Positions 1 through 64,000 of a stretch of DNA of 64,000 nucleotides are shown in pieces. The notes below the pieces were generated by a model, which saw only the letters and a list, made by a program, of their open reading frames with translations, had not been told where the DNA came from and made no database searches. A program made the position numbers and the translations under genes. Numbering within the stretch: position 1 is the first letter of the stretch; the number at the start of each line of letters is the position of its first letter. Origin of the DNA: Clostridia bacterium (GTDB taxonomy: Bacteria; Bacillota; Clostridia; Christensenellales; Aristaeellaceae); the NCBI GenBank assembly GCA_017936765.1, contig JAGBEX010000014.1:1-64000 (forward strand), read 5' to 3'.

Positions 1-1
1 C

Positions 2-1936
2 TTCCTGGACAGCCTTGCCACACTGAACCTGCCCGGCGACGGTATCGGCCTTCGTTACCATTGCGGTCTGTTCCGCCAGCAGTTCAAAAATGAGCTGCAG
101 CACGAAATGCCGGATACCTGGCTCTCAGATGATTGCTGGACAGTGCGCACGGAGAAAACCTATCCCGTGGAGCTGGCAGGCAAAACCTACAACGCAAGGC
201 TGCATCAGCTGTCCGTGACCGGCTATGAGGGCCGCACCAACATGCTTAACTTATTCGATCTGGACAGCATCGACGAGGCCATCATCTCCGAAGGCATCGC
301 CTTTGACAAGGGGCAGATCGACAAGAACCTGACCCTGTTCCTCTATCCGGATGATTCCGATGAAGCCGGCCGCATGCTGCGCATTTACCAGCAGTACCTG
401 ATGGTCAGCGCAGGCGCACAGATGATCCTGGAGGAGTGCGTGCAGCGCGGTTGCAACTATCATAATCTCGCCGACTATGCCGCCATCCAGATCAACGATA
501 CCCATCCCAGCATGGTGATTCCGGAGCTCATCCGTCTGCTGGAAAAGCAGGGCATCGCATTTGATGAAGCCGTTGAAATCGTAACCAACACCTGCGCCTA
601 CACCAACCACACCATCTTGGCCGAAGCGCTGGAAAAGTGGCCGCGCAGCTACCTGGATAAGATCGTGCCCCAGCTGATGCCCATCATCGAAAAGCTGGAT
701 AAGATCGCCCGCAACCGCACCAATGATGAATCCACCGCCATCATCGACCAGTGGAACACCGTGCACATGGCGCACATGGATATTCATTTTTCCCACAGCG
801 TCAACGGCGTTGCAGCGCTGCACAGTCAGATCCTGAAGGACAGCGAGCTGAAGCACTTCAGTGCACTGTATCCTCAGAAATTCAACAACAAGACCAACGG
901 CATCACCTTCCGTCGCTGGCTGCTCAAGTGCAATCCCGAACTGGCAGGCCTGATCGAAGAACACATCGGCAGCGGCTTCAAGAAGGACGCGTCCGAGCTT
1001 GAGAAGCTGCTGGCCTTCACCAATGATATCCCCTTCCTGGAGCGCTTCGCCGCCATCAAGCTGGAAAACAAGGCCGTACTTGCCGAATGGCTGCACAAAA
1101 ACCAGGGTATCACCATCAACCCCATGGCCATGTTCTCCATTCAGTCCAAGCGCCTGCATGAATACAAGCGCCAGCAGCTGAACCTGCTGTTCCTGATTCA
1201 TCTGTATCTGGAAATCAAGGCCGGTCATAAGCCCGCAGTGCCCCTCGTGAGCATCTTCGGCGCAAAGGCCGCCCCGGCGTACGTAATCGCCAAGGACATC
1301 ATCCATGCCCTGCGTGTCCTGTCCAGGGTAATTGAAAATGATCCCCAGGTTGCTCCCTGGCTGCAGGTGGTATTCGTAGAGAATTACAACGTGACCGCCG
1401 CAGAGAAGATGATTCCCGCCTGCGATCTGTCCGAGCAGATCAGTCTGGCCAGCAAGGAAGCCAGCGGCACCGGCAACATGAAGTTCATGCTCAACGGTGC
1501 AGTGACCCTCGGCACCATGGACGGCGCAAACGTAGAAATCGCCCAGCAGGTGGGCGGAGAGAACATCTATATCTTCGGCGCCAGCTCCAATCAGGTGATC
1601 CACCGCTACGAAAAGGGCGATTATTGCGCCCGGGAATGGGTAGAGGCCGATCCCAACCTCAAGCGCGCCATTTCTTTCCTGACCGGCGAAGAGATGCTGA
1701 AGTACGGTCAGGCAGAAAACCTGAAGCGCTTGCAGAACGAACTGGTAAACAAGGACTGGTTCCAGACCCTGCCGGATTTCAACGCCTATGTAGTGCGCAA
1801 GCAGCAGGCCATGGCCGATTATGCCTGTGATCCCATCGGCTGGCTGAAGAAGTGCCTTACAAACACCGCCAAGGCCGGTTTCTTCTCCTCCGACAGAACC
1901 ATCGCAGAATACAACCGAGATATCTGGAAACTGTAA
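2..1936 (+). CDS. glgP: Glycogen/starch phosphorylase, 5' end cut by window
   Basis: Family GT35, PLP-dependent. It removes glucose from the ends of glycogen or maltodextrin as glucose-1-phosphate in the cytoplasm. The open frame runs in from the window edge (frame starting at base 2), so the first ATG at 107 is internal; 644 residues are visible and roughly 150-180 N-terminal ones are missing. The PLP-lysine context GTGNMKF is intact, with the lysine codon at 1481-1483, as is the downstream segment GTMDGANVE. The gene ends just before a strong terminator, so it is the last gene of its unit. It complements the glg synthesis operon at 28.8-35.2 kb and the maltodextrin operon that follows. Identification is secure. 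Confidence 0.96.
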   Translation, partial: FLDSLATLNLPGDGIGLRYHCGLFRQQFKNELQHEMPDTWLSDDCWTVRTEKTYPVELAGKTYNARLHQLSVTGYEGRTNMLNLFDLDSIDEAIISEGIAFDKGQIDKNLTLFLYPDDSDEAGRMLRIYQQYLMVSAGAQMILEECVQRGCNYHNLADYAAIQINDTHPSMVIPELIRLLEKQGIAFDEAVEIVTNTCAYTNHTILAEALEKWPRSYLDKIVPQLMPIIEKLDKIARNRTNDESTAIIDQWNTVHMAHMDIHFSHSVNGVAALHSQILKDSELKHFSALYPQKFNNKTNGITFRRWLLKCNPELAGLIEEHIGSGFKKDASELEKLLAFTNDIPFLERFAAIKLENKAVLAEWLHKNQGITINPMAMFSIQSKRLHEYKRQQLNLLFLIHLYLEIKAGHKPAVPLVSIFGAKAAPAYVIAKDIIHALRVLSRVIENDPQVAPWLQVVFVENYNVTAAEKMIPACDLSEQISLASKEASGTGNMKFMLNGAVTLGTMDGANVEIAQQVGGENIYIFGASSNQVIHRYEKGDYCAREWVEADPNLKRAISFLTGEEMLKYGQAENLKRLQNELVNKDWFQTLPDFNAYVVRKQQAMADYACDPIGWLKKCLTNTAKAGFFSSDRTIAEYNRDIWKL

Positions 1937-1943
1937 GCCAATT

Positions 1944-1987
1944 AAACCCATGAAGCTGCCGGAATGCAGGTATCTTCATGGGTTTTT
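1944..1987 (+). terminator. Intrinsic terminator of glgP
   Basis: A 12-bp inverted repeat (AAACCCATGAAG with CTTCATGGGTTT) starts 8 bases after the stop codon and ends in a run of T. Confidence 0.9.
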
Positions 1988-2054
1988 GGCATTTCCCCTG
2001 CCTGATTTCTACAGGATGTGTTATAATGAGTATACTAAAAGCATTGGAGTACAC

Positions 2055-2147
2055 ATGAACAACAGAGAAATCGTATCCTGTTTTTTCACCAATGGATACA
2101 CCTTGCAGAATTACGATTTCAGATTCATAAAACCGTTATTTGAGTAG
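2055..2147 (+). pseudogene. 30-codon 5' remnant of an unidentified gene
   Basis: A GGAG ribosome site precedes an ATG at 2055, and a TATAAT-like box lies at about 2022. Only 30 codons follow before TAG at 2145. Good initiation signals on a very short product suggest a gene head left after a rearrangement. The stop falls inside the first copy of a 17-bp direct repeat. The product is not recognised, and a real micro-protein cannot be excluded. Confidence 0.3.
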
Positions 2148-2154
2148 CATAAAA
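2138..2154. repeat. 17-bp direct repeat, copy 1
   Basis: ATTTGAGTAGCATAAAA is repeated identically at 2183-2199, with 28 bases between the copies. Only two copies exist, between a gene head remnant and a truncated regulator. It may mark a recombination scar. Confidence 0.5.
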
Positions 2155-2182
2155 GTATTTTTTTCAGTTGCAAATCAGTTGC

Positions 2183-2199
2183 ATTTGAGTAGCATAAAA
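2183..2199. repeat. 17-bp direct repeat, copy 2
   Basis: Identical to 2138-2154. The short gap between the copies contains its own small repeat (CAGTTGCA twice). Confidence 0.5.
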
Positions 2200-2213
2200 A
2201 TATCACGGCGTAA

Positions 2214-2250
2214 AAAATCAGGGAGACAGGTGTGTAACCTGCTCCCTGAT
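2214..2250 (-). terminator. Terminator of the BTAD remnant
   Basis: Read on the minus strand, ATCAGGGAG/CTCCCTGAT with an inner CAGG/CCTG stem is followed by TTTTTTA. It lies just past the stop of the minus-strand gene ending at 2255. Confidence 0.85.
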
Positions 2251-2254
2251 ACGA

Positions 2255-2734
2255 TTAAAACCTTGCCTGAAGTGCTTCTTTTTGCTCGTCGCTCAAATAC
2301 TGTTCAGCCTGCTTGTAGTGAATGCGCGCAACGCTCTTATTTCCCTGATCCAGAATGGCATTGATCAAACTATAGTGGAGATCACCATCATGACCGTCGA
2401 TTGCCAGTGCTTCGACGGCAATCCTCTGAATCTCAAAATACTCACGCTGACTGTTCAGCAGGTCGATGTACTTCTTCAGGTACTGAATATAGCGGTTCTG
2501 ATAGTAAGTCGCCTTGGGCAGCAGCCAGGAGTTGGTTTCATGGCTTGCCAGCAGTCCACCTTTGTATAGGTTGATCAAGCCCTCGTACAGACGCTTCTTA
2601 CTTTCCGTCTTGGCAGATGCTTCAATGCGTTTGCATGCCCCTTCAAGCCGGTCAACGTCCGTATAGATCGTGTAGGCAGGATTCAATATGAATGTGCCAT
2701 CAGCATCTCTATAGCTATCCTCATAATTAGAGTG
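2255..2734 (-). pseudogene. Truncated regulator keeping only the bacterial transcriptional activator domain
   Basis: The frame encodes the helical BTAD repeat domain found in SARP- and LuxR/MalT-like regulators (motifs LYKGGLLASHET, WLLPKATYYQNRY). The longest start-initiated frame begins at a TTG at 2686, but homologous-looking sequence continues upstream in frame to a stop at 2735-2737. The N-terminal winged-helix DNA-binding domain expected before BTAD is absent; this position is instead occupied by the LacI promoter region. I read it as a 5'-deleted pseudogene that still has its terminator. A stand-alone BTAD protein is possible but unlikely. Confidence 0.7.
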
Positions 2735-2778
2735 TTACATAAGCAAAAACAAATAGTGTTATTCTGTAAATTTGCGTA

Positions 2779-2807
2779 TTGACAAAATGGTCAAATATCC
2801 ATATAAT
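2779..2807 (+). promoter_or_regulatory. Consensus sigma-A promoter of the lacI/maltodextrin operon
   Basis: TTGACA at 2779-2784, 17-bp spacer, TATAAT at 2802-2807. Both hexamers match the consensus perfectly. The predicted start of transcription (about 2814) coincides with the first base of the operator. Confidence 0.9.
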
Positions 2808-2813
2808 TTTACC

Positions 2814-2829
2814 ATGCAAGCGCTTGCAT
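2814..2829. promoter_or_regulatory. LacI-family operator O1
   Basis: Perfect 16-bp palindrome ATGCAAGCGCTTGCAT with the central CG typical of LacI-family operators. It covers the predicted transcription start, so the repressor encoded next probably represses its own operon by blocking RNA polymerase. A second copy lies at 7126-7141. Confidence 0.88.
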
Positions 2830-2892
2830 AACGAGCGCATTACGATGCAATAAGCCAATATGATAGATCAATATACGAAAGTAGGTATTGCA

Positions 2893-3891
2893 GTGGCAGC
2901 TACTTTGCAGGATGTGGCGCATCTGGCCGGAGTGAATCCATCTACCGTGTCCCGTGTGCTGAACGGAAAAAGTGTTATTTCTCCAGAAACGAGAGAGCGT
3001 GTTTTGGCGGCAATCGAGAAATTGGATTATCATCCCAATTCTCTTGCGCGCAGCCTGGCAAGTGGTCAGGCTGGTGCTATCGGTGTTGTGCTTGATGCAC
3101 AGGATGTGGGAGCCTTCCAGAACCCGTTCTTCTCTGCCAGCCAGTTTGCTATTGAGCAGTACGCCCAAGATCAGGGCTACCATGTGATGGTTGCCAATGG
3201 CGGCAGAAAATCTGGCAATGCAGTGGAACGTCTGGTGCTTGAACGCAAGGTGGATGGTCTGATTATGCCGCCCTCTACCGGACATCCGGAACTGCTGAAG
3301 AAGCTGATCCACTTCCCGTATGTCTTTCTTGGCCAGCCGGATGAAAACGGTGATGACTACAACTGGGTGGACATCGACAATGAATATGGTGCCTTGATTG
3401 CAGTTGAGCATCTGGTGTCCAAGGGATATCGCCGGATTGCTTATCTGGGTGGCTCTCAGCGGTCTGATGCAGGCTTTATCATGCGTCGTCAGAAAGGCTA
3501 TTTGAAGGGTATCCCAGAGGGAGAACTCCATTGGCTGCTTGCGACGGATGGCACCCCGGAAAATGCTTATGAGGTCGCCATGGCGTGTCTGCAAGGCGAG
3601 CAGCACCCCGACGCTTTCCTGCTGGATGACAACATGGCTGGTATTGGCCTGATCAAGGCTTGCCGCGAATTGGGACTGTCCATCCCGCAGGATATAGGCG
3701 CAGTGACGTTCAACAACTTCCCGATGGCCGCGTACACAGATCCGCCGCTGACTGCGATCGACATCAATACTGGACTTCTCGGTACGGAAACAGCGCAGAT
3801 GCTGTTTGAATGTATGAAGGAAGCGGAGGCTGGTCATCACAAACTGATCAAGCCATCCCTGATTGAGCGGGAGTCCACCCAGAAAAAATGA
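2893..3891 (+). CDS. LacI-family transcriptional regulator of maltodextrin use
   Basis: Binds the palindromic operators in this operon and probably releases them when a maltodextrin is present. The N-terminal helix-turn-helix is clear (TLQDVAHLAGVNPSTVSRVL), with the hinge helix region NSLARSLAS after it and a periplasmic-binding-protein-like effector domain filling the rest; 332 residues is normal for the family. I chose the GTG at 2893, preceded by AGTAGG, because LacI proteins start right before the HTH. An in-frame ATG at 2860 has no ribosome site. The stop is followed directly by the ribosome site of the GH13 gene, so the regulator is the first gene of the operon. The sugar effector is inferred from the neighbours. 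Confidence 0.93.
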   Translation: MAATLQDVAHLAGVNPSTVSRVLNGKSVISPETRERVLAAIEKLDYHPNSLARSLASGQAGAIGVVLDAQDVGAFQNPFFSASQFAIEQYAQDQGYHVMVANGGRKSGNAVERLVLERKVDGLIMPPSTGHPELLKKLIHFPYVFLGQPDENGDDYNWVDIDNEYGALIAVEHLVSKGYRRIAYLGGSQRSDAGFIMRRQKGYLKGIPEGELHWLLATDGTPENAYEVAMACLQGEQHPDAFLLDDNMAGIGLIKACRELGLSIPQDIGAVTFNNFPMAAYTDPPLTAIDINTGLLGTETAQMLFECMKEAEAGHHKLIKPSLIERESTQKK

Positions 3892-3904
3892 AGGAGGTGC
3901 GCTG

Positions 3905-5584
3905 GTGAACCAACTGGCCGTTGTCCATCAAGGAAGAGGAATCGATTGCTTTGCGCTTGATGCACATACCTTCCGGATACGGCTGCGTTGTGCAGCAGGC
4001 GACTTTGATCGGGTCGAGCTGTGCTATGCCCTGAACAAGTATGAGTGGCATATGGGGCAGCAAAGAACGCCCATGCAGCGCTGGGGAAGCGACGGAATCA
4101 CCGACTACTACACCTACGATCTGCAAGGAAAGGAAACGCGAATAGCTTATATCTTCATTCTGCATCGTGGAAAAAGAAAATGGTACCTCAGCGAGGAGGG
4201 CGTCAGCAAGGATTACGACTTTTCTAAAGGGTATTACACCTTCTTCCAGTACCCTTATGTGCATGACTGTGACATTCATCATACGATTTCCTGGGCGGAT
4301 CGGGCAGTCATCTATCAGATATTCCCGGAACGTTTCGCCATCGGTATCCCTGGCAAAGAATACATCACTGCTGCATGGGATAAAAAACCTACGCCGAAGG
4401 ACTACTATGGCGGCGATCTTCCCGGCATTGAGCAGCACCTGGACTATCTGACTGATTTGGGCGTCAACTGCATTTACATGACTCCTGTCAATCCGGCAAA
4501 GAGCAACCACAAGTACAACATCATGGATTATGATGACGTGGATCGGGACTTTGGCGGGAAAGAGGCGTTGATCAGCCTTGTCCATACTGCGCACCAGCGT
4601 GGCATGAAGGTGATGCTGGACGGCGTTTATAACCATTGCTCATGGGAAACGCCCATGTTCCAGGATGTGATCAAGAAAGGAAAAGCATCGACCTATTGGG
4701 ATTGGTTCTTTGTGGATGGAGATAACGTTGATCTGAAGCATCCGAACTACCTCATGTTTGCTGCCTGTCCGGATATGCCCAAGCTCAACACCGGATGTCC
4801 GGCGGTGATCGAATACTTCTGCGGCCTCGCAGCCAAGTGGACGAAGGAATACGGCATTGACGGCTGGCGGCTGGATGTGATGGACGAGATCAGCTATGAG
4901 TTTCTCCGGGCATTCAGAAAGGCTGTTAAGGCAGTCAATCCGGATGCGGTGATCCTTGGAGAAGCCTGGCATGAGCCAGCGGTCTGGCTCCGTGGAGATC
5001 AGCTGGACAGCGTGATGAACTACGGGTTGACGAAAGCCCTGATGGATTATCTTGTAGAGCGCAAGCTGGACGCATCCGGTATGGCGTCCCGGCTGATGCG
5101 TCTGTACATGAGAACTACTTCCATGTCTGCCCGCATGATGCTGAATCTGATGGGCAGTCATGATACCCATCGGTTCCTGACGCTGTTGAATGGCGACAAA
5201 GCACGTCTCAAGCTCGCTTTCGCCATCATGTTCTTCTATGTCGGGATGCCTTGCATCTATTATGGTGATGAGGTTGGCATGGAAGGCGGATACGATCCCG
5301 GCTGCCGAGGTGGTTTCCCCTGGGACAGTACGAAATGGGATCATGAACTAAGGAAGGCCGTTCAGCAGCTATGTCTGCTGAAAACAAGCGGAAAACTCTC
5401 CGGTGATGAGATTCAGATCCAGTCAATGGGTGATGCGCTGGTTATCAGCAGAAAGCACTCGCAGCTGATCGTCAACGGAACAGATCAGCCCATTCAACTG
5501 GATATCAAGGGTATAACGCATCATCTGGATGCGTGTACATACGTTGTGAACTCATTTGAACAGCGAAAGGAGAGTATCCCGTGA
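3905..5584 (+). CDS. Cytoplasmic GH13 neopullulanase/maltogenic amylase-like enzyme
   Basis: Hydrolyses imported maltodextrins or cyclodextrins. The first ~120 residues look like the CBM34-type domain of neopullulanases (GH13_20 group). The catalytic barrel follows: GWRLDVMDE carries the nucleophile Asp, GEAWHE the acid/base Glu and MGSHDTHR the third carboxylate. No signal peptide is present. The start is the GTG at 3905, placed 7 bases after a full AAGGAGG; in-frame ATG codons further upstream lie inside lacI. The end overlaps the next gene by 4 bases (GTGA), which shows translational coupling. Pullulanase versus cyclomaltodextrinase specificity cannot be decided from sequence. Confidence 0.92.
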   Translation: MNQLAVVHQGRGIDCFALDAHTFRIRLRCAAGDFDRVELCYALNKYEWHMGQQRTPMQRWGSDGITDYYTYDLQGKETRIAYIFILHRGKRKWYLSEEGVSKDYDFSKGYYTFFQYPYVHDCDIHHTISWADRAVIYQIFPERFAIGIPGKEYITAAWDKKPTPKDYYGGDLPGIEQHLDYLTDLGVNCIYMTPVNPAKSNHKYNIMDYDDVDRDFGGKEALISLVHTAHQRGMKVMLDGVYNHCSWETPMFQDVIKKGKASTYWDWFFVDGDNVDLKHPNYLMFAACPDMPKLNTGCPAVIEYFCGLAAKWTKEYGIDGWRLDVMDEISYEFLRAFRKAVKAVNPDAVILGEAWHEPAVWLRGDQLDSVMNYGLTKALMDYLVERKLDASGMASRLMRLYMRTTSMSARMMLNLMGSHDTHRFLTLLNGDKARLKLAFAIMFFYVGMPCIYYGDEVGMEGGYDPGCRGGFPWDSTKWDHELRKAVQQLCLLKTSGKLSGDEIQIQSMGDALVISRKHSQLIVNGTDQPIQLDIKGITHHLDACTYVVNSFEQRKESIP

Positions 5585-7047
5585 AGAGAACAGTTTCTTT
5601 GATCCTGAGCATCATGATGCTTCTGTGGTGCCTGCCCATTGCCTCTGCTGAAAGCGACATGTATAAGCGAGTTACGGCCCGTTTTACAGGCCAGCTTGAG
5701 CAGGGCGTGACCATCAAGGTGCTGGAAAATGCTACAGCCATTGAGCTGGGGTATGCGGATGAGCTGATTGCGGCTTTCAACGCAGCCTATGCAGACAAAG
5801 GAATCCGCGCTGAACTGATGGACATTGACCAGTACAGCGATCTGGCGACTGACGGCCCTTACGGCTATGGCCCGGACGTGTGGTATCAGGCGAATGACAT
5901 CCTGATGAAGTACGCCACCAAGCAGCATCTGCTGCCGCTGCCGGTGTATGGACTGGAAAGCTGGGAGCTCATCCCTGAAAATGCCTGGAACGCCTACAAG
6001 ATGACCATGTATGATGAGGACTTCTACTGCGGCATTCCCCTGAATGTTCAGAGCGGTATGATGTTCTACATCGAGTCCATGCTGCCTGACAACTGGGAGA
6101 CCGAATGGGACATCAATCAGAATGGTACGCCTGATTTCTTCGAGACCTACACGGCGCTGTATGCACTCAGTGCTGACATCCAGCAGAACGGCGGCAAAAC
6201 CAAGTACGGCTATCTGGATGATCTGGTGGACGTGTACTTCTGTGTGGGCTATATGCTCTCCGGCGGTGCGTATGTCTTTGGTGACAACAACACCGATCCC
6301 GCTGACATTGGCTTGAATAAGGGCGATGCGGCCAAGGGCGCGAACATGCTGCGCCAGTGGGCCGACCTGATGAACAACACAGAAGTCCTGGACGGCGCAT
6401 TTGCTTCCGCAGCCTATGGCTATCTGGCAGATGGTACCATGCTGTGCACTGTGACCACTCCTGACGTGCGTGCCATGTTCATCCGTGCGATGGTCAATAC
6501 CGGCAAGTGGACGAAGGAAGAAGCTGAAGCTGATCTGAAGATGATCAATGTGCCCCGTCTGCCTGTGTCTCTTGACCTGACTGCTGACAACTGGCAGGAT
6601 ACCATCACCCAGATGGACACTCTCACCATGCAGACCAAGATGATGGGCGGCATCAATGGCTATGGCATCTCTGCCTATACCAAGTGCCCCAATGCCAGCC
6701 TTGCGTTCATTCAGTTCGCGGCCAGCTATGAACAGATCATTGCCCGCAACAAGGCGCTGGGTATCAGCCCTGCCCGCAGCGATGCAGCTGAAACCATCGG
6801 CGCAACTGACCCCAATGTGGCGCTGATCTTCAGCAATCTGGATACTGGCTATATCGACGTAATGCCGGCGATCAATGAGGTGGCTCAGATCTGGACGCCT
6901 GGGCAGAGTTTCCTGATCGACCTGTGTACGGATGCTTTCCGTGCAGAGCGCGGCGAAGAAGAGCTGTATGCTGACCTGGAAGATATTCAGAAGGGTCTTG
7001 ACCGCATGGTGCAACAGATTCTGGACGCCATCTTTACCTTGTCATAA
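5581..7047 (+). CDS. Secreted sugar-binding protein of a maltose-type ABC importer
   Basis: The 488-residue solute-binding protein (extracellular family 1 type) should deliver maltodextrin to the two permeases encoded next. It begins at a GTG overlapping the previous stop, after AAAGGAG. The signal peptide MKRTVSLILSIMMLLWC ends with a signal peptidase I-like ASA-ES site. There is no proper lipobox (the only early Cys is in LLWC), which is odd for a Gram-positive binding protein. Around residues 178-189 the segment DINQNGTPDFFE has the spacing of an EF-hand-type calcium loop. The substrate is inferred from the operon. Confidence 0.88.
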   Translation: MKRTVSLILSIMMLLWCLPIASAESDMYKRVTARFTGQLEQGVTIKVLENATAIELGYADELIAAFNAAYADKGIRAELMDIDQYSDLATDGPYGYGPDVWYQANDILMKYATKQHLLPLPVYGLESWELIPENAWNAYKMTMYDEDFYCGIPLNVQSGMMFYIESMLPDNWETEWDINQNGTPDFFETYTALYALSADIQQNGGKTKYGYLDDLVDVYFCVGYMLSGGAYVFGDNNTDPADIGLNKGDAAKGANMLRQWADLMNNTEVLDGAFASAAYGYLADGTMLCTVTTPDVRAMFIRAMVNTGKWTKEEAEADLKMINVPRLPVSLDLTADNWQDTITQMDTLTMQTKMMGGINGYGISAYTKCPNASLAFIQFAASYEQIIARNKALGISPARSDAAETIGATDPNVALIFSNLDTGYIDVMPAINEVAQIWTPGQSFLIDLCTDAFRAERGEEELYADLEDIQKGLDRMVQQILDAIFTLS

Positions 7048-7065
7048 AGAACGGGAGGTATCCCC

Positions 7066-8439
7066 ATGGCGCAGGCCCGTTTGAAAGAAACCCAAGCGAA
7101 AGAAAACATATTTTTTTACCGACTCATGCAAGCGCTTGCAAAGATCTGGAAAGCACCGTGGCAGGTGAAAGCATCCGTACTCGTCATGGGTCTGGGGCAG
7201 ATCTGCTATGGCCAGATCATCAAGGGCTTGATCTACCTTGCTTGCCTGGCGGGGCTGATCTGGTACTTTGTAACAACCGGCGCAGCGGACTTCATCGGCT
7301 TCTTTACCCTTGGTACGCAGCAGGAAGACCTGTGGCTGGGGATTCCGGGTGACAACTCCATGAACATGCTGATTCTTGGCATCTTTGCCATCGTGATCGG
7401 TCTGTTCGGAATTCTTCTGTGGATCACCAACATGAAGGATTGCCTGTTCACCGCCGAGGAAGTCAAGGCTGGACGCAAGCCCCGCAGCTTCAGGGAAACC
7501 TTGAGACACATGGCTGACGATAAGTTCCATGTGACTGCACTGACGCTCCCGATGGTAGGCGTAACCATCTTCTCCGTGCTGCCCATTGTATTCATGATTC
7601 TGATCGCCTTCACCAACCTCGGCGGCGATGTGGTCTATCCGAAGCTGGCAGACTGGTCGTTTGATGCATGGAGCAAGCTGCTGAATGTTGATAAGCTGTC
7701 CGGCACCTTCGGCAAAATCCTTTCATGGAATGTGCTGTGGGCGATCTCGACAACGCTGATCAACTTCTTGGGGGGGCTTGGCCTGGCGCTGCTGCTGAAC
7801 AAACCCAATGTCAAGGGAAAGAAGATCTGGCGAGCGTTTCCCATCCTGGCATATGCCATTCCCGGATTCATCAGTATGCTGGGCTTCAAGTTCATGTTTT
7901 CGCAGTCTGGCCCGATCAACAGCATGCTGACTTCTGCGGGTCACGACGCGATCTTCTTCCTGACCAATGATGCATCCGCAAAATGGTGGGCAAGAGGAAT
8001 CGGCCTGTTTGTGAATGCTTGGATTGCGATCCCGTCTCTGATGCTGATGATGACCGGATACCTGGGCAACATCAACACGGATATGTACGAGGCCGCAGAA
8101 CTGGACGGCGCAAGCAAGTTCCAGCAGTTCCGGAAGATTACGCTGCCCTTCGTCATTTTCTCGACCACACCGGTGCTGATTGGCCAGTTCGTGGGCAACT
8201 TCAACAACTTCGGTATCTTCTTCTTCATGCGCAGCGGTGTGATTTCCAATTACGGCGATTACTTCCTTGCGTCGGATACCGACCTGTTGATCAACTGGCT
8301 GTACAACCTGTCTGTGGATAACAATTACTACTCCGTGGGCGCAGCGATCAGCCTGATCATCTTCATGATCACGTCCACCGTTTCGCTGGCTGTGTACGTC
8401 CGCTCCAACGCTTATAAGCAGGAGGATACGTATCAATGA
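7066..8439 (+). CDS. Maltose-type ABC permease, MalF-like
   Basis: Inner-membrane subunit of the maltodextrin importer, 457 residues with several hydrophobic helices. The EAA loop that docks on the ATPase reads EAAELDGASKFQQFRKITLP, near residue 345. Like MalF it has extra N-terminal membrane segments before the permease core. The ribosome site is GGGAGG ahead of the ATG. A copy of the LacI operator lies within codons 21-26. The gene overlaps the next by ATGA. No malK/msmK-type ATPase gene is in the cluster. Confidence 0.93.
   Translation: MAQARLKETQAKENIFFYRLMQALAKIWKAPWQVKASVLVMGLGQICYGQIIKGLIYLACLAGLIWYFVTTGAADFIGFFTLGTQQEDLWLGIPGDNSMNMLILGIFAIVIGLFGILLWITNMKDCLFTAEEVKAGRKPRSFRETLRHMADDKFHVTALTLPMVGVTIFSVLPIVFMILIAFTNLGGDVVYPKLADWSFDAWSKLLNVDKLSGTFGKILSWNVLWAISTTLINFLGGLGLALLLNKPNVKGKKIWRAFPILAYAIPGFISMLGFKFMFSQSGPINSMLTSAGHDAIFFLTNDASAKWWARGIGLFVNAWIAIPSLMLMMTGYLGNINTDMYEAAELDGASKFQQFRKITLPFVIFSTTPVLIGQFVGNFNNFGIFFFMRSGVISNYGDYFLASDTDLLINWLYNLSVDNNYYSVGAAISLIIFMITSTVSLAVYVRSNAYKQEDTYQ
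7126..7141. promoter_or_regulatory. LacI-family operator O2, intragenic
   Basis: ATGCAAGCGCTTGCAA differs from the promoter operator at 2814-2829 only in the last base. It lies inside the coding sequence of the first permease, 4.3 kb downstream of O1. It could act as a roadblock or as an auxiliary operator for DNA looping. Confidence 0.75.
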
Positions 8440-9386
8440 TGACGATACAAGCGAGGGAGGGGCATACTGCCCCGACTAACGAGAGCCAACGCTCGCGTTG
8501 GCCGAGTGTAGCCAGCGCCGCGAAACGCGGTGATGGCCGAAGATGGAAAAAATACACCCTCCGGCGCTTTGCGGACGATGCCTTCACCTACACGACCCTC
8601 ATCATCGTTTCGCTGATCTTCGTGTTTCCCTGCCTGTGGCTGGTGCTGGCATCCTTCAGCAAATCCGGCAGCCTGTATGATATGCGAGGGTTCTTCCCAG
8701 CCGAGTACAGTGCACAGACCTTCGTGGAGCTGTTCACGGATGATGTGAATGGTCTGTATCCTTACAAGAAATGGTTCATGAATACGCTTTATGTGTCATC
8801 CATGAGCTGCATCTTCGGTACGATCCTTGTCATCCTTACGGGCTATGTGATGAGCAAGTTCAACTTCAAGGGCCGCAATGGCGTGAAGAAGCTGACGCTT
8901 GTGCTGGGCATGTTCCCTGGCTTCATGGGTATGACGGCCATCTACATCATCATGGCGCAGCTGAACCTGCTCAACCGACTGGAGGCATTGATATTCCTGT
9001 ATTCTGCTACAGCACCTATGGGCTATCTGGTGCAGAAGGGCTACTTCGATTCGATCCCCAACAACATTCAGGATGCGGCAAGAATCGACGGAGCATCCAA
9101 TCTGCAGATTTTCTGGAAAATCACCATGCCGCTATCCAAGCCGATGCTGGTGTACACGGCACTGACGCAGTTCGCATGGCCGTGGAGTGACTGCCTGCTG
9201 CCAAAGCTGATCCTCAAGAGCCGTGATCAATGGACGGTGGCAGTCGGATTGTACTCCATGCCGGAAACGCATTTTTCCCGGTTTGCGGCAGGCAGCGTGT
9301 TCATTGCTGTGCCCATCGTGATCCTGTACTTCTTCCTGGTGAAGCATATCGTCAGCGGTCTGACAGCAGGGGCGGTGAAGGGCTGA
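8436..9386 (+). CDS. Maltose-type ABC permease, MalG-like
   Basis: Second permease subunit, 316 residues with six predicted membrane helices. The EAA loop (DAARIDGASNLQIFWKITMP) lies near residue 212, and the C-terminal GLTAGAVKG matches MalG proteins. Translation is coupled to the gene before (ATGA overlap) and to the next (TGATG). The first ~40 residues are unlike any permease: Ser/Arg-rich and encoded by a run of three perfect DNA hairpins at 8459-8537. This suggests an in-frame insertion at the 5' end that the protein tolerates. Confidence 0.93.
   Translation: MMTIQAREGHTAPTNESQRSRWPSVASAAKRGDGRRWKKYTLRRFADDAFTYTTLIIVSLIFVFPCLWLVLASFSKSGSLYDMRGFFPAEYSAQTFVELFTDDVNGLYPYKKWFMNTLYVSSMSCIFGTILVILTGYVMSKFNFKGRNGVKKLTLVLGMFPGFMGMTAIYIIMAQLNLLNRLEALIFLYSATAPMGYLVQKGYFDSIPNNIQDAARIDGASNLQIFWKITMPLSKPMLVYTALTQFAWPWSDCLLPKLILKSRDQWTVAVGLYSMPETHFSRFAAGSVFIAVPIVILYFFLVKHIVSGLTAGAVKG
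8459..8537. repeat. Cluster of three hairpins inside the malG-like gene
   Basis: Three perfect stem-loops stand in a row: 8459-8473 (GGGGCA/TGCCCC), 8485-8502 (GCCAACG/CGTTGGC) and 8518-8530 (CCGCG/CGCGG, widened by GCCA/TGGC to 8511-8537). The layout resembles REP/BIME or Rickettsia-type palindromic elements inserted in genes without breaking the frame. Other copies would have to be found to prove it is mobile. Confidence 0.55.
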
Positions 9387-10873
9387 TGAAACGAATCCTT
9401 TCCATGCTTCTGTGCATCGTGTTGATCCTCGGCTGTACAGCTGCACATGCTGTGGAGCCGCGGGACGCGGACCTGGTTGACAACTGGTACGAGATCTTTG
9501 TTGCCAGCTACGCTGATGGCGATGGCGACCGGGTAGGCGATTTCAAAGGGCTGACGCAGAAGCTGGATTACATCCATGACATGGGGTTCAGAGGAATCTG
9601 GCTGATGCCCATTCATCCCTCGCCGACTTACCACAAGTACGACGTCACAGATTACTGCGCCATTGCACCGGAATACGGTACGATGGAGGATTTTGAAGCT
9701 TTCCTGGCCCGCGCGCATGAGCTTGGCATCAAGGTCATTCTTGATCTGGTGGTCAATCACTCCTCCAATGAACATCCCTGGTTCCAGAGCGCCAAGAGCG
9801 ATCCAGCCTCTCCTTACCGGGAATACTACCGCTTTTCCTCAGAGCAGAAGGCTGGCTACAATCAGCTGCCGGATGGAACCTGGTTTGAAAGCCGATTTGT
9901 GTCCACAATGCCTGATCTGAATCTGGATAGCCCGGTGGTTCTGCAGGAAATCGAAAGCATCATGCGCTTCTGGTTGGACAAGGGTGTGGATGGGTTCCGT
10001 CTGGATGCGGTGACAAGCTACTACACCGGTAGTAAATCACAGAACATTGCGTTTCTGTCCTGGCTGACGAAGACAGCCAAGGAGATTCGTCCTGATGCGA
10101 TCATCATTGGTGAATGCTGGGAGGATCTGTACACCATCAAGGACTACTACGCAAGCGGTGCAGACAGCTTCTTCCTGTTCCCCGCAGCCCAGTCTGGCGG
10201 ATACATTGCTAAGATTCTCTCCAACGATGTAGAGAAAAAGGGAGCGAGCTTCGGCAATGTGGTGGCGCTCATTGAAAGGGAGCTGGGCGACGAGTGGGTC
10301 ACGCCCTTCCTCGGCAATCATGATACGAACCGAATCGCCAATGCCGTTGGCTGCTACAATCCCACCAATGTGAAAATGGCAGCGGGTCTGCTGGCGCTGA
10401 TGCGGGGGAGCATTTTCGTCTACTATGGCGACGAGATCGGCATGGTGGGCACGGGAAATGATCCCAACAAGAGAATCGGCATGTTCTGGGACAAGAAAAT
10501 GAACATCTGCCGCCATCCGGTAGGAACGACCGTAGCGGAGTACCCGTTCCCCAGCGCAGAAAAGCAGCAGGCAGACGAGCTGTCCATCCTCGCATACTAT
10601 CAGGATGCCATGCAGCTGCGGCTGGCCCATCCTGAGATTGCAAGAGGCACATCGACTGTGCTGGAGTCGCCGGATGACAATGTAGCTATGGTTGTCCGGG
10701 AATGCGACGGAAAGCGCCTGCTGATGATTCTCAACATGAACATTGACGATTACACCCTGACTGTTCCTGATGGCTTCACGGCCATTTCTGGCGAGCTGGA
10801 AGTCTGGGGCCATGCGGCCCTTGAAAACGGACAGCTTACCATCCCCGCATACGGCATTGTGCTGATGCGCTGA
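9386..10873 (+). CDS. Secreted GH13 alpha-amylase, lipoprotein
   Basis: Cleaves starch or maltodextrin at the cell surface to feed the importer. The ATG at 9386 overlaps the previous stop (TGATG). The signal peptide ends in a lipobox (LILGC), so the protein should be lipid-anchored. The GH13 motifs are complete: GFRLDAV with the nucleophile, GECWED with the acid/base and FLGNHDTNR with the third Asp. An Asp-rich calcium site DGDGDRVGD lies near the start of the mature chain. 495 residues. No extra starch-binding module is fused; the separate protein encoded next may fill that role. Confidence 0.93.
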   Translation: MKRILSMLLCIVLILGCTAAHAVEPRDADLVDNWYEIFVASYADGDGDRVGDFKGLTQKLDYIHDMGFRGIWLMPIHPSPTYHKYDVTDYCAIAPEYGTMEDFEAFLARAHELGIKVILDLVVNHSSNEHPWFQSAKSDPASPYREYYRFSSEQKAGYNQLPDGTWFESRFVSTMPDLNLDSPVVLQEIESIMRFWLDKGVDGFRLDAVTSYYTGSKSQNIAFLSWLTKTAKEIRPDAIIIGECWEDLYTIKDYYASGADSFFLFPAAQSGGYIAKILSNDVEKKGASFGNVVALIERELGDEWVTPFLGNHDTNRIANAVGCYNPTNVKMAAGLLALMRGSIFVYYGDEIGMVGTGNDPNKRIGMFWDKKMNICRHPVGTTVAEYPFPSAEKQQADELSILAYYQDAMQLRLAHPEIARGTSTVLESPDDNVAMVVRECDGKRLLMILNMNIDDYTLTVPDGFTAISGELEVWGHAALENGQLTIPAYGIVLMR

Positions 10874-10886
10874 ACCTGTCATCCAT

Positions 10887-10903
10887 TTCCGGGCGTACCG
10901 GAA
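10887..10903 (+). terminator. Weak hairpin after the amylase gene
   Basis: TTCCGG-GCGTA-CCGGAA, 14 bases past the stop and without a T run. It could cause partial termination or protect the mRNA end. Nothing else convincing is seen in the gap up to 11090 apart from the AAGGAGG ribosome site of the next gene. Confidence 0.35.
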
Positions 10904-11090
10904 GTGAGATTATACTGATCCTGCGTGAAAACAAACCATCTGAAGGCATCTGTTCCGCTCTGCCATTGCTTCGATTCGGTCAACGCAGCGCTGCTGCGCC
11001 TCCCTCCTCTCAGCTTTGGCATAACAAAACATCTGCGCCTCATATTGGCTTGTTTCCACTTGGCTCAGTAAAAAACAAGGAGGAAATCCC

Positions 11091-12344
11091 ATGAAGAAGA
11101 CCCTGTTGTGTCTGGTAATGGCTCTGTGCATGCTGCTGTCCTGCGCTGCGCTGGCCGAAGGCGAAACCGTGACGGTTGAAGTCCGTGACAGCGATGGCGT
11201 GACCGTGCTGAACGAGATCGAAATCGCCAAGGGCGAGAAGATCACCGACCTGGGCGTCACCAAGGAAGGCTATGTGCTGCAGGGCGTGTACGTAACGCCT
11301 GCGCTGCTCCGTCCTTTCGATTTTGAGACGGCCATCAACGAGGACACCGTGCTGTTCGTGGCATGGCAGTCCGCTGTTGTGGACGAGCGTCCCTGGATGC
11401 TGGCTGGTTCCTTCAAGGATTACCCCGAAAATGCTTGGGGTAAGATCTGGCCGCAGGATGAATGGCTTCTGAAGCCCGTGGAAGATCAGTTCAACACCTA
11501 TGAGATCACGCTGAACCTGCATGAGGGCGATGAGTTCAAGATTGCCGTCATCGGCGAAGGCTATGCCTGGAGCGCTACTGACAGCCTGGACAGCCGTAAT
11601 GTTGTCAAGAGCGAGTACATCACCGGCGGCGAAGATGCCTTTGATACCGGCGCCAACATCAAGGTGCTGCAGGATGGCTACTATCGCCTGGTGCTGACCA
11701 CCGACGCCGAGACCATCTCCCTGTGCAAGATCACCGTGGAACGCATCAGCGACCCCATCGAAGTCGAAGTTGCTTACACCTTTGATCTGCAGGTGCATGC
11801 CTCCTTCCTGGGCTGGGATGCCGCTCAGAACGTGAAGCTGCAGCAGAATGGCACGGATTACATCTGGTACGGTGAATTTGACGTGGCTGAAGCTGGTGAG
11901 TTCGGCGTGAAGAACTACGGCTCTGAAGCCTGGTTCTCCGGCGAAGATGGCCGCAACATTCCCGTTGATGCTGGCCATTACATGATCTTTGTGAAGCTGA
12001 CCACCGACAACAAGCTGGCTGCTCCCATCGTGGTCGGTGAGCCTGCTTACTACGTCGTTGGTACCTGCGGCAACGGCGGCTGGGCTGCTGATGCCACCCA
12101 GACCAACGAAGCGTACAAGATGGTTGCGGGCGAAGACGGCACCTATTCCCTGAAGGTGACCTTCACCGACAAGGAAACTGCTGACTGGGCCGATGGCAAG
12201 GTTGCCTTCAAGGTTGCCTATGGCGTTGGCGGCATGGTTGCTAACGAATTCTGGTGGGGCGACAACGGTAACAACGTTGTGGTTGAGCCCGGCGAATACA
12301 CCATCACCTTCGATCCTGCGACTGGCATTGTTGCTGTGAAGTAA
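11091..12344 (+). CDS. Secreted multidomain protein, candidate starch-binding protein
   Basis: 417 residues with a signal peptide (MKKTLLCLVMALCMLLSCAA). A cysteine sits in LLSCAA, close to a lipobox, so lipid anchoring is possible. Residues ~25-95 resemble the Listeria/Bacteroides beta-grasp repeat (GYVLQGVYVTPALL, EDTVLFVAW). Three repeated beta-sandwich units follow at about 97-215, 220-315 and 318-417. The last (YYVVGTCGNGGWAADA, then a GEYTITFDPATGIV ending) is like the SusE/SusF or X25-type starch-binding fold. Aromatic residues are abundant. A strong AAGGAGG precedes the ATG. The role is inferred from fold likeness and from the amylase next door. Confidence 0.7.
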   Translation: MKKTLLCLVMALCMLLSCAALAEGETVTVEVRDSDGVTVLNEIEIAKGEKITDLGVTKEGYVLQGVYVTPALLRPFDFETAINEDTVLFVAWQSAVVDERPWMLAGSFKDYPENAWGKIWPQDEWLLKPVEDQFNTYEITLNLHEGDEFKIAVIGEGYAWSATDSLDSRNVVKSEYITGGEDAFDTGANIKVLQDGYYRLVLTTDAETISLCKITVERISDPIEVEVAYTFDLQVHASFLGWDAAQNVKLQQNGTDYIWYGEFDVAEAGEFGVKNYGSEAWFSGEDGRNIPVDAGHYMIFVKLTTDNKLAAPIVVGEPAYYVVGTCGNGGWAADATQTNEAYKMVAGEDGTYSLKVTFTDKETADWADGKVAFKVAYGVGGMVANEFWWGDNGNNVVVEPGEYTITFDPATGIVAVK

Positions 12345-12355
12345 GAGATACAAAA

Positions 12356-12383
12356 ACAGGGGGACGTGAAAGCGTCCCCCTGT
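12356..12383. terminator. Terminator after the starch-binding protein gene
   Basis: ACAGGGGGACG/CGTCCCCCTGT stem of 11 bp. A run of A before it gives a U tract on the minus strand, so it can work in both directions. Confidence 0.8.
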
Positions 12384-12430
12384 TATGCTGTACATAGGCT
12401 GCCTGTGCCAAGAAGCAAAGGTACTGCAAT

Positions 12431-12859
12431 ATGTTTATCTGGCAAAGTTATGCACGGTATGCCTGGAATTTCGATCAGGTCGATACATTATTCAATGACA
12501 TATGGGATTTTACTGAAACCCGTGGCGGATCAAGGCGCAATGCAACCTACTTTCTGGGATGTGTTGTTTCATATGAGAACGCATCAGGCGAACAAGAAAT
12601 CATCGATGGTCAGCAGCGGATAACCTCTCTGTTCTTGCTTCTCCGTGCTATCTACACGAAGCTCGAAAATGGTGCACAGACACCACAATCTGATAACTTC
12701 CGAAAGCAGATTCAGGGCTGTATATGGCGCGCAGACAAACTTACCGGCAAAGTGGACTTCGATGATATTCTGTTGTCCTCCACTTCACAGGAGAAATCCG
12801 AACCTGATTCCAGTTGGAAGCGGGTTCGGATTTTTCTTTGGAAAATGAGACGCAAATAA
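12431..12859 (+). pseudogene. Remnant of a DUF262 (GmrS/ParB-like) protein
   Basis: The frame carries the DUF262 signature EIIDGQQRITSLFLLLRA and, upstream, ARYAWNFDQVDTLFNDIWDF, which matches the usual YQRxYxW...W-D region of GmrSD type IV restriction enzymes and related NTPases. Only about 140 residues are present, whereas family members have 400-700. The beginning is scrambled (the YQR motif is damaged), and after DDILLSS the frame runs into a terminator. It is a decayed fragment of a defence-type gene, likely non-functional. Confidence 0.6.
12794..12837 (+). terminator. Terminator ending the DUF262 remnant
   Basis: AAATCCGAACC pairs with GGGTTCGGATTT, followed by T-rich sequence. It overlaps the tail of the decayed frame and shows that the end of the original gene is missing. 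Confidence 0.7.
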
Positions 12860-12950
12860 AATGGTATGATCGCGAAAAGGTCATCAGGAAGGAAGCCGCA
12901 GCTTTTCTCTCCGATGGCCTTTGGTTTAGCCGTAGCTGAAACCGGGCAGG

Positions 12951-14639
12951 TTAACCCTGCACAGCCTCCTTGGCATCTTCCTTGCCAAAGAGCTTCTTCA
13001 CGCCCTGCACGGCAACGATCACGCCCAGCACAAACAGCGCAATGGCAAAGCTACCCTGCAGCAGATCGCCGCCCAGGTTGGCGGTGGTGCCGGCGAAGAT
13101 GCCGCCGAACTTGCTCACAATGGTCATGCCCAGAGCGGTCAGCGTCACGGCCAGCATGATGGCCATGGGAGCCCACAGCATCCAGCCCTTGCGGTTGGTC
13201 CGCTTGAGGAACACCGCGCAGGCGATAAGCGCCAGGGCGCTGAGCAGCTGGTTGGCAGAGCCGAACAGGGGCCAGATGTTGGCATAGCCAGCCTTGGCCA
13301 GGGCGTACGCCATCACCAGGGTAGCGACGGTGGCGGTGTACTTGTTGGTGAGGAACTTCTTCACGGGGCTCATGTTTTCCTCGGTGTCGGTGGAATCCAG
13401 GAAGAACTCCTGGAAGGCCAGACGGCCGACGCGGGCCACAGAGTCCAGGGAGGTCAGGGCAAAGGCGGACACGGACAGGTTGATCAGCGTAAAGGCCACA
13501 TTCTGCGGGATGCCGATCTTGCCCAGGAAGCCGGAGATGGCGGAGGCAAACACCACGGCGGGGGTGCCGGAGGCCACCTGCGCACCGCTGGACACTGCGC
13601 CCACGGCGATCAGCGCGATCACGGCCAGCAGGCTTTCCATCAGCATGGCGCCAAAGGAGATGGGCAGCATGTGCTTCTCATTCTGCACCTGCTTGGAGGC
13701 GGTGCCGGAGGACACCAGCGAATGGAAGCCGGACACAGCGCCGCAGGCGATGGTCACAAAGAGGATGGGGAACATGTGCTGACCGTTGACGGTAAAGCCG
13801 TTGAAGGCGTTCAGGTTCATCTGGGGATTGGCAACGAACACACCCACCACCGCTGCGGCGATCATCGCCACCAGCAGGTAGCTGTTCAGGTAGTCGCGGG
13901 GCTGCAGCAGCGCCCATACGGGCACGATGGAGGCGATGGCGATGTAGACAAACACCAGCAGATGCCAGGTGCCGGTGGGCACATACATGGGCAGCGCCAT
14001 GCCAAGCACGATGCACAGCACCAGCAGACCCACCGCAACGGCGGTATTCACCAGCGGCTTGAAGCGGCACACCTTCAGCACGATGCCCAGCGTAACAGCT
14101 GCAAGGATGAACAGCATGGAGGTGGTCGCTACCTGGCCGTTGGCCAGGGAAACATCGGGCGTAGCGGCAAAGCCGTTGAAGGTGTTGGCGACCACGTCCG
14201 CAAAGGCGGCAACCACCAGGATGGAGAACAGCCAGGTGAACAGGGTGAAGAGCTTCTTGCCGATCTTGCCGATGTACAGCTCAATGATATAGCCGATGGT
14301 ACGGCCTTTGTTGCGGACGGAGGCGAACATGGACACAAAGTCCTGCACAGCGCCGAAGAACAAGCCGCCGACCAGCACCCACAGCAGCACGGGCACCCAG
14401 CCGAAGACAGCGGCCTGAATGGGGCCGTTGATGGGGCCGGCGCCGGCGATGGAGGCAAACTGGTGGCCGAAGACCACGCCGGGTGCGGTGGGGGTATAAT
14501 CCACGCCGTCCTCCATTTCATAGGCAGGGGTCTTGGCCTTGGGGTCTACGCCCCAGGTTTTGGCCAGCCAACGGCCGTAGAGAAGATAACCCGCTCCCAA
14601 CACAACAAGAGCGATGAGCATGATGGTGATCCCATTCAT
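12951..14639 (-). CDS. cstA: CstA-family carbon starvation transporter
   Basis: Polytopic membrane protein of 562 residues, the length of the short clostridial CstA type. CstA proteins import pyruvate or peptides. Typical segments are GPINGPIQAAVFGW, FVSMFASVRNKGRTIG and SGTASKQVQNEKHMLPISFGAM. I start at the ATG at 14639, preceded by AAAGGA. The frame stays open for 99 codons further upstream, but that stretch is the T-box leader and is not translated. It is a single-gene unit on the minus strand, flanked by accessory DNA on both sides. The exact substrate is not decidable here, although an amino-acid-sensing leader fits a peptide or amino-acid-linked role. Confidence 0.93.
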   Translation of the reverse strand: MNGITIMLIALVVLGAGYLLYGRWLAKTWGVDPKAKTPAYEMEDGVDYTPTAPGVVFGHQFASIAGAGPINGPIQAAVFGWVPVLLWVLVGGLFFGAVQDFVSMFASVRNKGRTIGYIIELYIGKIGKKLFTLFTWLFSILVVAAFADVVANTFNGFAATPDVSLANGQVATTSMLFILAAVTLGIVLKVCRFKPLVNTAVAVGLLVLCIVLGMALPMYVPTGTWHLLVFVYIAIASIVPVWALLQPRDYLNSYLLVAMIAAAVVGVFVANPQMNLNAFNGFTVNGQHMFPILFVTIACGAVSGFHSLVSSGTASKQVQNEKHMLPISFGAMLMESLLAVIALIAVGAVSSGAQVASGTPAVVFASAISGFLGKIGIPQNVAFTLINLSVSAFALTSLDSVARVGRLAFQEFFLDSTDTEENMSPVKKFLTNKYTATVATLVMAYALAKAGYANIWPLFGSANQLLSALALIACAVFLKRTNRKGWMLWAPMAIMLAVTLTALGMTIVSKFGGIFAGTTANLGGDLLQGSFAIALFVLGVIVAVQGVKKLFGKEDAKEAVQG

Positions 14640-14733
14640 TTGCAAAACATCCTTTCTGCTTTGTGTCTTCTCGCGCTTCTCTGGCATATGCGCCGCGGTC
14701 GCATCCGTCTGGAAAAGCGTTGCTATATATAAA

Positions 14734-14998
14734 AGCCCGTCCCTCACCGATCCTGAAAAAGGATCTGTAAGAGACGGGCTGTTCATCCCGCGATACCACT
14801 CTTCTTGCCGCATCCAGTGCGGCCTGCTCAGCCACATCGACCATAAACGGTGAATGTGCTCTCCTGTAACGTGGAGATAACGGTCTGACCTACCGCCCTC
14901 CCGATCCCGGGGGGGAGGTTTCAGCGGACTGCTCATGAGGGATACGCTGACCTTTCATGCTCGCCATGCCTCGCACCAACCGGCATTTCTCTGGGAAC
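14734..14998 (-). promoter_or_regulatory. T-box riboswitch leader of cstA
   Basis: On the minus strand, in order: the AGAGA motif and stem I with the apical GGUUGGUG-like hairpin (about 14998-14960), the stem I 3' side containing UGAGCAGUCC, CCGUUAUC, then the T-box sequence AGAGUGGUAUCGCGG (14789-14803), which pairs with the tRNA acceptor end. A terminator follows, AGCCCGUC/GACGGGCU with a U tract (14734-14780). Uncharged tRNA would favour the antiterminator and switch cstA on. By alignment from memory the specifier triplet may be AUC (Ile) at 14941-14943; this reading is tentative. Confidence 0.88.
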
Positions 14999-15053
14999 GC
15001 TGTGAAAGCGCGCGTGTCTCAATCACTGCATTGCGTATGTGGTTTATGTGTAT

Positions 15054-15083
15054 AAAATACGCCTGTTTTGCCCGATCTGTCAA
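15054..15083 (-). promoter_or_regulatory. Promoter of the cstA T-box transcript
   Basis: TTGACA (15078-15083 on the minus strand), 18-bp spacer, TATTTT (15054-15059). It lies about 50 bases ahead of T-box stem I. Confidence 0.6.
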
Positions 15084-15190
15084 CAGTTTTTTTCAGAAAA
15101 ACATTGCAAAAACATTTTGCAATGCATGCCTTCCGGTGCTAAAATACTTACGGAAAAAAGAAGAAATATTATGCGGAATCGAAGATTGCG

Positions 15191-15592
15191 ATGACACAAG
15201 TACTTGCATCTTCAGCAATTCACGAGTGGGGCTTGGATGACATCACCGAACGAGATGTGCATGTTACTGAATGCCTTCGTGATACACTCACCGTCTGGAG
15301 TAAAGAATACATTCAACAAGAATCGACTTCAGATGAAGTGCCTGTTTCCATGGAAGACTTACAAAAGTTCACCGGCACATATCTCCCTGGAAAAATCCAT
15401 ATTGAAGTAAAAAACGAGAAACTCAATTTGGTTCGTGTAAACCAAAACATACATATCGAATTGTATTGTGTTAGTCCGAATGCATTTATGCGGCGAAATG
15501 AGGAACAAAGCACTCCGCATAAGCTTTTGACCGAAGGAGCCGACAAACCTGCTGTATGGGGATATAAGCTAGTTAGCAAAGAGTTTATTTAA
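15191..15592 (+). pseudogene. Possible C-terminal remnant of a beta-lactamase-family serine hydrolase
   Basis: 133-codon frame in AT-richer DNA. The second half (SMEDLQKFTGTYLPGKIHIEV) resembles the small beta domain that follows the catalytic part of class C-like serine hydrolases. No SxxK active site or signal peptide is present, and the ATG has no clear ribosome site, so a 5'-deleted fragment is more likely than a complete gene. It ends 17 bases before the next start. The assignment is weak. The gap from 15084 to 15190 shows nothing recognisable. Confidence 0.35.
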
Positions 15593-15608
15593 TTACGAGG
15601 TGCCAGAG

Positions 15609-16388
15609 ATGTACAAAGCAACAGACCGGGAACGGTTACTGAACAGAATAATCAGCTTCATGCGGGATAGCTCTGCATTTGAAGGACTGCTCCAGATAGG
15701 CTCCGGTACGGTTGGCTTTGCTGACATCTACTCCGACATCGATCTGATGGCAGGCTGCTACGATGCGGATTGCGTGAAAGTCGCCAATCAGCAGCTTCAG
15801 CAGTTCTTTGCCGAACTGGGAGCCTGCCACATCGAGAAGCGAGCCTGGACAAGTACTGCTCTGGGCCTGTCCGTCTATTTTGAGGATGGTTTGAGCGCAG
15901 ACATATCCTTTATGCCAACACCGGAGCTACCGATCCGCTCCCCACAGCATAAGGTTGTCTTTGCCAAGACAGAGAACTTCACGGATGCCGTAAACGCAGG
16001 CGCACAGCGGTTTGCGGAGCGTTTCCAGCGGTATGGCTTGGACGATTCCGTTCACTACCGTTTCATCAATGAGCTGCGGTATGTAGAAATCGCCCTGCTA
16101 CGGGAGCAATTCATCTTTGCGGATATTGCACTGAATAACGCAAGGCAGCTCCTATTGGTGGTGGAAACCGTTGCAGAGGGAAAGAAACTGCACCAATTCA
16201 AGGCATACAATACACTCTCTCAGTCCGTCCTTAATCGGCTGGAGGAAACCTACCCCCGGAGCAGAACCTATGAGGATATGCACACGGCAAAGGAAAAGCT
16301 GCTGGCCTTGTATCTGGAAATAGTCAAGGACAGCGAGTATCTGACATTTGACGATAGCCTGCTGAAGTTGCTAGGCTGTTTTGAGTGA
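15609..16388 (+). CDS. Nucleotidyltransferase of the aminoglycoside/lincosamide adenylyltransferase fold
   Basis: 259 residues. The nucleotidyltransferase motif GSGTVGFADIYSDIDLMAG (residues ~34-52) gives the GS and DxD metal-binding pattern, and a helical C-terminal half follows. Such enzymes transfer AMP to drugs or other small molecules. Drug resistance is only a possibility, since no close match to a named ant/aad gene is recognised. The ATG at 15609 follows GAGGTG; a GTG at 15600 in the same frame is less likely. First of a run of small modifying-enzyme genes in AT-richer DNA. Confidence 0.75.
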   Translation: MYKATDRERLLNRIISFMRDSSAFEGLLQIGSGTVGFADIYSDIDLMAGCYDADCVKVANQQLQQFFAELGACHIEKRAWTSTALGLSVYFEDGLSADISFMPTPELPIRSPQHKVVFAKTENFTDAVNAGAQRFAERFQRYGLDDSVHYRFINELRYVEIALLREQFIFADIALNNARQLLLVVETVAEGKKLHQFKAYNTLSQSVLNRLEETYPRSRTYEDMHTAKEKLLALYLEIVKDSEYLTFDDSLLKLLGCFE

Positions 16389-16398
16389 AGGAGTGAAA

Positions 16399-16893
16399 AT
16401 GATGGAAATTAGCATCATTCCGATGACAACATCCGAGGACATGGATGGCAAAGGCTATGTCCATTGGAAGTCCTGGCATGAAACCTATACCGGACTGATC
16501 GACCCGGCCTATATGGAAAGAATCACGCTGGAAAAGTGCGTGGATATGGTGCATCGGTGGCCGCAGAACATGATGGTCGCAAAGGACGGCGACAAGGTTA
16601 TCGGCTTTGTTGGCTACGGTGAGCATCTTGACGATACCCTTACCGATTGCGGCGAAGTGTTCGCCATCTATGTGCTTGCAGAATACTACGGTCAGAAGGT
16701 CGGATATGCGCTGATGAACGCAGCATTTGAAAAGCTGGCAGCATACAAGAAAATCGCTGTTTGGGTGTTGAAGGGCAATGACAGGGCCATCAAGTTCTAT
16801 GAAAGATATGGCTTCCGCTTTGACGGTACAGAAAAAGAAGTCAAGCTCGGCACACCAAATACGGAATTAAGAATGGTTTATACACGGAAGTAA
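16399..16893 (+). CDS. GNAT-family N-acetyltransferase
   Basis: 164 residues with the GNAT fold: FAIYVLAEYYGQKVGYALMNAA covers the acetyl-CoA loop (Q-x-x-G-x-G/A variant), and NDRAIKFYERYGFRFDGTEKE is the typical C-terminal motif. The acyl acceptor is unknown. AAGGAG precedes two in-frame ATG codons (16399 and 16402), both suitably spaced. It follows the nucleotidyltransferase by 10 bases, so the two are probably cotranscribed. Confidence 0.85.
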   Translation: MMEISIIPMTTSEDMDGKGYVHWKSWHETYTGLIDPAYMERITLEKCVDMVHRWPQNMMVAKDGDKVIGFVGYGEHLDDTLTDCGEVFAIYVLAEYYGQKVGYALMNAAFEKLAAYKKIAVWVLKGNDRAIKFYERYGFRFDGTEKEVKLGTPNTELRMVYTRK

Positions 16894-16970
16894 ACTACGG
16901 AGGTTTCCTAATGAGATTGCGCTGAGATAAGTAACGCACCAAAATAATATTTCAACTGGAGGTTACTTAT

Positions 16971-17371
16971 ATGGAAATTAGAGAATACCGCACTTACAAC
17001 GAAGCAGAGATCCTGCGCCTGTACGCAAGTGTAGGCTGGACTGCCTACACCGATCACCCGGAGGTGCTGAAAAAGGGTTTTGAAAACTCTTTGCTGACCC
17101 TTGCAGCTTACGAGGGAGATCAACTTCTTGGCATCATTCGTGCTGTGGGCGATGGACATACCATTGTGTTTGTTCAGGATATTTTGGTGTTCCCGGAGCA
17201 GCAGCGGAAAGGCTCGGCTCTGCGCTCCTGCAAGCCATATTGGACAGATACAGCCATGTGCGCCAAATCGTGCTGGCAACAGACAACACACCGAAAACCA
17301 TTGCGTTTTACAAATCAATGGGTTTTCTGGAATTGTCCGAAATCGGTTGCTGCGGATTTATGAAAGGATAA
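16971..17371 (+). pseudogene. GNAT acetyltransferase with a frameshift
   Basis: Codons from 16971 give a good GNAT N-terminus (MEIREYRTYNEAEILRLYAS ... VFPEQQRKG). At about 17211-17213 the frame is lost; shifted by one base the sequence reads LGSALLQAILDRY ... NTPKTIAFYKSMGF and ends at a TAA at 17369-17371. One base is therefore missing after the RKG codons, inside the acetyl-CoA-binding loop. GGAGG precedes the ATG. Either a recent pseudogene or a sequencing error; the rest of the protein is well kept. Confidence 0.8.
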
Positions 17372-17376
17372 GAAAA

Positions 17377-17862
17377 ATGAATTACGATTGCGGATTTACA
17401 AAAGAGAATCGTTGGTTTCGATACCGTGCGGCAGCAATTATCGTGGAAAATGATTGCGCGCTGTTTGCCTGTAATGAAACAGATGATTATTTCTATTCTA
17501 TCGGCGGCGGTGTGCATCACGGCGAAACAGCAGAAGATGCAGTGCTTCGGGAAGTGTTTGAAGAAACCGGCGTGCATTATGAGATAGACCATTTGGCAGT
17601 AATCCACGAAAACTTCTTCGATGAGAATGGCGGATCGCTAAAGGGCATGAACTGCCACGAACTCAGCTTTTATTTCCTAATGAAGCCCAGAGGAACACAG
17701 GAGCTTCACAGCAACAGCATGACACAAGGCGTAAAAGAGGAAATGCGATGGATTCCACTCAAGGACTTGGATCAATACAAAGCGTTCCCGACCTTCTTGA
17801 AAGAGTACCTTAGCAAAGAACATACCGGAATTGAGCATATTGTGACGGATGAAAGAGTTTGA
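17377..17862 (+). CDS. Nudix hydrolase
   Basis: 161 residues with a full Nudix box (GGVHHGETAEDAV, then LREVFEETGV at about residues 50-72), so it should hydrolyse a nucleoside diphosphate linked to another moiety. The start is the ATG at 17377, five bases after the stop of the frameshifted acetyltransferase and with AAGG just upstream. An open frame extends into the neighbouring pseudogene but has no start signal there. The substrate is not predictable. Confidence 0.88.
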   Translation: MNYDCGFTKENRWFRYRAAAIIVENDCALFACNETDDYFYSIGGGVHHGETAEDAVLREVFEETGVHYEIDHLAVIHENFFDENGGSLKGMNCHELSFYFLMKPRGTQELHSNSMTQGVKEEMRWIPLKDLDQYKAFPTFLKEYLSKEHTGIEHIVTDERV

Positions 17863-17878
17863 TAGTGAGGTGCAAGAA

Positions 17879-18514
17879 ATGAGTAGATTTGCAGTTATCT
17901 TATATCCTAACTTTTCATTGCAGGAAATAACTTGTCTGACATCAGCACTGTCGGTGTGGTTTGAAGAAAAGATTGATTTTATTGCAAGTGAAAACAAGGA
18001 GTATTGCAGCGAAGAGGGACTGCGTGTCGTTCCTACTAAAACAATGGACGATACCAATATTACCGACTATGACTGCGTTATTCTTCCAGGTACGATCAAT
18101 CCGCTTCCTGCTTTATATGATGACAGACTGATCGACTTTTTGAAAAGTGGAATCAATACCAATGTCGTATTTGCGGCAATTTCATCATCTCCGTTGCTGT
18201 TGGCAAAAGCAGGCGTATTGAAGGGCAAGAAATTCACCGCTGGATTCTTCATGCAGATGGCAGAAGTATATCCTTTTATCGAAAAAGAGAACTTCACCCA
18301 CGAAGGGGTTGTTTGCGACGGAAATGTTATAACCGGTATCGGTATGTTCTTCCGGGAGTTTGCAGAAGCAGTCTTGCAGAGATTTGAATTCGATATTGGA
18401 AACAATTTTATGCGTGACAAGCCCGATGATTACACAGCAGAAGAACTTACATTTTACTGGTCAGAAGAAGATTATCGAGAGTTTTTGGAAGAACTGAAAG
18501 AGTATCAGCCGTAA
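17879..18514 (+). CDS. DJ-1/PfpI-family protein lacking the usual cysteine
   Basis: 211 residues with the class I glutamine amidotransferase-like fold of DJ-1/PfpI proteins (FAVILYPNFSLQEI at the start, DYDCVILPGTINPLP, then AAISSSPLLLAKAGVLKGKK). At the nucleophile elbow most relatives have a cysteine (A-I-C); here it is serine, so the classic glyoxalase/deglycase chemistry is doubtful. The ATG at 17879 follows GAGG at 9 bases; an in-frame ATG at 17849 would overlap the Nudix gene. Last intact member of the small-gene array. Confidence 0.8.
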   Translation: MSRFAVILYPNFSLQEITCLTSALSVWFEEKIDFIASENKEYCSEEGLRVVPTKTMDDTNITDYDCVILPGTINPLPALYDDRLIDFLKSGINTNVVFAAISSSPLLLAKAGVLKGKKFTAGFFMQMAEVYPFIEKENFTHEGVVCDGNVITGIGMFFREFAEAVLQRFEFDIGNNFMRDKPDDYTAEELTFYWSEEDYREFLEELKEYQP

Positions 18515-18540
18515 AAACATTGGAGATAGTGGAGGACAGA

Positions 18541-18756
18541 ATGGATATTCAAAAGTTTTGGGATGCAGTTCTGCGGCAGGATGCAGATTCCATCCGTAAA
18601 TACTTCCATCCCGACGCCTGGGTGAACTGGCACAACACTAACGAGCATTTCACCGTGGAGGAATTTATCCGGGCGAACTGCGAATACCCCGGCGAGTGGG
18701 ACGGTGAGGTGGAACGGATTATTACCACCGATACCCATGTCCTTACTGCTACCTGA
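18541..18756 (+). pseudogene. Truncated NTF2/SnoaL-like small protein
   Basis: 71 codons with the NTF2-like start MDIQKFWDAVLRQDADSIRK, then YFHPDAWVNWHNTNE. Family members are normally 110-130 residues, and the C-terminal half of the cone fold is missing. Directly after the break another frame encodes a plausible foreign tail (LPEPTPEQLEMIRKFKEKL) to a TAA near 18822. The junction near 18745 therefore joins two unrelated gene pieces. Confidence 0.65.
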
Positions 18757-18835
18757 ACCGACTCCTGAGCAACTGGAAATGATTCGCAAGTTCAAGGAGA
18801 AACTAAATGTCAACAATACTTAAAGTGAACATGTA

Positions 18836-18902
18836 AAGTCCCCACCGAGAGCTCATGCCAACTACCACATGAGATAATCGGTGAGGACTTGTTTTGCTTT
18901 TT
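18836..18902 (+). terminator. Large terminator hairpin ending the small-gene array
   Basis: AAGTCCCCACCGA pairs with TCGGTGAGGACTT (one mismatch) with an inner CTCATG/CATGAG stem, followed by GTTTTGCTTTTT. Confidence 0.75.
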
Positions 18903-18937
18903 AGTTAACCAATGTCTGTTGGAAGTTCAAGGAGCGA

Positions 18938-19138
18938 TTGGGGCAAGTTTCTGTGAAGCAGCTGACAAGGACTGCAAGAGAGCGTCGGCCAGGGTCATTG
19001 GGATATGCCGAAGCGATGTTGATGTTCTATAACCGCCGGTGCAAGTACCGACTGTCAATGCGAAGGCTGTACAATGACAATGGAACGGAAGACTTGGACT
19101 TTGACGAAGCAGATGATGAAGATGACGAAACAATCTGA
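18938..19138 (+). CDS. Hypothetical 66-residue protein, basic head and acidic tail
   Basis: Begins at a TTG after AAGGAG. The first half is rich in Arg/Lys (LTRTARERRPG, FYNRRCKYRLSMRRLY) and the end is strongly acidic (EDLDFDEADDEDDE). In-frame codons continue upstream to a stop at 18902, so it may be the 3' end of a longer, broken gene. I do not recognise the family. It is placed between the array and the recombinase and precedes the structured stretch. Confidence 0.4.
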   Translation: MGQVSVKQLTRTARERRPGSLGYAEAMLMFYNRRCKYRLSMRRLYNDNGTEDLDFDEADDEDDETI

Positions 19139-19185
19139 GAATAGGTTTATCCGAAAATGTTGGATATACCTCCTCACGAATGGGG

Positions 19186-19461
19186 GCTAACCGTCGTGGC
19201 AAGCAATGCATGTGGATAGCCAAATCCACATACTCGCTTGTTGGGCAGCAGCCCAAACCCATTGATCGCACAGTAACTGTGCGGCTGTCCTTGCGCGGCG
19301 TTTGAAACACACACGCGCACTGCTGCATGTGAATCATGCTCCAAAGGGTCTGGGGTGCTTCCCCAGCAAGTAGCATCTGAGGGCATTGAGCACTCACATG
19401 CACCACTTGCTACAACAGCAAAATAGAATGTGTCTCAACTTGGGACGCATTCTTTTTTTTG
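19186..19461 (+). ncRNA. Candidate structured RNA ending in an intrinsic terminator
   Basis: The 418-base gap between 19139 and 19556 is packed with perfect stems: 19211-19230 (TGTGGAT/ATCCACA, closed by AAGC/GCTT), 19241-19256 (TTGGGC/GCCCAA), 19267-19283 (CGCACAG/CTGTGCG), 19292-19319 (TGCGCG/CGCGCA) and 19350-19366 (CTGGGG/CCCCAG). A long-range stem, 19325-19332 with 19394-19401 (GCATGTGA/TCACATGC), encloses the last one. A terminator closes the region. No convincing frame crosses it. It matches no RNA class I can name, and whether it is transcribed alone or as a leader of the recombinase genes is unknown. Confidence 0.5.
19427..19461 (+). terminator. Terminator of the structured region
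   Basis: AGAATGTGTC pairs with GGGACGCATTCT (two G-U pairs), followed by eight T. It lies about 95 bases ahead of the TnpW-like gene. Confidence 0.85.
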
Positions 19462-19556
19462 CTGACCTTCCTGCACACCTGCAAGAAAATGCCAGACTCA
19501 TTCGTTAAGTATATTAGCGCAATGCGTTATCAAATTTCAATCGAAAGGAATCCCCC

Positions 19557-21523
<1,967 letters not shown>

Positions 21524-21578
21524 AGAAATGATAGGATACTGTCTTATGAGAGGCGACCCTCCGGTCACTTCTTTTTTG

Positions 21579-22502
21579 TTAGTTCGCTGCTGCTTCGAAT
21601 TCTTCAAAGAACTCCGGGCAGCTCCAGGTGCCGCAGGCGGCCAGCTTGTCGTTCTTCACGGCCAGCTGCACGGTGAGGCCGTTGTCCAGGTGGATCAGCA
21701 GGGACTGCTTGGCGCTGATGGAGCCGCTGCTCTCGTAGCTGGCGCAGGAGGTCAGCGTGGAGAACAGGTCTTCGCAGGTGGCGCTGTCGGTAATGACGCC
21801 CACATCGCTCAGCTCCATGCTCTTGATGCGGCCAGCCACCTGCAGGGTATCGGCCAGGTCTTCGCTGCCGCGCAGGGCGCTGCCGTTGAAGCTCACGCGC
21901 TGGAACAGACGATAGCTTCCGTTGACCTCGGCGGCCACCAGGGTGGTGTCCATGCCCTTGATGGCATAGACCTCGCTGCCCTGGGAAACCTTGTTGGACA
22001 GCACGATATCGGTGCCGGAGAGGGAAGGCTCGGTGGTGAATTCAGCCACGGTACCCAGGCTGGAGCCCAGCAGCTTGCTGCTGACGGAATCCGGGGTGGA
22101 CATCATGCGGTAGTAGCGCCCCTGGATGCCGATGAGGGGGAAGCTGCCGCCATCGCCCTTGGCCCACAGGCTGCGATAGCTGGGCTTTTCGCCGCTTTGC
22201 TGAATGTTCACGCCGTTGTTCAGATCCAGCAGGCTGATCTCGTTGCCCACGCCATTGGTACCGGCGGCCTGGGTGGTGATCAGGGGCTGGTCGGGCTGGG
22301 CGTTGAGGGCGGGGATGCCAATGCCCAGAGCCAGCGCCAGCACCAGCGCAAAGGACAGGGCAGGCACCCAGGCAGAGGCGCGGCGGCGCTGGGGAGCGGG
22401 GTTCACGGCGGCTTTTTCGATGCGGAGCTTCAGGTGTTGCCCGGCCGTCAGGCCTCCCAGAGCCTTATCGGTGATCTCCGGCAGTTGTTCAAGACGCTTC
22501 AC
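21579..22502 (-). CDS. Anti-sigma factor-like single-pass membrane protein
   Basis: 307 residues. A short N-terminal cytoplasmic part of ~45 residues (MKRLEQLPEITDKALGGL ...) is followed by one membrane helix (SFALVLALALGIGIPAL) and a large outside domain of beta type with no recognised signature. The GTG start overlaps the sigma gene's TGA by 4 bases, the usual layout of an ECF sigma factor and its regulator. It would hold the sigma factor at the membrane until an outside signal arrives. Domain identity is inferred from arrangement rather than from a motif. Confidence 0.7.
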   Translation of the reverse strand: MKRLEQLPEITDKALGGLTAGQHLKLRIEKAAVNPAPQRRRASAWVPALSFALVLALALGIGIPALNAQPDQPLITTQAAGTNGVGNEISLLDLNNGVNIQQSGEKPSYRSLWAKGDGGSFPLIGIQGRYYRMMSTPDSVSSKLLGSSLGTVAEFTTEPSLSGTDIVLSNKVSQGSEVYAIKGMDTTLVAAEVNGSYRLFQRVSFNGSALRGSEDLADTLQVAGRIKSMELSDVGVITDSATCEDLFSTLTSCASYESSGSISAKQSLLIHLDNGLTVQLAVKNDKLAACGTWSCPEFFEEFEAAAN

Positions 22503-23098
22503 CGGGCATCGCCTCCTTTCAAAATGATCTCAAGCTTTTTCCTTCCACGGCTGAGGCGGGAGGATATGGTGCCTTCGGGGAGTTCCATCATTTCGGCGAT
22601 CTCAGCGATGCCGAAGCCCTGATAATAGTGCAGGAGAATGACCTCCTTGAAGGTGGAAGGCAGCTGGTTGATGGCCTGCATGATCTCCTGCTGCTCGGCC
22701 AGCTTGCCGAATTCATCCGGAGCAGGAACCAGCTCGAAGGCGGGGGAGCCAAGCACCACGCGTTTGAGCCAGGCGCCGCGCCACAGGTCGCGGCAGCGGT
22801 TCAGGGCGACCTTGAGCAGCCAGGCCTTTTCGCGCCCTTCCTGCAGGTCGGGGGCGTTGGTGATCAGCCGGACAAACACGTCCTGGCAGACATCCTCGGC
22901 CTTGTGTCGGTCACCCAGGTAGAAGTAGCATACCCGCAGAACATCAGTGGCATACTTTTCATACAGGTCTTCAAAGTATGCCATGGGGTCGCGGGTGGTG
23001 GCAGCTGCCTGCACATCGTCGTCCTCCTCTGCCAGGGCGGAGCGGATGCACAAGCCCTGCAAGCGGCGCAAGACCGCCATGATGGTTCTTCCATCCAT
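22499..23098 (-). CDS. ECF-type RNA polymerase sigma factor
   Basis: About 199 residues. Region 2 (YEKYATDVLRVCYFYLGD, then AEDVCQDVFVRL) recognises the -10 element; region 4 (LPSTFKEVILLHYYQGFGIAEIAEMMELPEGTISSRLSRGRKKL) is the -35-binding helix-turn-helix. A ~50-residue extension precedes region 2. I place the start at the ATG at 23098, after AGGAGG. A longer frame to 23149 would begin inside the terminator of cimA. Cotranscribed with the membrane anti-sigma factor. The regulon is unknown. Confidence 0.88.
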   Translation of the reverse strand: MDGRTIMAVLRRLQGLCIRSALAEEDDDVQAAATTRDPMAYFEDLYEKYATDVLRVCYFYLGDRHKAEDVCQDVFVRLITNAPDLQEGREKAWLLKVALNRCRDLWRGAWLKRVVLGSPAFELVPAPDEFGKLAEQQEIMQAINQLPSTFKEVILLHYYQGFGIAEIAEMMELPEGTISSRLSRGRKKLEIILKGGDAR

Positions 23099-23130
23099 AT
23101 AAACGATGTCCCTCCTGGGTTTCATCCATA

Positions 23131-23176
23131 AAAATTGTAACGTTTTCAAGAAGTTTGAAAAACTATATGTTACAAT
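23131..23176 (-). terminator. Terminator of cimA
   Basis: On the minus strand ATTGTAAC pairs with GTTACAAT, with an inner TTTTCAA/TTGAAAA stem, followed by TTTTT. It begins within the last codons of cimA and separates it from the sigma factor gene. Confidence 0.8.
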
Positions 23177-24750
23177 TTCGGACGATTATCGGCATAATAG
23201 GTGAGCATGAAGTCGATGGAGTCCACCAGCGCCTTGAAGCAGGCCTGGATGATGTTGCTGGAGACGCCCACGGTACTCCAGACGTGCTGGCCGTCGGTGG
23301 ATTCGATGGACACGCGCACGGTGGAGGCGGTGCCGCCCATGTCCAGCACGCGCACCTTGAAATCCTTCAGGCGCATATTGTTGATGGCCGGGTAGAAGTC
23401 CGCCAGGGTCTTGCGCAGGGCGATGTCCAGGGCGTTCACGGGGCCGTCGCCTTCACCGGCGTTGATGCCTTCTTTGCCGCCCACCTCCACCTTCACATAG
23501 GCCTGGGCGCTCTTGTCCACGGACTGCATATTCATGGGGCTGTGGCACAGCACGTGGAAATCTGCCACCTGGAAGAACTTCGGGCGGCGGCCAAGGGTAT
23601 CCAGCGCCATGAGGGCAAAGGAACCATCCGCATTCTCGTAGGTATAGCCGCGGGCCTCTTTTTCCTTCAGCCGGGCGATGACCTGCGCCATCTCGGCGCT
23701 GTCCCGGTTCACATCGGGCAGGATGCGGCTGAGACGGGCGTACACCCCGGCACGGCCAGCCTGATCGCTGATGAGGAAGCGACGCTGGTTGCCCACGCTT
23801 TCCGGGGGGATCTGCTCGAAGGTGGCGGCGTGCTTGATCACGCCGTCGATGTGCATACCGCCCTTGTGGGAGAAGGCGGTGTGGCCCACAAAGGGAGCGC
23901 GCTCGGTGAGGGAGAGGTTCATCACCTCGGCCACATAGCGGGCGGTGTGGGTCAGCATGGTCAGGTGGCCTTCCGGTAGGCAGGGCTGATGGAGCTTTAA
24001 TTCAAGAATAGGGATGATGGTACACAGGTCCGCATTGCCGCAGCGCTCGCCGATGCCGCCCATGGTACCCTGCACGCTGGTGGCACCCGACTGGATGGCT
24101 GCCAGGGAGCAGGCGGTGGCCAGGCCGCAATCGTTATGGCAATGGATGCCCACGGGGGCATCGAACTGCTGGCACACATCACGGACGATGGTAGCGACTT
24201 CATCCGGCAGGGAACCGCCGTTGGTGTCGCAGAGGGTGAGGCACTCGGCGCCGCCCTCCAGCGCGGCTTGCAGGGTGGACAGGGCGTAGGCGCTGTCGGC
24301 CTTGTAGCCATCGAAGAAATGCTCCGCATCGTACCAGACACGGAGGCCATGCTCGGTGAGGTAGGCAATGCTTTCGCGGATGATGCGCAGGTTTTCCTCA
24401 CGGGTGCAGCGCAGCACCTGCTCCACGTGCAGGATGGAGCTTTTGCCGAAGATGGTCACCATATCCACACCACAGGAAAGCAGCGCGGCCAGACCGGCGT
24501 CGCCCTCGGCCTGTTCGCCGGGGCGGATGGTGGAGCCGAAGGCCACCAGCTTGGCGTGGCGCAGGCGCTTGCCGCGGAACTCCGCAAAGAAGGCTGCGTC
24601 CTTGGGATTGGCGGCGGGGTTGCCGCCCTCGATGTACTGCACGCCCAAGTCATCCAGCGCCAGGGCGATGCGCTTTTTATCCTCCAGGGAGAAGGTGACG
24701 CCCTCCGCCTGCGCACCGTCGCGCAGGGTGGTGTCCAGGAGCTTGATCAT
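23170..24750 (-). CDS. cimA: (R)-citramalate synthase
   Basis: Condenses acetyl-CoA with pyruvate to citramalate, the first step of the threonine-independent isoleucine route. The N-terminal TIM-barrel motif [18 protein letters not shown] and the metal-binding [11 protein letters not shown] are intact, and a LeuA-type allosteric domain ends the protein ([20 protein letters not shown]). 526 residues matches the clostridial CimA group rather than 2-isopropylmalate or homocitrate synthases. The ATG at 24750 follows GGAGGG at 7 bases; an ATG-like start upstream has none. Single-gene unit with its own terminator. Confidence 0.9.
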
Positions 24751-24964
24751 CTTCCATCCCTCCGAAATCTGCAATGATGCTCTTATTATAGCATGATTTG
24801 TCGGCCTGTGGAAGATGCTGCGCCAAGGAAAATGCAGTCAACTTGCGGCGATATGGGGCTAATTGGTAAAAATCCTACGAAAGAAAACAGAAATGCGCTC
24901 TACCAAACATGATGGAATAAATCTATACTCATTGTAGGCATTTGTTATGAAAGGGGACTGCTTG

Positions 24965-25813
24965 ATGGCAAAGAACCTGGAACAATATCAAAAGAAGCAT
25001 GAGTATCTTGTGTGCGTGGACAGCGATGGCTGCGCCATGGACACCATGGACGTGAAGCACTTCCGGTGCTTCGGTCCCTGCATGGTGGAGGAATGGGGCC
25101 TGCAGCAATGGGCTGAGGCTATTCTGACGCGGTGGAACGACATCAACCTTTACACCATGACCCGCGGCATCAACCGCTTTAAGGGGCTGGCCATGGCGCT
25201 GGAGGAGATCAACGGGCAGTACACGGCCATTGAGGATATCGCCGCCCTGCTCAAGTGGGCAGAGGAAAGCCCGGAACTTTCCAACGATGCGCTGAGCCGC
25301 GCCATTGAGGCGAAGCCGGAGAGCGTGTCCCTGCGCAAGGCGCTTGCATGGAGCAAGGCGGTGAACGCCTCCATTACCGCCCTGCCGGATGACGTGAAGC
25401 TGCCCTTCCCCCTGGCCAAAGAAGCCCTGGCCTTTGCCCACGAGAAGGCGGACGTGGCCATTGTGAGCAGCGCCAACCTGGGCGCGGTGCTGGAGGAGTG
25501 GGAGATGTATGGCCTCTTGCCCCACACGGACATCGTGCTGGCCCAGGATGCAGGCAGCAAGGCGCATTGCATTGCGGAGCTGCTGAAGAAGGGCTATGAT
25601 CCCGCCAAGGTGCTGATGTGCGGCGACGCCCCCGGCGATCTGGCTGCGGCGGAAAAGAACAGGGTGGGGTATTATCCCATTCTGGTACGCCGTGAAAGGG
25701 AAAGCTGGCAGGAGTTTATGGACGAGGGCTTCGGGCATCTGCTGGATGGCAGCTATGCGGGAGCCTATCAAGAAAAGAAAAAGGCCGAGTTCCTGAAGAA
25801 CCTCGGTGCGTGA
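24965..25813 (+). CDS. HAD-superfamily hydrolase
   Basis: 282 residues. Motif I is DSDGCAMDTMD near the N-terminus, motif II is VAIVSSAN and motif III/IV is VLMCGDAPGDLAAAE, so a phosphatase-type HAD with a large helical cap (residues ~30-165) is likely. No signal peptide. The ATG at 24965 is preceded by AAAGGGG at 8 bases; the ATG at 24947 lies before that site. It is 20 bases from the GH3 gene and probably forms an operon with it, which suggests a sugar phosphate substrate; that is inference. Confidence 0.8.
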   Translation: MAKNLEQYQKKHEYLVCVDSDGCAMDTMDVKHFRCFGPCMVEEWGLQQWAEAILTRWNDINLYTMTRGINRFKGLAMALEEINGQYTAIEDIAALLKWAEESPELSNDALSRAIEAKPESVSLRKALAWSKAVNASITALPDDVKLPFPLAKEALAFAHEKADVAIVSSANLGAVLEEWEMYGLLPHTDIVLAQDAGSKAHCIAELLKKGYDPAKVLMCGDAPGDLAAAEKNRVGYYPILVRRERESWQEFMDEGFGHLLDGSYAGAYQEKKKAEFLKNLGA

Positions 25814-25833
25814 TAAGAGAGGAGACGACCAAC

Positions 25834-27600
25834 ATGGTGAATCTGAAAGTCAAGCCTTATTATCTGTCTGACGAAGATATTCAATGGGTGAACGACACCA
25901 TCGCCGGTATGACCGCCGAGGAAAAGGTGGGTCAGCTGTTCTTCCAGCTGACGGCCGGCATGGACGAGAACTATCTGAAGGAACTGATGGAGAAGTATCA
26001 CCTGGGCGGCTGCCGCTATAACAATATGCCCGGCGCGGCCGTGCAGATGCAGAACCGCATCCTGCAGAAGTATGCCAAGGTGCCTGTGATCATCGCCTGC
26101 AACACCGAGCAGGGCGGCGCGGGCGCCTGCTCTGACGGCACCTACATTGCCAGCGGCATCAAGATCGGTGCCACCGGCAACCGCCAGTATGCCCACGACC
26201 TGGGCCGTATGGCCAACGAGGAGGCTGCCTCCATCGGCTGCAACATGGCCTTTGCCCCCGTGTGCGACATCCACTACAACTGGGAGAACACCGAGATCGT
26301 GGCTCGCGCCTTCGGTACGGATGCCGATCAGGTGGCCGACATGAGCAAGGCCTATCTGGAGGGCGCCCACACCATTCCCGGCTTTACCTGCGCGGCCAAG
26401 CATTTCCCCGGCAACGGCCAGGACTTCCGTGATGCTCACCTGTCCAACAACGTGAACTACTTTGGCGAAGAAGAGTGGATGGCCACCTACGGCAAGGTGT
26501 ACAAGACCCTGATCGACGCCGACCTGGACGCCATCATGGGTGGTCATATCATGATGCCCACCTATATGCGCGAGGTGAAGCCCGGCATCACCGATGAGGA
26601 AATGATGCCCGCTACCCTCTGCCCGGAGATCATGACCGGCCTTCTGCGCGACAAGCTGGGCTTCAATGGCATGGTGGTGACCGACGCCTCCCACATGGTG
26701 GGCATGACCAACCGCATGACCCGCAAGGAAATGCTGCCTGCCTCCATCAACGCGGGCTGCGATATGTTCCTGTTCTTCAACGATCCCGAAGAGGACTTCA
26801 ACACCATGCTGGATGCCTACAAGAACGGCATCATCAGCGAAGAGCGCATGGTGGAGGCGCTGACCCGTATCCTCGGCCTGAAGGCGCACATGGGTCTGAA
26901 CAAGAAGGCCAAGGAAGACATCGTGCCTGCCGAGGCTCCTGTGCTGGGCAAGGACGAATACAAGGCCGCCAGCGAGGCCATCAGCCGCGATGCTGTGACC
27001 CTGGTGAAGTACAAGGACGAGGGTGTGCTGCCTCTGACCACCGAGAAGTATAAGCGCATCATGATCGTGCCTGTGAAGGGTGCGGCTGGCCCCATGGATT
27101 TCCTGATGCAGATGGCCATGGGCGGCGCTGGCGCCCGCAAGACTCCCGCTGAGGATCTGCGCGACCGCCTGATCGAGAAGGGCTTCGACGCCTTCATTTA
27201 CGAAAGCCCACTGGAGAAGATCAAGCAGCAGATCGCCAAGGGTGAAAAGCCTAGCCTGAACCTGTACTTCGCTGGCAAGAATGCCATTGAGGACTTCAAG
27301 AGCCAGCAGGATCTGGTGATCACCCTGTTCGACGTTGCCAATGGCCGTCCCGCCTTCGGCATGAGCAAGGGCGGCGGCGAGATCCCGTGGTATGTGTACG
27401 AGCTGCCTGTGGTGGGCGTGAGCGTGAATGCTCCTACCATGCTGGCGGATGCGCCCCAGCTGCGCACCTACATCAATGCCTACGACTCCAAGCCCAGCAC
27501 CATGGAGGCGCTGGTGAATGGTCTGGTGGGCGGCCCCAAGGCCTTCAAGGGCAAGGATCCCATTGACAGCTTCTGCGGCCTGTTTGATGCGAAGATCTGA
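25834..27600 (+). CDS. GH3 glycoside hydrolase, beta-N-acetylhexosaminidase type
   Basis: 588 residues, cytoplasmic by lack of a signal peptide. The NagZ-like pattern KHFPGNGQDFRDAH supplies the Asp-His dyad on the flexible loop, and VVTDASHM carries the nucleophile aspartate near residue 285. A second alpha/beta domain (residues ~370-580) follows. Typical members remove terminal GlcNAc from muropeptides or chitooligosaccharides. The asparagine in PGNG replaces the usual His of PGHG. AGAGGAG precedes the ATG. Coupled with the HAD gene. Exact substrate not decidable. Confidence 0.87.
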   Translation: MVNLKVKPYYLSDEDIQWVNDTIAGMTAEEKVGQLFFQLTAGMDENYLKELMEKYHLGGCRYNNMPGAAVQMQNRILQKYAKVPVIIACNTEQGGAGACSDGTYIASGIKIGATGNRQYAHDLGRMANEEAASIGCNMAFAPVCDIHYNWENTEIVARAFGTDADQVADMSKAYLEGAHTIPGFTCAAKHFPGNGQDFRDAHLSNNVNYFGEEEWMATYGKVYKTLIDADLDAIMGGHIMMPTYMREVKPGITDEEMMPATLCPEIMTGLLRDKLGFNGMVVTDASHMVGMTNRMTRKEMLPASINAGCDMFLFFNDPEEDFNTMLDAYKNGIISEERMVEALTRILGLKAHMGLNKKAKEDIVPAEAPVLGKDEYKAASEAISRDAVTLVKYKDEGVLPLTTEKYKRIMIVPVKGAAGPMDFLMQMAMGGAGARKTPAEDLRDRLIEKGFDAFIYESPLEKIKQQIAKGEKPSLNLYFAGKNAIEDFKSQQDLVITLFDVANGRPAFGMSKGGGEIPWYVYELPVVGVSVNAPTMLADAPQLRTYINAYDSKPSTMEALVNGLVGGPKAFKGKDPIDSFCGLFDAKI

Positions 27601-27618
27601 TGCATGAAACGCAGCGAT

Positions 27619-27646
27619 GCAGGATGGGGCGCTGGCTCCATTCTGC
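27619..27646. terminator. Hairpin between convergent GH3 and M23 genes
   Basis: GCAGGATGG pairs with CCATTCTGC (one G-T pair). There is no T run, so it is a weak candidate for a two-way terminator in the 58-base gap. Confidence 0.35.
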
Positions 27647-27658
27647 AGGCTGCGCATA

Positions 27659-28321
27659 TCAGTTCTGGAGCAGGGTGAGGGGATCCACCGCCGTGCCGTT
27701 GCGGGTGACCCGCAGGTGCAGGTGGGGTTCCATGTCGGTTTCATCCAGCACCCCATTGCCGCCAAAGCCGATGGTCTGCCCGGCTTCCACCGGATCGCCC
27801 TCCCGCAAGGCGGCCAGCATGGCCATGCCGGCGTATTGCGCGGTGATGCCCTGGCCGTGATCGATGGTCACGGTGGCACCCATCAGGCCCTTGGTGCTGG
27901 CGGCGGTCACGGTGCCAGCAGCCATGGCGCGGACGGGATCGCCCGCGGCGCAGCGGAGGTCAACGGCATCGTGGAGCTGCCACAGCCCGGTGACGCCGGA
28001 GCGCACCATGCGGGCTGCATCAAAGCCCCGCAGCACGGAGATGGTCTCCAGCGGCGGCTGAAACACCAGGGGCGCGACAGTTGGCGCGGGCGTAGGCGTG
28101 GCGGCATCCCGCAGGGATTGCTGCTGCAGCTGTGCCACGGAGGCTGCGTCGCCCACAGGCGGCGTGGGCTGCAAAAGGGGCGGCGGCGCCTGATTCGTCC
28201 ATGCGGCGGTACCGGCAATGACGCCGATGCAGGCCATGAGAATGATCATGAAGCCCTGATGCTCCACAAAACGGGTATACCCTGCTGCAAATGCTTTCCA
28301 CGCGGACTTGATGGAAGCCAT
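27659..28321 (-). CDS. M23-domain membrane protein, SpoIIQ-like
   Basis: 220 residues. One N-terminal membrane helix (~22-40) is followed by a Pro/Gln-rich linker and a LytM/M23 domain. Zinc ligands appear kept: LHDAVD (H-x3-D) and EPHLHLRV (HxH). SpoIIQ-type proteins sit in the forespore membrane and bind the mother-cell partner SpoIIIAH during engulfment; clostridial ones often retain the zinc site. GGGGGTG precedes the ATG. A tiny membrane protein gene lies directly upstream. The sporulation role is inferred; a cell-wall endopeptidase is the alternative. Confidence 0.75.
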   Translation of the reverse strand: MASIKSAWKAFAAGYTRFVEHQGFMIILMACIGVIAGTAAWTNQAPPPLLQPTPPVGDAASVAQLQQQSLRDAATPTPAPTVAPLVFQPPLETISVLRGFDAARMVRSGVTGLWQLHDAVDLRCAAGDPVRAMAAGTVTAASTKGLMGATVTIDHGQGITAQYAGMAMLAALREGDPVEAGQTIGFGGNGVLDETDMEPHLHLRVTRNGTAVDPLTLLQN

Positions 28322-28363
28322 ACCTTCACCCCCGGAAGGGTAGTGTGGCCGAAAATGCGCGTT

Positions 28364-28543
28364 TCATTCAAGCCACAGGGCAAACAGGTTGGCCATGCGG
28401 CCGGGCAACTGCCGGGCCATGATGGCCAGCCGGTGGGGGACATCCTGCCACTCCGCAGGCAGCAGCGGCGCGCCCAGCAGCACCCACGCAAGGGCGACGA
28501 GCAGCAGAAGCACCTGAAGCCGGGTGATAAAGACTTCCTTCAT
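28364..28543 (-). CDS. Small 59-residue membrane protein
   Basis: The ATG at 28543 is preceded by AAAGGAG at 7 bases, a very good start. The protein begins MKEVFITRLQ, has one membrane helix (VLLLLVALAWVLLGAPLL) and ends with a short polar segment. It stands 42 bases before the M23 gene on the same strand, so the two are likely cotranscribed. No family is recognised. The hydrophobic profile and ribosome site support a real gene. Confidence 0.6.
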   Translation of the reverse strand: MKEVFITRLQVLLLLVALAWVLLGAPLLPAEWQDVPHRLAIMARQLPGRMANLFALWLE

Positions 28544-28702
28544 GGCGCGCTCCTTTCAAAAATGGGATGCAGGAGCCTATGCACGACGGTTTTTGATTAT
28601 GTTTTTGTCCCATGTGGTGGAAAACTTGCCGGAATGCATCGGCAAATGGCTGTAAAAATCTTTTGCATTTTGAAAGATTCTTGACAAATTTCGCCGAATA
28701 CC

Positions 28703-28731
28703 TTGACGAAAGTGCATAAATGTGGGACAAT
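28703..28731 (+). promoter_or_regulatory. Promoter of the glgB operon
   Basis: TTGACG (28703-28708), 17-bp spacer, GACAAT (28726-28731), about 70 bases ahead of the glgB start. The rest of the gap from 28544 holds a small hairpin at 28626-28645 (TTGCCG/CGGCAA) and no gene. Confidence 0.6.
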
Positions 28732-28799
28732 ACCAAATGTGGAATATGTGACGTAATTTTGCCAGTCAAGCAAAAGTAAAGTTGAAAGCAGGTGCAGCC

Positions 28800-30944
28800 A
28801 TGCGCTATGTCGCCCCCAATGCGGAAGTACGGGAGTGGTTTCACCAGGGAGAAAGCCGACGCGCTTATGAAATGCTGGGCGCGCATCCGGTTGAGCAGGA
28901 TGGGCAGGCCATGTGGCACTTTGCCGTGTGGGCGCCCAATGCCCGGCAGGTGTCGCTGATCGGCGAGTTCTGCCAGTGGGATAAAACCGCATGTCCCATG
29001 GTCAAGCAGTACGACGGCATATGGGAGATCCGCCTCCCGGCTGCCACGTTTGACCCGGCATCCGACCCGAAGCGTTATTCTTATGAGGATGCCGAAAAGA
29101 AGCTGAAAAACTATAAATATGCGATCGAAGGTGCTGACGGCGTTTGGCGTGAAAAGGCCGATCCCTTCGGTTTTGCCATGCAGAATCGCCCCAACACCGC
29201 CTCGGTGCTGTGCGACCTGGAAAGCTACCGCTGGCAGGACGCCCAATGGATGGAGCGCCGCCGGGATAAGGACGTTTTCGCCACGCCCATGAACGTGTAT
29301 GAGGTGCATCTGGGTTCCTGGATGCGCGAAGGCTCCACCAAGCAGGGTGGCGGCCTGGTGGGCGAGGGCAAGGACGACAAGGGTCGTATGCTCACCTATG
29401 GGGAGATCGCCGACAAGCTGATCCCCTATGTGCTGGAAATGGGCTACACCCATGTGGAGTTCCTGCCGGTGATGGAGCATCCCCTGGATATGTCCTGGGG
29501 CTATCAGGTGGGCGGCTACTATGCGGCCACGGCCCGCTATGGCCAGCCCCAGGAGCTGATGGCGCTGATCGACCGCTGCCATCAGGCGGGCATTGGCGTG
29601 ATCCTGGACTGGGTGCCTGCCCATTTCCCCAAGGATGGCTACGGCCTGGGCCGCTTCGACGGCACCTGCTGCTTTGAGCATCCCGATCCCCGCCGCGGCG
29701 AAATGCCCCAGTGGGGTACCTATCTGTTCGATTTCGCAAGGGGCGAGGTTCGCTCCTTCCTGCTGAGCAACGCCTGCTTCTGGCTGGACTGGTACCATGC
29801 CGACGGCCTGCGGGTGGATGCGGTAAGTTCCATGCTGTATTACGATTTCTGCCGTGACGGCATGGAATGGCTGCCCAACCAGTTTGGCGGGCGGGAGAAC
29901 CTGGAGGCCATCTCCTTCTTCCAGAAGCTGAACGCCACGGTGCGCCATGATTTCCCTGGCGTGATGACCATTGCCGAGGAATCCCACAACTTCCCCGGAG
30001 TGACCCATCCTGCCTGGGAAGGCGGACTGGGCTTCACCTTCAAGTGGAACATGGGCTGGATGAACGACACCCTGGCCTATATCAAGAACGATCCCATCCA
30101 CCGCAAGTGGCACCACGATAAGCTGACCTTCTCGCTGTTCTACGCCTTCTCGGAGAACTTTATCCTGCCCTTCTCCCACGATGAGGTGGTGCATGGCAAG
30201 CTCTCCATGGTGGATAAGCAGCCCGGTGACCTGTGGCAGAAGTTTGCCGGATTGCGTGCGCTGTATGGCTACACCATGGCGCACCCGGGCAAGAAGCTGC
30301 TCTTCATGGGCGGTGAGTTCGGCCAGTTCATGGAGTGGCGCTTCGACGACCAGCTGGACTGGTTCCTGCTCTTGTATGAAAAGCACCCCGAATTGCAGAA
30401 ATGCGTGCGGGAACTGAACTTCTTCTACAAGAACACCCCGGCCATGTACGAGGTGGATGGCGGCTGGGACGGCTTCCAATGGAGCCAGGCCAACGACCAG
30501 AACAACAGCGTGGTGGCCTTCATCCGCACGGACAAGAAGGGCAAATCCGTGCTGTGCGTGACCAACTTCACGCCCCAGTACATCCCGGTGTACCGGCTGG
30601 GCCTGCCCATGGGCGGCAAGATCACTGAGATCCTCAACACCGACAGCGCGGCCTATGCGGGCTCCGGCAAGGGCAACCCCAAGCCCATCAAGGTGGAGGA
30701 GATCCCCCAGGGCGAGTTCCAGTTCAGCGCCGAGATCGTGGTGCCGCCGCTGGCCACCGTGTACTTCAAGTACGACAAGGTGAAGCCCAAGGCTGCGCCT
30801 GCGGCTGACAAACCCAAGCGTACCCGCAAGCCCTGCGCCCGCAAACCCAAGGAGGCTGCGCCGGAAGGGGAGAAGAAGCCCGTCCGCCGCACCCGCAAAA
30901 AGGTGACCGAGGTCGCCGAAAACCAAGGCAAAACGGCTGAATAA
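28800..30944 (+). CDS. glgB: 1,4-alpha-glucan branching enzyme with basic C-terminal tail
   Basis: Adds alpha-1,6 branches to glycogen. A CBM48-type N-terminal domain is followed by the GH13_9 catalytic barrel: DGLRVDAVSSML (nucleophile), AEESHNFPG (acid/base) and FSHDEVVHGK (third Asp). 714 residues. The conserved enzyme ends near FKYDKVKP. About 55 extra residues rich in Lys, Arg, Pro and Ala follow (PKRTRKPCARKPKEAAP, KKPVRRTRKK), a tail not usual for GlgB but echoed in GlgA of the same operon. The start is the ATG at 28800 after AGGTG. First gene of glgBCDA. Confidence 0.95.
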   Translation: MRYVAPNAEVREWFHQGESRRAYEMLGAHPVEQDGQAMWHFAVWAPNARQVSLIGEFCQWDKTACPMVKQYDGIWEIRLPAATFDPASDPKRYSYEDAEKKLKNYKYAIEGADGVWREKADPFGFAMQNRPNTASVLCDLESYRWQDAQWMERRRDKDVFATPMNVYEVHLGSWMREGSTKQGGGLVGEGKDDKGRMLTYGEIADKLIPYVLEMGYTHVEFLPVMEHPLDMSWGYQVGGYYAATARYGQPQELMALIDRCHQAGIGVILDWVPAHFPKDGYGLGRFDGTCCFEHPDPRRGEMPQWGTYLFDFARGEVRSFLLSNACFWLDWYHADGLRVDAVSSMLYYDFCRDGMEWLPNQFGGRENLEAISFFQKLNATVRHDFPGVMTIAEESHNFPGVTHPAWEGGLGFTFKWNMGWMNDTLAYIKNDPIHRKWHHDKLTFSLFYAFSENFILPFSHDEVVHGKLSMVDKQPGDLWQKFAGLRALYGYTMAHPGKKLLFMGGEFGQFMEWRFDDQLDWFLLLYEKHPELQKCVRELNFFYKNTPAMYEVDGGWDGFQWSQANDQNNSVVAFIRTDKKGKSVLCVTNFTPQYIPVYRLGLPMGGKITEILNTDSAAYAGSGKGNPKPIKVEEIPQGEFQFSAEIVVPPLATVYFKYDKVKPKAAPAADKPKRTRKPCARKPKEAAPEGEKKPVRRTRKKVTEVAENQGKTAE

Positions 30945-30967
30945 GCCTTTGCATACAGTGCTATTCG

Positions 30968-31019
30968 CTTTTGCGGATGGCCGATACCCCATGGTGGTTT
31001 CCGCAAAAGGAACAATTGT
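30968..31019 (+). promoter_or_regulatory. Intercistronic hairpin glgB-glgC
   Basis: CTTTTGCGGA at 30968-30977 pairs perfectly with TCCGCAAAAG at 31010-31019. There is no T run; the ribosome site of glgC (AAGGAG) follows. It probably affects mRNA processing or stability rather than ending transcription. Confidence 0.5.
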
Positions 31020-31036
31020 AAGGAGCGTGTTTCCCC

Positions 31037-32221
31037 ATGATGAGAAAGAAGACTTGTATTGCCATGCTTCTGGCGGGCGGCCAGGGCAGCCGTCTCGGCA
31101 TCCTGACCAAGAACGTCGCCAAGCCGGCTGTGCCCTATGGCGGCAAGTATCGCATCATCGACTTCCCCCTGAGCAACTGCACCAACAGCGGCATTGATAC
31201 CGTGGGCGTTCTGACCCAGTATCAGCCCCTGGAACTGAACGCCTACATCGGCTCCGGCGCGCCCTGGGACCTTGACCTGTCCAACGGCGGCGTGTTCGTG
31301 CTGCCCCCCTACCAGAAGGGCAAGGTGGGCGAGTGGTACCGTGGTACCGCCAACGCCATCTACCAGAACATGGCCTTCATCGAGCAGTACAACCCCGATT
31401 ACGTGCTGATCCTCTCTGGCGACCACATCTACAAGATGGACTACAATGCCATGCTGAACTTCCACATCCGTCATGGCGCCGATGCCACCATCGCCGTGCG
31501 TCCCGTGCCGTGGGAGGAAGCCAGCCGCTTTGGCATCATGAATACCGACGCGGACGACAACATTACCGAGTTTGAAGAGAAGCCCAAGAACCCCAAGAGC
31601 AACAAGGCTTCCATGGGCGTGTACATCTTCACCTGGGAAAAGCTGCGCAAGTACCTGACCGACGACGAGGCGGACAAGAAGTCCTCCAACGACTTCGGCA
31701 AGAACATCATCCCCACCATGCTGGCCGACAAGCAGGTGATGTGCGCCTACAACTTCGAGGGCTACTGGAAGGACGTTGGCACCATCGAGTCCCTGTGGGA
31801 AGCCAACATGGACCTGCTGGAGACCCCTATGCCCGTGGATCTGCATGACAAGAAGTGGCGCATCTACGCCCGCAACCCCGGCCTGGCCCCCCACTACATC
31901 GCCAAGGGCGCTGTGGTTGAAGACAGCCTGGTGACCGAAGGCTGCGAGGTGTTCGGCACGGTGAAGCACTCTGTGATCTTCGCTGGCGTGACCATCGAAG
32001 AGGGTGCCAATGTGCAGGATAGCGTGATCATGCCCGGCTCCGTCATCAAGCGTGGCGCGGTTGTCCGCCGTGCCATCGTGTCCGAGAACGCCGTGGTGGG
32101 CGCGGGCAGCTTTGTGGGCGAAGAGTCCGGCAACATTGCCGTGGTCGGCACCGGTATCACCGTGCCTGCCGGCGTGAAGGTTGCCGCCGGTGTGCAGGTG
32201 GACGAGAACACCGAGTATTAA
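31037..32221 (+). CDS. glgC: Glucose-1-phosphate adenylyltransferase, catalytic subunit
   Basis: Makes ADP-glucose from glucose-1-phosphate and ATP, the committed step of glycogen synthesis. The nucleotidyltransferase signature [20 protein letters not shown] is complete, as are the ADP-glucose pyrophosphorylase motifs [12 protein letters not shown] and [12 protein letters not shown] left-handed beta-helix domain ends the protein ([15 protein letters not shown] ...). 394 residues. Expected to form a heterotetramer with GlgD encoded next. AAGGAG precedes the ATG. Confidence 0.97.
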
Positions 32222-32254
32222 CCCCATCATCATGCAGCGAAAGGATTGAATTCC

Positions 32255-33376
32255 ATGAAAAACGTTATGGGTGTAATTTACACCGGTGAAAACGACGCCC
32301 GCCTGCGCGAATTGACCATGACCCGCGCCATCGCCGCCCTGCCTGTGCTGGGCCGCTATCGCGTGATCGACTTCCTGGTTTCCTCCATGGTGAACGGCGG
32401 CGTGAAGAACGTGGGCGTTATCATGCAGAAGAACTACCACTCCCTGATGGACCACCTGGGTTCCGGCAAGGAATGGGACCTGCACGGCAAGAACGACGGT
32501 ATGTACGTGCTGCCTCCCTTCCTGACCCGCGAGAACGTGGGCGTGTACTCCGGTATGCTGGACGCCCTGCGCTCCAACACCAACTACCTGACCCGCTCCA
32601 AGCAGGAATACCTGGTGCTGAGCGGCTCCAACATCATCTACAATGCCAAGATCGCTGATCTGGTGCGCTTCCACCAGGAATCCGGTGCCGACATCACCAT
32701 GATGTACACCAAGGATCCCTCCATGCAGCGCGACGAGTATGGCTGCTACATTTCCATCGACGAGACCGGCAACGTGACCGACGTGGAAGTGGATCCCACC
32801 CATCCCAGCCATGAGAACACCTCCATGGACGTGCTGGTGATGAAGCGTGAGCTGCTCCGTCAGCTGGTGGACAAGGGCGTGGCTCACGGCCATCACGACA
32901 TGAACCGCGACGTGCTGATCCGCCTGGTGGCCGAGGGCAAGGCTCGCGTGAATGCCTATGAGTACAAGGGTCCCTGCTGGCGCATGGACTCTGTGCAGAG
33001 CTACTTCAAGTTCAACATGGACGTGCTGGACGCTGCCAAGCGCCGCGAGCTGTTCCACCCCGCTCTGCCCGTGTACACCAAGGTGCGCGACGAAATGCCC
33101 GCCCGCTATACCGACAGCGCCAATGTGGTGAACTCCCTGGTGGCTGACGGCTGCGTGATCGAAGGCACGGTGGAGAACAGCGTGCTGTTCCGCGGCGTGC
33201 ATATCGCTCCCGGCGCCCACGTGAAGAACTGCATCATCATGCAGGACGGCTACGTGCAGGCTGACGCCTACATCGAGAACTGCATCCTGGATAAGCAGGC
33301 CACCATCAAGCGCAATGCCCGCCTGATCGGCCCGGCTGTGTATCCCATTGTGATCGCCAAGAACGTGGTGATTTAA
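32255..33376 (+). CDS. glgD: GlgD, regulatory paralogue of ADP-glucose pyrophosphorylase
   Basis: 373 residues, related to GlgC throughout but without the GGxGxRL nucleotide loop: the matching segment reads YTGENDARLRELT. In Firmicutes GlgD pairs with GlgC and raises its activity. The ATG at 32255 follows AAAGGA; a TTG 9 bases upstream is in frame. It is placed 33 bases after glgC and followed by a hairpin and a likely internal promoter before glgA. Confidence 0.93.
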   Translation: MKNVMGVIYTGENDARLRELTMTRAIAALPVLGRYRVIDFLVSSMVNGGVKNVGVIMQKNYHSLMDHLGSGKEWDLHGKNDGMYVLPPFLTRENVGVYSGMLDALRSNTNYLTRSKQEYLVLSGSNIIYNAKIADLVRFHQESGADITMMYTKDPSMQRDEYGCYISIDETGNVTDVEVDPTHPSHENTSMDVLVMKRELLRQLVDKGVAHGHHDMNRDVLIRLVAEGKARVNAYEYKGPCWRMDSVQSYFKFNMDVLDAAKRRELFHPALPVYTKVRDEMPARYTDSANVVNSLVADGCVIEGTVENSVLFRGVHIAPGAHVKNCIIMQDGYVQADAYIENCILDKQATIKRNARLIGPAVYPIVIAKNVVI

Positions 33377-33382
33377 AAAAAC

Positions 33383-33411
33383 TTGCATTTGCCGCGCCAA
33401 TCGGTTATGAT
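33383..33411 (+). promoter_or_regulatory. Candidate internal promoter for glgA
   Basis: TTGCAT (33383-33388), 17-bp spacer, TATGAT (33406-33411). The -10 box lies in the loop of the hairpin at 33391-33429. The predicted start (~33418) would give an ~80-base leader with further perfect stems at 33441-33451 and 33453-33469 (TGCGGGG/CCCCGCA) before the glgA ribosome site. Confidence 0.45.
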
Positions 33412-33429
33412 AAGAGCCGTTGGCGCGGC
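33391..33429 (+). terminator. Strong hairpin between glgD and glgA
   Basis: GCCGCGCCAA pairs with TTGGCGCGGC (10 bp), extended inside by CGG/CCG. Only GTTTC follows, so it may be a weak terminator or a stability element that sets the glgA to glgBCD ratio. Confidence 0.55.
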
Positions 33430-33497
33430 GTTTCATGATGCTGCGCCGCAGCTGCGGGGAAGCCCCGCACCGCAATACCTTTAGGAGGCAACTGACT

Positions 33498-35207
33498 GTG
33501 AAGATTCTTTTTACCGCAAGCGAATGCGTACCTTTTGTAAAGACCGGCGGCCTGGCTGACGTGGTGGGCGCTCTGGCTCCCGTGCTGGCCAAGCAGGGCC
33601 ATGACGTGCGCGTCATTCTGCCCCTGTATGCTTCCATTCCCGAGAAGTATACCCAGCAGATGACCCATGTGTGCGACTTTGAAGTGCAGCTGGGCTGGCG
33701 CCGCCAGTACTGCGGCATTGAAATGCTCAAGCAGGATGGCGTGACCTGGTACTTCATGGACAACAAGTTCTACTTTGGCCGTCCCTATATTTATGGCCTG
33801 GGTGGTGATGAGTACGAGCGCTTTGGCTTCTTCTGCCGCGGCGCGCTGAACGCCCTGCCCATGCTGGACTTCCAGCCCGACGTGATCCACGCCCATGACT
33901 GGCAGAGCGGCATGATCCCCGCACTGCTGAAGATCCAGTATGCGCATCTGCCCTTCTTCGCCAACATGAAGACCATGTACACCATCCACAACCTGCAGTA
34001 CCAGGGCATCTTTGGCATCCGTGAGGTGCAGGACGTGCTGGGCCTGGGGGACAGCCTGTGGACGGACGACAAGCTGGAGTGCTACGGCTGCGCCAACTTC
34101 ATGAAGGCTGCCCTGGTGTATGCCGACGTGATCACCACCGTGTCTCCCTCTTACTCCGAGGAGATCCAGACCGCCTATTACGGCGAGCGCCTGGATGGCC
34201 TGCTCCGTGCCCGCAAGGACAGCGTGTTCGGCATCCTGAACGGCATCGACATGGTGGACTACGATCCCGCCATCGACAACCGCATCGCCAAGACCTACAC
34301 CTTCGAGACCCTGGCCGATGGCAAGGCTGCCTGTAAGGCTGACCTGCAGGCGAAGCTGGGCCTGGAAGTGAACCCCGATATCCCTGTCATCGGCATGGTG
34401 GGTCGCCTGAGCAACCAGAAGGGTCTGGACCTGGTGGACTACATCATGGGCGACCTGATGCAGAAGAATGTGCAGCTGGTGGTTCTGGGCATGGGCGAGA
34501 GCCGCTATGTGAACCTGTTCTCCTGGGCTGAGGGCGAGTACAAGGGCAAGGTTGCCGCTCGCTTCACCATGGATCACGCCCTTGCGCACCAGATCTACGC
34601 CGGCTGCGATATGTTCCTGATGCCCAGCCAGTTTGAGCCTTGCGGCCTGAGCCAGCTGATCGCCCTGCGCTACGGCACCGTGCCGATCGTCCGCGAGACC
34701 GGCGGCCTGCGCGACACCGTGCTGTCCTACAACGAGTATACCGACGAGGGCAACGGCTTCTCCTTCTTCAACTACAACGCCCACGATATGCTCAACACCA
34801 TCCAGCGCGCCATCGACTTCTACAACGACCGCAAGGACGTGTGGCAGAAGCTGCAGCAGCGCGGCATGACCGGCGACTACAGCTGGACCAACTCCGCTGG
34901 CAAGTACCTGGCCATGTATGAAGAGCTGGTTGCTTCTGTTGAGAAGGTGGAGGAAGCGCCTGCGGAGGCTCCCGCCAAGAAGACCCGCACCCGCAAGGTG
35001 AAGGCCGAGGGCGAAGCCGAAGCCAAGCCCGCCCGCAAGCCCCGCGCCAAGAAGGCCGAGGTGAAGGAAGAGGCTGCCGAGGCTCCCGTGAAGAAGACCC
35101 GCACCCGCAAGGCCAAGACCGAGGAAGCTCCTGCCGAGACCGCTGAGGCTCCCGTGAAGAAGCCCCGCGCTCCCCGCAAGAAGAAGGTCGAGGAGACTGC
35201 TGAGTAA
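33498..35207 (+). CDS. glgA: Glycogen synthase (GT5) with a ~90-residue basic tail
   Basis: Transfers glucose from ADP-glucose to the growing glycogen chain. The start is the GTG at 33498 after TAGGAGG, which places the ADP-glucose-binding motif at KTGGLADVVGALAP. HAHDWQSGMIPA and the C-terminal PSQFEPCGLSQLIALRYGT are intact. The normal enzyme ends near residue 475 (YLAMYEELV). The remaining ~90 residues are Lys/Arg/Ala/Pro/Glu-rich with repeated modules (AKKTRTRK, VKKTRTRK, VKKPRAPRKKK). The tail DNA is itself repetitive. The tail is similar in style to the one on GlgB. Terminator follows directly. Confidence 0.95.
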   Translation: MKILFTASECVPFVKTGGLADVVGALAPVLAKQGHDVRVILPLYASIPEKYTQQMTHVCDFEVQLGWRRQYCGIEMLKQDGVTWYFMDNKFYFGRPYIYGLGGDEYERFGFFCRGALNALPMLDFQPDVIHAHDWQSGMIPALLKIQYAHLPFFANMKTMYTIHNLQYQGIFGIREVQDVLGLGDSLWTDDKLECYGCANFMKAALVYADVITTVSPSYSEEIQTAYYGERLDGLLRARKDSVFGILNGIDMVDYDPAIDNRIAKTYTFETLADGKAACKADLQAKLGLEVNPDIPVIGMVGRLSNQKGLDLVDYIMGDLMQKNVQLVVLGMGESRYVNLFSWAEGEYKGKVAARFTMDHALAHQIYAGCDMFLMPSQFEPCGLSQLIALRYGTVPIVRETGGLRDTVLSYNEYTDEGNGFSFFNYNAHDMLNTIQRAIDFYNDRKDVWQKLQQRGMTGDYSWTNSAGKYLAMYEELVASVEKVEEAPAEAPAKKTRTRKVKAEGEAEAKPARKPRAKKAEVKEEAAEAPVKKTRTRKAKTEEAPAETAEAPVKKPRAPRKKKVEETAE

Positions 35208-35223
35208 TCTCAGATAACCAATC

Positions 35224-35253
35224 AGGCGCACCTGCAACCGGGTGCGCCTTTTG
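35224..35253 (+). terminator. Terminator of the glg operon
   Basis: AGGCGCACC pairs with GGGTGCGCCT and is followed by TTTTG, 17 bases after the glgA stop. Confidence 0.9.
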
Positions 35254-35318
35254 TGTAAGTGACATCAAGCATTTCATCCTGCCCTGGTGGTATGATGGTG
35301 CAGAAAGGAGGAAGCGCC

Positions 35319-36230
35319 ATGTATGAATGGAACGAGGCGGTGCAGAAGATGATCGACTGGATCGAGGCGCACCTGACCGAGGAACCCACGCTGATGGAAA
35401 TGTCCCGGCAGATCGGCTATTCGCCCAGCTACTGCTCCATGCAGTTTCACCGGCTGTGCGGGGTGACCATGAAAGCCTATGTGGCGGGGCGCAAGCTGGC
35501 GCGGGTGGCCATCGACCTGCGGGACACGGACGAGCGCATTCTGGACATCGCGGTGAAGTATGGCTTTTCGTCCCAGGAAGCGCTGACGCGGGCGTTCCGG
35601 CAGACCTTCGGGTGTACGCCCGGGGCGTATCGCCGCAAGCCTGTGCCTGTGCCGCTGCCCATCTACAAGGTGATCTTCTTCCCGGAACACTACTGTGCAT
35701 TGCACCAAGGAGAGGAGAATGCGGATATGATCACGGAGGCAAGCTGGCGGCTGGAGTATATTCCGGCACACAAGTATATGGGTATCTGGGACAAGGAGGC
35801 CACGGACTACTGCTCCTTCTGGGAAGGGCAGGACTGCGACAGGGTCTGCGGGATCATCGACAGCCTGGGGCATGTGTGCGACCCCATCGTGACGCCCCAC
35901 ACCGCGGGTTGGTATCTGAACGAGCAGGGCGAGCGGCGGTATCTGTACGGCTCCGGCATGAAAAAGGACTACGACGGAGAGGTTCCCCAGGGCTTTGAAC
36001 TGCGGGACGTGCCGGAGGGGTACTACATCGTGTTCTGCCATCCGCCCTTTGACTTCCTGAAGGAGAACGTGGAGGTTATGGGCAGGGTGGAAAAGCTGGC
36101 GTGGAACTTTGACCTGGAGAAAGAGTATGGCGGCAGGTTCGTCTGGGACGAGCAGGCGCGGCCGTGCTATCAGCGGCATTATCCCGAAGGACGCGGCTAT
36201 GAGGTGCTGCGCCCGATGAAAATGAAATAA
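35319..36230 (+). CDS. AraC-family regulator with a C-terminal effector-binding domain
   Basis: 303 residues. Two helix-turn-helix motifs lie at the N-terminus (LMEMSRQIGYSPSYCSMQFHRL and ILDIAVKYGFSSQEALTRAFRQTFGCTPGAYRR), followed by a GyrI-like effector domain (from ~residue 135, AHKYMGIWDKEA ...). This order, DNA-binding first, is that of Rob/SoxS-type multidrug or stress sensors. The ATG at 35319 follows AAAGGAGG. The ligand and targets are unknown, and it stands alone between two terminators. Confidence 0.9.
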   Translation: MYEWNEAVQKMIDWIEAHLTEEPTLMEMSRQIGYSPSYCSMQFHRLCGVTMKAYVAGRKLARVAIDLRDTDERILDIAVKYGFSSQEALTRAFRQTFGCTPGAYRRKPVPVPLPIYKVIFFPEHYCALHQGEENADMITEASWRLEYIPAHKYMGIWDKEATDYCSFWEGQDCDRVCGIIDSLGHVCDPIVTPHTAGWYLNEQGERRYLYGSGMKKDYDGEVPQGFELRDVPEGYYIVFCHPPFDFLKENVEVMGRVEKLAWNFDLEKEYGGRFVWDEQARPCYQRHYPEGRGYEVLRPMKMK

Positions 36231-36234
36231 GCTG

Positions 36235-36270
36235 CTTCGGCACATCCACGCTGGGTGTGCCGAATTTTTG
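36235..36270 (+). terminator. Terminator of the AraC-family gene
   Basis: TTCGGCACA pairs with TGTGCCGAA and is followed by TTTTTG, just past the TAA. Confidence 0.88.
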
Positions 36271-36390
36271 TGAAAAGACAAGTATTTCCGTGGAAAAACC
36301 GTGGCTGTGCTATGGCGGTGAAGCAAGATGTGTGGTACAATCGTTACGAACGTAAAAAACGTCGAATAGCATCGAAAGGAGCGATCTTGC

Positions 36391-39300
36391 TTGCACCGCA
36401 GAATTTGCTTGATCCTGTGTTTTGTACTGCTGATGACCGGCTGGACTGCCTCCTTTGCACAAGCGACAGAAATACAGGCTGCGCCCCTGGTACAGGCCAG
36501 CACGAAGAATGGTATGGTGAGGGTGCATCTCTCTTCCATGGGAGATCCCACGGAGATGGACATCACCGTGGCGGGCAGCTATACCGCCGACGGCAACCAC
36601 GACATGACGCTCACCAGCGGCGAAACGCTGCACATTGATTTTGACAAGTCCACGGGGCAGATCACCATGGTGCGGGGTGGACAGCGCTATGCCATGGGCC
36701 AGGCCATGGCGCTGCGCCGCCATGCGGCTAAGGGCAGCAACGGCCTGCGCATTGCCCAGACCAGAATGCCGGACAACCTCTACCCCGGAGACCTGCACCT
36801 CACCGCGCAGCGCTCCGGCAGCAGCTGGCGGCTGTATGCCATTGTGCATGTGTACATCGAGTATTATCTCTACGGCGTGGTGCCTTATGAGATGGGCAAC
36901 TCCGCCAACATTGAGGCGCTGAAGGCCCAGGCGGTGGCGGCGCGTACCTACACGTTGAACAAGATGAACCTGCGCAAGAACAGCCTCTACGATGTGGTGG
37001 ACACCACCAACGACCAGGTATACTACGGCAATTCCGACACTACGGCCAACTGCACCGCGGCGGTGGACGCCACCCGCGGCATTGTGGTGATGAACGGCGA
37101 GGCGCTGACCGGCACCTATTACACCGCTTCCAACGGTGGCCAGACGGAATCCGCCGCCAACCGCTTCAACGCCAGCGGGTATGAGTACCTGGGCATCAAG
37201 GACGACCCCTTTGACCTGATGAATTCCGCTGCGGTGAAACGCAGCGTGACGGTGTATAAGGATAACACCAGCGCCAGCCAGGACGCTGCCCTCCGGAGCC
37301 TGCTGGACAGCAAGGCGCGCTCTGCTTATGGCAGCAATGCCAGCGTGACGCGGATCAACGCCATCACGCCCCACACGCCCATGTATGCGTCTCCCAGCCG
37401 CCTGTACACCAAGCTGGACTTTGACGTGACCATCCGCAGCGGCAGCAGCACCAGAAGCGCAACGCTGACCCTGGACATCTTTTCCGAATTGGAAAAGGCG
37501 CTGGGCATGAGCATCAACAGCCGGGAGAATGAATTGTGGACGGTGGAGACCTACAACGATTCCTTCAAGCTGGTGGCGCGGCGCTTTGGCCACGGCGTGG
37601 GCATGAGCCAGCGCGGTGCCATGCAGATGGGCGCCATGGGCTACACCTACGACCAGATCCTGGGCTTCTACTACGAGGGCTGCCGCCGGGTGCGGTATGC
37701 CTTTACCCACACGATCCTCTCATCGGTGGAGAGCGGCGGCAATGATACCATTGTGAACACGGAGCCTCCGGCAGATATCACCACCGGCGGGGGACATACC
37801 GCAGCGGTGCGGCTTTCCGGCGTGAACGACAGGCTGGCCATCCGCAGCGGTGCCAGCGAGAATGCCTCCGTGCTGACCAGCGTGGTGAACGGCGGGCTGG
37901 TGACGGTGCTGGCCAAGGGCGACAGCTGGACGCTGGTGCGCCTGGGGCAGATCGTGGGCTATGCGCCCACCTCCGCGCTGCGCTTTGATGGCACACCGCC
38001 TGCTTCTTCCGCGGAGACGCCTTCCACCATCAGCCAATGGGCGACGGTGCAATGCAACGGTACGCTGAACCTGCGCACCAGCCCCAGCCTGAGTGCCGGG
38101 GTGCAGGCCTCCATTCCCAATGGGGCGGTGCTGTGCGTGTTCCGCACGGAAAACGGCTGGGCCAATGTGCAATACGGTGCCTCCGTGGGCTGGGCCAGCA
38201 TGGACTTCCTGCGCATGAGCAGCAGCTATCCCATGCAGATCACCGGGCAGGGCAGCACTCCTGCGGTGGTGAACGTCCCCAGCGGCTCCGGCACGGTGAA
38301 CCTGCGGGAGACTGCCTCTACTACCAGCCGGGTGCTGGCGGCCATCCGCCACGGCAGCCCGGTGACGGTGCTGGCCAACGACGGCAGCTGGTGCTATGTG
38401 CAGGTGGACGGCTATGAAGGCTACATGATGACCAAGTTCCTGGCCCTGAACGGCGAAGTGGTGGCGCCTCCCCAGGAGGACGCGCCCACCCTGGGCAATG
38501 GCGAGCAGGAGGCCATTGTGAAGACTGCCTCCGGCACGCTGAACCTGCGCCAGCAGCCCACCACGGCCTCTGGCGTGCTGATGACCATCCCCAGGGGCGA
38601 GAGCATTGTGGTGACCAACCGCGGCACGGAATGGTGCGCGGTGCGGTATGCGGGCATCAGCGGCTATGTGATGACCAAGTTCCTTTCTTTCCCGGCGGAT
38701 GAAAACGCCGCGCCCACGAGCTATGCCATTGTGGCCACCCAGTCTGGCCCGCTGAATATGCGCAGGCAGCCCACCACCGGCTCCAGCGTGGTGGTGCAGA
38801 TCCCCAAGGGCGCGCGGGTGGGCGTGATCGGCCGTAGCGGGGAGTGGAGCCAGGTGAGCTACAACGGCTCCACCGGCTACGTGATGAGTTCCTACCTGCG
38901 GGCAGAAGGTGGCACAACGGCACCCGATGTTACCGGGAAGTATGCCAGGGTGACCACGGTGAATGGCGGGCTGAACCTGCGGGAGACGGCCTCTGCCGAT
39001 GCCCGGGTGCTGCTGAGCATCCCAAAGGGCGAGGTGCTGGAAGTGCAGAGCCACGCAAACGGCTGGGCGAAGGTCAGCTATGCCGGAGCCACCGGATATG
39101 TGATGGACAAGTTCCTGACCTTCACCGATGAAAAGCCGGAGAGCGGCGGCAGCGCTGCGCCAACGATTGCGTGGGTGAACACCACCTCCGGCGGGCTGAA
39201 CCTGCGGGAAATGGCAGACCCCAACGCGCTGGTGCTGATCACCATTCCCCAATATGCCCAGGTGGAGCTGCTGATCGACGGCGACAGCTGGTGCAAAGTG

Positions 39301-39561
39301 CGCTATGACAGAGTGACCGGCTATGTGATGAGCCAATTCCTGACCACCACGCCGCCAGAAAGCGACAGCGGTGTGCGCTATGTGAACACCACCTTCGGCG
39401 GGCTGAACCTGCGGGAGCTGCCCTCTGCCGATGCGCGGGTGCTGCTGAGCATCCCCAAGGGAACGGCGGTGACGCTGCTGGCCGAGGGCGAAGAGTGGTG
39501 CAAGATACAGTTCAACGAGCATATCGGCTATGTGATGACCAAATTCCTGGCAAAGGAGTGA
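36391..39561 (+). CDS. Secreted SpoIID/LytB-domain protein with eight SH3 repeats
   Basis: 1056 residues with a signal peptide (ILCFVLLMTGWTASFAQA). The SpoIID domain spans ~140-440 and keeps its hallmarks ALKAQAVAARTYTL (~residue 175) and FGHGVGMSQRGAMQMG (~398). SpoIID proteins are lytic transglycosylases that cut denuded glycan strands. Eight bacterial SH3 (SH3_3) repeats follow from ~468 to the end, each with an LNLR-like strand and a GYVM[TSD]xFL ending; they should bind the cell wall. The start is the TTG at 36391 after AAAGGAG. Longer and more repeat-rich than sporulation SpoIID (~340 residues), so a vegetative wall role is plausible. Confidence 0.88.
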   Translation: MHRRICLILCFVLLMTGWTASFAQATEIQAAPLVQASTKNGMVRVHLSSMGDPTEMDITVAGSYTADGNHDMTLTSGETLHIDFDKSTGQITMVRGGQRYAMGQAMALRRHAAKGSNGLRIAQTRMPDNLYPGDLHLTAQRSGSSWRLYAIVHVYIEYYLYGVVPYEMGNSANIEALKAQAVAARTYTLNKMNLRKNSLYDVVDTTNDQVYYGNSDTTANCTAAVDATRGIVVMNGEALTGTYYTASNGGQTESAANRFNASGYEYLGIKDDPFDLMNSAAVKRSVTVYKDNTSASQDAALRSLLDSKARSAYGSNASVTRINAITPHTPMYASPSRLYTKLDFDVTIRSGSSTRSATLTLDIFSELEKALGMSINSRENELWTVETYNDSFKLVARRFGHGVGMSQRGAMQMGAMGYTYDQILGFYYEGCRRVRYAFTHTILSSVESGGNDTIVNTEPPADITTGGGHTAAVRLSGVNDRLAIRSGASENASVLTSVVNGGLVTVLAKGDSWTLVRLGQIVGYAPTSALRFDGTPPASSAETPSTISQWATVQCNGTLNLRTSPSLSAGVQASIPNGAVLCVFRTENGWANVQYGASVGWASMDFLRMSSSYPMQITGQGSTPAVVNVPSGSGTVNLRETASTTSRVLAAIRHGSPVTVLANDGSWCYVQVDGYEGYMMTKFLALNGEVVAPPQEDAPTLGNGEQEAIVKTASGTLNLRQQPTTASGVLMTIPRGESIVVTNRGTEWCAVRYAGISGYVMTKFLSFPADENAAPTSYAIVATQSGPLNMRRQPTTGSSVVVQIPKGARVGVIGRSGEWSQVSYNGSTGYVMSSYLRAEGGTTAPDVTGKYARVTTVNGGLNLRETASADARVLLSIPKGEVLEVQSHANGWAKVSYAGATGYVMDKFLTFTDEKPESGGSAAPTIAWVNTTSGGLNLREMADPNALVLITIPQYAQVELLIDGDSWCKVRYDRVTGYVMSQFLTTTPPESDSGVRYVNTTFGGLNLRELPSADARVLLSIPKGTAVTLLAEGEEWCKIQFNEHIGYVMTKFLAKE

Positions 39562-39565
39562 CCCT

Positions 39566-40303
39566 ATGGAGCTGATCCACCCCGGCGAACGCCTGGACGA
39601 CCTGCAGCTGGCAGGGATGCGCATCCTGCAAAAGGAGGCGGGCTTCCGTTTCGGCATGGACGCGGTGCTGCTGGCGGACTTCGCCAGGGTGGAGGCGCGG
39701 GACACCGTGGCCGACTTTGGCACAGGCACGGGCATCCTGCCGGTGCTGCTGCGGGGGCGGGGGAAGGGCAAGACCATCCACGCCTTTGAGATCCAGGAGA
39801 ACATGGCCGAAATGGCCAGCCGCACCATGGCGCTCAACGGCCTGGAGGACTGCGTGACCGTCCACGCCCTGCCGGTGGAGCAGGCGCTGACTGTGCTGGA
39901 GCCTTGCAGCGTGGATGCTATCATCTGCAATCCGCCCTATGGCACACCCGGCACCACCCTGCAAAATCCCTCGGACACGCTGCGGCTGGCTCGCCACCAG
40001 ACGGAGGAAGGCCTGAAGGCCTGGCTGGTCACCGCCTTCCGACTGCTGAAGGGCAAGGGCAAGCTGGCCATGGTATACCCGGCGCCCCGGATGCTGGAGC
40101 TGATGCAGCTGATGGAGCAGGCACACCTGACGCCCAAGCGCTTCCGGCTGATTTACCCCATGGCACACAAGGCGGCCAATCTGGTGCTGGTGGAGGCGGT
40201 GAAGGACGCCAAGCCCATGCTGCACCCGGAGCCGCCGCTGATCGTGTATGAACCCGACGGCAGCATGACGCCGGAGCTGAAAAGAATTTACCACATGGAA
40301 TAA
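39566..40303 (+). CDS. tRNA1(Val) adenine-37 N6-methyltransferase family protein
   Basis: 245 residues, YfiC/TrmN6 type. The SAM-binding motif is DFGTGTGILPVLL, and the N6-adenine motif NPPYGTPGT is near residue 117. N-terminal GFRFGMDAVLLADF is characteristic of the family. The ATG lies 4 bases after the stop of the SpoIID gene, so the two are cotranscribed. Substrate by family: adenine next to the anticodon of tRNA. Confidence 0.88.
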   Translation: MELIHPGERLDDLQLAGMRILQKEAGFRFGMDAVLLADFARVEARDTVADFGTGTGILPVLLRGRGKGKTIHAFEIQENMAEMASRTMALNGLEDCVTVHALPVEQALTVLEPCSVDAIICNPPYGTPGTTLQNPSDTLRLARHQTEEGLKAWLVTAFRLLKGKGKLAMVYPAPRMLELMQLMEQAHLTPKRFRLIYPMAHKAANLVLVEAVKDAKPMLHPEPPLIVYEPDGSMTPELKRIYHME

Positions 40304-40328
40304 GGCAGTCATAACGACTGCCTTTTCT
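40302..40328. terminator. Two-way terminator between trmN6-like gene and tspO
   Basis: AAGGCAGTC pairs with GACTGCCTT, with T-rich sequence after it on the plus strand. It overlaps the ends of both convergent genes. Confidence 0.85.
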
Positions 40329-40807
40329 CATGGGTTCATGCGGGCAACGGCGAAGCTCAGCACGGCGGCAAAGGCCGTCCAGGCTGCATAGGGGACAAGG
40401 AGCCAGGCGGCCACAGGCCCGGTGCGGAAGGCACGGACCATCAGCCAGATGACCAGCGCCAGCAGGAGCAGCAGCCACCAGAAGGCCAGCCCAAAGGCTT
40501 GCAGCGTGAAGAATACAAACGGCCAGGCCAGGTTCACCGCCAGCTGCACCACATACAGCACAATGGTGGCGCGGCTGGGTACGTCCTTGCGGATCATCAG
40601 CCACAGGGAGACGCTCATGGCGGCGTAGAGGATCGTCCAGGCCACGGGAAAGATCCAGCTGGGCGGCGCGAAGGACGGCTTGACGATGTCGCTGTAGACC
40701 GCCATGGAGTCCCGGGTGAGAAAGCCCACCAGCGCGCCGCTGCCCAGCGTGCACACGAGGATCAGCACCAGAGTCGGCCAGCGCTTGCGAAGGGGAAGTT
40801 CACTCAT
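40328..40807 (-). CDS. tspO: TspO/MBR-family membrane protein
   Basis: 159 residues with five predicted helices. The family pattern KPSFAPPSWIFPVAWTILYA covers loop 1 to helix 2, and the Trp-rich helix 3-4 part (NLAWPFVFFTLQAF) is also typical. TspO proteins bind porphyrins and tetrapyrroles and are linked to stress sensing. No heme or porphyrin genes are nearby. Single gene on the minus strand, divergent from the flavoprotein gene. Confidence 0.92.
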   Translation of the reverse strand: MSELPLRKRWPTLVLILVCTLGSGALVGFLTRDSMAVYSDIVKPSFAPPSWIFPVAWTILYAAMSVSLWLMIRKDVPSRATIVLYVVQLAVNLAWPFVFFTLQAFGLAFWWLLLLLALVIWLMVRAFRTGPVAAWLLVPYAAWTAFAAVLSFAVARMNP

Positions 40808-40836
40808 GCAAAATCACCTCGCCATAGTGTACGGCG

Positions 40837-40866
40837 TTGACGAATGCTTTATGCGGCTGGTATAAT
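40837..40866 (+). promoter_or_regulatory. Promoter of the flavoprotein-tex unit
   Basis: TTGACG (40837-40842), 18-bp spacer, TATAAT (40861-40866), 24 bases before the GTG start. Confidence 0.75.
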
Positions 40867-40890
40867 GGAAGGACGAAATGAGGTGTTTGC

Positions 40891-42096
40891 GTGGAGATCG
40901 TGGTGATCGGCGGCGGTGCTGCGGGCATGGCGGCGGCCATTGAGGCGGCCAGGCATGGCGCAAAGGTCACGCTGCTGGAACGCATGGACAGAGTGGGCAA
41001 AAAGCTGCTGGCCACCGGCAACGGCCGCTGCAACCTGATGAACGTGGGGGAGGCCTGCTATCCCGGCGGCAGCGCCTTTGCGCAATTGGTGCTGGACAAG
41101 TGCGGTGTAGCCGAGCAGACTGCCTTCTGGCAGGAGCTGGGCTTGCGCCTTCGCGTGGAAGATGGCGGGCGGGTGTACCCTGCCAGCGGCCAGGCCTCCA
41201 CGGTGCTGGATGCCCTGCGCCTGGCCATGGATAACCTGGGTGTGGAGATCGTGACCGGCGCGAGTGTGAAGGACATCCGCCCGGGGAAGCACGGCTTTAC
41301 GGTGGTGGCAGATGCTGGCACCTGGCGCGGGGACAAGGTCATTCTGGCGGGCGGCGGCTGTGCGCAGCCCAAGCTGGGCAGCGACGGCAGCCTGTGGGCC
41401 ATCGCCGAAAGGCTGGGTCACACGCTGGTGCAGCCGAGGCCTGCCCTGACGCAGATCATGACCGACACGCTGCCCATCAAGGGGCTGAGCGGCATCCGCG
41501 TGAAGGCGGAGGTGGCCGTGGTGAAGGCTGGCCGCGTGCTGCACGAGGAAAGCGGCGAGGTGCTGTTTGCCGATTATGGCATCAGCGGCGTGTGCGTGAT
41601 GCAATGCGCCCGCTTTGCAGAGCAGGGCAGCGTGATGCGCCTGAACCTGCTGCGGGGCATGGGCTTTGAGAATGCCAGCCAGGCCGAAGGGGAACTCCTG
41701 CGGCGCAAGGCTGCATGGGGCAGCCAGCCCATGGAGAAGCTGCTCACCGGGCTGTGCGTGCCGCGGCTGGCGGGCAGCCTGTGCATGGAGGCGGGCATCC
41801 GCTTCCGGGACAGGCTCGTAGGCTCGCTGAAGGACAGCGAGGCATCGGCGCTGGCGCAGGTGCTGGGTGCCTTTGACCTGCCCGTGAAGGGCGTGAAGGG
41901 CTTCGACAGCGCCCAGGTGACGGCGGGCGGCCTGGACGTGCGGGAATTCGACCCGGCCACCATGGCCTCCAGGCTGGTGCCGGGCTTATACGCTGCGGGG
42001 GAAATGCTGGACGTGGACGGCACCTGCGGCGGTTTCAACCTGATGTTTGCCTTTGGCAGCGGCTTATTGGCTGCCAGGGCCTGTGTGGAGGAGTAA
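40891..42096 (+). CDS. FAD-dependent oxidoreductase, HI0933/BaiN type
   Basis: 401 residues. The Rossmann motif VVIGGGAAGMAAAIEAA starts the protein, the family signature TGNGRCNLMN follows near residue 47, and the C-terminal flavin motif DVDGTCGGFNLMFAFGSG is complete. Members include BaiN, described as reducing bile acid intermediates, but most have unknown substrates. The GTG at 40891 follows GAGGTG. It is one base from tex. The gene lies 11 kb from a bile salt hydrolase-type gene, which may be coincidental. Confidence 0.88.
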   Translation: MEIVVIGGGAAGMAAAIEAARHGAKVTLLERMDRVGKKLLATGNGRCNLMNVGEACYPGGSAFAQLVLDKCGVAEQTAFWQELGLRLRVEDGGRVYPASGQASTVLDALRLAMDNLGVEIVTGASVKDIRPGKHGFTVVADAGTWRGDKVILAGGGCAQPKLGSDGSLWAIAERLGHTLVQPRPALTQIMTDTLPIKGLSGIRVKAEVAVVKAGRVLHEESGEVLFADYGISGVCVMQCARFAEQGSVMRLNLLRGMGFENASQAEGELLRRKAAWGSQPMEKLLTGLCVPRLAGSLCMEAGIRFRDRLVGSLKDSEASALAQVLGAFDLPVKGVKGFDSAQVTAGGLDVREFDPATMASRLVPGLYAAGEMLDVDGTCGGFNLMFAFGSGLLAARACVEE

Positions 42097-42097
42097 C

Positions 42098-44257
42098 ATG
42101 ACCATTATTGAGACATTATGCGCTGAATTCAGCATTGCGCCCTGGCAGGCCGAGGCGGTGATCCGCCTGCTGGACGAGGGCTGCACCCTGCCCTTTATCG
42201 CCCGCTACCGCAAGGAGCAGCACGGCTCCCTGGATGACCAGAAGCTGCGCGAGATCTCCGAGCGGCTCACCAGCCTGCGGGCCATTGAGACCCGGCGGGG
42301 GGAGATCAGCGAGTCGCTGAAGAAGCTGGGCGTGTGGACGGAAGAGCTGCAGGCTGCGCTGGACAAGGCCGCCACCATGGGCCAGCTGGATGATATCTAT
42401 CGGCCTTACCGGCCCAAGCGCCGCACCCGCGCCATGATCGCCAAGGAAAAGGGGCTGGAACCCCTGGCGGATGTGCTGCTGCTCCAGCTTTCCAAGGCCA
42501 AAACGCCGGAGGAGCTGGCGGAGGGCTTCGTCGATGCGGAGAAGGGTGTGAAGGACGCCGAGGAAGCCCTGCAGGGCGCCATGGATATCATTGCCGAGCG
42601 CATCAGCGATGATCCCCAGGTGCGCACCAAGCTCAAGCAGCTGTATCACCGGGACTGCATGGTGAAAACCAGGCAGAGCGGCGACGAGGACAGCGTGTAC
42701 CGGATGTATTACGACTATCAGGAGCCGCTGCGGCTGATGCCCTCCCACCGGGTGCTGGCCATGAACCGCGGCGAGAAGGAAGGCTTCCTGAAGGTCGGGC
42801 TGGACGTGAACGAGGGCGGTGTGCAGCGGATCATTCAGTCGGATTATGTGGCGCACACCGGCAGCCTGGCCACGGAATACGTGGTGAAGGCCTGCGAGGA
42901 TGCCTACAGCCGCCTGATCGCCCCCTCCCTGGACACGGAATTGCGCAACGAATTGACCGACAAGGCGCAGACGGCGGCCATCCGCGTCTTTGCCATGAAT
43001 CTGAAGCCGCTGCTCATGCAGCCGCCGGTGCGTGGCAAGGTGGCCATGGGCCTGGATCCGGGTATCCGCACGGGCTGCAAGGTGGCGGTGGTGGATGCCA
43101 CCGGCCGCGTGCTGGACACGGGGGTGATCTTCCCTCTGCCCAGCCATGGCAAGGTGGCGCAGGCCAAGCTGACCGTGAAGAACCTGATCCGCAAGCATGG
43201 CGTGAGCATTGTGGCCATTGGCAACGGCACCGCCAGCCGGGAGACGGAGCAGTTCTTTGTGGACGTGATGCACGAGATGGACATGGGCAGCGACCTCAGC
43301 TACATGGTGGTCAGCGAGGCGGGGGCCTCGGTGTACTCGGCCTCCAAGCTGGCGGCGGAAGAGTTCCCCCAGTTCGACGTGAGCCTGCGCTCGGCGGTGT
43401 CCATTGCCCGACGCTTGCAGGATCCCCTGGCAGAACTGGTCAAAATTGACCCCAAGGCCATTGGCGTGGGGCAGTATCAACACGACCTGAAGGAGAGCGA
43501 GCTGGACACGGCGCTGGACGGCGTGGTGGAGGACTGCGTGAACGCCGTGGGCGTGGATGTGAACACTGCCAGCCCGTCGCTTTTGAGCCACGTGGCGGGC
43601 ATCAACAGCGCTGTGGCCAAGAATATCGTGGCCTATCGCGAGGAGAATGGGGCCTTCCAGACCCGTGCGCAGCTGAAGAAGGTGCCTAAGCTTGGCCCCA
43701 AGGCCTTTGAGCAATGCGCGGGCTTCCTGCGCATCCCCGGCGGCAAGGACTTGATGGAGAATACGGGTGTGCATCCCGAGAGCTACGCCGCCGCCAAGGC
43801 GCTGCTGAAGCGCTTTGGTATCACAGCCAAGGAGGCTGCCGAAGGTCAGCTGCGCCCCATGGCGGAGCTGGCGGGCTATGACAAGCTGGCCAAGGAGCTG
43901 GATGTGGGCGAACCCACCATTCGGGACATTGTGGCGGAGCTGTCCAAGCCTGGTCGCGACCCCCGCGACGAGCTGCCCCCGCCGCTTTTGCGCACGGACG
44001 TGATGGACATGAACGATCTGGTGCAGGGCATGGAGCTGAAGGGTACCGTGCGCAACGTGACGGACTTCGGCGCCTTTGTGGACATTGGCGTGCATCGGGA
44101 CGGGCTGGTGCATATCAGCCAGTTCGGCGGGCGGCGCATCAACCATCCCAGCGAGGCTGTGCGCGTGGGCGATGTGGTGACCGTGTGGGTGCTGGAGGTG
44201 GATGCGAAGAAGAACCGCATCAGTTTAACGATGAGGAAGCCTCCGGAGAAAAAGTAA
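42098..44257 (+). CDS. tex: Tex-family RNA-binding transcription accessory protein
   Basis: 719 residues, the full Tex length. Order: N-terminal helical part (LPFIARYRKEQHGSLDD), YqgF-like domain (GLDPGIRTGCKVAVVD, ~residue 325), helix-hairpin-helix region (PSLLSHVAGINSAVAKNIV), and a C-terminal S1 domain (MELKGTVRNVTDFGAFVDIGVHRDGLVHIS). Tex binds RNA and takes part in transcription quality control. The ATG at 42098 follows GGAGG one base after the preceding stop, so translation is coupled. Confidence 0.96.
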   Translation: MTIIETLCAEFSIAPWQAEAVIRLLDEGCTLPFIARYRKEQHGSLDDQKLREISERLTSLRAIETRRGEISESLKKLGVWTEELQAALDKAATMGQLDDIYRPYRPKRRTRAMIAKEKGLEPLADVLLLQLSKAKTPEELAEGFVDAEKGVKDAEEALQGAMDIIAERISDDPQVRTKLKQLYHRDCMVKTRQSGDEDSVYRMYYDYQEPLRLMPSHRVLAMNRGEKEGFLKVGLDVNEGGVQRIIQSDYVAHTGSLATEYVVKACEDAYSRLIAPSLDTELRNELTDKAQTAAIRVFAMNLKPLLMQPPVRGKVAMGLDPGIRTGCKVAVVDATGRVLDTGVIFPLPSHGKVAQAKLTVKNLIRKHGVSIVAIGNGTASRETEQFFVDVMHEMDMGSDLSYMVVSEAGASVYSASKLAAEEFPQFDVSLRSAVSIARRLQDPLAELVKIDPKAIGVGQYQHDLKESELDTALDGVVEDCVNAVGVDVNTASPSLLSHVAGINSAVAKNIVAYREENGAFQTRAQLKKVPKLGPKAFEQCAGFLRIPGGKDLMENTGVHPESYAAAKALLKRFGITAKEAAEGQLRPMAELAGYDKLAKELDVGEPTIRDIVAELSKPGRDPRDELPPPLLRTDVMDMNDLVQGMELKGTVRNVTDFGAFVDIGVHRDGLVHISQFGGRRINHPSEAVRVGDVVTVWVLEVDAKKNRISLTMRKPPEKK

Positions 44258-44269
44258 TCAGACAGGAAA

Positions 44270-44304
44270 AGGCGGGTTTCAGACACGAAAGCCGTCTTTT
44301 TCGC
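44270..44304 (+). terminator. Terminator after tex
   Basis: An imperfect stem GGCGGGTTTC with GAAAGCCGTC, followed by TTTTTC. Confidence 0.7.
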
Positions 44305-44313
44305 TTATTTTCG

Positions 44314-44342
44314 TAGACAGATGTAACCGGGTGTGTTATTCT
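44314..44342 (+). promoter_or_regulatory. Promoter of the ABC exporter genes
   Basis: TAGACA (44314-44319), 17-bp spacer, TATTCT (44337-44342), shortly before the AAGGAGG ribosome site of the ATPase gene. Confidence 0.55.
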
Positions 44343-44364
44343 TTTGTCAAGGAGGTAAGGAAAG

Positions 44365-45102
44365 ATGATTTTGTTTGACCACGTTTCCAAGCAATATGGC
44401 AAAAGTGCCACCCTGGCGGTGGATGACCTGAATATGACGGTGGAGACCGGCAAGGTGTTTGGTTACATTGGCCCCAATGGCGCGGGCAAGTCTACCACCA
44501 TCCGCCTGATGACCGGCATCCTTGCGCCCACCAGCGGCCGGGTGGTGATCGGCGGTCACGACATGGCCAAGGATCCCATTGCGGCCAAGCGTCACATTGG
44601 CTTTGTGCCGGATGCCCACGAGCTTTATGATCGGCTGACCGGCCTGGAATACCTGAACTTTATGGCGGATGTGTATCAGGTGGAGCCTGCCAAGCGCAAG
44701 GAGCATATTGAAAAGTATTTGAACCTGTTTGAGCTGGAGGACGCGGCAGGGGAGCAGATCCGTTCCTATTCCCGTGGCATGAAGCAGAAGCTGACCATCA
44801 TCGGCGCGCTGATCCACAATCCTCCTGTGTGGGTGCTGGACGAACCCATGGTGGGTCTTGACCCCAAGTCCTCCCATGTGCTGAAGGAAGAAATGCGCCG
44901 CCATTGCGATGCGGGCAACACGGTATTCTTCTCCACCCATGTGCTGGAGGTGGCCGAAAAGCTGTGCGACGAGATCGCCATCATCGACAAGGGCAAGGTG
45001 CTGGCCCGCGGCACCATGGAAGAGCTGCGCTCCGGCGAGACTGGCTCCAGCCTGGAGGAACTGTTCCTGCAGCTGACTGAGGCGGAGGGCGAGGACGCAT
45101 GA
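44365..45102 (+). CDS. ABC transporter ATP-binding protein
   Basis: 245 residues. Walker A GPNGAGKST, signature YSRGMKQKL, Walker B VWVLDEPMVGLD and the switch His in FFSTHVLEVAEKLCDE are all intact. This is the two-gene exporter type with a stand-alone ATPase. AAGGAGG precedes the ATG, and the end overlaps the permease gene by ATGA. The cargo is unknown. Confidence 0.93.
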   Translation: MILFDHVSKQYGKSATLAVDDLNMTVETGKVFGYIGPNGAGKSTTIRLMTGILAPTSGRVVIGGHDMAKDPIAAKRHIGFVPDAHELYDRLTGLEYLNFMADVYQVEPAKRKEHIEKYLNLFELEDAAGEQIRSYSRGMKQKLTIIGALIHNPPVWVLDEPMVGLDPKSSHVLKEEMRRHCDAGNTVFFSTHVLEVAEKLCDEIAIIDKGKVLARGTMEELRSGETGSSLEELFLQLTEAEGEDA

Positions 45103-46772
45103 GAGACTATGGACTGCTCCTTGGCCTGACGCTGCGCAACCGCCTGGCGGCGCTGCGCTCCGGCAGCTGGCGCAAGGATAATGGCAAGATCGACTTTGGC
45201 CGCATCATTGGCAGCATTGTGGTGGTGCTTTCCATTGCGCTGTTGGCTGGCTGCATCATCTATGCGGAGATCAAGCTCTTTGATGTGCTGAAGATGCTCC
45301 GGCAGGAGGCGCTGCTGCCTGCCGTGGCCATGCTGCTAAGCATGCTCTCAACGCTGCTGTTGAGCTTCTTCCATGTGCTGAGCGGCTTGTATTTCAGCAA
45401 GGATACGGTGTGGATGGCCTATCTGCCGGTGCGTTCCGGCGCGGTGATGGCCGCCAAAATGACGGAAGTCTGGATGGGCGAGGTGCTGTTCGCCCTGGCC
45501 ATGCTGCTGCCGGTGAACATTCTCTATGGCATGCACCTGAACGCCGACGTGCTGTATTATGTGCGCATGGCGGTGATCTCCCTGCTGGCGCCGGTGATGC
45601 CCCTGTGCATTGTGGCGCTGCTGACTTCGCTCCTGGCGCGGGCGACCACGCTGGTGCGGAACAAGGAAGCCATTACGGTGATGCTGTCCCTGGTGCTGCT
45701 GGTGGGCGTGCTGCTGCTGGAAGGCATTCTGCTCCCCAAGATCCCCGATGATGCGGACGCCATGTTCTTCGTCCGCCTGATGCTGGACAACGAGGGCATT
45801 CTGACCATGCTCACCAGCGCCTTCCCGCCGGTACTGTGGGCGGTGCATGGCCTGCAGGGCAACTGGACGGAGTTCCTGCTGTTTGTGGGCTGCTGCATGG
45901 CCAGCGTGGTGCTGATGTTGCTGCTCCTGGGCAAGAGCTACCTGGGCGTGAGCCTGAAGCAGAGCGAGCAGGGCACCCGCAAGAAGCGCGTGAAGACCCA
46001 TGCCGGTACCTGGAAGCAGCGCAGCCCGCTGATGGCCATGTTCAACAAGGAGTGGAAGGCTGTGGTGAAAAGCCCCACGGTGGCCTTCAACTGCCTGCCC
46101 AGCATCTTCATGTTCCCGCTGATGGTGATCATGTTCATGGTGAGCATCAGCTCCATGATGGATATGAACGAGTTCATGGGCGAAATGATGGGCATGGTGG
46201 AACAGATCAGCACCCTGGACATTGCGCTGATCGTGGCTGCGGCGGTGGGCTTTGCCAGCTTCATCAACCCGGCGGTCTCCACGGCGGTCTCCCGTGAGGG
46301 TAGCAGGCTGGACATCAGCCGGATGATCCCCGTTTCCGCCCGGACGCAGATCACCGCCAAGCTGATGGTGGGTATGCTGATCGACGTGCTGGCGGTGGGC
46401 GTCTCGGTGATCCTGCTGCTGGTGCTTCTGCCCCAGCTGAGCATGGCCATTCTGCTGGGCGGCCTGCTGGCGCTGCTGCTGTGCTACGCCAGCTCTGCCC
46501 TGAACCTGACGCTGGACGCCATTCGCCCCAACCTGACCTGGACCAACGAGGCTCAGGTGGTGAAGCAGGGCGCCAATGTGGCCTTTGGTATGCTGATCGG
46601 CATGGCACTGTTCGCGCTGCCCATCATCCCGCCGGTGCTGCTGCTGAGCAGCGCGCCCTGGGTACGCTTTGCAGCCGCTGCGTGCGTGCTGGTGCTGGAG
46701 GCTGTGCTGGGTGCTGTGATGCTGCGCCTGGTGGCCGAGAAGCGCTTTGAACGACTGGAACCCACTTCATAA
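45099..46772 (+). CDS. ABC exporter permease
   Basis: 557 residues with about twelve to fourteen predicted membrane helices. A cytoplasmic basic loop divides it in two halves near residues 290-320 (QGTRKKRVKTHAGTWKQRS). It resembles large ABC-2-type permeases of unknown substrate. Translationally coupled to the ATPase (ATGA overlap). The GH26 gene follows after 16 bases and may be cotranscribed, but no functional link is evident. Confidence 0.85.
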   Translation: MRDYGLLLGLTLRNRLAALRSGSWRKDNGKIDFGRIIGSIVVVLSIALLAGCIIYAEIKLFDVLKMLRQEALLPAVAMLLSMLSTLLLSFFHVLSGLYFSKDTVWMAYLPVRSGAVMAAKMTEVWMGEVLFALAMLLPVNILYGMHLNADVLYYVRMAVISLLAPVMPLCIVALLTSLLARATTLVRNKEAITVMLSLVLLVGVLLLEGILLPKIPDDADAMFFVRLMLDNEGILTMLTSAFPPVLWAVHGLQGNWTEFLLFVGCCMASVVLMLLLLGKSYLGVSLKQSEQGTRKKRVKTHAGTWKQRSPLMAMFNKEWKAVVKSPTVAFNCLPSIFMFPLMVIMFMVSISSMMDMNEFMGEMMGMVEQISTLDIALIVAAAVGFASFINPAVSTAVSREGSRLDISRMIPVSARTQITAKLMVGMLIDVLAVGVSVILLLVLLPQLSMAILLGGLLALLLCYASSALNLTLDAIRPNLTWTNEAQVVKQGANVAFGMLIGMALFALPIIPPVLLLSSAPWVRFAAAACVLVLEAVLGAVMLRLVAEKRFERLEPTS

Positions 46773-46788
46773 TGAAGGAGACTTCGGC

Positions 46789-47754
46789 ATGGAGAAAATC
46801 ACAAAGCCCTGCAATCCCAACGCGCTGCCCTGTGTGCATCGCATGATGGCGTACCTGGGCGAGCTTTCCGGCAAGGGCATCCTGACCGGGCAGCACACCA
46901 AGACCCGGGGCATGGAGGAGCTGCGGCACATCGATAAGATCACCGGCAAGCAGCCTGCGCTGCTGGGCTTTGAGCTGCTGGCCTATTCGCCCAACATCAA
47001 TTATTGGGATACGGACGATGAATGCCTGGAAGAGGTGGAGGGCAACTATGGTACCCTGCAAAACGCCTGGGAATGGGCGGCCAAGAAGGGTATCGTGACC
47101 CTGACCTGGCATTGGTTTTCGCCCCTGGGCGGCCGCAGCAAGGCTTTCTATGCCCGGAATACCGATTTTGATGCCAGTAAGGCGCTGGTGGAGGGTACGC
47201 CCGAAAACCGTGCGCTGCTTTCCGACATGGACGTGATGGCTGGGCTGCTGCGCCCCTTCTGCCAGGCAGGTGTGCCGATCCTGTGGCGTCCCTTCCATGA
47301 GGGCGACGGCGACTGGTTCTGGTGGGGCGTCAAGGGTGCTGAAACGGTGAAGGGTCTGTGGCGGTTGATGTTTGAGCGCTTTACGCAGAAACATCAGCTG
47401 AACAACCTGATCTGGGTGTGGAATTCCCCCGTGCCGGAGTGCTATCCCGGCGACGACGTGGTGGATATCATCTCCTGCGATATGTACCCGCCGGCGCACC
47501 AGCATACGGCGCAGTTGGATAAGCTGGCGCAGGTGAAGTCCATTACCCGGCAGCCGAAGATCGCCCTGATCGGCGAGATCGGCACGCTGCCCTCGGCTGA
47601 GGCGCTGGCGCAGGATAAGGCAGAATGGGTCAGCTACATGACCTGGTGCAACGATTTCTGCCTGACGGAGGATTTCACCACCAACGAGGCGCTGCGGGAG
47701 ATGTATGAGCATCCCTGGGCGGTGACCAAGGAGAAGCTACCGGAACTTTACTGA
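46789..47754 (+). CDS. GH26 glycoside hydrolase, beta-mannanase type, cytoplasmic
   Basis: 321 residues. The clan GH-A pair is clear: WRPFHEGDGDWFWWG with the acid/base Glu (~residue 170) and ALIGEIG with the nucleophile Glu (~260). It also has the early GQHT and TLTWHWFSP segments of mannanases. There is no signal peptide, so it should act on short imported mannosides inside the cell. GAAGGAG precedes the ATG at 46789. Linkage specificity (mannan versus mixed glucan) is uncertain. Confidence 0.87.
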   Translation: MEKITKPCNPNALPCVHRMMAYLGELSGKGILTGQHTKTRGMEELRHIDKITGKQPALLGFELLAYSPNINYWDTDDECLEEVEGNYGTLQNAWEWAAKKGIVTLTWHWFSPLGGRSKAFYARNTDFDASKALVEGTPENRALLSDMDVMAGLLRPFCQAGVPILWRPFHEGDGDWFWWGVKGAETVKGLWRLMFERFTQKHQLNNLIWVWNSPVPECYPGDDVVDIISCDMYPPAHQHTAQLDKLAQVKSITRQPKIALIGEIGTLPSAEALAQDKAEWVSYMTWCNDFCLTEDFTTNEALREMYEHPWAVTKEKLPELY

Positions 47755-47760
47755 AAACCT

Positions 47761-47795
47761 ATCCTCCATGATGGAAGAATCATGGAGGATTTTTC
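47761..47795 (+). terminator. Terminator after the GH26 gene
   Basis: A 12-bp stem ATCCTCCATGAT/ATCATGGAGGAT followed by TTTT. Confidence 0.9.
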
Positions 47796-47862
47796 GTTTA
47801 TTGGATAGAATACCTTTCAGAAGAAAGTGTGTTGAGTTTATGAGCCAAGGAGGCCTTGCGTG

Positions 47863-48825
47863 ATGAAGGACGAAAAGACGCTGTACATCGTCGTACCCTG
47901 CTACAAGGAGGAGGCGGTGCTGCCGGAGACGGCCAAGCGGCTGAAAAAGAAGCTGCAAGCGCTGCTGGAGAAGGGGAAGATCTCCGACAAGAGCCGGGTG
48001 ATGTTTGTGAACGACGGCTCCAAGGATCGCACCTGGGAGATCATCAGCCAGCTGCATGAAGAGGAACCCCAGGTGTTCTCCGGTGTGAACCTGGCCAGGA
48101 ACCGCGGCCATCAAAATGCGCTGCTGGCGGGCCTGATGACGGCGGTGAACCACGCGGACATGGTGATCTCCATGGATGCGGATCTGCAGGACGACGTGGA
48201 CGCGGTGGACGCCATGGTGGAAGCCTATCACAAGGGGTATGACGTGGTGTATGGGGTGCGCTCCTCCCGCAAGACGGACACCTTCTTCAAGCGGTTCACG
48301 GCAGAGGGCTTTTACAAACTGATGAAAGCGCTGGGCGTGGATATTGTGTTCAACCATGCAGATTACCGGCTGATGAGCAAGCGCGCCCTGGAAGGCCTGG
48401 CGGAATTCGGCGAGGTGAATCTGTTCCTGCGGGGCATTGTGCCGCAGATCGGCTATCCCTGGACCACGGTGGAATACGAGCGCCACGAGCGCTTTGCCGG
48501 GGAGAGCAAATATCCCCTGAAGAAGATGCTGGCCTTTGCCTTCGATGGCATCACCTCCTTCAGCATCAAGCCCATGCGGCTGATCCTGCTGCTGGGTGTG
48601 GTGGTGTTTGCGGTGAGCATCCTGATGCTTTTGTATGCGCTGATCAGCAAGCTCAGCGGCAGCACCACAGCGGGCTGGACGTCCATGATGGGTTCTATTT
48701 GGCTCATCGGCGGCATTCAGCTGCTGAGCCTGGGTGTGATCGGCGAATACATCGGCAAGATCTACAGCGAGACGAAGCGTCGCCCGCGGTTCATTATCGA
48801 GCGGGTGCTGAACAAAACAGAATAA
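47863..48825 (+). CDS. Membrane GT2 glycosyltransferase, DPM1/GtrB type
   Basis: 320 residues. GT-A domain with VVPCYKEE at the start, FVNDGSKDRTW and the metal-binding MDADLQDD near residue 108, followed by two membrane helices (LILLLGVVVFAVSILMLLYA and WLIGGIQLLSLGVIGEYIG). Such enzymes move a sugar from a nucleotide to undecaprenyl phosphate for wall or polymer decoration. AAGGAGG precedes GTG-ATG at 47860/47863. Single gene between terminators. Confidence 0.92.
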   Translation: MKDEKTLYIVVPCYKEEAVLPETAKRLKKKLQALLEKGKISDKSRVMFVNDGSKDRTWEIISQLHEEEPQVFSGVNLARNRGHQNALLAGLMTAVNHADMVISMDADLQDDVDAVDAMVEAYHKGYDVVYGVRSSRKTDTFFKRFTAEGFYKLMKALGVDIVFNHADYRLMSKRALEGLAEFGEVNLFLRGIVPQIGYPWTTVEYERHERFAGESKYPLKKMLAFAFDGITSFSIKPMRLILLLGVVVFAVSILMLLYALISKLSGSTTAGWTSMMGSIWLIGGIQLLSLGVIGEYIGKIYSETKRRPRFIIERVLNKTE

Positions 48826-48826
48826 C

Positions 48827-48866
48827 AAAAAGACCCGGCAGCACGGAAAATGCTGCCGGGTCTTTT
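48827..48866. terminator. Two-way terminator between GT2 and GGDEF genes
   Basis: A perfect 16-bp stem AAAAGACCCGGCAGCA/TGCTGCCGGGTCTTTT, usable in both directions by the convergent genes. Confidence 0.93.
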
Positions 48867-48873
48867 GCGGCGC

Positions 48874-51186
48874 TTATTTGATCTCAAATACCCAGATGGA
48901 TTCGGGCTGCTCCGGAGTGAAATGGGGGGAGGGATACACCGTGAGGCGAATGCGGTCGCCATTGGCCTTGGCGTATTCCACCACGGGGGAAGTCCCGGCC
49001 TGAAGCTGGGCGAGGATATGCTCGATGACGAAGAAGTTTTGCAGGTTGCGGCGGGAGTTCTTATCCACCGCCTCGCTGATGTAAGCCTGGAAGGCGGGGG
49101 AGAACTTGTGGCCGGTGTGCTGCAGGGCGGTGTGGAAGTAGCCGTGGGCAAGCACCTCGCGCACCGCATCGGTGGTGAGATCCACAAAGTATACGCCGTG
49201 GTAGTGACGCTCGGCCACCTGCAGGAAGGCGTCCACGTCGGCATTCTCGGTCAGCAGGCGGCGAACGGACTTGTTCTCCAGGTGCAGGGAGGCGTGCTGC
49301 TTCTCCTTTTGCTGGTAGAAGAGGTACTTGGCCTTGTACATCCGGCTTTCGGCGGTGCGGATCATCTCGTCCACGCTGGCGGGCTGGGCCGCCCAATCGC
49401 TGCCGATGGACACGGTATAGCCTTCGGCCTTGATAGCGGCATCGGCCTGGGCGATCTTTTCGTCCGTCCATTGGCTGGTGACGTCTTCGGCAAGGATCAC
49501 GAATTCATCGCCGCCGAAGCGGTACACATTGCGCAGGCCAAAGGCATCCCGCAGGGCTGCGGCGATGCTGCACAGCATGGCATCGCCCTTTTCATGGCCG
49601 AAGCGGTTGTTGATGGCGTGGAGGTCGTTCACATCGATATACACGCAGGCAAAGCTCTCCGGCGGGCGCTTACCCAGCTGCTCCAGCCGCAGGTGGTAGC
49701 TGGTGCGGTTCATCACGCCGGTGAGGGCGTCCACGGTGCTGGCAACTTCCAGACGGTGGAGGTAATCGATGTTGCTGGCGGCCATAAAGAAGTCCACGGC
49801 CACGGCATTGAGCAGCACATGGGCATTCTGGTTATCAGGAGCCAAGACGCCCATGACCTGGTGGACGGTGCCTTCCGGGGTAAAGATGGGGGTCAGCACG
49901 ATGGAGTGCAGCTTGTTTTCGTGCAGGAAGCTGCTCAGGGCAGGGCAGGAACGCAGGAGCTTATCGCCATTGCGGAGGCGAAGCGCCTTGGGCTGCTGCT
50001 GGCAAAGGGTGAACAGTTCCCCCGTCAGGACAGCGGACTGCTGCTGGAATGCAGCGATCAGCTGCGCGTTGCGCCCGGTGATGTAGGGCTGCTGGTCAGT
50101 CTGCTTATCGGCAAGGAACAGCGCCTGGCAGCGGGCGCGGTCGACAACGGCCAGAAGCGCATCCTGGAAATACTCCGGCTTGTGATATACTTCCAGCAAT
50201 TGGGACTGGATGACGGAAACGAAGTGATGCTTGCCGCGCACCTTTTTCTCGATGAAATAGGTGATGATGAAATAGATCACCACGCCCAGAGAAATGTAGA
50301 GGACGGAGAGCATGGCCAGGTCGAGGGACTCGTGGGCGTAGGCCAGGGCGACGCTTTCGGGAACGGAAACCATGGCCATCCAGTTGTTGATGCCGATGGG
50401 TTCGTAGTAGATGTACATATAGTCATCCACGGAGCGGGAACGGAAGGCGGAGTGTCCCTCGCGGCCTGCATACAGGTCGGCTGCAAGGTCGTTCAGGTCG
50501 TAACCGCGCTTGGGTACGTATTGACCATCGGTGTTCTGCACGTGGTTATTGCCGCGCAGATCATCCAGGATGTAATGCCCGGTGTCGGCTTCCAGCACAA
50601 AGGTGTAGGCCTGACCCTCATAAGCGTTCACGCCATCGAGATCATGGCCGGCGGTCAGGTCGTATACGCCATAGAGTACGGCGATGGTCTTGCCGTTGCG
50701 CTTGATGGGCACGGCGCTGCGGATCACATTCTTGCCGGGATCCACATAGCCGGGGGAGACGTTGGAGATAAAGGGCAGCCGGGCGACCTCATCCGGGAAG
50801 GAAAGCTCCCCGGACAGGTCGTGGGTGCTGGAGCCGGTGATCAGGGTGCCATCGGGCAGCAGCACCTGGAGCCAGTCCAGCATACCGCGCTGCTCAAAGG
50901 CGGCCAGGTGGCTGTGGAGGTCGTGGGTGCCTTCCTCCATCAGCACGGAGAGCATATCTGCCACCACGCCCAACTGCTCGCGGTCGCTCATGGCGTGGGC
51001 GTAGTAGTTGTTGCTGAATTCGGCGGTGGCGTCCCGCAGACGCTGGATACATTGCACCTCGGCATGGCGGATCACCAGCGACGATAAAACAAGCTGGCCG
51101 GTGATCTGATAGACAATCAAAAGAACTACCGCCAGGACGCGCTTCCAGCGAAGTCCCACGGAAAGGGAAAGCTTTTCCTGTTTCAA
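48874..51186 (-). CDS. Membrane sensor diguanylate cyclase (GGDEF)
   Basis: About 770 residues. A first helix (RVLAVVLLIVYQITGQLVLSS) and a second (SVLYISLGVVIYFIITYFI) bracket an outside Cache-like sensor (GYVDPGKNVIRSAVPI, AVLYGVYDLT). A GAF-like segment and a GGDEF domain with intact FGGDEF follow; the chain continues for ~200 residues with no clear signature, and no EAL domain is seen. It should make c-di-GMP in response to an outside ligand. I start at the TTG at 51186 after AGGTG, because the promoter at 51227-51255 lies within the longer open frame. Confidence 0.85.
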   Translation of the reverse strand: MKQEKLSLSVGLRWKRVLAVVLLIVYQITGQLVLSSLVIRHAEVQCIQRLRDATAEFSNNYYAHAMSDREQLGVVADMLSVLMEEGTHDLHSHLAAFEQRGMLDWLQVLLPDGTLITGSSTHDLSGELSFPDEVARLPFISNVSPGYVDPGKNVIRSAVPIKRNGKTIAVLYGVYDLTAGHDLDGVNAYEGQAYTFVLEADTGHYILDDLRGNNHVQNTDGQYVPKRGYDLNDLAADLYAGREGHSAFRSRSVDDYMYIYYEPIGINNWMAMVSVPESVALAYAHESLDLAMLSVLYISLGVVIYFIITYFIEKKVRGKHHFVSVIQSQLLEVYHKPEYFQDALLAVVDRARCQALFLADKQTDQQPYITGRNAQLIAAFQQQSAVLTGELFTLCQQQPKALRLRNGDKLLRSCPALSSFLHENKLHSIVLTPIFTPEGTVHQVMGVLAPDNQNAHVLLNAVAVDFFMAASNIDYLHRLEVASTVDALTGVMNRTSYHLRLEQLGKRPPESFACVYIDVNDLHAINNRFGHEKGDAMLCSIAAALRDAFGLRNVYRFGGDEFVILAEDVTSQWTDEKIAQADAAIKAEGYTVSIGSDWAAQPASVDEMIRTAESRMYKAKYLFYQQKEKQHASLHLENKSVRRLLTENADVDAFLQVAERHYHGVYFVDLTTDAVREVLAHGYFHTALQHTGHKFSPAFQAYISEAVDKNSRRNLQNFFVIEHILAQLQAGTSPVVEYAKANGDRIRLTVYPSPHFTPEQPESIWVFEIK

Positions 51187-51226
51187 CGCAATCACCTGAA
51201 AATAAGAAGTAGAATCCTGCACAAAA

Positions 51227-51255
51227 ATTATACACCATTCGGGAACGTTGTTCAA
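51227..51255 (-). promoter_or_regulatory. Promoter of the diguanylate cyclase gene
   Basis: On the minus strand TTGAAC (51250-51255), 17-bp spacer, TATAAT (51227-51232). It decides the downstream start at about 51186. Confidence 0.75.
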
Positions 51256-51328
51256 TGAAAACCGCGTGATTTTTTGCAAAAAAAGCAGCCTGCCGGGTAA
51301 GCAGGCTGCAAGGAAGCGGGGAGAAGAA

Positions 51329-52279
51329 TTACTTCTTGATCTGGGACAGAGCGTCGTTCACAGCAGCGATGATGGCCTCGGAGGACTTGGTGGCGCCGGT
51401 GATGGTGTCCACGCCGGTGGTGCCGTTGGCCTTCACGATGTTGTCCAGCAGGGTGGGGTTGACCTTGGCGAAGAAATCGGGGGTCTCGCCATTGCTCAGC
51501 ACTTCGATCTTGGCGATGTTAGCGCCGTCCATGGTGACCTTCACCTTCAGCTCGCCGCCGATCTCGCTCACGGCGGTGCCGATGTACTCGTTGGCAGCCA
51601 GGGCGGGAGCGGGTTCTTCCTCAACCACGGGAGCAGCCTCGAAGCCGAAGTGGATGTTCAGCAGCTCGATGGTCTTGGCGGCCACGTCGGCAGACAGGCA
51701 GCCGCAGCGATAGCCGCGCTCGGGGGAGGCAAACTCGCAGCCGGAAGCGGCCATCCAGTTGCCAACAGAGTCCTTGCACAGCTCGCTGCCGGCAACGGTC
51801 TGATGGGCATGAGCCTCGCGGCCTTCGGGAACATACATGGGCAGGGTGGTGGACTCGTACCAGGCATAGAGCTGGTTGCGGATAGCGCCGGAATCCTTGG
51901 ATTCGCAGAACAGGCCGATCACAGCCAGGGCGCCGCCTAGGGAGCCGCACAGGTTCTTACGGCCATAACCGCCGCCGCCGTTGGCGAACATATGGCCATC
52001 GATCTGGTTGTAGGGATAGCCATACTTCTCGGCCATCAGGTCCAGGATGCCGGAGGCAACGCCGGAGCAGCAGCCGCCGTTGGCGCCGTTGAAGTTGGCA
52101 AAGACCTTGGCCTTCACTTCTTCCTTGTCCAGGGGCTTGTACTCCCAGGGCCAGGCGGGCTTGGTGGGTTCTTCAGCACCGGCGATCACGGTGGGAACGG
52201 CAGTCAGGGCAGCAGCGCCAACCATGCCTTTACCGGCCAGGCGCAGGAAATCGCGGCGGGACTGTTCCATGGATTTCAT
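51329..52279 (-). CDS. Tat-exported C_GCAxxG_C_C-type redox protein with FMN-binding domain
   Basis: 316 residues. The twin-arginine signal (SRRDFLRLAGKGMVG) directs folded export. The middle part has the spaced cysteines of the C_GCAxxG_C_C family (GANGGCCSGVASG, GRKNLCGSLGGALAVIGLFC, then SELCKDSVG, CEFASPERGYRCGCL). The C-terminal ~100 residues are an FMN-binding domain ending in DTITGATKSSEAI, the covalent flavinylation type. The start is the ATG at 52279 with AAGGAGG at 8 bases. It is probably an extracytoplasmic electron carrier; the partner is unknown. Confidence 0.85.
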   Translation of the reverse strand: MKSMEQSRRDFLRLAGKGMVGAAALTAVPTVIAGAEEPTKPAWPWEYKPLDKEEVKAKVFANFNGANGGCCSGVASGILDLMAEKYGYPYNQIDGHMFANGGGGYGRKNLCGSLGGALAVIGLFCESKDSGAIRNQLYAWYESTTLPMYVPEGREAHAHQTVAGSELCKDSVGNWMAASGCEFASPERGYRCGCLSADVAAKTIELLNIHFGFEAAPVVEEEPAPALAANEYIGTAVSEIGGELKVKVTMDGANIAKIEVLSNGETPDFFAKVNPTLLDNIVKANGTTGVDTITGATKSSEAIIAAVNDALSQIKK

Positions 52280-52343
52280 GATGAAAACCTCCTTGATGTT
52301 CAGGGGAGATAACTCTCCCAATGTTACTTTTTTGACTAATTAC

Positions 52344-52372
52344 AATATAACCTTTTTTGTCAGATATGTCAA
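52344..52372 (-). promoter_or_regulatory. Promoter of the Tat/FMN protein gene
   Basis: On the minus strand TTGACA (52367-52372), 17-bp spacer, TATATT (52344-52349). Confidence 0.7.
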
Positions 52373-52473
52373 GATGAAGAACCATTGTATACAGAACGAA
52401 TTTGCATTCAGTTCATATTTCAGGGGTAATATAAGAGACGAGAAGAGCATGATGTAACCAGGAGGGATGAACA

Positions 52474-53451
52474 ATGTGTACCAGCATTGCATGGGAAAAC
52501 GGCGCGTTCTACTTTGGCCGGAATCTGGATCTGGAAACTGCCTTTGGTCAGCAGGTGGTGATCACGCCCCGCAAGCACCTCTTTTGCTTCCGCAGGGAGA
52601 AGCCCATGGAGCAGCACTATGCCATGATCGGCATGGCTACGGTGATGGAGGACTGCCCGCTGTATGCGGAGGCGGTGAATGAGAAGGGTCTGTGCATCGC
52701 CGGGCTGAACTTTCCGGAGAATGCGTATTATCCCACGGAGGAAGCTGCGGGCAAAGCACACATTGCGCCCTTTGAATTGCCCTGGTGGCTGCTGGGACAA
52801 TGCGCCACCGTGAAGGAGGCAAGGGCGCTCCTGGACAGGACGGAGATCGTGGGGATCCCCTTCAGCGAAAGCATTCCGGTTTCGCCGTTGCATTGGCACA
52901 TTGCGGACAGGAGTACGTCCATTGTGGTGGAGTGCATGAGGGATGGGATGCACATCCATGAGAATCCCGTGGGGGTGCTGACCAATAACCCGCCCTTTGA
53001 TTTCCACCTGTACAACCTGAGCCAGTACATGAACCTCACTGCTCTGCGGCCGGAGAACCGCTTTGCTGACGAGGTGGAGCTGCGGCCCTTTGGCCGGGGG
53101 ATGGGTGCCTTTGGCTTGCCGGGGGATGCCTCGCCCGCGTCGCGGTTCGTGCGGGCGGCGTTCCTGACGCTGAACTCGGAGTGCGAGGAAGAAGAGGAAG
53201 CCAGCGTGGCGCAGTTCTTTCACCTGCTGGACAGCGTGGCCATGACCAAGGGCAGCGTGGTGGCTCCCGGCGGGGAATGGGAACACACGCTGTATTCCTG
53301 CTGTGTGAATGCGGATGAGGGCGTGTATTACTACAAGACCTATGGGAACAATCAGCTGACGACGGTGCATATGCACAACGCCAACCTGGACGGGGAGGCG
53401 CTGGGGGTGTTTCCGCTGGAGATGAAGCAGCATATCCTTCACCAGAACTAA
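52474..53451 (+). CDS. Choloylglycine hydrolase family protein (bile salt hydrolase/penicillin V acylase)
   Basis: 325 residues beginning MCTSIAWENG; after Met removal Cys2 is the N-terminal nucleophile. GRNLDLE, LNFPENAYYP and LTNNPPFDFHLYNLSQY match the family pattern, including the Asn residues of the oxyanion region. No signal peptide. It should cleave amide bonds of conjugated bile acids, or penicillin V or acyl-homoserine lactones; the bile reading fits a gut host. AGGAGGG precedes the ATG. Confidence 0.92.
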   Translation: MCTSIAWENGAFYFGRNLDLETAFGQQVVITPRKHLFCFRREKPMEQHYAMIGMATVMEDCPLYAEAVNEKGLCIAGLNFPENAYYPTEEAAGKAHIAPFELPWWLLGQCATVKEARALLDRTEIVGIPFSESIPVSPLHWHIADRSTSIVVECMRDGMHIHENPVGVLTNNPPFDFHLYNLSQYMNLTALRPENRFADEVELRPFGRGMGAFGLPGDASPASRFVRAAFLTLNSECEEEEEASVAQFFHLLDSVAMTKGSVVAPGGEWEHTLYSCCVNADEGVYYYKTYGNNQLTTVHMHNANLDGEALGVFPLEMKQHILHQN

Positions 53452-53455
53452 ACAC

Positions 53456-53485
53456 AGAGGCCTCCCACGATCCATGGGAGGCCTC
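53456..53485. terminator. Two-way terminator between the amidase gene and kdgK
   Basis: AGAGGCCTCCCA pairs with TGGGAGGCCTCT, a 12-bp stem between convergent genes. Confidence 0.85.
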
Positions 53486-53516
53486 TGCTGATATATGAAG
53501 GTGTTACTTCTGAAAA

Positions 53517-54551
53517 TTAGCGCTGCACGCGGCCATTGCCGGAACCCTTCATCAGGGATTCCACTTCGGCAACGGACACACGGTTGTAGTCGCCGATGAT
53601 GGTGTGCTTCAGGCAGGAAGCAGCCACGGCGTACTCCAGGGCGTCCTGCTCGTTGTCGTAGTTGTTCAGGCCGTAGATCAGGCCGCCGCCGAAGGAGTCG
53701 CCGCCGCCCACGCGGTCAACGATATCGGTGATGCTGTACTTGCGGGAGAGGAAGAAGTCCTTGCCGTTGTACAGGCAGGCGCGCCAGTCGTTGTGGTTGG
53801 CGGACTTGGACTCGCGCAGGGTGATGGCCACGCGCTTGATGTTGGGATAGGTCTCCATGGCCAGAGAGGCGATGGCCTTGTAGTTGTCGATGTTCAGCTC
53901 GCCCTCTTCCACGTCGGCCTGGGACTCGGCCTTCAGGCACAGAGCCTTCTGGAAGTCTTCCTCGTTGGCGATGACGGTATCAACGTACTTCACCAGCTCG
54001 GTCATCACTTCGTCGGCGCGCTTGCCGTACTTCCACAGGTTCTTGCGGTAGTTCAGGTCGCAGGAAACGTGGATGCCGCGATCCTTGCAGGCCTTCAGGG
54101 CTTCCAGGCACAGGTCGGCAGCGCCCTGGGAAATGGCGGGGGTGATGCCGGTGAAGTGGAACCAGGTGGCGCCTTCCAGGGTCTTGTCCCAGTCGATGTC
54201 GCCGGGCTTGGCTTCGGCAATGGAGGAGCCAGCGCGGTCGTAGATCACCTTGGAGGGACGCTGCACAGCGCCGGTCTCCAGGTAGTAGATGCCCACGCGG
54301 TTGCCGCCGCGGACGATCTTGGTGGTGTCCACGCCAAAGCCGCGCAGCTCGCGGATGCAAGCTTCAGCAATGTCGTTCTTGGGCAGCACGGTCACAAAGC
54401 TGGTATCCATGCCGTAGTTGGCCAGGGACACGGACACGTTGGCCTCGCCGCCGCCAAAGGTGGCCTCCAGGGCGGGGGACTGGAAGAAACGCTCGTAAGC
54501 GGGGGACTTCAGACGGAGCATGATTTCACCGAAAGTAACAACCTTAGCCAT
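53517..54551 (-). CDS. kdgK: 2-Keto-3-deoxygluconate kinase (PfkB family)
   Basis: 344 residues. N-terminal GEIMLRLKSP and FGGGEANVSVSLANYG give the sugar site; DRVGGGDSFGGGLIYG near residue 285 holds the catalytic Asp and anion hole. It phosphorylates KDG to KDPG for the aldolase encoded upstream in the same operon. GGAGG precedes the ATG. The gap to eda (191 bases) is filled with inverted repeats. Last gene of iclR-eda-kdgK. Confidence 0.92.
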   Translation of the reverse strand: MAKVVTFGEIMLRLKSPAYERFFQSPALEATFGGGEANVSVSLANYGMDTSFVTVLPKNDIAEACIRELRGFGVDTTKIVRGGNRVGIYYLETGAVQRPSKVIYDRAGSSIAEAKPGDIDWDKTLEGATWFHFTGITPAISQGAADLCLEALKACKDRGIHVSCDLNYRKNLWKYGKRADEVMTELVKYVDTVIANEEDFQKALCLKAESQADVEEGELNIDNYKAIASLAMETYPNIKRVAITLRESKSANHNDWRACLYNGKDFFLSRKYSITDIVDRVGGGDSFGGGLIYGLNNYDNEQDALEYAVAASCLKHTIIGDYNRVSVAEVESLMKGSGNGRVQR

Positions 54552-54601
54552 TGCAAAAAACCTCCAGTTTTTTGGAATTATGAATTAGGAATTGAGTTTG
54601 T

Positions 54602-54723
54602 GGCACACACTTTAAGCAGTTGCAGGAACCAACCAAGTCAGGATGTGTGCCTTGTAAGCAAAAGTCGCCGCTTTTTCGGGAGAGCGCGAGAGGGGCTTTT
54701 TCTCAGAAAAAGCCGCCTCTCGC
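54602..54723. repeat. Two inverted repeats in the eda-kdgK gap
   Basis: GGCACACA (54602-54609) pairs with TGTGTGCC (54644-54651). A second, very strong hairpin spans 54686-54723: GCGAGAGG plus GGCTTTTTC pair with GAAAAAGCC plus CCTCTCGC, a 17-bp stem with one bulged G. No clear T run follows on the minus strand, so a processing or palindromic repeat element is more likely than a terminator. Confidence 0.7.
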
Positions 54724-54742
54724 ACTTCGCGGGAAAACGTAC

Positions 54743-55699
54743 TTACTTCTGCACCAGATGGCAGGCGAAGCCGCCGATTTCGTCTTCGAGGTAGATGGCG
54801 ATGAGCTTGCCGTTCTTCACGACGGCGGAGTCTTCAATGAACTTGAAGCCGCGCTGCTCCAGGTGCCACTTGGCGCGCTTCACGCTGTTGGTGCCGATGG
54901 CGATGTGGCCGTTCTTGCCGCGGCCCATGTACTTGTTGACCTCGATGCCGGTGCCAACGAAGTTGGAGGAGTTGCCCTCCTTGATGGGCCAGTTCAGCAG
55001 GGCGGACAGCTTGCGGCACTCGGCCATGGAAGCCTCGGCGTCGGGGGTGTTGATGCCCACGTGGCGCAGCTCGAAGCCCAGCATGGCGTTCACGGCGGAG
55101 CGGGTCAGCTCGGTGATGCGGTTCCAGTCCTTGGCGGCAACGGCGTCGGCGGGAACCATCCAGGAGCCGCCGCAGCACAGGATCTTGTCGAAGGCCAGGT
55201 AGTCCAGCATGTTCTTCTCGTTGATGCCGCCGGTGGGCATGAACTTCACAGCGCCGTAGGGAGCAGCCATGGCCTTGATCAGCTTCAGACCGCCCAGAGG
55301 CTCGGCGGGGAAGAACTTCACGGCCTTCAGGCCCAGGGACAGAGCCACCTCGATATCAGAGGGGTTGCCGGTGCCGGGGCAGATCGGGATGTTCTTGGAG
55401 GTGCAGTACTTCACCACCTCGGGGTTCAGACCGGGGGACACGATAGCGGCAGCACCGGCATTCACGGCGCGATCCACCTGCTCGGTGGTCAGCACGGTGC
55501 CAGCGCACAGCAGCACATTGGGCAGCGCCTCGTGCACGCGGCGGATGGATTCCTCGGCAGCGGCGGTACGGAAGGTGATCTCAGCCACGGGGAGACCGCC
55601 ATCGGCCAGAGCCTTGCACAGCGGCACAGCATCTTCAGCATCGTTGATGGCAATGACGGGAACCAGACCGGCCAGGGAAAGTTTCTCCAAGAATTCCAT
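54743..55699 (-). CDS. KDPG/KHG aldolase fused to a VOC (glyoxalase-like) domain
   Basis: 318 residues. The first ~205 are a KDPG aldolase: VAEITFRT with the base Glu, KAVKFFPAEP with the Schiff-base Lys and KFMPTGGIN. It cleaves KDPG to pyruvate and glyceraldehyde-3-phosphate. The last ~105 residues (HVGINTPDAEASM ... GHIAIGTNSVKRAKWHLEQR) have the pattern of a VOC metal-enzyme fold, absent from the ~210-residue standard enzyme. AAAGGA precedes the ATG. In operon with iclR and kdgK. The role of the VOC part is unknown. Confidence 0.9.
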   Translation of the reverse strand: MEFLEKLSLAGLVPVIAINDAEDAVPLCKALADGGLPVAEITFRTAAAEESIRRVHEALPNVLLCAGTVLTTEQVDRAVNAGAAAIVSPGLNPEVVKYCTSKNIPICPGTGNPSDIEVALSLGLKAVKFFPAEPLGGLKLIKAMAAPYGAVKFMPTGGINEKNMLDYLAFDKILCCGGSWMVPADAVAAKDWNRITELTRSAVNAMLGFELRHVGINTPDAEASMAECRKLSALLNWPIKEGNSSNFVGTGIEVNKYMGRGKNGHIAIGTNSVKRAKWHLEQRGFKFIEDSAVVKNGKLIAIYLEDEIGGFACHLVQK

Positions 55700-55743
55700 G
55701 ATCTCTCGTCCTTTCTTCTATGTCGATTTCAATGGAAACAGGG

Positions 55744-56502
55744 TCACAGGGCGCGCAGCACGCGCTCGATGCGGCGCTTGGCCCGGCGCAGCAGCGCACC
55801 GCAGTTCTCCAGGCGTTCCTCCGTCATGCGGAAGGAGGGCGCGGAGATGCTCAGCGCATAGGCAGGGCGTCCGTCGCGGCCAAGGATGGCCACGCCCACG
55901 CAGCTCACGTTCTCGGCATTCTCCTGATCCTCCATGGCCCAGCCCCGCTGCCGGATGGCGCTCAGCTGAGTGAGCAGGGCATCCACATCGGGAATGGTGC
56001 GGTCCGTGAGGGGCGGAAGCGTGCCTTCGGGGTAGAGGGCGCGGACTTCATCGTCGGTCATTTCGGCCAGGAAGGCCTTGCCCATGGCGGTGGCGTACAG
56101 GGGCATACGGATGCCCACGTGGCTGGCCATGCGGATGGACTGGGTGCTTTCGATCTTGTCGATATAAAGCACTTCCTTGCCGGAAAGAACGCCGCAATGC
56201 ATGGTTTCGTTGCAGTCGGCAAAGGCCTGCTGCATATATTGACGAAGCACCTGGGTCACGTCGGTGGTCTGCACAACGGCGGCGCCTACCTCGAAGGTCT
56301 TCAGGGTAAGCTGATAGCGGCTGGCAGGGGTGAGACGGACATAGCGCAGGGTCAAAAGCGTTTGCATCAGGTTATGGGCGCTGGACTTGGGCAGGGAAAG
56401 CTCCTTGGCGATCTCGTGCAGTTCAAGCCCATCAGGATGCTCCGAGAGCAGCTCAAGAATGGTCAGACCACGCTGAAGCGTTCTGTTGGCTGCCTCTGTC
56501 AT
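55744..56502 (-). CDS. IclR-family regulator, KdgR-like
   Basis: 252 residues. N-terminal winged helix (LTILELLSEHPDGLELHEIAKEL, then LPKSSAHNLMQTL) and C-terminal effector domain (ATAMGKAFLAEM, GWAMEDQENAENVSCVGVAI). It probably represses its own operon with eda and kdgK and responds to KDG or a similar sugar acid. The start is the ATG at 56502 with GGAGGG at 5 bases; the longer upstream frame crosses the promoter. First gene of the operon. Confidence 0.93.
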   Translation of the reverse strand: MTEAANRTLQRGLTILELLSEHPDGLELHEIAKELSLPKSSAHNLMQTLLTLRYVRLTPASRYQLTLKTFEVGAAVVQTTDVTQVLRQYMQQAFADCNETMHCGVLSGKEVLYIDKIESTQSIRMASHVGIRMPLYATAMGKAFLAEMTDDEVRALYPEGTLPPLTDRTIPDVDALLTQLSAIRQRGWAMEDQENAENVSCVGVAILGRDGRPAYALSISAPSFRMTEERLENCGALLRRAKRRIERVLRAL

Positions 56503-56513
56503 AACATCCCTCC

Positions 56514-56529
56514 GTTCATAATGATGAAC
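56514..56529. promoter_or_regulatory. Candidate IclR operator
   Basis: GTTCATAATGATGAAC is a perfect inverted repeat (GTTCAT/ATGAAC, 4-base gap), with a further half-site GTTCA nearby (56533-56537). It lies just downstream of the iclR promoter, where a bound repressor would block transcription. Confidence 0.6.
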
Positions 56530-56548
56530 GCCGTTCAAAACCATAAAT

Positions 56549-56577
56549 ATCATATCATAGAAGCAGGGAAGCGTCAA
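56549..56577 (-). promoter_or_regulatory. Promoter of iclR-eda-kdgK
   Basis: On the minus strand TTGACG (56572-56577), 17-bp spacer, TATGAT (56549-56554). Confidence 0.8.
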
Positions 56578-56665
56578 GGGGAAAATCGTAATTTTCTTCC
56601 CAAAGACGACAAGAAAGACAAAATGCGTCCCTCTGCGCTTGACCAGGAAAGCGGGAGGATGTACA

Positions 56666-57367
56666 ATGAAAGAAACTTTCACCCCAAAGGATGACATGAC
56701 GATGGATCTGTTTGACCTGATCGGGCCGGTGATGATCGGCCCCAGCAGCTCCCACACGGCAGGTGCGGCACGCATCGGCCTTACGGCGAGGCTGCTGTTG
56801 AACGAGGACGTATGCAAGGCAGAGGTGGGCTTCCACGGCTCCTTTGCCAAAACCTATCGCGGCCACGGCACCGACCGCGCCATTGTGGGCGGTTTGATGG
56901 GCATGGCGGTGGATGATCCCCGCCTGCGCGATTCCCTGACCCTGGCCCGGGAAAGCGGCATGGACGTGTGCTTCGACGTGGTGAACATCCGCGGTGCGCA
57001 TCCCAACACCGTGCGACTGACGCTGACGGGGGTCTCCGGCAAGGAGCTGACCATGGAGGCTGCCTCGGTGGGTGGGGGGAACATTGAGATCCACAAGCTG
57101 AACGGCCTGAACGTGGACTTTACCGGCAAGGAGCATACGCTGATCATCCACCAGACGGACGCACCGGGCGTGATCGCTGCGGTGACCGGGGCGCTGGCGG
57201 GCCAGAGCATCAACATTGCCAATATGCAGGTATACCGCCGCAAGGCCGGCGCTGATGCCATGATGGTGCTGGAGCTGGACGGCGCGCCGGAGGACTATGT
57301 GCTGGAAAGCCTGAAGCACATGAAGGCGATACGGAACGTTACCTTCCTGAAAAGGAGGCCTTGCTGA
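56666..57367 (+). CDS. sdaAB: L-serine dehydratase, beta subunit
   Basis: 233 residues. DLIGPVMIGPSSSHTAGAARIG opens the domain, and an ACT domain (~155-225, HQTDAPGVIAAVTGALAG) ends it. With the alpha subunit it forms the [4Fe-4S] enzyme that deaminates serine to pyruvate and ammonia. GGAGG precedes the ATG at 56666. The stop overlaps the alpha start by one base. Divergent from the iclR operon across 163 bases. Confidence 0.95.
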   Translation: MKETFTPKDDMTMDLFDLIGPVMIGPSSSHTAGAARIGLTARLLLNEDVCKAEVGFHGSFAKTYRGHGTDRAIVGGLMGMAVDDPRLRDSLTLARESGMDVCFDVVNIRGAHPNTVRLTLTGVSGKELTMEAASVGGGNIEIHKLNGLNVDFTGKEHTLIIHQTDAPGVIAAVTGALAGQSINIANMQVYRRKAGADAMMVLELDGAPEDYVLESLKHMKAIRNVTFLKRRPC

Positions 57368-58230
57368 TGGATTTTACCTTGAGCGAATGGGTCAATCTGG
57401 CTGGCGAGGGCAGCCTGGCCGATGCTGCGGTGAAGCAGCAGGCCGAGGAGACCGGCATGACCGTGGAAGCCGTGCGCGCCACCATGCACAGCCACCTGTG
57501 CTGTATGCAGGAGGCGGTGCAAAGCGGCCTGGATGAGAAGCTGCGCTCCGTGTCCGGCCTCAGCGGCGGACAGGCGGCGCTGTTCCTGAAGCGGATGCAG
57601 GAGGGCAAGCTGCTGGGTGGCCGCCTGCTGGGCAAGGCGGAGGTCTACGCCATGGCCACGGCAGAGTGCAATGCCTGCATGGGGAAGATCGTGGCGGCAC
57701 CCACGGCGGGCGCCTGCGGCATTCTGCCGGGGACGATCCTGGCCATGATGGAAGAGAGCGACGTGAGCGAAGAGCAGGCCGTGGACGCCCTGTTTGTGGC
57801 GGCGGCGGTGGGGCAGTCCATTGCCACCCAGGCCAGTATTTCCGGTGCGGAGGGCGGCTGCCAGGCGGAGTGCGGCTCGGCGGCTGCCATGGCTGCGGCG
57901 GCGCTGGCTTATCTGGAAGGCGGCACTCCCCAGCAATGCGCGGATGCGGCTGCCTTTGCCATCATGAACCTGCTGGGCCTGGTATGCGATCCGGTGGGCG
58001 GCCTGGTGGAAGTACCCTGCGTGTACCGCAATGTGGGTTCCTGCGGCGTGGCCTTCACGGCGGCGGACATGGTGCTTTCCGGCATCCGCTGCCCCATTGC
58101 CCCGGACGAGGTGATTCTTGCCATGAAGGAAGTGGGCGACGCGCTGCCTGCCTCCCTGCGGGAGACTGGCGATGGCGGCTGCGCTGCCTGTGCCAGCGTG
58201 CGGGCGCGGCTGAAGGCAAATACGTTATGA
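57367..58230 (+). CDS. sdaAA: L-serine dehydratase, alpha subunit
   Basis: 287 residues. The core APTAGACGILPGTILAM and the cysteines thought to bind the iron-sulfur cluster (GGCQAECGSAAAMAAAA, LVCDPVGGLVEVPC, DGGCAACASV) are intact. The ATG at 57367 follows AAAGGAGG; a TTG at 57361 is in frame but lies inside the previous gene. Works with sdaAB. Confidence 0.96.
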   Translation: MDFTLSEWVNLAGEGSLADAAVKQQAEETGMTVEAVRATMHSHLCCMQEAVQSGLDEKLRSVSGLSGGQAALFLKRMQEGKLLGGRLLGKAEVYAMATAECNACMGKIVAAPTAGACGILPGTILAMMEESDVSEEQAVDALFVAAAVGQSIATQASISGAEGGCQAECGSAAAMAAAALAYLEGGTPQQCADAAAFAIMNLLGLVCDPVGGLVEVPCVYRNVGSCGVAFTAADMVLSGIRCPIAPDEVILAMKEVGDALPASLRETGDGGCAACASVRARLKANTL

Positions 58231-58235
58231 TATCT

Positions 58236-58266
58236 GAGCTGATCCCTGAGGGGTCAGCTTTTTTTA
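58236..58266 (+). terminator. Terminator after sdaAA
   Basis: AGCTGATCCC pairs with GGGGTCAGCT (one G-T pair) and is followed by seven T. Confidence 0.9.
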
Positions 58267-58337
58267 TACACGAAGAAAACAACCATTGTATCCAGCAGTA
58301 TGGTATCATTATTGGCGGTATCCTACTAATATATTGG

Positions 58338-58357
58338 GCGCACGGCTTATGGTGCGC
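58338..58357 (+). promoter_or_regulatory. Hairpin touching the aroA ribosome site
   Basis: GCGCAC pairs with GTGCGC, ending one base before the only Shine-Dalgarno-like ATGGAG of aroA. It could modulate translation initiation. No riboswitch class fits. Confidence 0.4.
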
Positions 58358-58365
58358 ATGGAGTT

Positions 58366-59640
58366 ATGATGGATAAATGTTTGATGCCCGCTAAGCTTGC
58401 GGGAGTAATGGCGGCCCCGGCCAGCAAATCGGAGGCCCACCGCAGGATGATCTGCGCCGGGCTGACCATGGAGGAGACCCGGCTGGACGGCTTTATGGCC
58501 TCGGCTGATATGGCGGCCACCAGCCGCTGCCTGAAGGGCCTGGGCGCGGAGGTCCGCCAGGAGGGCGACGCGCTGATCATCCGCGGCGGTACGCCCCGGA
58601 AAGCCAAGCTGCCTGTGCTGGACTGCGGGGAGAGTGGCTCCACGCTGCGCTTCTTCGTTCCCATTGCCCTGTGCCTGGCAGGGGGTGCCACCTTCCGGAT
58701 GCACGGCCTGCTGGGTCAGCGGCCCATGGAGGTATACCGGGATCTGTTTGTTCCCCGGGGCGTGACCTGGCGCATGGGTGTGGGCGCGGACTGCGCGGCA
58801 GAACTGACGGTTTCCGGCGCGATGGAAGCCGGGCAGTATGTGCTGCCGGGCAATGTGTCCAGCCAGTTCGTGTCCGGACTGCTGTTTGCCCTGCCCCTGC
58901 TGGAGGGCGACTCCACGCTGACGGTGCTGCCCCCGGTGGAATCGGTGGGGTACATCAACATGACGCTGGAAGCCCTGCGGGACAGCGGCATTGCCATGAA
59001 GGAGAACGGCCCCTTCAGCTGGACGATCCCCGGCAAGCAGACCTACAAGGCCCAGAGCGGGCGGCTCAGCGGGGACTATTCCCAGGCGGCGGTGATGCTC
59101 TGCGCCGGGGCGCTGGGGCATGAGGTGAGCGTGAGCGGGCTTTCGGCCAACACCACCCAGGGCGACAAAGCAGTGCTGAAGCACCTGGCGGCTCTGGGCG
59201 CGAAGATCGAAGAAAACGAAGACGGCATTGCGGCCAAGGTCGGCAAGCTCCGGGGCGCGGTGCTGGATATGCACGACTGCCCGGACATTGCACCCATCCT
59301 GGCGCTGGTGTGCCAGCTGGCAGAGGGAGAGAGCCGCCTGACGGGCTGCGGTCGCCTGAAGCTGAAGGAATGCGACAGGCTGGCGGCTACCGTGGACATC
59401 CTGAACCAGCTGGGCGGTAACGCTCAGGTGCAGGGCGAGGATATGGTGATCCACGGCGTGGAGAAGCTCAAGGGCGGCGTGACCATCGACGGCTGCAACG
59501 ATCACCGCATGGTGATGCTGGCGGCCATGGCGGCCACGGTGTGCAAGGAGGGCGTGACGGTGAAGGGCGTGGAAGCCCTGAACAAGTCCTGGCCGGAATT
59601 CCTGAATGTGTATGAATCCCTGGGAGGCATGGTGAAATGA
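58366..59640 (+). CDS. aroA: 5-Enolpyruvylshikimate-3-phosphate synthase
   Basis: 424 residues. APASKSEAHRRMICAGL holds the substrate-binding Lys and Arg, GESGSTLRFFVPIALCL, GVNSxxF-like SQFVSGLLFALPLL and the C-terminal DHRMVMLAAMAA are all typical. Sixth step of the shikimate pathway. Two ATG codons in a row (58366, 58369) follow a weak GGAG. The end overlaps aroC by ATGA. First of aroA-aroC-pheA. Confidence 0.96.
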   Translation: MMDKCLMPAKLAGVMAAPASKSEAHRRMICAGLTMEETRLDGFMASADMAATSRCLKGLGAEVRQEGDALIIRGGTPRKAKLPVLDCGESGSTLRFFVPIALCLAGGATFRMHGLLGQRPMEVYRDLFVPRGVTWRMGVGADCAAELTVSGAMEAGQYVLPGNVSSQFVSGLLFALPLLEGDSTLTVLPPVESVGYINMTLEALRDSGIAMKENGPFSWTIPGKQTYKAQSGRLSGDYSQAAVMLCAGALGHEVSVSGLSANTTQGDKAVLKHLAALGAKIEENEDGIAAKVGKLRGAVLDMHDCPDIAPILALVCQLAEGESRLTGCGRLKLKECDRLAATVDILNQLGGNAQVQGEDMVIHGVEKLKGGVTIDGCNDHRMVMLAAMAATVCKEGVTVKGVEALNKSWPEFLNVYESLGGMVK

Positions 59641-60725
59641 GCAGCTTCTTCGGTCAGCACCTGCATCTGTCCCTGTTCGGGCAGAGCCATGGCGAGGCCA
59701 TTGGCATCACCATGGATGGCTTTCCTGCGGGCATGACCATCGACATGGAGCGCGTGGCGGCTGAAATGAAGCGCCGCGCCCCCGGCCAGAGCAGTCTCAC
59801 TACCCCCCGCAAGGAGGCGGACGCGCCGGAGATCCTGTCCGGCGTGCTGAATGGCCGCACCACGGGGCAGCCCATCTGCGCCATCATCCGCAACACCAAC
59901 ACCCGATCCAAGGATTATGGGGACGGGGTGGATCTGCTGCGGCCCGGCCATGCGGATTATACCGGCCATGTGCGCTACTATGGCTTTGAGGACTGGCGCG
60001 GGGGCGGGCATTTCAGCGGTCGCCTCACAGCGCCCATCGTGTTTGCCGGTGCGCTGTGCAGCCAATGGCTGGAGCAGCAGGGTGTAAGCATTGTGAGCCA
60101 CATCCAGCGCCTGGGCAACGTGGTGGACGACAGCCTGATGGACGCTGGCCAGGTGGATGCTGCCGCGCTGAAGGCCATGCACCTGCCCGTGCTGCGCGCT
60201 GGTCTGGATGCCGACATGGAGGCAGAGGCCACCCGTGCGCTGCAGGCGCAGGACTCCATTGGCGGCGTGATTGAGTGCGGTGTGTACGGCCTGCCTGCCG
60301 GGCTGGGGGCGCCCTTCTTCGACAGCGTGGAGAGCGTGCTGAGCCATTTGCTGTTCTCGGTGCCTGCGGTGAAGGGCGTCGAATTTGGCGAGGGCTTCGG
60401 CTTTGCCAGCCTGCTGGGCAGCCAGGCCAACGATCCCTTCCGCATGGTGGAGGGGAACATCGTGACCACCAGCAACCATTCCGGCGGCGTGCAGGGCGGC
60501 ATTACCAACGGTATGCCGATGATCTTCCGCTGCGCGGTGCGGGCAACGCCCTCCATTGGGCAGACCCAGCAGACGGTCTCCCTGAAAACAGGGGAGAATG
60601 CTGATTTGAACATCCATGGCAGGCACGACCCCTGCATTCTGCCCCGGGCGGTGCCGGTGATCGAAGCCATGGCGGCCATTGGTATCATGGAATTGTGGAA
60701 GGAGCGTCAGGCGTGCGTCAGGTGA
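59637..60725 (+). CDS. aroC: Chorismate synthase
   Basis: 362 residues. N-terminal SLFGQSHGEAIG, RRAPGQSSLTTPRKE and the FMN-site segment EDWRGGGHFSGRLTAPIV are intact, as is RHDPCILPRAVPVIEAM near the end. Makes chorismate from EPSP with reduced FMN. Translationally coupled to aroA and overlapping pheA by 13 bases. Confidence 0.97.
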   Translation: MSSFFGQHLHLSLFGQSHGEAIGITMDGFPAGMTIDMERVAAEMKRRAPGQSSLTTPRKEADAPEILSGVLNGRTTGQPICAIIRNTNTRSKDYGDGVDLLRPGHADYTGHVRYYGFEDWRGGGHFSGRLTAPIVFAGALCSQWLEQQGVSIVSHIQRLGNVVDDSLMDAGQVDAAALKAMHLPVLRAGLDADMEAEATRALQAQDSIGGVIECGVYGLPAGLGAPFFDSVESVLSHLLFSVPAVKGVEFGEGFGFASLLGSQANDPFRMVEGNIVTTSNHSGGVQGGITNGMPMIFRCAVRATPSIGQTQQTVSLKTGENADLNIHGRHDPCILPRAVPVIEAMAAIGIMELWKERQACVR

Positions 60726-61540
60726 TCGCTTATCCCGGAACCCAGGGGAGCTTCTCGGCTGCTGCGGCGCAGGAGGCTTTCCCCCAGGGCGAATGCGTGG
60801 GCTATGCCACCTTCCCGGAGGCTGCTCAGGCGGCCATTGACGGCAAGGCGGACTATGCCCTGCTGCCGGTGGAGAACTCCTTTGCCGGGGCGGTGCTGCC
60901 CACCTATTCCATATTGGAAAAGCTGCCCCTGCACATCGTGGGGGAGACCATGAAGGCGGTGCGCCACCAGCTGCTGGGCGTGCCGGGAGCCACCATGGAG
61001 GACATCCGGCAGATCTCCTCCCACCCCCAGGCCATCGCGCAATGTGACGAGTTCCTTGCTACGCTGTCCAATGTGCAGATCATTCCCTCCGGCAACACGG
61101 CCATCAGCGCCAGGGAAGTGGCGCAGCGGGGCGATGCGGCCTTTGCGGCCATTGCCAGTGAGGAAGCGGCGCAGGCTTTCGGCCTGAGCATCCTGAAGCG
61201 GAACATCCAGACCTCCGACCTGAACACCACCCGGTTCTTCATCTTGTCCATGGATGAAACGCCCCTGGCGGAGCCGGGCAAAGCCACGGTTGTCTTCACC
61301 GTGAACAACGAGGTGGGCGCGCTGGTGCGGGTGCTGGCCTCCTTTGCGGAAAGCGGCCTGAACATGTCCCGCATCGAGAGCCGTCCGCTGCCGGACACCA
61401 CCTTTGCCTATTTCTTCTCCGCGGATTTTGAGGGGATGATGGATCACGCCCACCTGCACCGCGCCATGGAGGCGGCTAAGCCCTTTACCCGCGAGCTGCG
61501 TTTGCTGGGGGTTTATCCCAAGGCGAGAAAGCCGGAGTGA
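60713..61540 (+). CDS. pheA: Prephenate dehydratase
   Basis: 275 residues. The catalytic domain (YPGTQGSFSAAAAQEAF ... LLPVENSFAGAV ... NTTRFFIL with the TRF motif) is followed by an ACT domain for phenylalanine feedback (~190-270; AESGLNMSRIESRPLP). No chorismate mutase is fused. The GTG at 60713 follows GGAAGGAG at 8 bases and lies inside aroC. Confidence 0.94.
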   Translation: MRQVIAYPGTQGSFSAAAAQEAFPQGECVGYATFPEAAQAAIDGKADYALLPVENSFAGAVLPTYSILEKLPLHIVGETMKAVRHQLLGVPGATMEDIRQISSHPQAIAQCDEFLATLSNVQIIPSGNTAISAREVAQRGDAAFAAIASEEAAQAFGLSILKRNIQTSDLNTTRFFILSMDETPLAEPGKATVVFTVNNEVGALVRVLASFAESGLNMSRIESRPLPDTTFAYFFSADFEGMMDHAHLHRAMEAAKPFTRELRLLGVYPKARKPE

Positions 61541-61569
61541 AAAAATATAAAATAATTTCAAAAAACCTG

Positions 61570-61598
61570 TTGACAAAATGTTGGATCCGTGTTATTCT
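61570..61598 (+). promoter_or_regulatory. Promoter of the tRNA-Arg gene
   Basis: TTGACA (61570-61575), 17-bp spacer, TATTCT (61593-61598), about 40 bases before the tRNA. Confidence 0.8.
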
Positions 61599-61638
61599 AT
61601 TAAAGCTGTCAGGAACACAAGCGGTTCCCAAAGCACAT

Positions 61639-61712
61639 GGGCTCGTAGCTCAGCTGGATAGAGTGTTTGACTACGAATCAAAAGGTCGCAGGTTCGAGTC
61701 CTGCCGGGCTCG
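61639..61712 (+). tRNA. tRNA-Arg (anticodon ACG)
   Basis: 74 bases with a full cloverleaf. The acceptor stem GGGCTCG/CGGGCTC has two G-T pairs; the anticodon loop CTACGAA carries ACG at 61673-61675, stem TTTGA/TCAAA; the T arm is GCAGG-TTCGAGT-CCTGC. Discriminator G; CCA is not encoded. The A at position 34 implies modification to inosine for reading CGN codons. Confidence 0.97.
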
Positions 61713-61716
61713 CGTG

Positions 61717-61754
61717 AAAAACGCTGAAATCTTAAGGGTTTCAGCGTTTTTTCT
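61717..61754 (+). terminator. Terminator of tRNA-Arg
   Basis: AAAACGCTGAAA pairs with TTTCAGCGTTTT, followed by further T. Confidence 0.92.
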
Positions 61755-61803
61755 TATTATTTTTCACGCACAAAATGCAAAATAAGACATAAAATGCACA
61801 GAA

Positions 61804-61827
61804 TAATTCGGCAGTCAATTCGGCAGT
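61804..61827. repeat. Tandem AATTCGGCAGT repeat next to the tRNA
   Basis: AATTCGGCAGT occurs twice with two bases between (61804-61814 and 61817-61827), about 90 bases past the tRNA 3' end. Such tandem sites near tRNA genes can be integrase arm or core remnants. A hairpin (CCGCCCC/CGGGGTGG, ~61833-61851) follows. No integrase is present. Confidence 0.4.
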
Positions 61828-61910
61828 AAAAACCGCCCCATCCGGGGTGGCTGGTTTACTCTTGTTCAGCGGTTTCTTCCTTTTTCGTTTTCAATATAAT
61901 TGCATAAGGG

Positions 61911-61937
61911 AAAAGCCTGACTACGCAGTCAGGCTTT
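61911..61937 (-). terminator. Terminator of the MATE gene
   Basis: On the minus strand AAAGCCTGACT pairs with AGTCAGGCTTT followed by T and C. The stem includes the stop codon. Confidence 0.88.
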
Positions 61938-63285
61938 CGACTTCTTTGAACCACTTTCTTTGGAAAATCAGGAACGATATGATGAGGAAGAGCGTCATCA
62001 GCAGCCAGGTGACCGGCTCGGTGATGCACACGCCGATGAATCCCCACCGTGGGATGAACAGGGCAACGGCCAGCAGCTTCATGGCCAGCTCGATGAAGCT
62101 GGACAGCACGGGGATGATCTTGTGTCCCATGGCCTGCATGGTGTTGCGCAGGCAGAACAGCACGCCCAGCACCGGGTACAGCACGCAGTTGATGCGCAGG
62201 CTCACCACGCCGTTGTGCAGCACATCCGGGTCGGTGGTGCCGGTGGTGAAGCGGAGCAGCGCCTTGCCAAAGAGGAACAGGACGCTGGCGGCGAACACGC
62301 ACCAGATGATCTCCAGGGTGATGGCGGTGCGGATGGCGGGACGTACGCGGTGGACTTTCTTTGCGCCCCAGTTCTGCCCGATGAAGGTCATGTTGGCCAC
62401 CGACAGGCTGATGATGGGCTGGAGCATCATGATCAACAGGCGGCGGGCGGAGGAATGGGCGGTGATGTACATTTCGCCCAGCAGGTTGGCGGCGCTCTGG
62501 AAGATCACCGTGCCAAACTCCACCACGATGGACATCATAGCCAGGGAGCCGCCGCTGAGCAGCAGGGTGACCACCAGCTTGCCCGGGACACGGAGGTCTT
62601 CCTTGCGGGGCAGGTATTCGCGGTAATTCTTCCACACATAGCAGCCGCTGAGCAGGGTGGCGGTCAGCTGGGCAAGCACGGTGGCCAGCGCGGCACCGCC
62701 GATGCCCATGTCCCAGACCCACACCAGCAGAATGTCCAGCAGCACGTTCAGCAGGCTGGAGATGATGAGAAACACCAGCGGGGTGCGGCTGTTGCCCACC
62801 GCACGCAGGATGGACGCGAACATATTGTACGCAATGGTGACAGGGATGCCGGCACAGATGATGGAAATGTAGGCGAAGGACTGCTCGAAGATGTCGGCGG
62901 GGGTGTTCATCAGCCCCAGCAGGGGACGCAGAAAGGTGAGCGACAGCGTGGGGATGATGATGCCTGCGATGAGGTTCAGCTCCATCATGCCTGCCACGGC
63001 CCTGCGCATCTGCCTGGGGTCGCCTGCGCCGAAGCGCTGGGTCACAATGATGCCGTAGCCGTTGTTCAGGTCGCAGGCAAAGTCCACGATCATGGAATAG
63101 AGCGACACGGTGGCGCCGATGGCGGCAATGGCGTGATCGCCCAGGCGGTAGCCCACCACCATGGTATCCACCACATTGTACAGCTGCTGGAACAGGTTGC
63201 CGATGAGCAGCGGCAGCGCAAAGGCAAGCAGGTGGCGGACGATGGAACCCTGGGTCATATCCCGGATATAGGCGGCTTTCTTCAT
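61921..63285 (-). CDS. MATE-family efflux transporter
   Basis: 454 residues with twelve predicted helices. ALPLLIGNLFQQLYNVVDTMVVGYRLG is the family N-terminal motif. By family it exports drugs or metabolites with Na+ or H+ exchange. The start is the ATG at 63285 after GAGGTG; the longer upstream frame includes the promoter. Divergent from the dehydrogenase gene. Substrate unknown. Confidence 0.95.
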   Translation of the reverse strand: MKKAAYIRDMTQGSIVRHLLAFALPLLIGNLFQQLYNVVDTMVVGYRLGDHAIAAIGATVSLYSMIVDFACDLNNGYGIIVTQRFGAGDPRQMRRAVAGMMELNLIAGIIIPTLSLTFLRPLLGLMNTPADIFEQSFAYISIICAGIPVTIAYNMFASILRAVGNSRTPLVFLIISSLLNVLLDILLVWVWDMGIGGAALATVLAQLTATLLSGCYVWKNYREYLPRKEDLRVPGKLVVTLLLSGGSLAMMSIVVEFGTVIFQSAANLLGEMYITAHSSARRLLIMMLQPIISLSVANMTFIGQNWGAKKVHRVRPAIRTAITLEIIWCVFAASVLFLFGKALLRFTTGTTDPDVLHNGVVSLRINCVLYPVLGVLFCLRNTMQAMGHKIIPVLSSFIELAMKLLAVALFIPRWGFIGVCITEPVTWLLMTLFLIISFLIFQRKWFKEVESLTA

Positions 63286-63321
63286 AAGCACCTCAGGTGT
63301 GGTCGGATTGATACGGTGGGT

Positions 63322-63350
63322 ATTATAGGCGATTTGTGGGGTGAAGTCAA
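63322..63350 (-). promoter_or_regulatory. Promoter of the MATE gene
   Basis: On the minus strand TTGACT (63345-63350), 17-bp spacer, TATAAT (63322-63327). Confidence 0.8.
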
Positions 63351-63361
63351 TCGTTTGCGTG

Positions 63362-63390
63362 TTGACAGGGGAGCGGACAATCGGTAAAAT
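63362..63390 (+). promoter_or_regulatory. Promoter of the Gfo/Idh/MocA gene
   Basis: TTGACA (63362-63367), 17-bp spacer, TAAAAT (63385-63390), followed by AGGAGGG before the ATG. Confidence 0.75.
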
Positions 63391-63423
63391 ACAAAGCAAA
63401 TGATCCGTTCAGGAGGGTTGAAC

Positions 63424-64000
63424 ATGAATATTGCGATTCTTGGTGCGGGCGCCATTGCCCGATCCATGGCCAAAACCGTGCGGGGCATGAAGCAGCGCGG
63501 GCAGGACGTGGAACTGTATGCGGTTGCCTCACGCGATCTGACGAAGGCGCAGGCCTTTGCCCAGGAGGAAGGCGTGCTGCGCGCCTATGGCTCCTATGAG
63601 GAGATGCTCCGGGACGACGCGGTGGACCTGGTGTATGTGGCCACGCCCCATTCTCACCACGCGGAACACATGAAGCTGTGCCTGGAGCATGGCCGGGCCA
63701 TTCTGTGCGAGAAGGCCTTTACCGGCAACGCCCGCCAGGCCGAAGAGGTGCTTGCCCTGGCCAAAGAGAAGGGTGTGTTTCTCACCGAGGCCATCTGGAC
63801 CCGGTATATGCCCTCCAGGGAGATCATCAACGGGCTGATCGCGGAGGGCGCCATTGGCACGCCGAAGCTGCTCACGGCCAACTTGGGCTATGGCATGATG
63901 GACAAGGAGCGCATCTTCAAGCCGGAGCTGGCGGGCGGCGCGCTGCTGGACCTGGGCGTGTATGTGCTGAACTTTGCCTCCATGGTCTTTGGTGACGACG
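63424..64000 (+). CDS. Gfo/Idh/MocA-family oxidoreductase, 3' end cut by window
   Basis: 192 residues are visible. The NAD(P)-binding motif ILGAGAIARSMAKTV opens the protein, and the family signature VATPHSHHAEHMKLCLEHGRAILCEKAFTGN (with the catalytic EK lysine) follows at ~75-105. The C-terminal beta-sheet domain begins before the window ends (GGALLDLGVYVLNFA). It probably oxidises a sugar or dihydrodiol; the substrate is unknown. AGGAGGG precedes the ATG. Confidence 0.93.
   Translation, partial: MNIAILGAGAIARSMAKTVRGMKQRGQDVELYAVASRDLTKAQAFAQEEGVLRAYGSYEEMLRDDAVDLVYVATPHSHHAEHMKLCLEHGRAILCEKAFTGNARQAEEVLALAKEKGVFLTEAIWTRYMPSREIINGLIAEGAIGTPKLLTANLGYGMMDKERIFKPELAGGALLDLGVYVLNFASMVFGDD

What the first reader, a model, noticed from the sequence alone, without database searches (positions are those of the whole stretch)
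12951..15083. cstA under a T-box riboswitch
The leader contains a complete T-box (stem I apical motif, T-box sequence, competing terminator). CstA is usually described as a starvation-induced pyruvate or peptide transporter, and control by uncharged tRNA would tie it to shortage of one amino acid. My tentative specifier is AUC (Ile). A branched-chain link would match the cimA gene 8.5 kb away.
Basis: partly seen in the sequence, partly recalled or inferred. Interest (0 to 1): 0.6.

Follow-up and report, generated by a model that had tools for sequence, protein, structure and literature searches.

The report
Isoleucine T-box controls a cstA transporter
An RNA switch that senses uncharged isoleucine tRNA sits in front of a CstA transporter gene, and related gut bacteria keep such a switch on the same gene tuned to isoleucine, leucine or valine and nothing else, so this "carbon starvation" transporter is probably tied to the supply of branched-chain amino acids.

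Summary
A full-length T-box leader (window 15035..14767, minus strand; Rfam RF00230, 65.9 bits, E 5.9e-14) with a strong -35 box, specifier AUC (14943..14941), UGGU bulge and competing terminator precedes cstA (14639..12951; PF02554, 485 bits). The score is below Rfam's gathering cut-off (93), but so are 12 of the 17 T-boxes in this genome, among them those of ileS, leuS, pheS and thrS. Reading specifiers by the same rule gives the right amino acid for this genome's synthetases. The base after the specifier is C instead of the usual purine, as in this genome's pheS leader.

Comparison settles the specificity. 31 other cstA loci from diverse Clostridia carry an intact T-box; every specifier is [A/C/G]UC: Ile 26, Leu 4, Val 1. 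One has the order Ile T-box, BASS-family symporter, cstA. One earlier report (Bacillus methanolicus cstA1) took such a T-box for a leftover.

Best reading: transcription attenuation sensing uncharged tRNA-Ile switches on a pyruvate-type 2-oxo-acid importer that feeds branched-chain amino acid synthesis. The RNA part is strong; the substrate is inferred. cimA is real but 8 kb away, without a T-box of its own.

The parts
15078..15083 (-). -35 box TTGACA
   Evidence: invariant in 8 close leaders
15054..15059 (-). -10-like TATTTT, 18-base spacer
14930..15030 (-). stem I with AGAGA bulge, GGUUGGUG distal loop and specifier loop
14941..14943 (-). specifier AUC (Ile); the following base 14940 is C, not the usual purine
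   Evidence: Rfam alignment
14767..15035 (-). T-box leader, RF00230 model positions 1-219
   Evidence: 65.9 bits, E 5.9e-14
14770..14802 (-). antiterminator with UGGU (14798..14795), expected to pair with the tRNA NCCA end (discriminator A)
14734..14780 (-). intrinsic terminator competing with the antiterminator, followed by TTTATATATA
   Evidence: -34.0 kcal/mol
12951..14639 (-). cstA, 562 aa, single copy in the genome, monocistronic
   Evidence: PF02554 485.5 bits; one match in the genome

Best explanation
A transcriptional T-box riboswitch controls cstA. Transcription starts near 15047. With charged tRNA-Ile, the leader folds the strong terminator at 14780..14734 and transcription stops. 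With uncharged tRNA-Ile(GAU), the anticodon pairs with the AUC specifier, the tRNA elbow docks on the AGAGA/GGUUGGUG distal motifs, and the 3' NCCA end pairs with UGGU; this stabilises the antiterminator and cstA is transcribed. CstA is then most likely an importer of pyruvate or a related 2-oxo acid that supplies carbon for branched-chain amino acid synthesis: pyruvate is a precursor of Val and Leu, and of Ile through citramalate. Shown: the parts, the specifier, conservation of the pairs, and restriction of cstA T-boxes to Ile/Leu/Val. Inferred: tRNA binding and attenuation (family knowledge), and the transported substrate. The confidence given is for the Ile T-box switch acting on cstA; the substrate step alone is about 0.5.
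For: T-box at E 5.9e-14. Specifier control within the genome: AUG-metG, UGG-trpS, AUC-ileS, CUC-leuS, UUC(C)-pheS, GUC-valS, UCC-serS, ACC-thrS, CCC-proS. 31 other intact cstA T-boxes with Ile/Leu/Val only, spread over a CstA tree with several specifier changes. T-box(Ile)-BASS symporter-cstA order in L053. Paired-column support. CstA proteins of E. coli (PMC7730263, PMC5847655), Salmonella (PMC9504724) and Desulfovibrio (PMC10102598) are tied to pyruvate uptake or use. BrnQ, the usual branched-chain amino acid carrier, was not found in this genome.
Against: No expression data. C instead of A/G after the specifier. A tRNA-Ile(GAU) gene was not found in this draft genome (probably in an unassembled rRNA operon). 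The protein falls far below the NCBIfam cut-off for the E. coli-type pyruvate symporter (228 of 1188 bits), so the substrate may differ. No solved structure matches by sequence.
Confidence: 0.87

Rival explanations
1. Same switch, but CstA imports branched-chain amino acids themselves, or peptides rich in them, standing in for BrnQ.
For: Specifiers switch among Ile, Leu and Val but never leave that set, as expected of an importer of those compounds. BrnQ was not found here nor in 19 of 20 genomes with Ile- or Val-type cstA T-boxes tested; 5 of 16 genomes whose cstA has no T-box do have it (the genomes are related, so this is weak).
Against: E. coli CstA is reported to be very specific for pyruvate; only pyruvate and bromopyruvate competed (PMC7730263). 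Three of four genomes with Leu-type cstA T-boxes do have BrnQ.
Confidence: 0.35
2. The T-box is a leftover of another transcription unit and does not control cstA, as suggested for Bacillus methanolicus cstA1.
For: Suggested in PMC4342826 from a break in coverage between the start site and the start codon.
Against: Such a break is what attenuation predicts in rich medium. The arrangement recurs in many lineages with nothing between T-box and cstA, and promoter, leader and gene behave as one conserved block of about 2.1 kb whose flanks differ.
Confidence: 0.04
3. The specifier is read in a shifted frame, UAU (Tyr) or UCC (Ser), because the base after AUC is C.
For: The usual purine after the specifier is missing.
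Against: AUC sits where canonical cstA leaders have AUC followed by A; pheS of this genome also has its specifier UUC followed by C; leaders L031, L044 and L053 have AUC followed by C too. No cstA leader in canonical form reads Tyr or Ser.
Confidence: 0.03

Closest known systems
T-box riboswitch, Rfam RF00230, Ile class (such as ileS leaders)
   Same: All parts present: stem I, distal motifs, AUC specifier, UGGU bulge, antiterminator/terminator switch.
   Different: C after the specifier; a possible ACGC/GCGU helix in place of the usual AGUA/GAA motif; GC-rich, scores below the gathering cut-off; controls a CstA transporter.
Bacillus methanolicus cstA1 T-box (PMC4342826)
   Same: T-box upstream of a cstA gene.
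   Different: There not assigned to an amino acid and thought to be a residue of another unit; here with a specifier and conserved in many lineages.
CstA/BtsT pyruvate transporters of E. coli (TC 2.A.114)
   Same: Pfam family PF02554.
   Different: 562 versus 701 aa; far below the equivalog cut-off; E. coli cstA is controlled by CRP and at the translational level (PMC7730263), not by tRNA.

Membership tests
T-box leader (RF00230) | Stem I with AGAGA bulge and GGUUGGUG-type distal loop | tested here: met
T-box leader (RF00230) | Codon in the specifier loop matching a plausible amino acid | tested here: met
   AUC; same register in 22 other leaders
T-box leader (RF00230) | T-box sequence with UGGN bulge | tested here: met
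   AGAGTGGTATCGCGG with UGGU
T-box leader (RF00230) | Competing antiterminator and terminator | tested here: met
   overlapping stems -8.3 and -34.0 kcal/mol with U-rich tail; conserved pairing
T-box leader (RF00230) | Rfam gathering score (93 bits) | tested here: inconclusive
   65.9 bits, below the cut-off, but full-length at E 5.9e-14; 12 of 17 T-boxes of this genome are below it, and cstA leaders of relatives exceed it (L042 130, L044 125, L080 124 bits)
T-box leader (RF00230) | Response to uncharged cognate tRNA | not testable with these tools
   needs a reporter or in vitro transcription
CstA family (PF02554) | Match above the curated cut-off | tested here: met
   485.5 bits versus 27
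Pyruvate/proton symporter CstA (NF011590 equivalog) | Equivalog cut-off 1188 bits | tested here: not met
   228.2 bits; therefore not filed as this equivalog, only as a member of the wider family

The most novel reading that the evidence does not exclude
A clade of clostridial CstA proteins is a dedicated supply route for branched-chain amino acids (pyruvate, branched 2-oxo acids, or the amino acids themselves) and forms, with T-box-controlled acyl-CoA synthetases and in one case a BASS symporter, a branched-chain acquisition regulon that travels partly as a self-contained T-box-cstA cassette.
Probability: 0.4. Interest if true: 0.6.

Novelty: new member of a known kind. Interest (0 to 1): 0.45.

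Why it matters
CstA is named for carbon starvation and is known as a pyruvate or peptide carrier. A conserved tRNA-sensing switch restricted to Ile, Leu and Val gives independent evidence for what the clostridial branch is for, and names the starvation that should turn it on. It also suggests that the one published cstA T-box found here, taken for a residue, is probably functional.

Tried and rejected
Alternative specifier frames (Tyr, Ser) were rejected by alignment to canonical leaders. A tRNA-Ile(GAU) gene was sought by pattern and by similarity and not found in the draft genome, though it is present in a relative of the same order. A second hairpin after the terminator was considered as an extra control element; its pairing is not kept in L019, L020 and L075 and no second copy exists in the genome, so it is left as a note. 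No related solved structure could be found for a substrate test. Literature searches for a T-box with CstA found only B. methanolicus; two standard T-box surveys (Vitreschak 2008; Gutierrez-Preciado 2009) are not held, so an earlier listing of clostridial cstA T-boxes in their tables or in TBDB cannot be excluded.

Full report
What is there. On the minus strand, a TTGACA/TATTTT promoter (15083..15054) is followed by a T-box leader (15035..14767) and by cstA (14639..12951). A cmscan of the whole window at gathering thresholds shows no T-box; the E-value search of the leader shows one that covers the whole model, 65.9 bits, E 5.9e-14. The same search over the genome finds 17 T-boxes, of which only five pass the gathering score, so the missed threshold reflects GC-rich, divergent T-boxes of this lineage rather than a false positive.

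Specifier. In the Rfam alignment the specifier columns hold AUC, and the next column, usually a purine, holds C. As a control I read the specifiers of the other T-boxes of the genome from the Rfam alignments and identified the genes behind them from their translations (four of them also by Pfam). The specifier agrees for metG (AUG), trpS (UGG), ileS (AUC), leuS (CUC), pheS (UUC), valS (GUC), serS (UCC), thrS (ACC) and proS (CCC); ilvB reads GUG (Val), and hisS reads overlapping GAC/CAC, an arrangement described for hisS-aspS (PMC4342826). The pheS leader also has C after its specifier, so this departure is tolerated in this genome. The synthetase names rest on my reading of the translations, not on a database match.

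Relatives. A scan of genome contigs with the CstA protein gave 67 loci. Of 63 with the gene's 5' side, 30 have an intact T-box directly upstream, and in L053 an intact T-box (116.5 bits) precedes a BASS-family symporter that is followed by cstA. Specifiers: AUC in L018-L023, L075, L029, L031, L033, L034, L036, L038, L044-L051, L062, L073, L076, L080 and L053; CUC in L042, L059, L060 and L067; GUC in L026. Nine were also placed by the Rfam model (L029 has an insertion there and is read by comparison with L031). In an alignment of 23 leaders the second and third specifier bases are invariant U and C. L061 has lost stem I and L043 retains only stem I fragments and the terminator, so the switch also decays. 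T-boxes were not detected in about 30 other loci; L040 is cut off by the contig end.

Tree. In a maximum-likelihood tree of 61 CstA proteins, T-box carriers are spread over most of the main clade, with at least six forced changes for the Ile label and four for Leu. The switch is therefore old, or was gained often, and its specificity moved only among Ile, Leu and Val. Of the 16 other T-boxes of this genome six are branched-chain, so this restriction is unlikely by chance even with a handful of independent lineages; that estimate is rough.

Cassette. The window and its nearest relatives share about 2.1 kb, promoter to the end of cstA, while the flanks differ. Among 18 genomes of the genus, a T-box-cstA block close to the window's is present in this genome and two others; a third has cstA without the leader. 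Two genomes of another genus of the family carry the leader at 91% identity. Horizontal spread and repeated loss are both possible. There is one cstA in this genome.

Function. CstA proteins are pyruvate carriers in E. coli (PMC7730263, PMC5847655) and Salmonella (PMC9504724), and a Desulfovibrio member has a phenotype on pyruvate (PMC10102598). Pyruvate is a precursor of Val and Leu, and of Ile through citramalate (established pathway knowledge); the window has a citramalate synthase (23170..24774, TIGR00977). The BASS partner in L053 resembles families of which some members carry 2-oxo acids (TIGR00841 and PanS, both below their cut-offs). BrnQ was not found here. These facts favour a 2-oxo-acid or branched-chain supply role, but do not decide the substrate; the protein does not reach the pyruvate-symporter equivalog cut-off.

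Novelty. The RNA is a member of a known family. What appears new, in the literature held, is that a T-box on cstA is a conserved arrangement with branched-chain specificity. The single report found, B. methanolicus cstA1, considered the T-box a probable residue of another unit because transcription breaks between start site and gene (PMC4342826); attenuation would give exactly that.

Noticed in passing
L015 (G000:C6:13094-13357, minus): T-box with Ile specifier AUC about 0.6 kb upstream of an AMP-binding acyl-CoA synthetase-like gene in the same genome; it could activate branched-chain acids for conversion to Ile.
   Followed up: partly
L001 (G000:C39:295286-295536, minus): T-box with Leu specifier CUG upstream of a fusion of a xylose-isomerase-like TIM barrel and an AMP-binding enzyme.
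   Followed up: partly
L053:1241-4460: Ile T-box (AUC followed by C), BASS-family symporter, then cstA in one orientation.
   Followed up: partly
window 14670-14720 (minus): GC-rich hairpin with a conserved ACCGCGG loop between terminator and cstA start codon; pairing is good in the window and L023 but not in all relatives.
   Followed up: partly
window 12778-12840: A palindromic element of about 60 bases that recurs elsewhere in this genome and in congeners at 82-96% identity on both strands.
   Followed up: no
L043 (about 2860-3000) and L061 (about 2700-2900): Decayed cstA T-boxes: one keeps stem I fragments and the terminator, the other has lost stem I.
   Followed up: no
window 12431-12859: ORF with only an N-terminal GmrSD restriction-endonuclease domain (PF03235), probably a fragment.
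   Followed up: no
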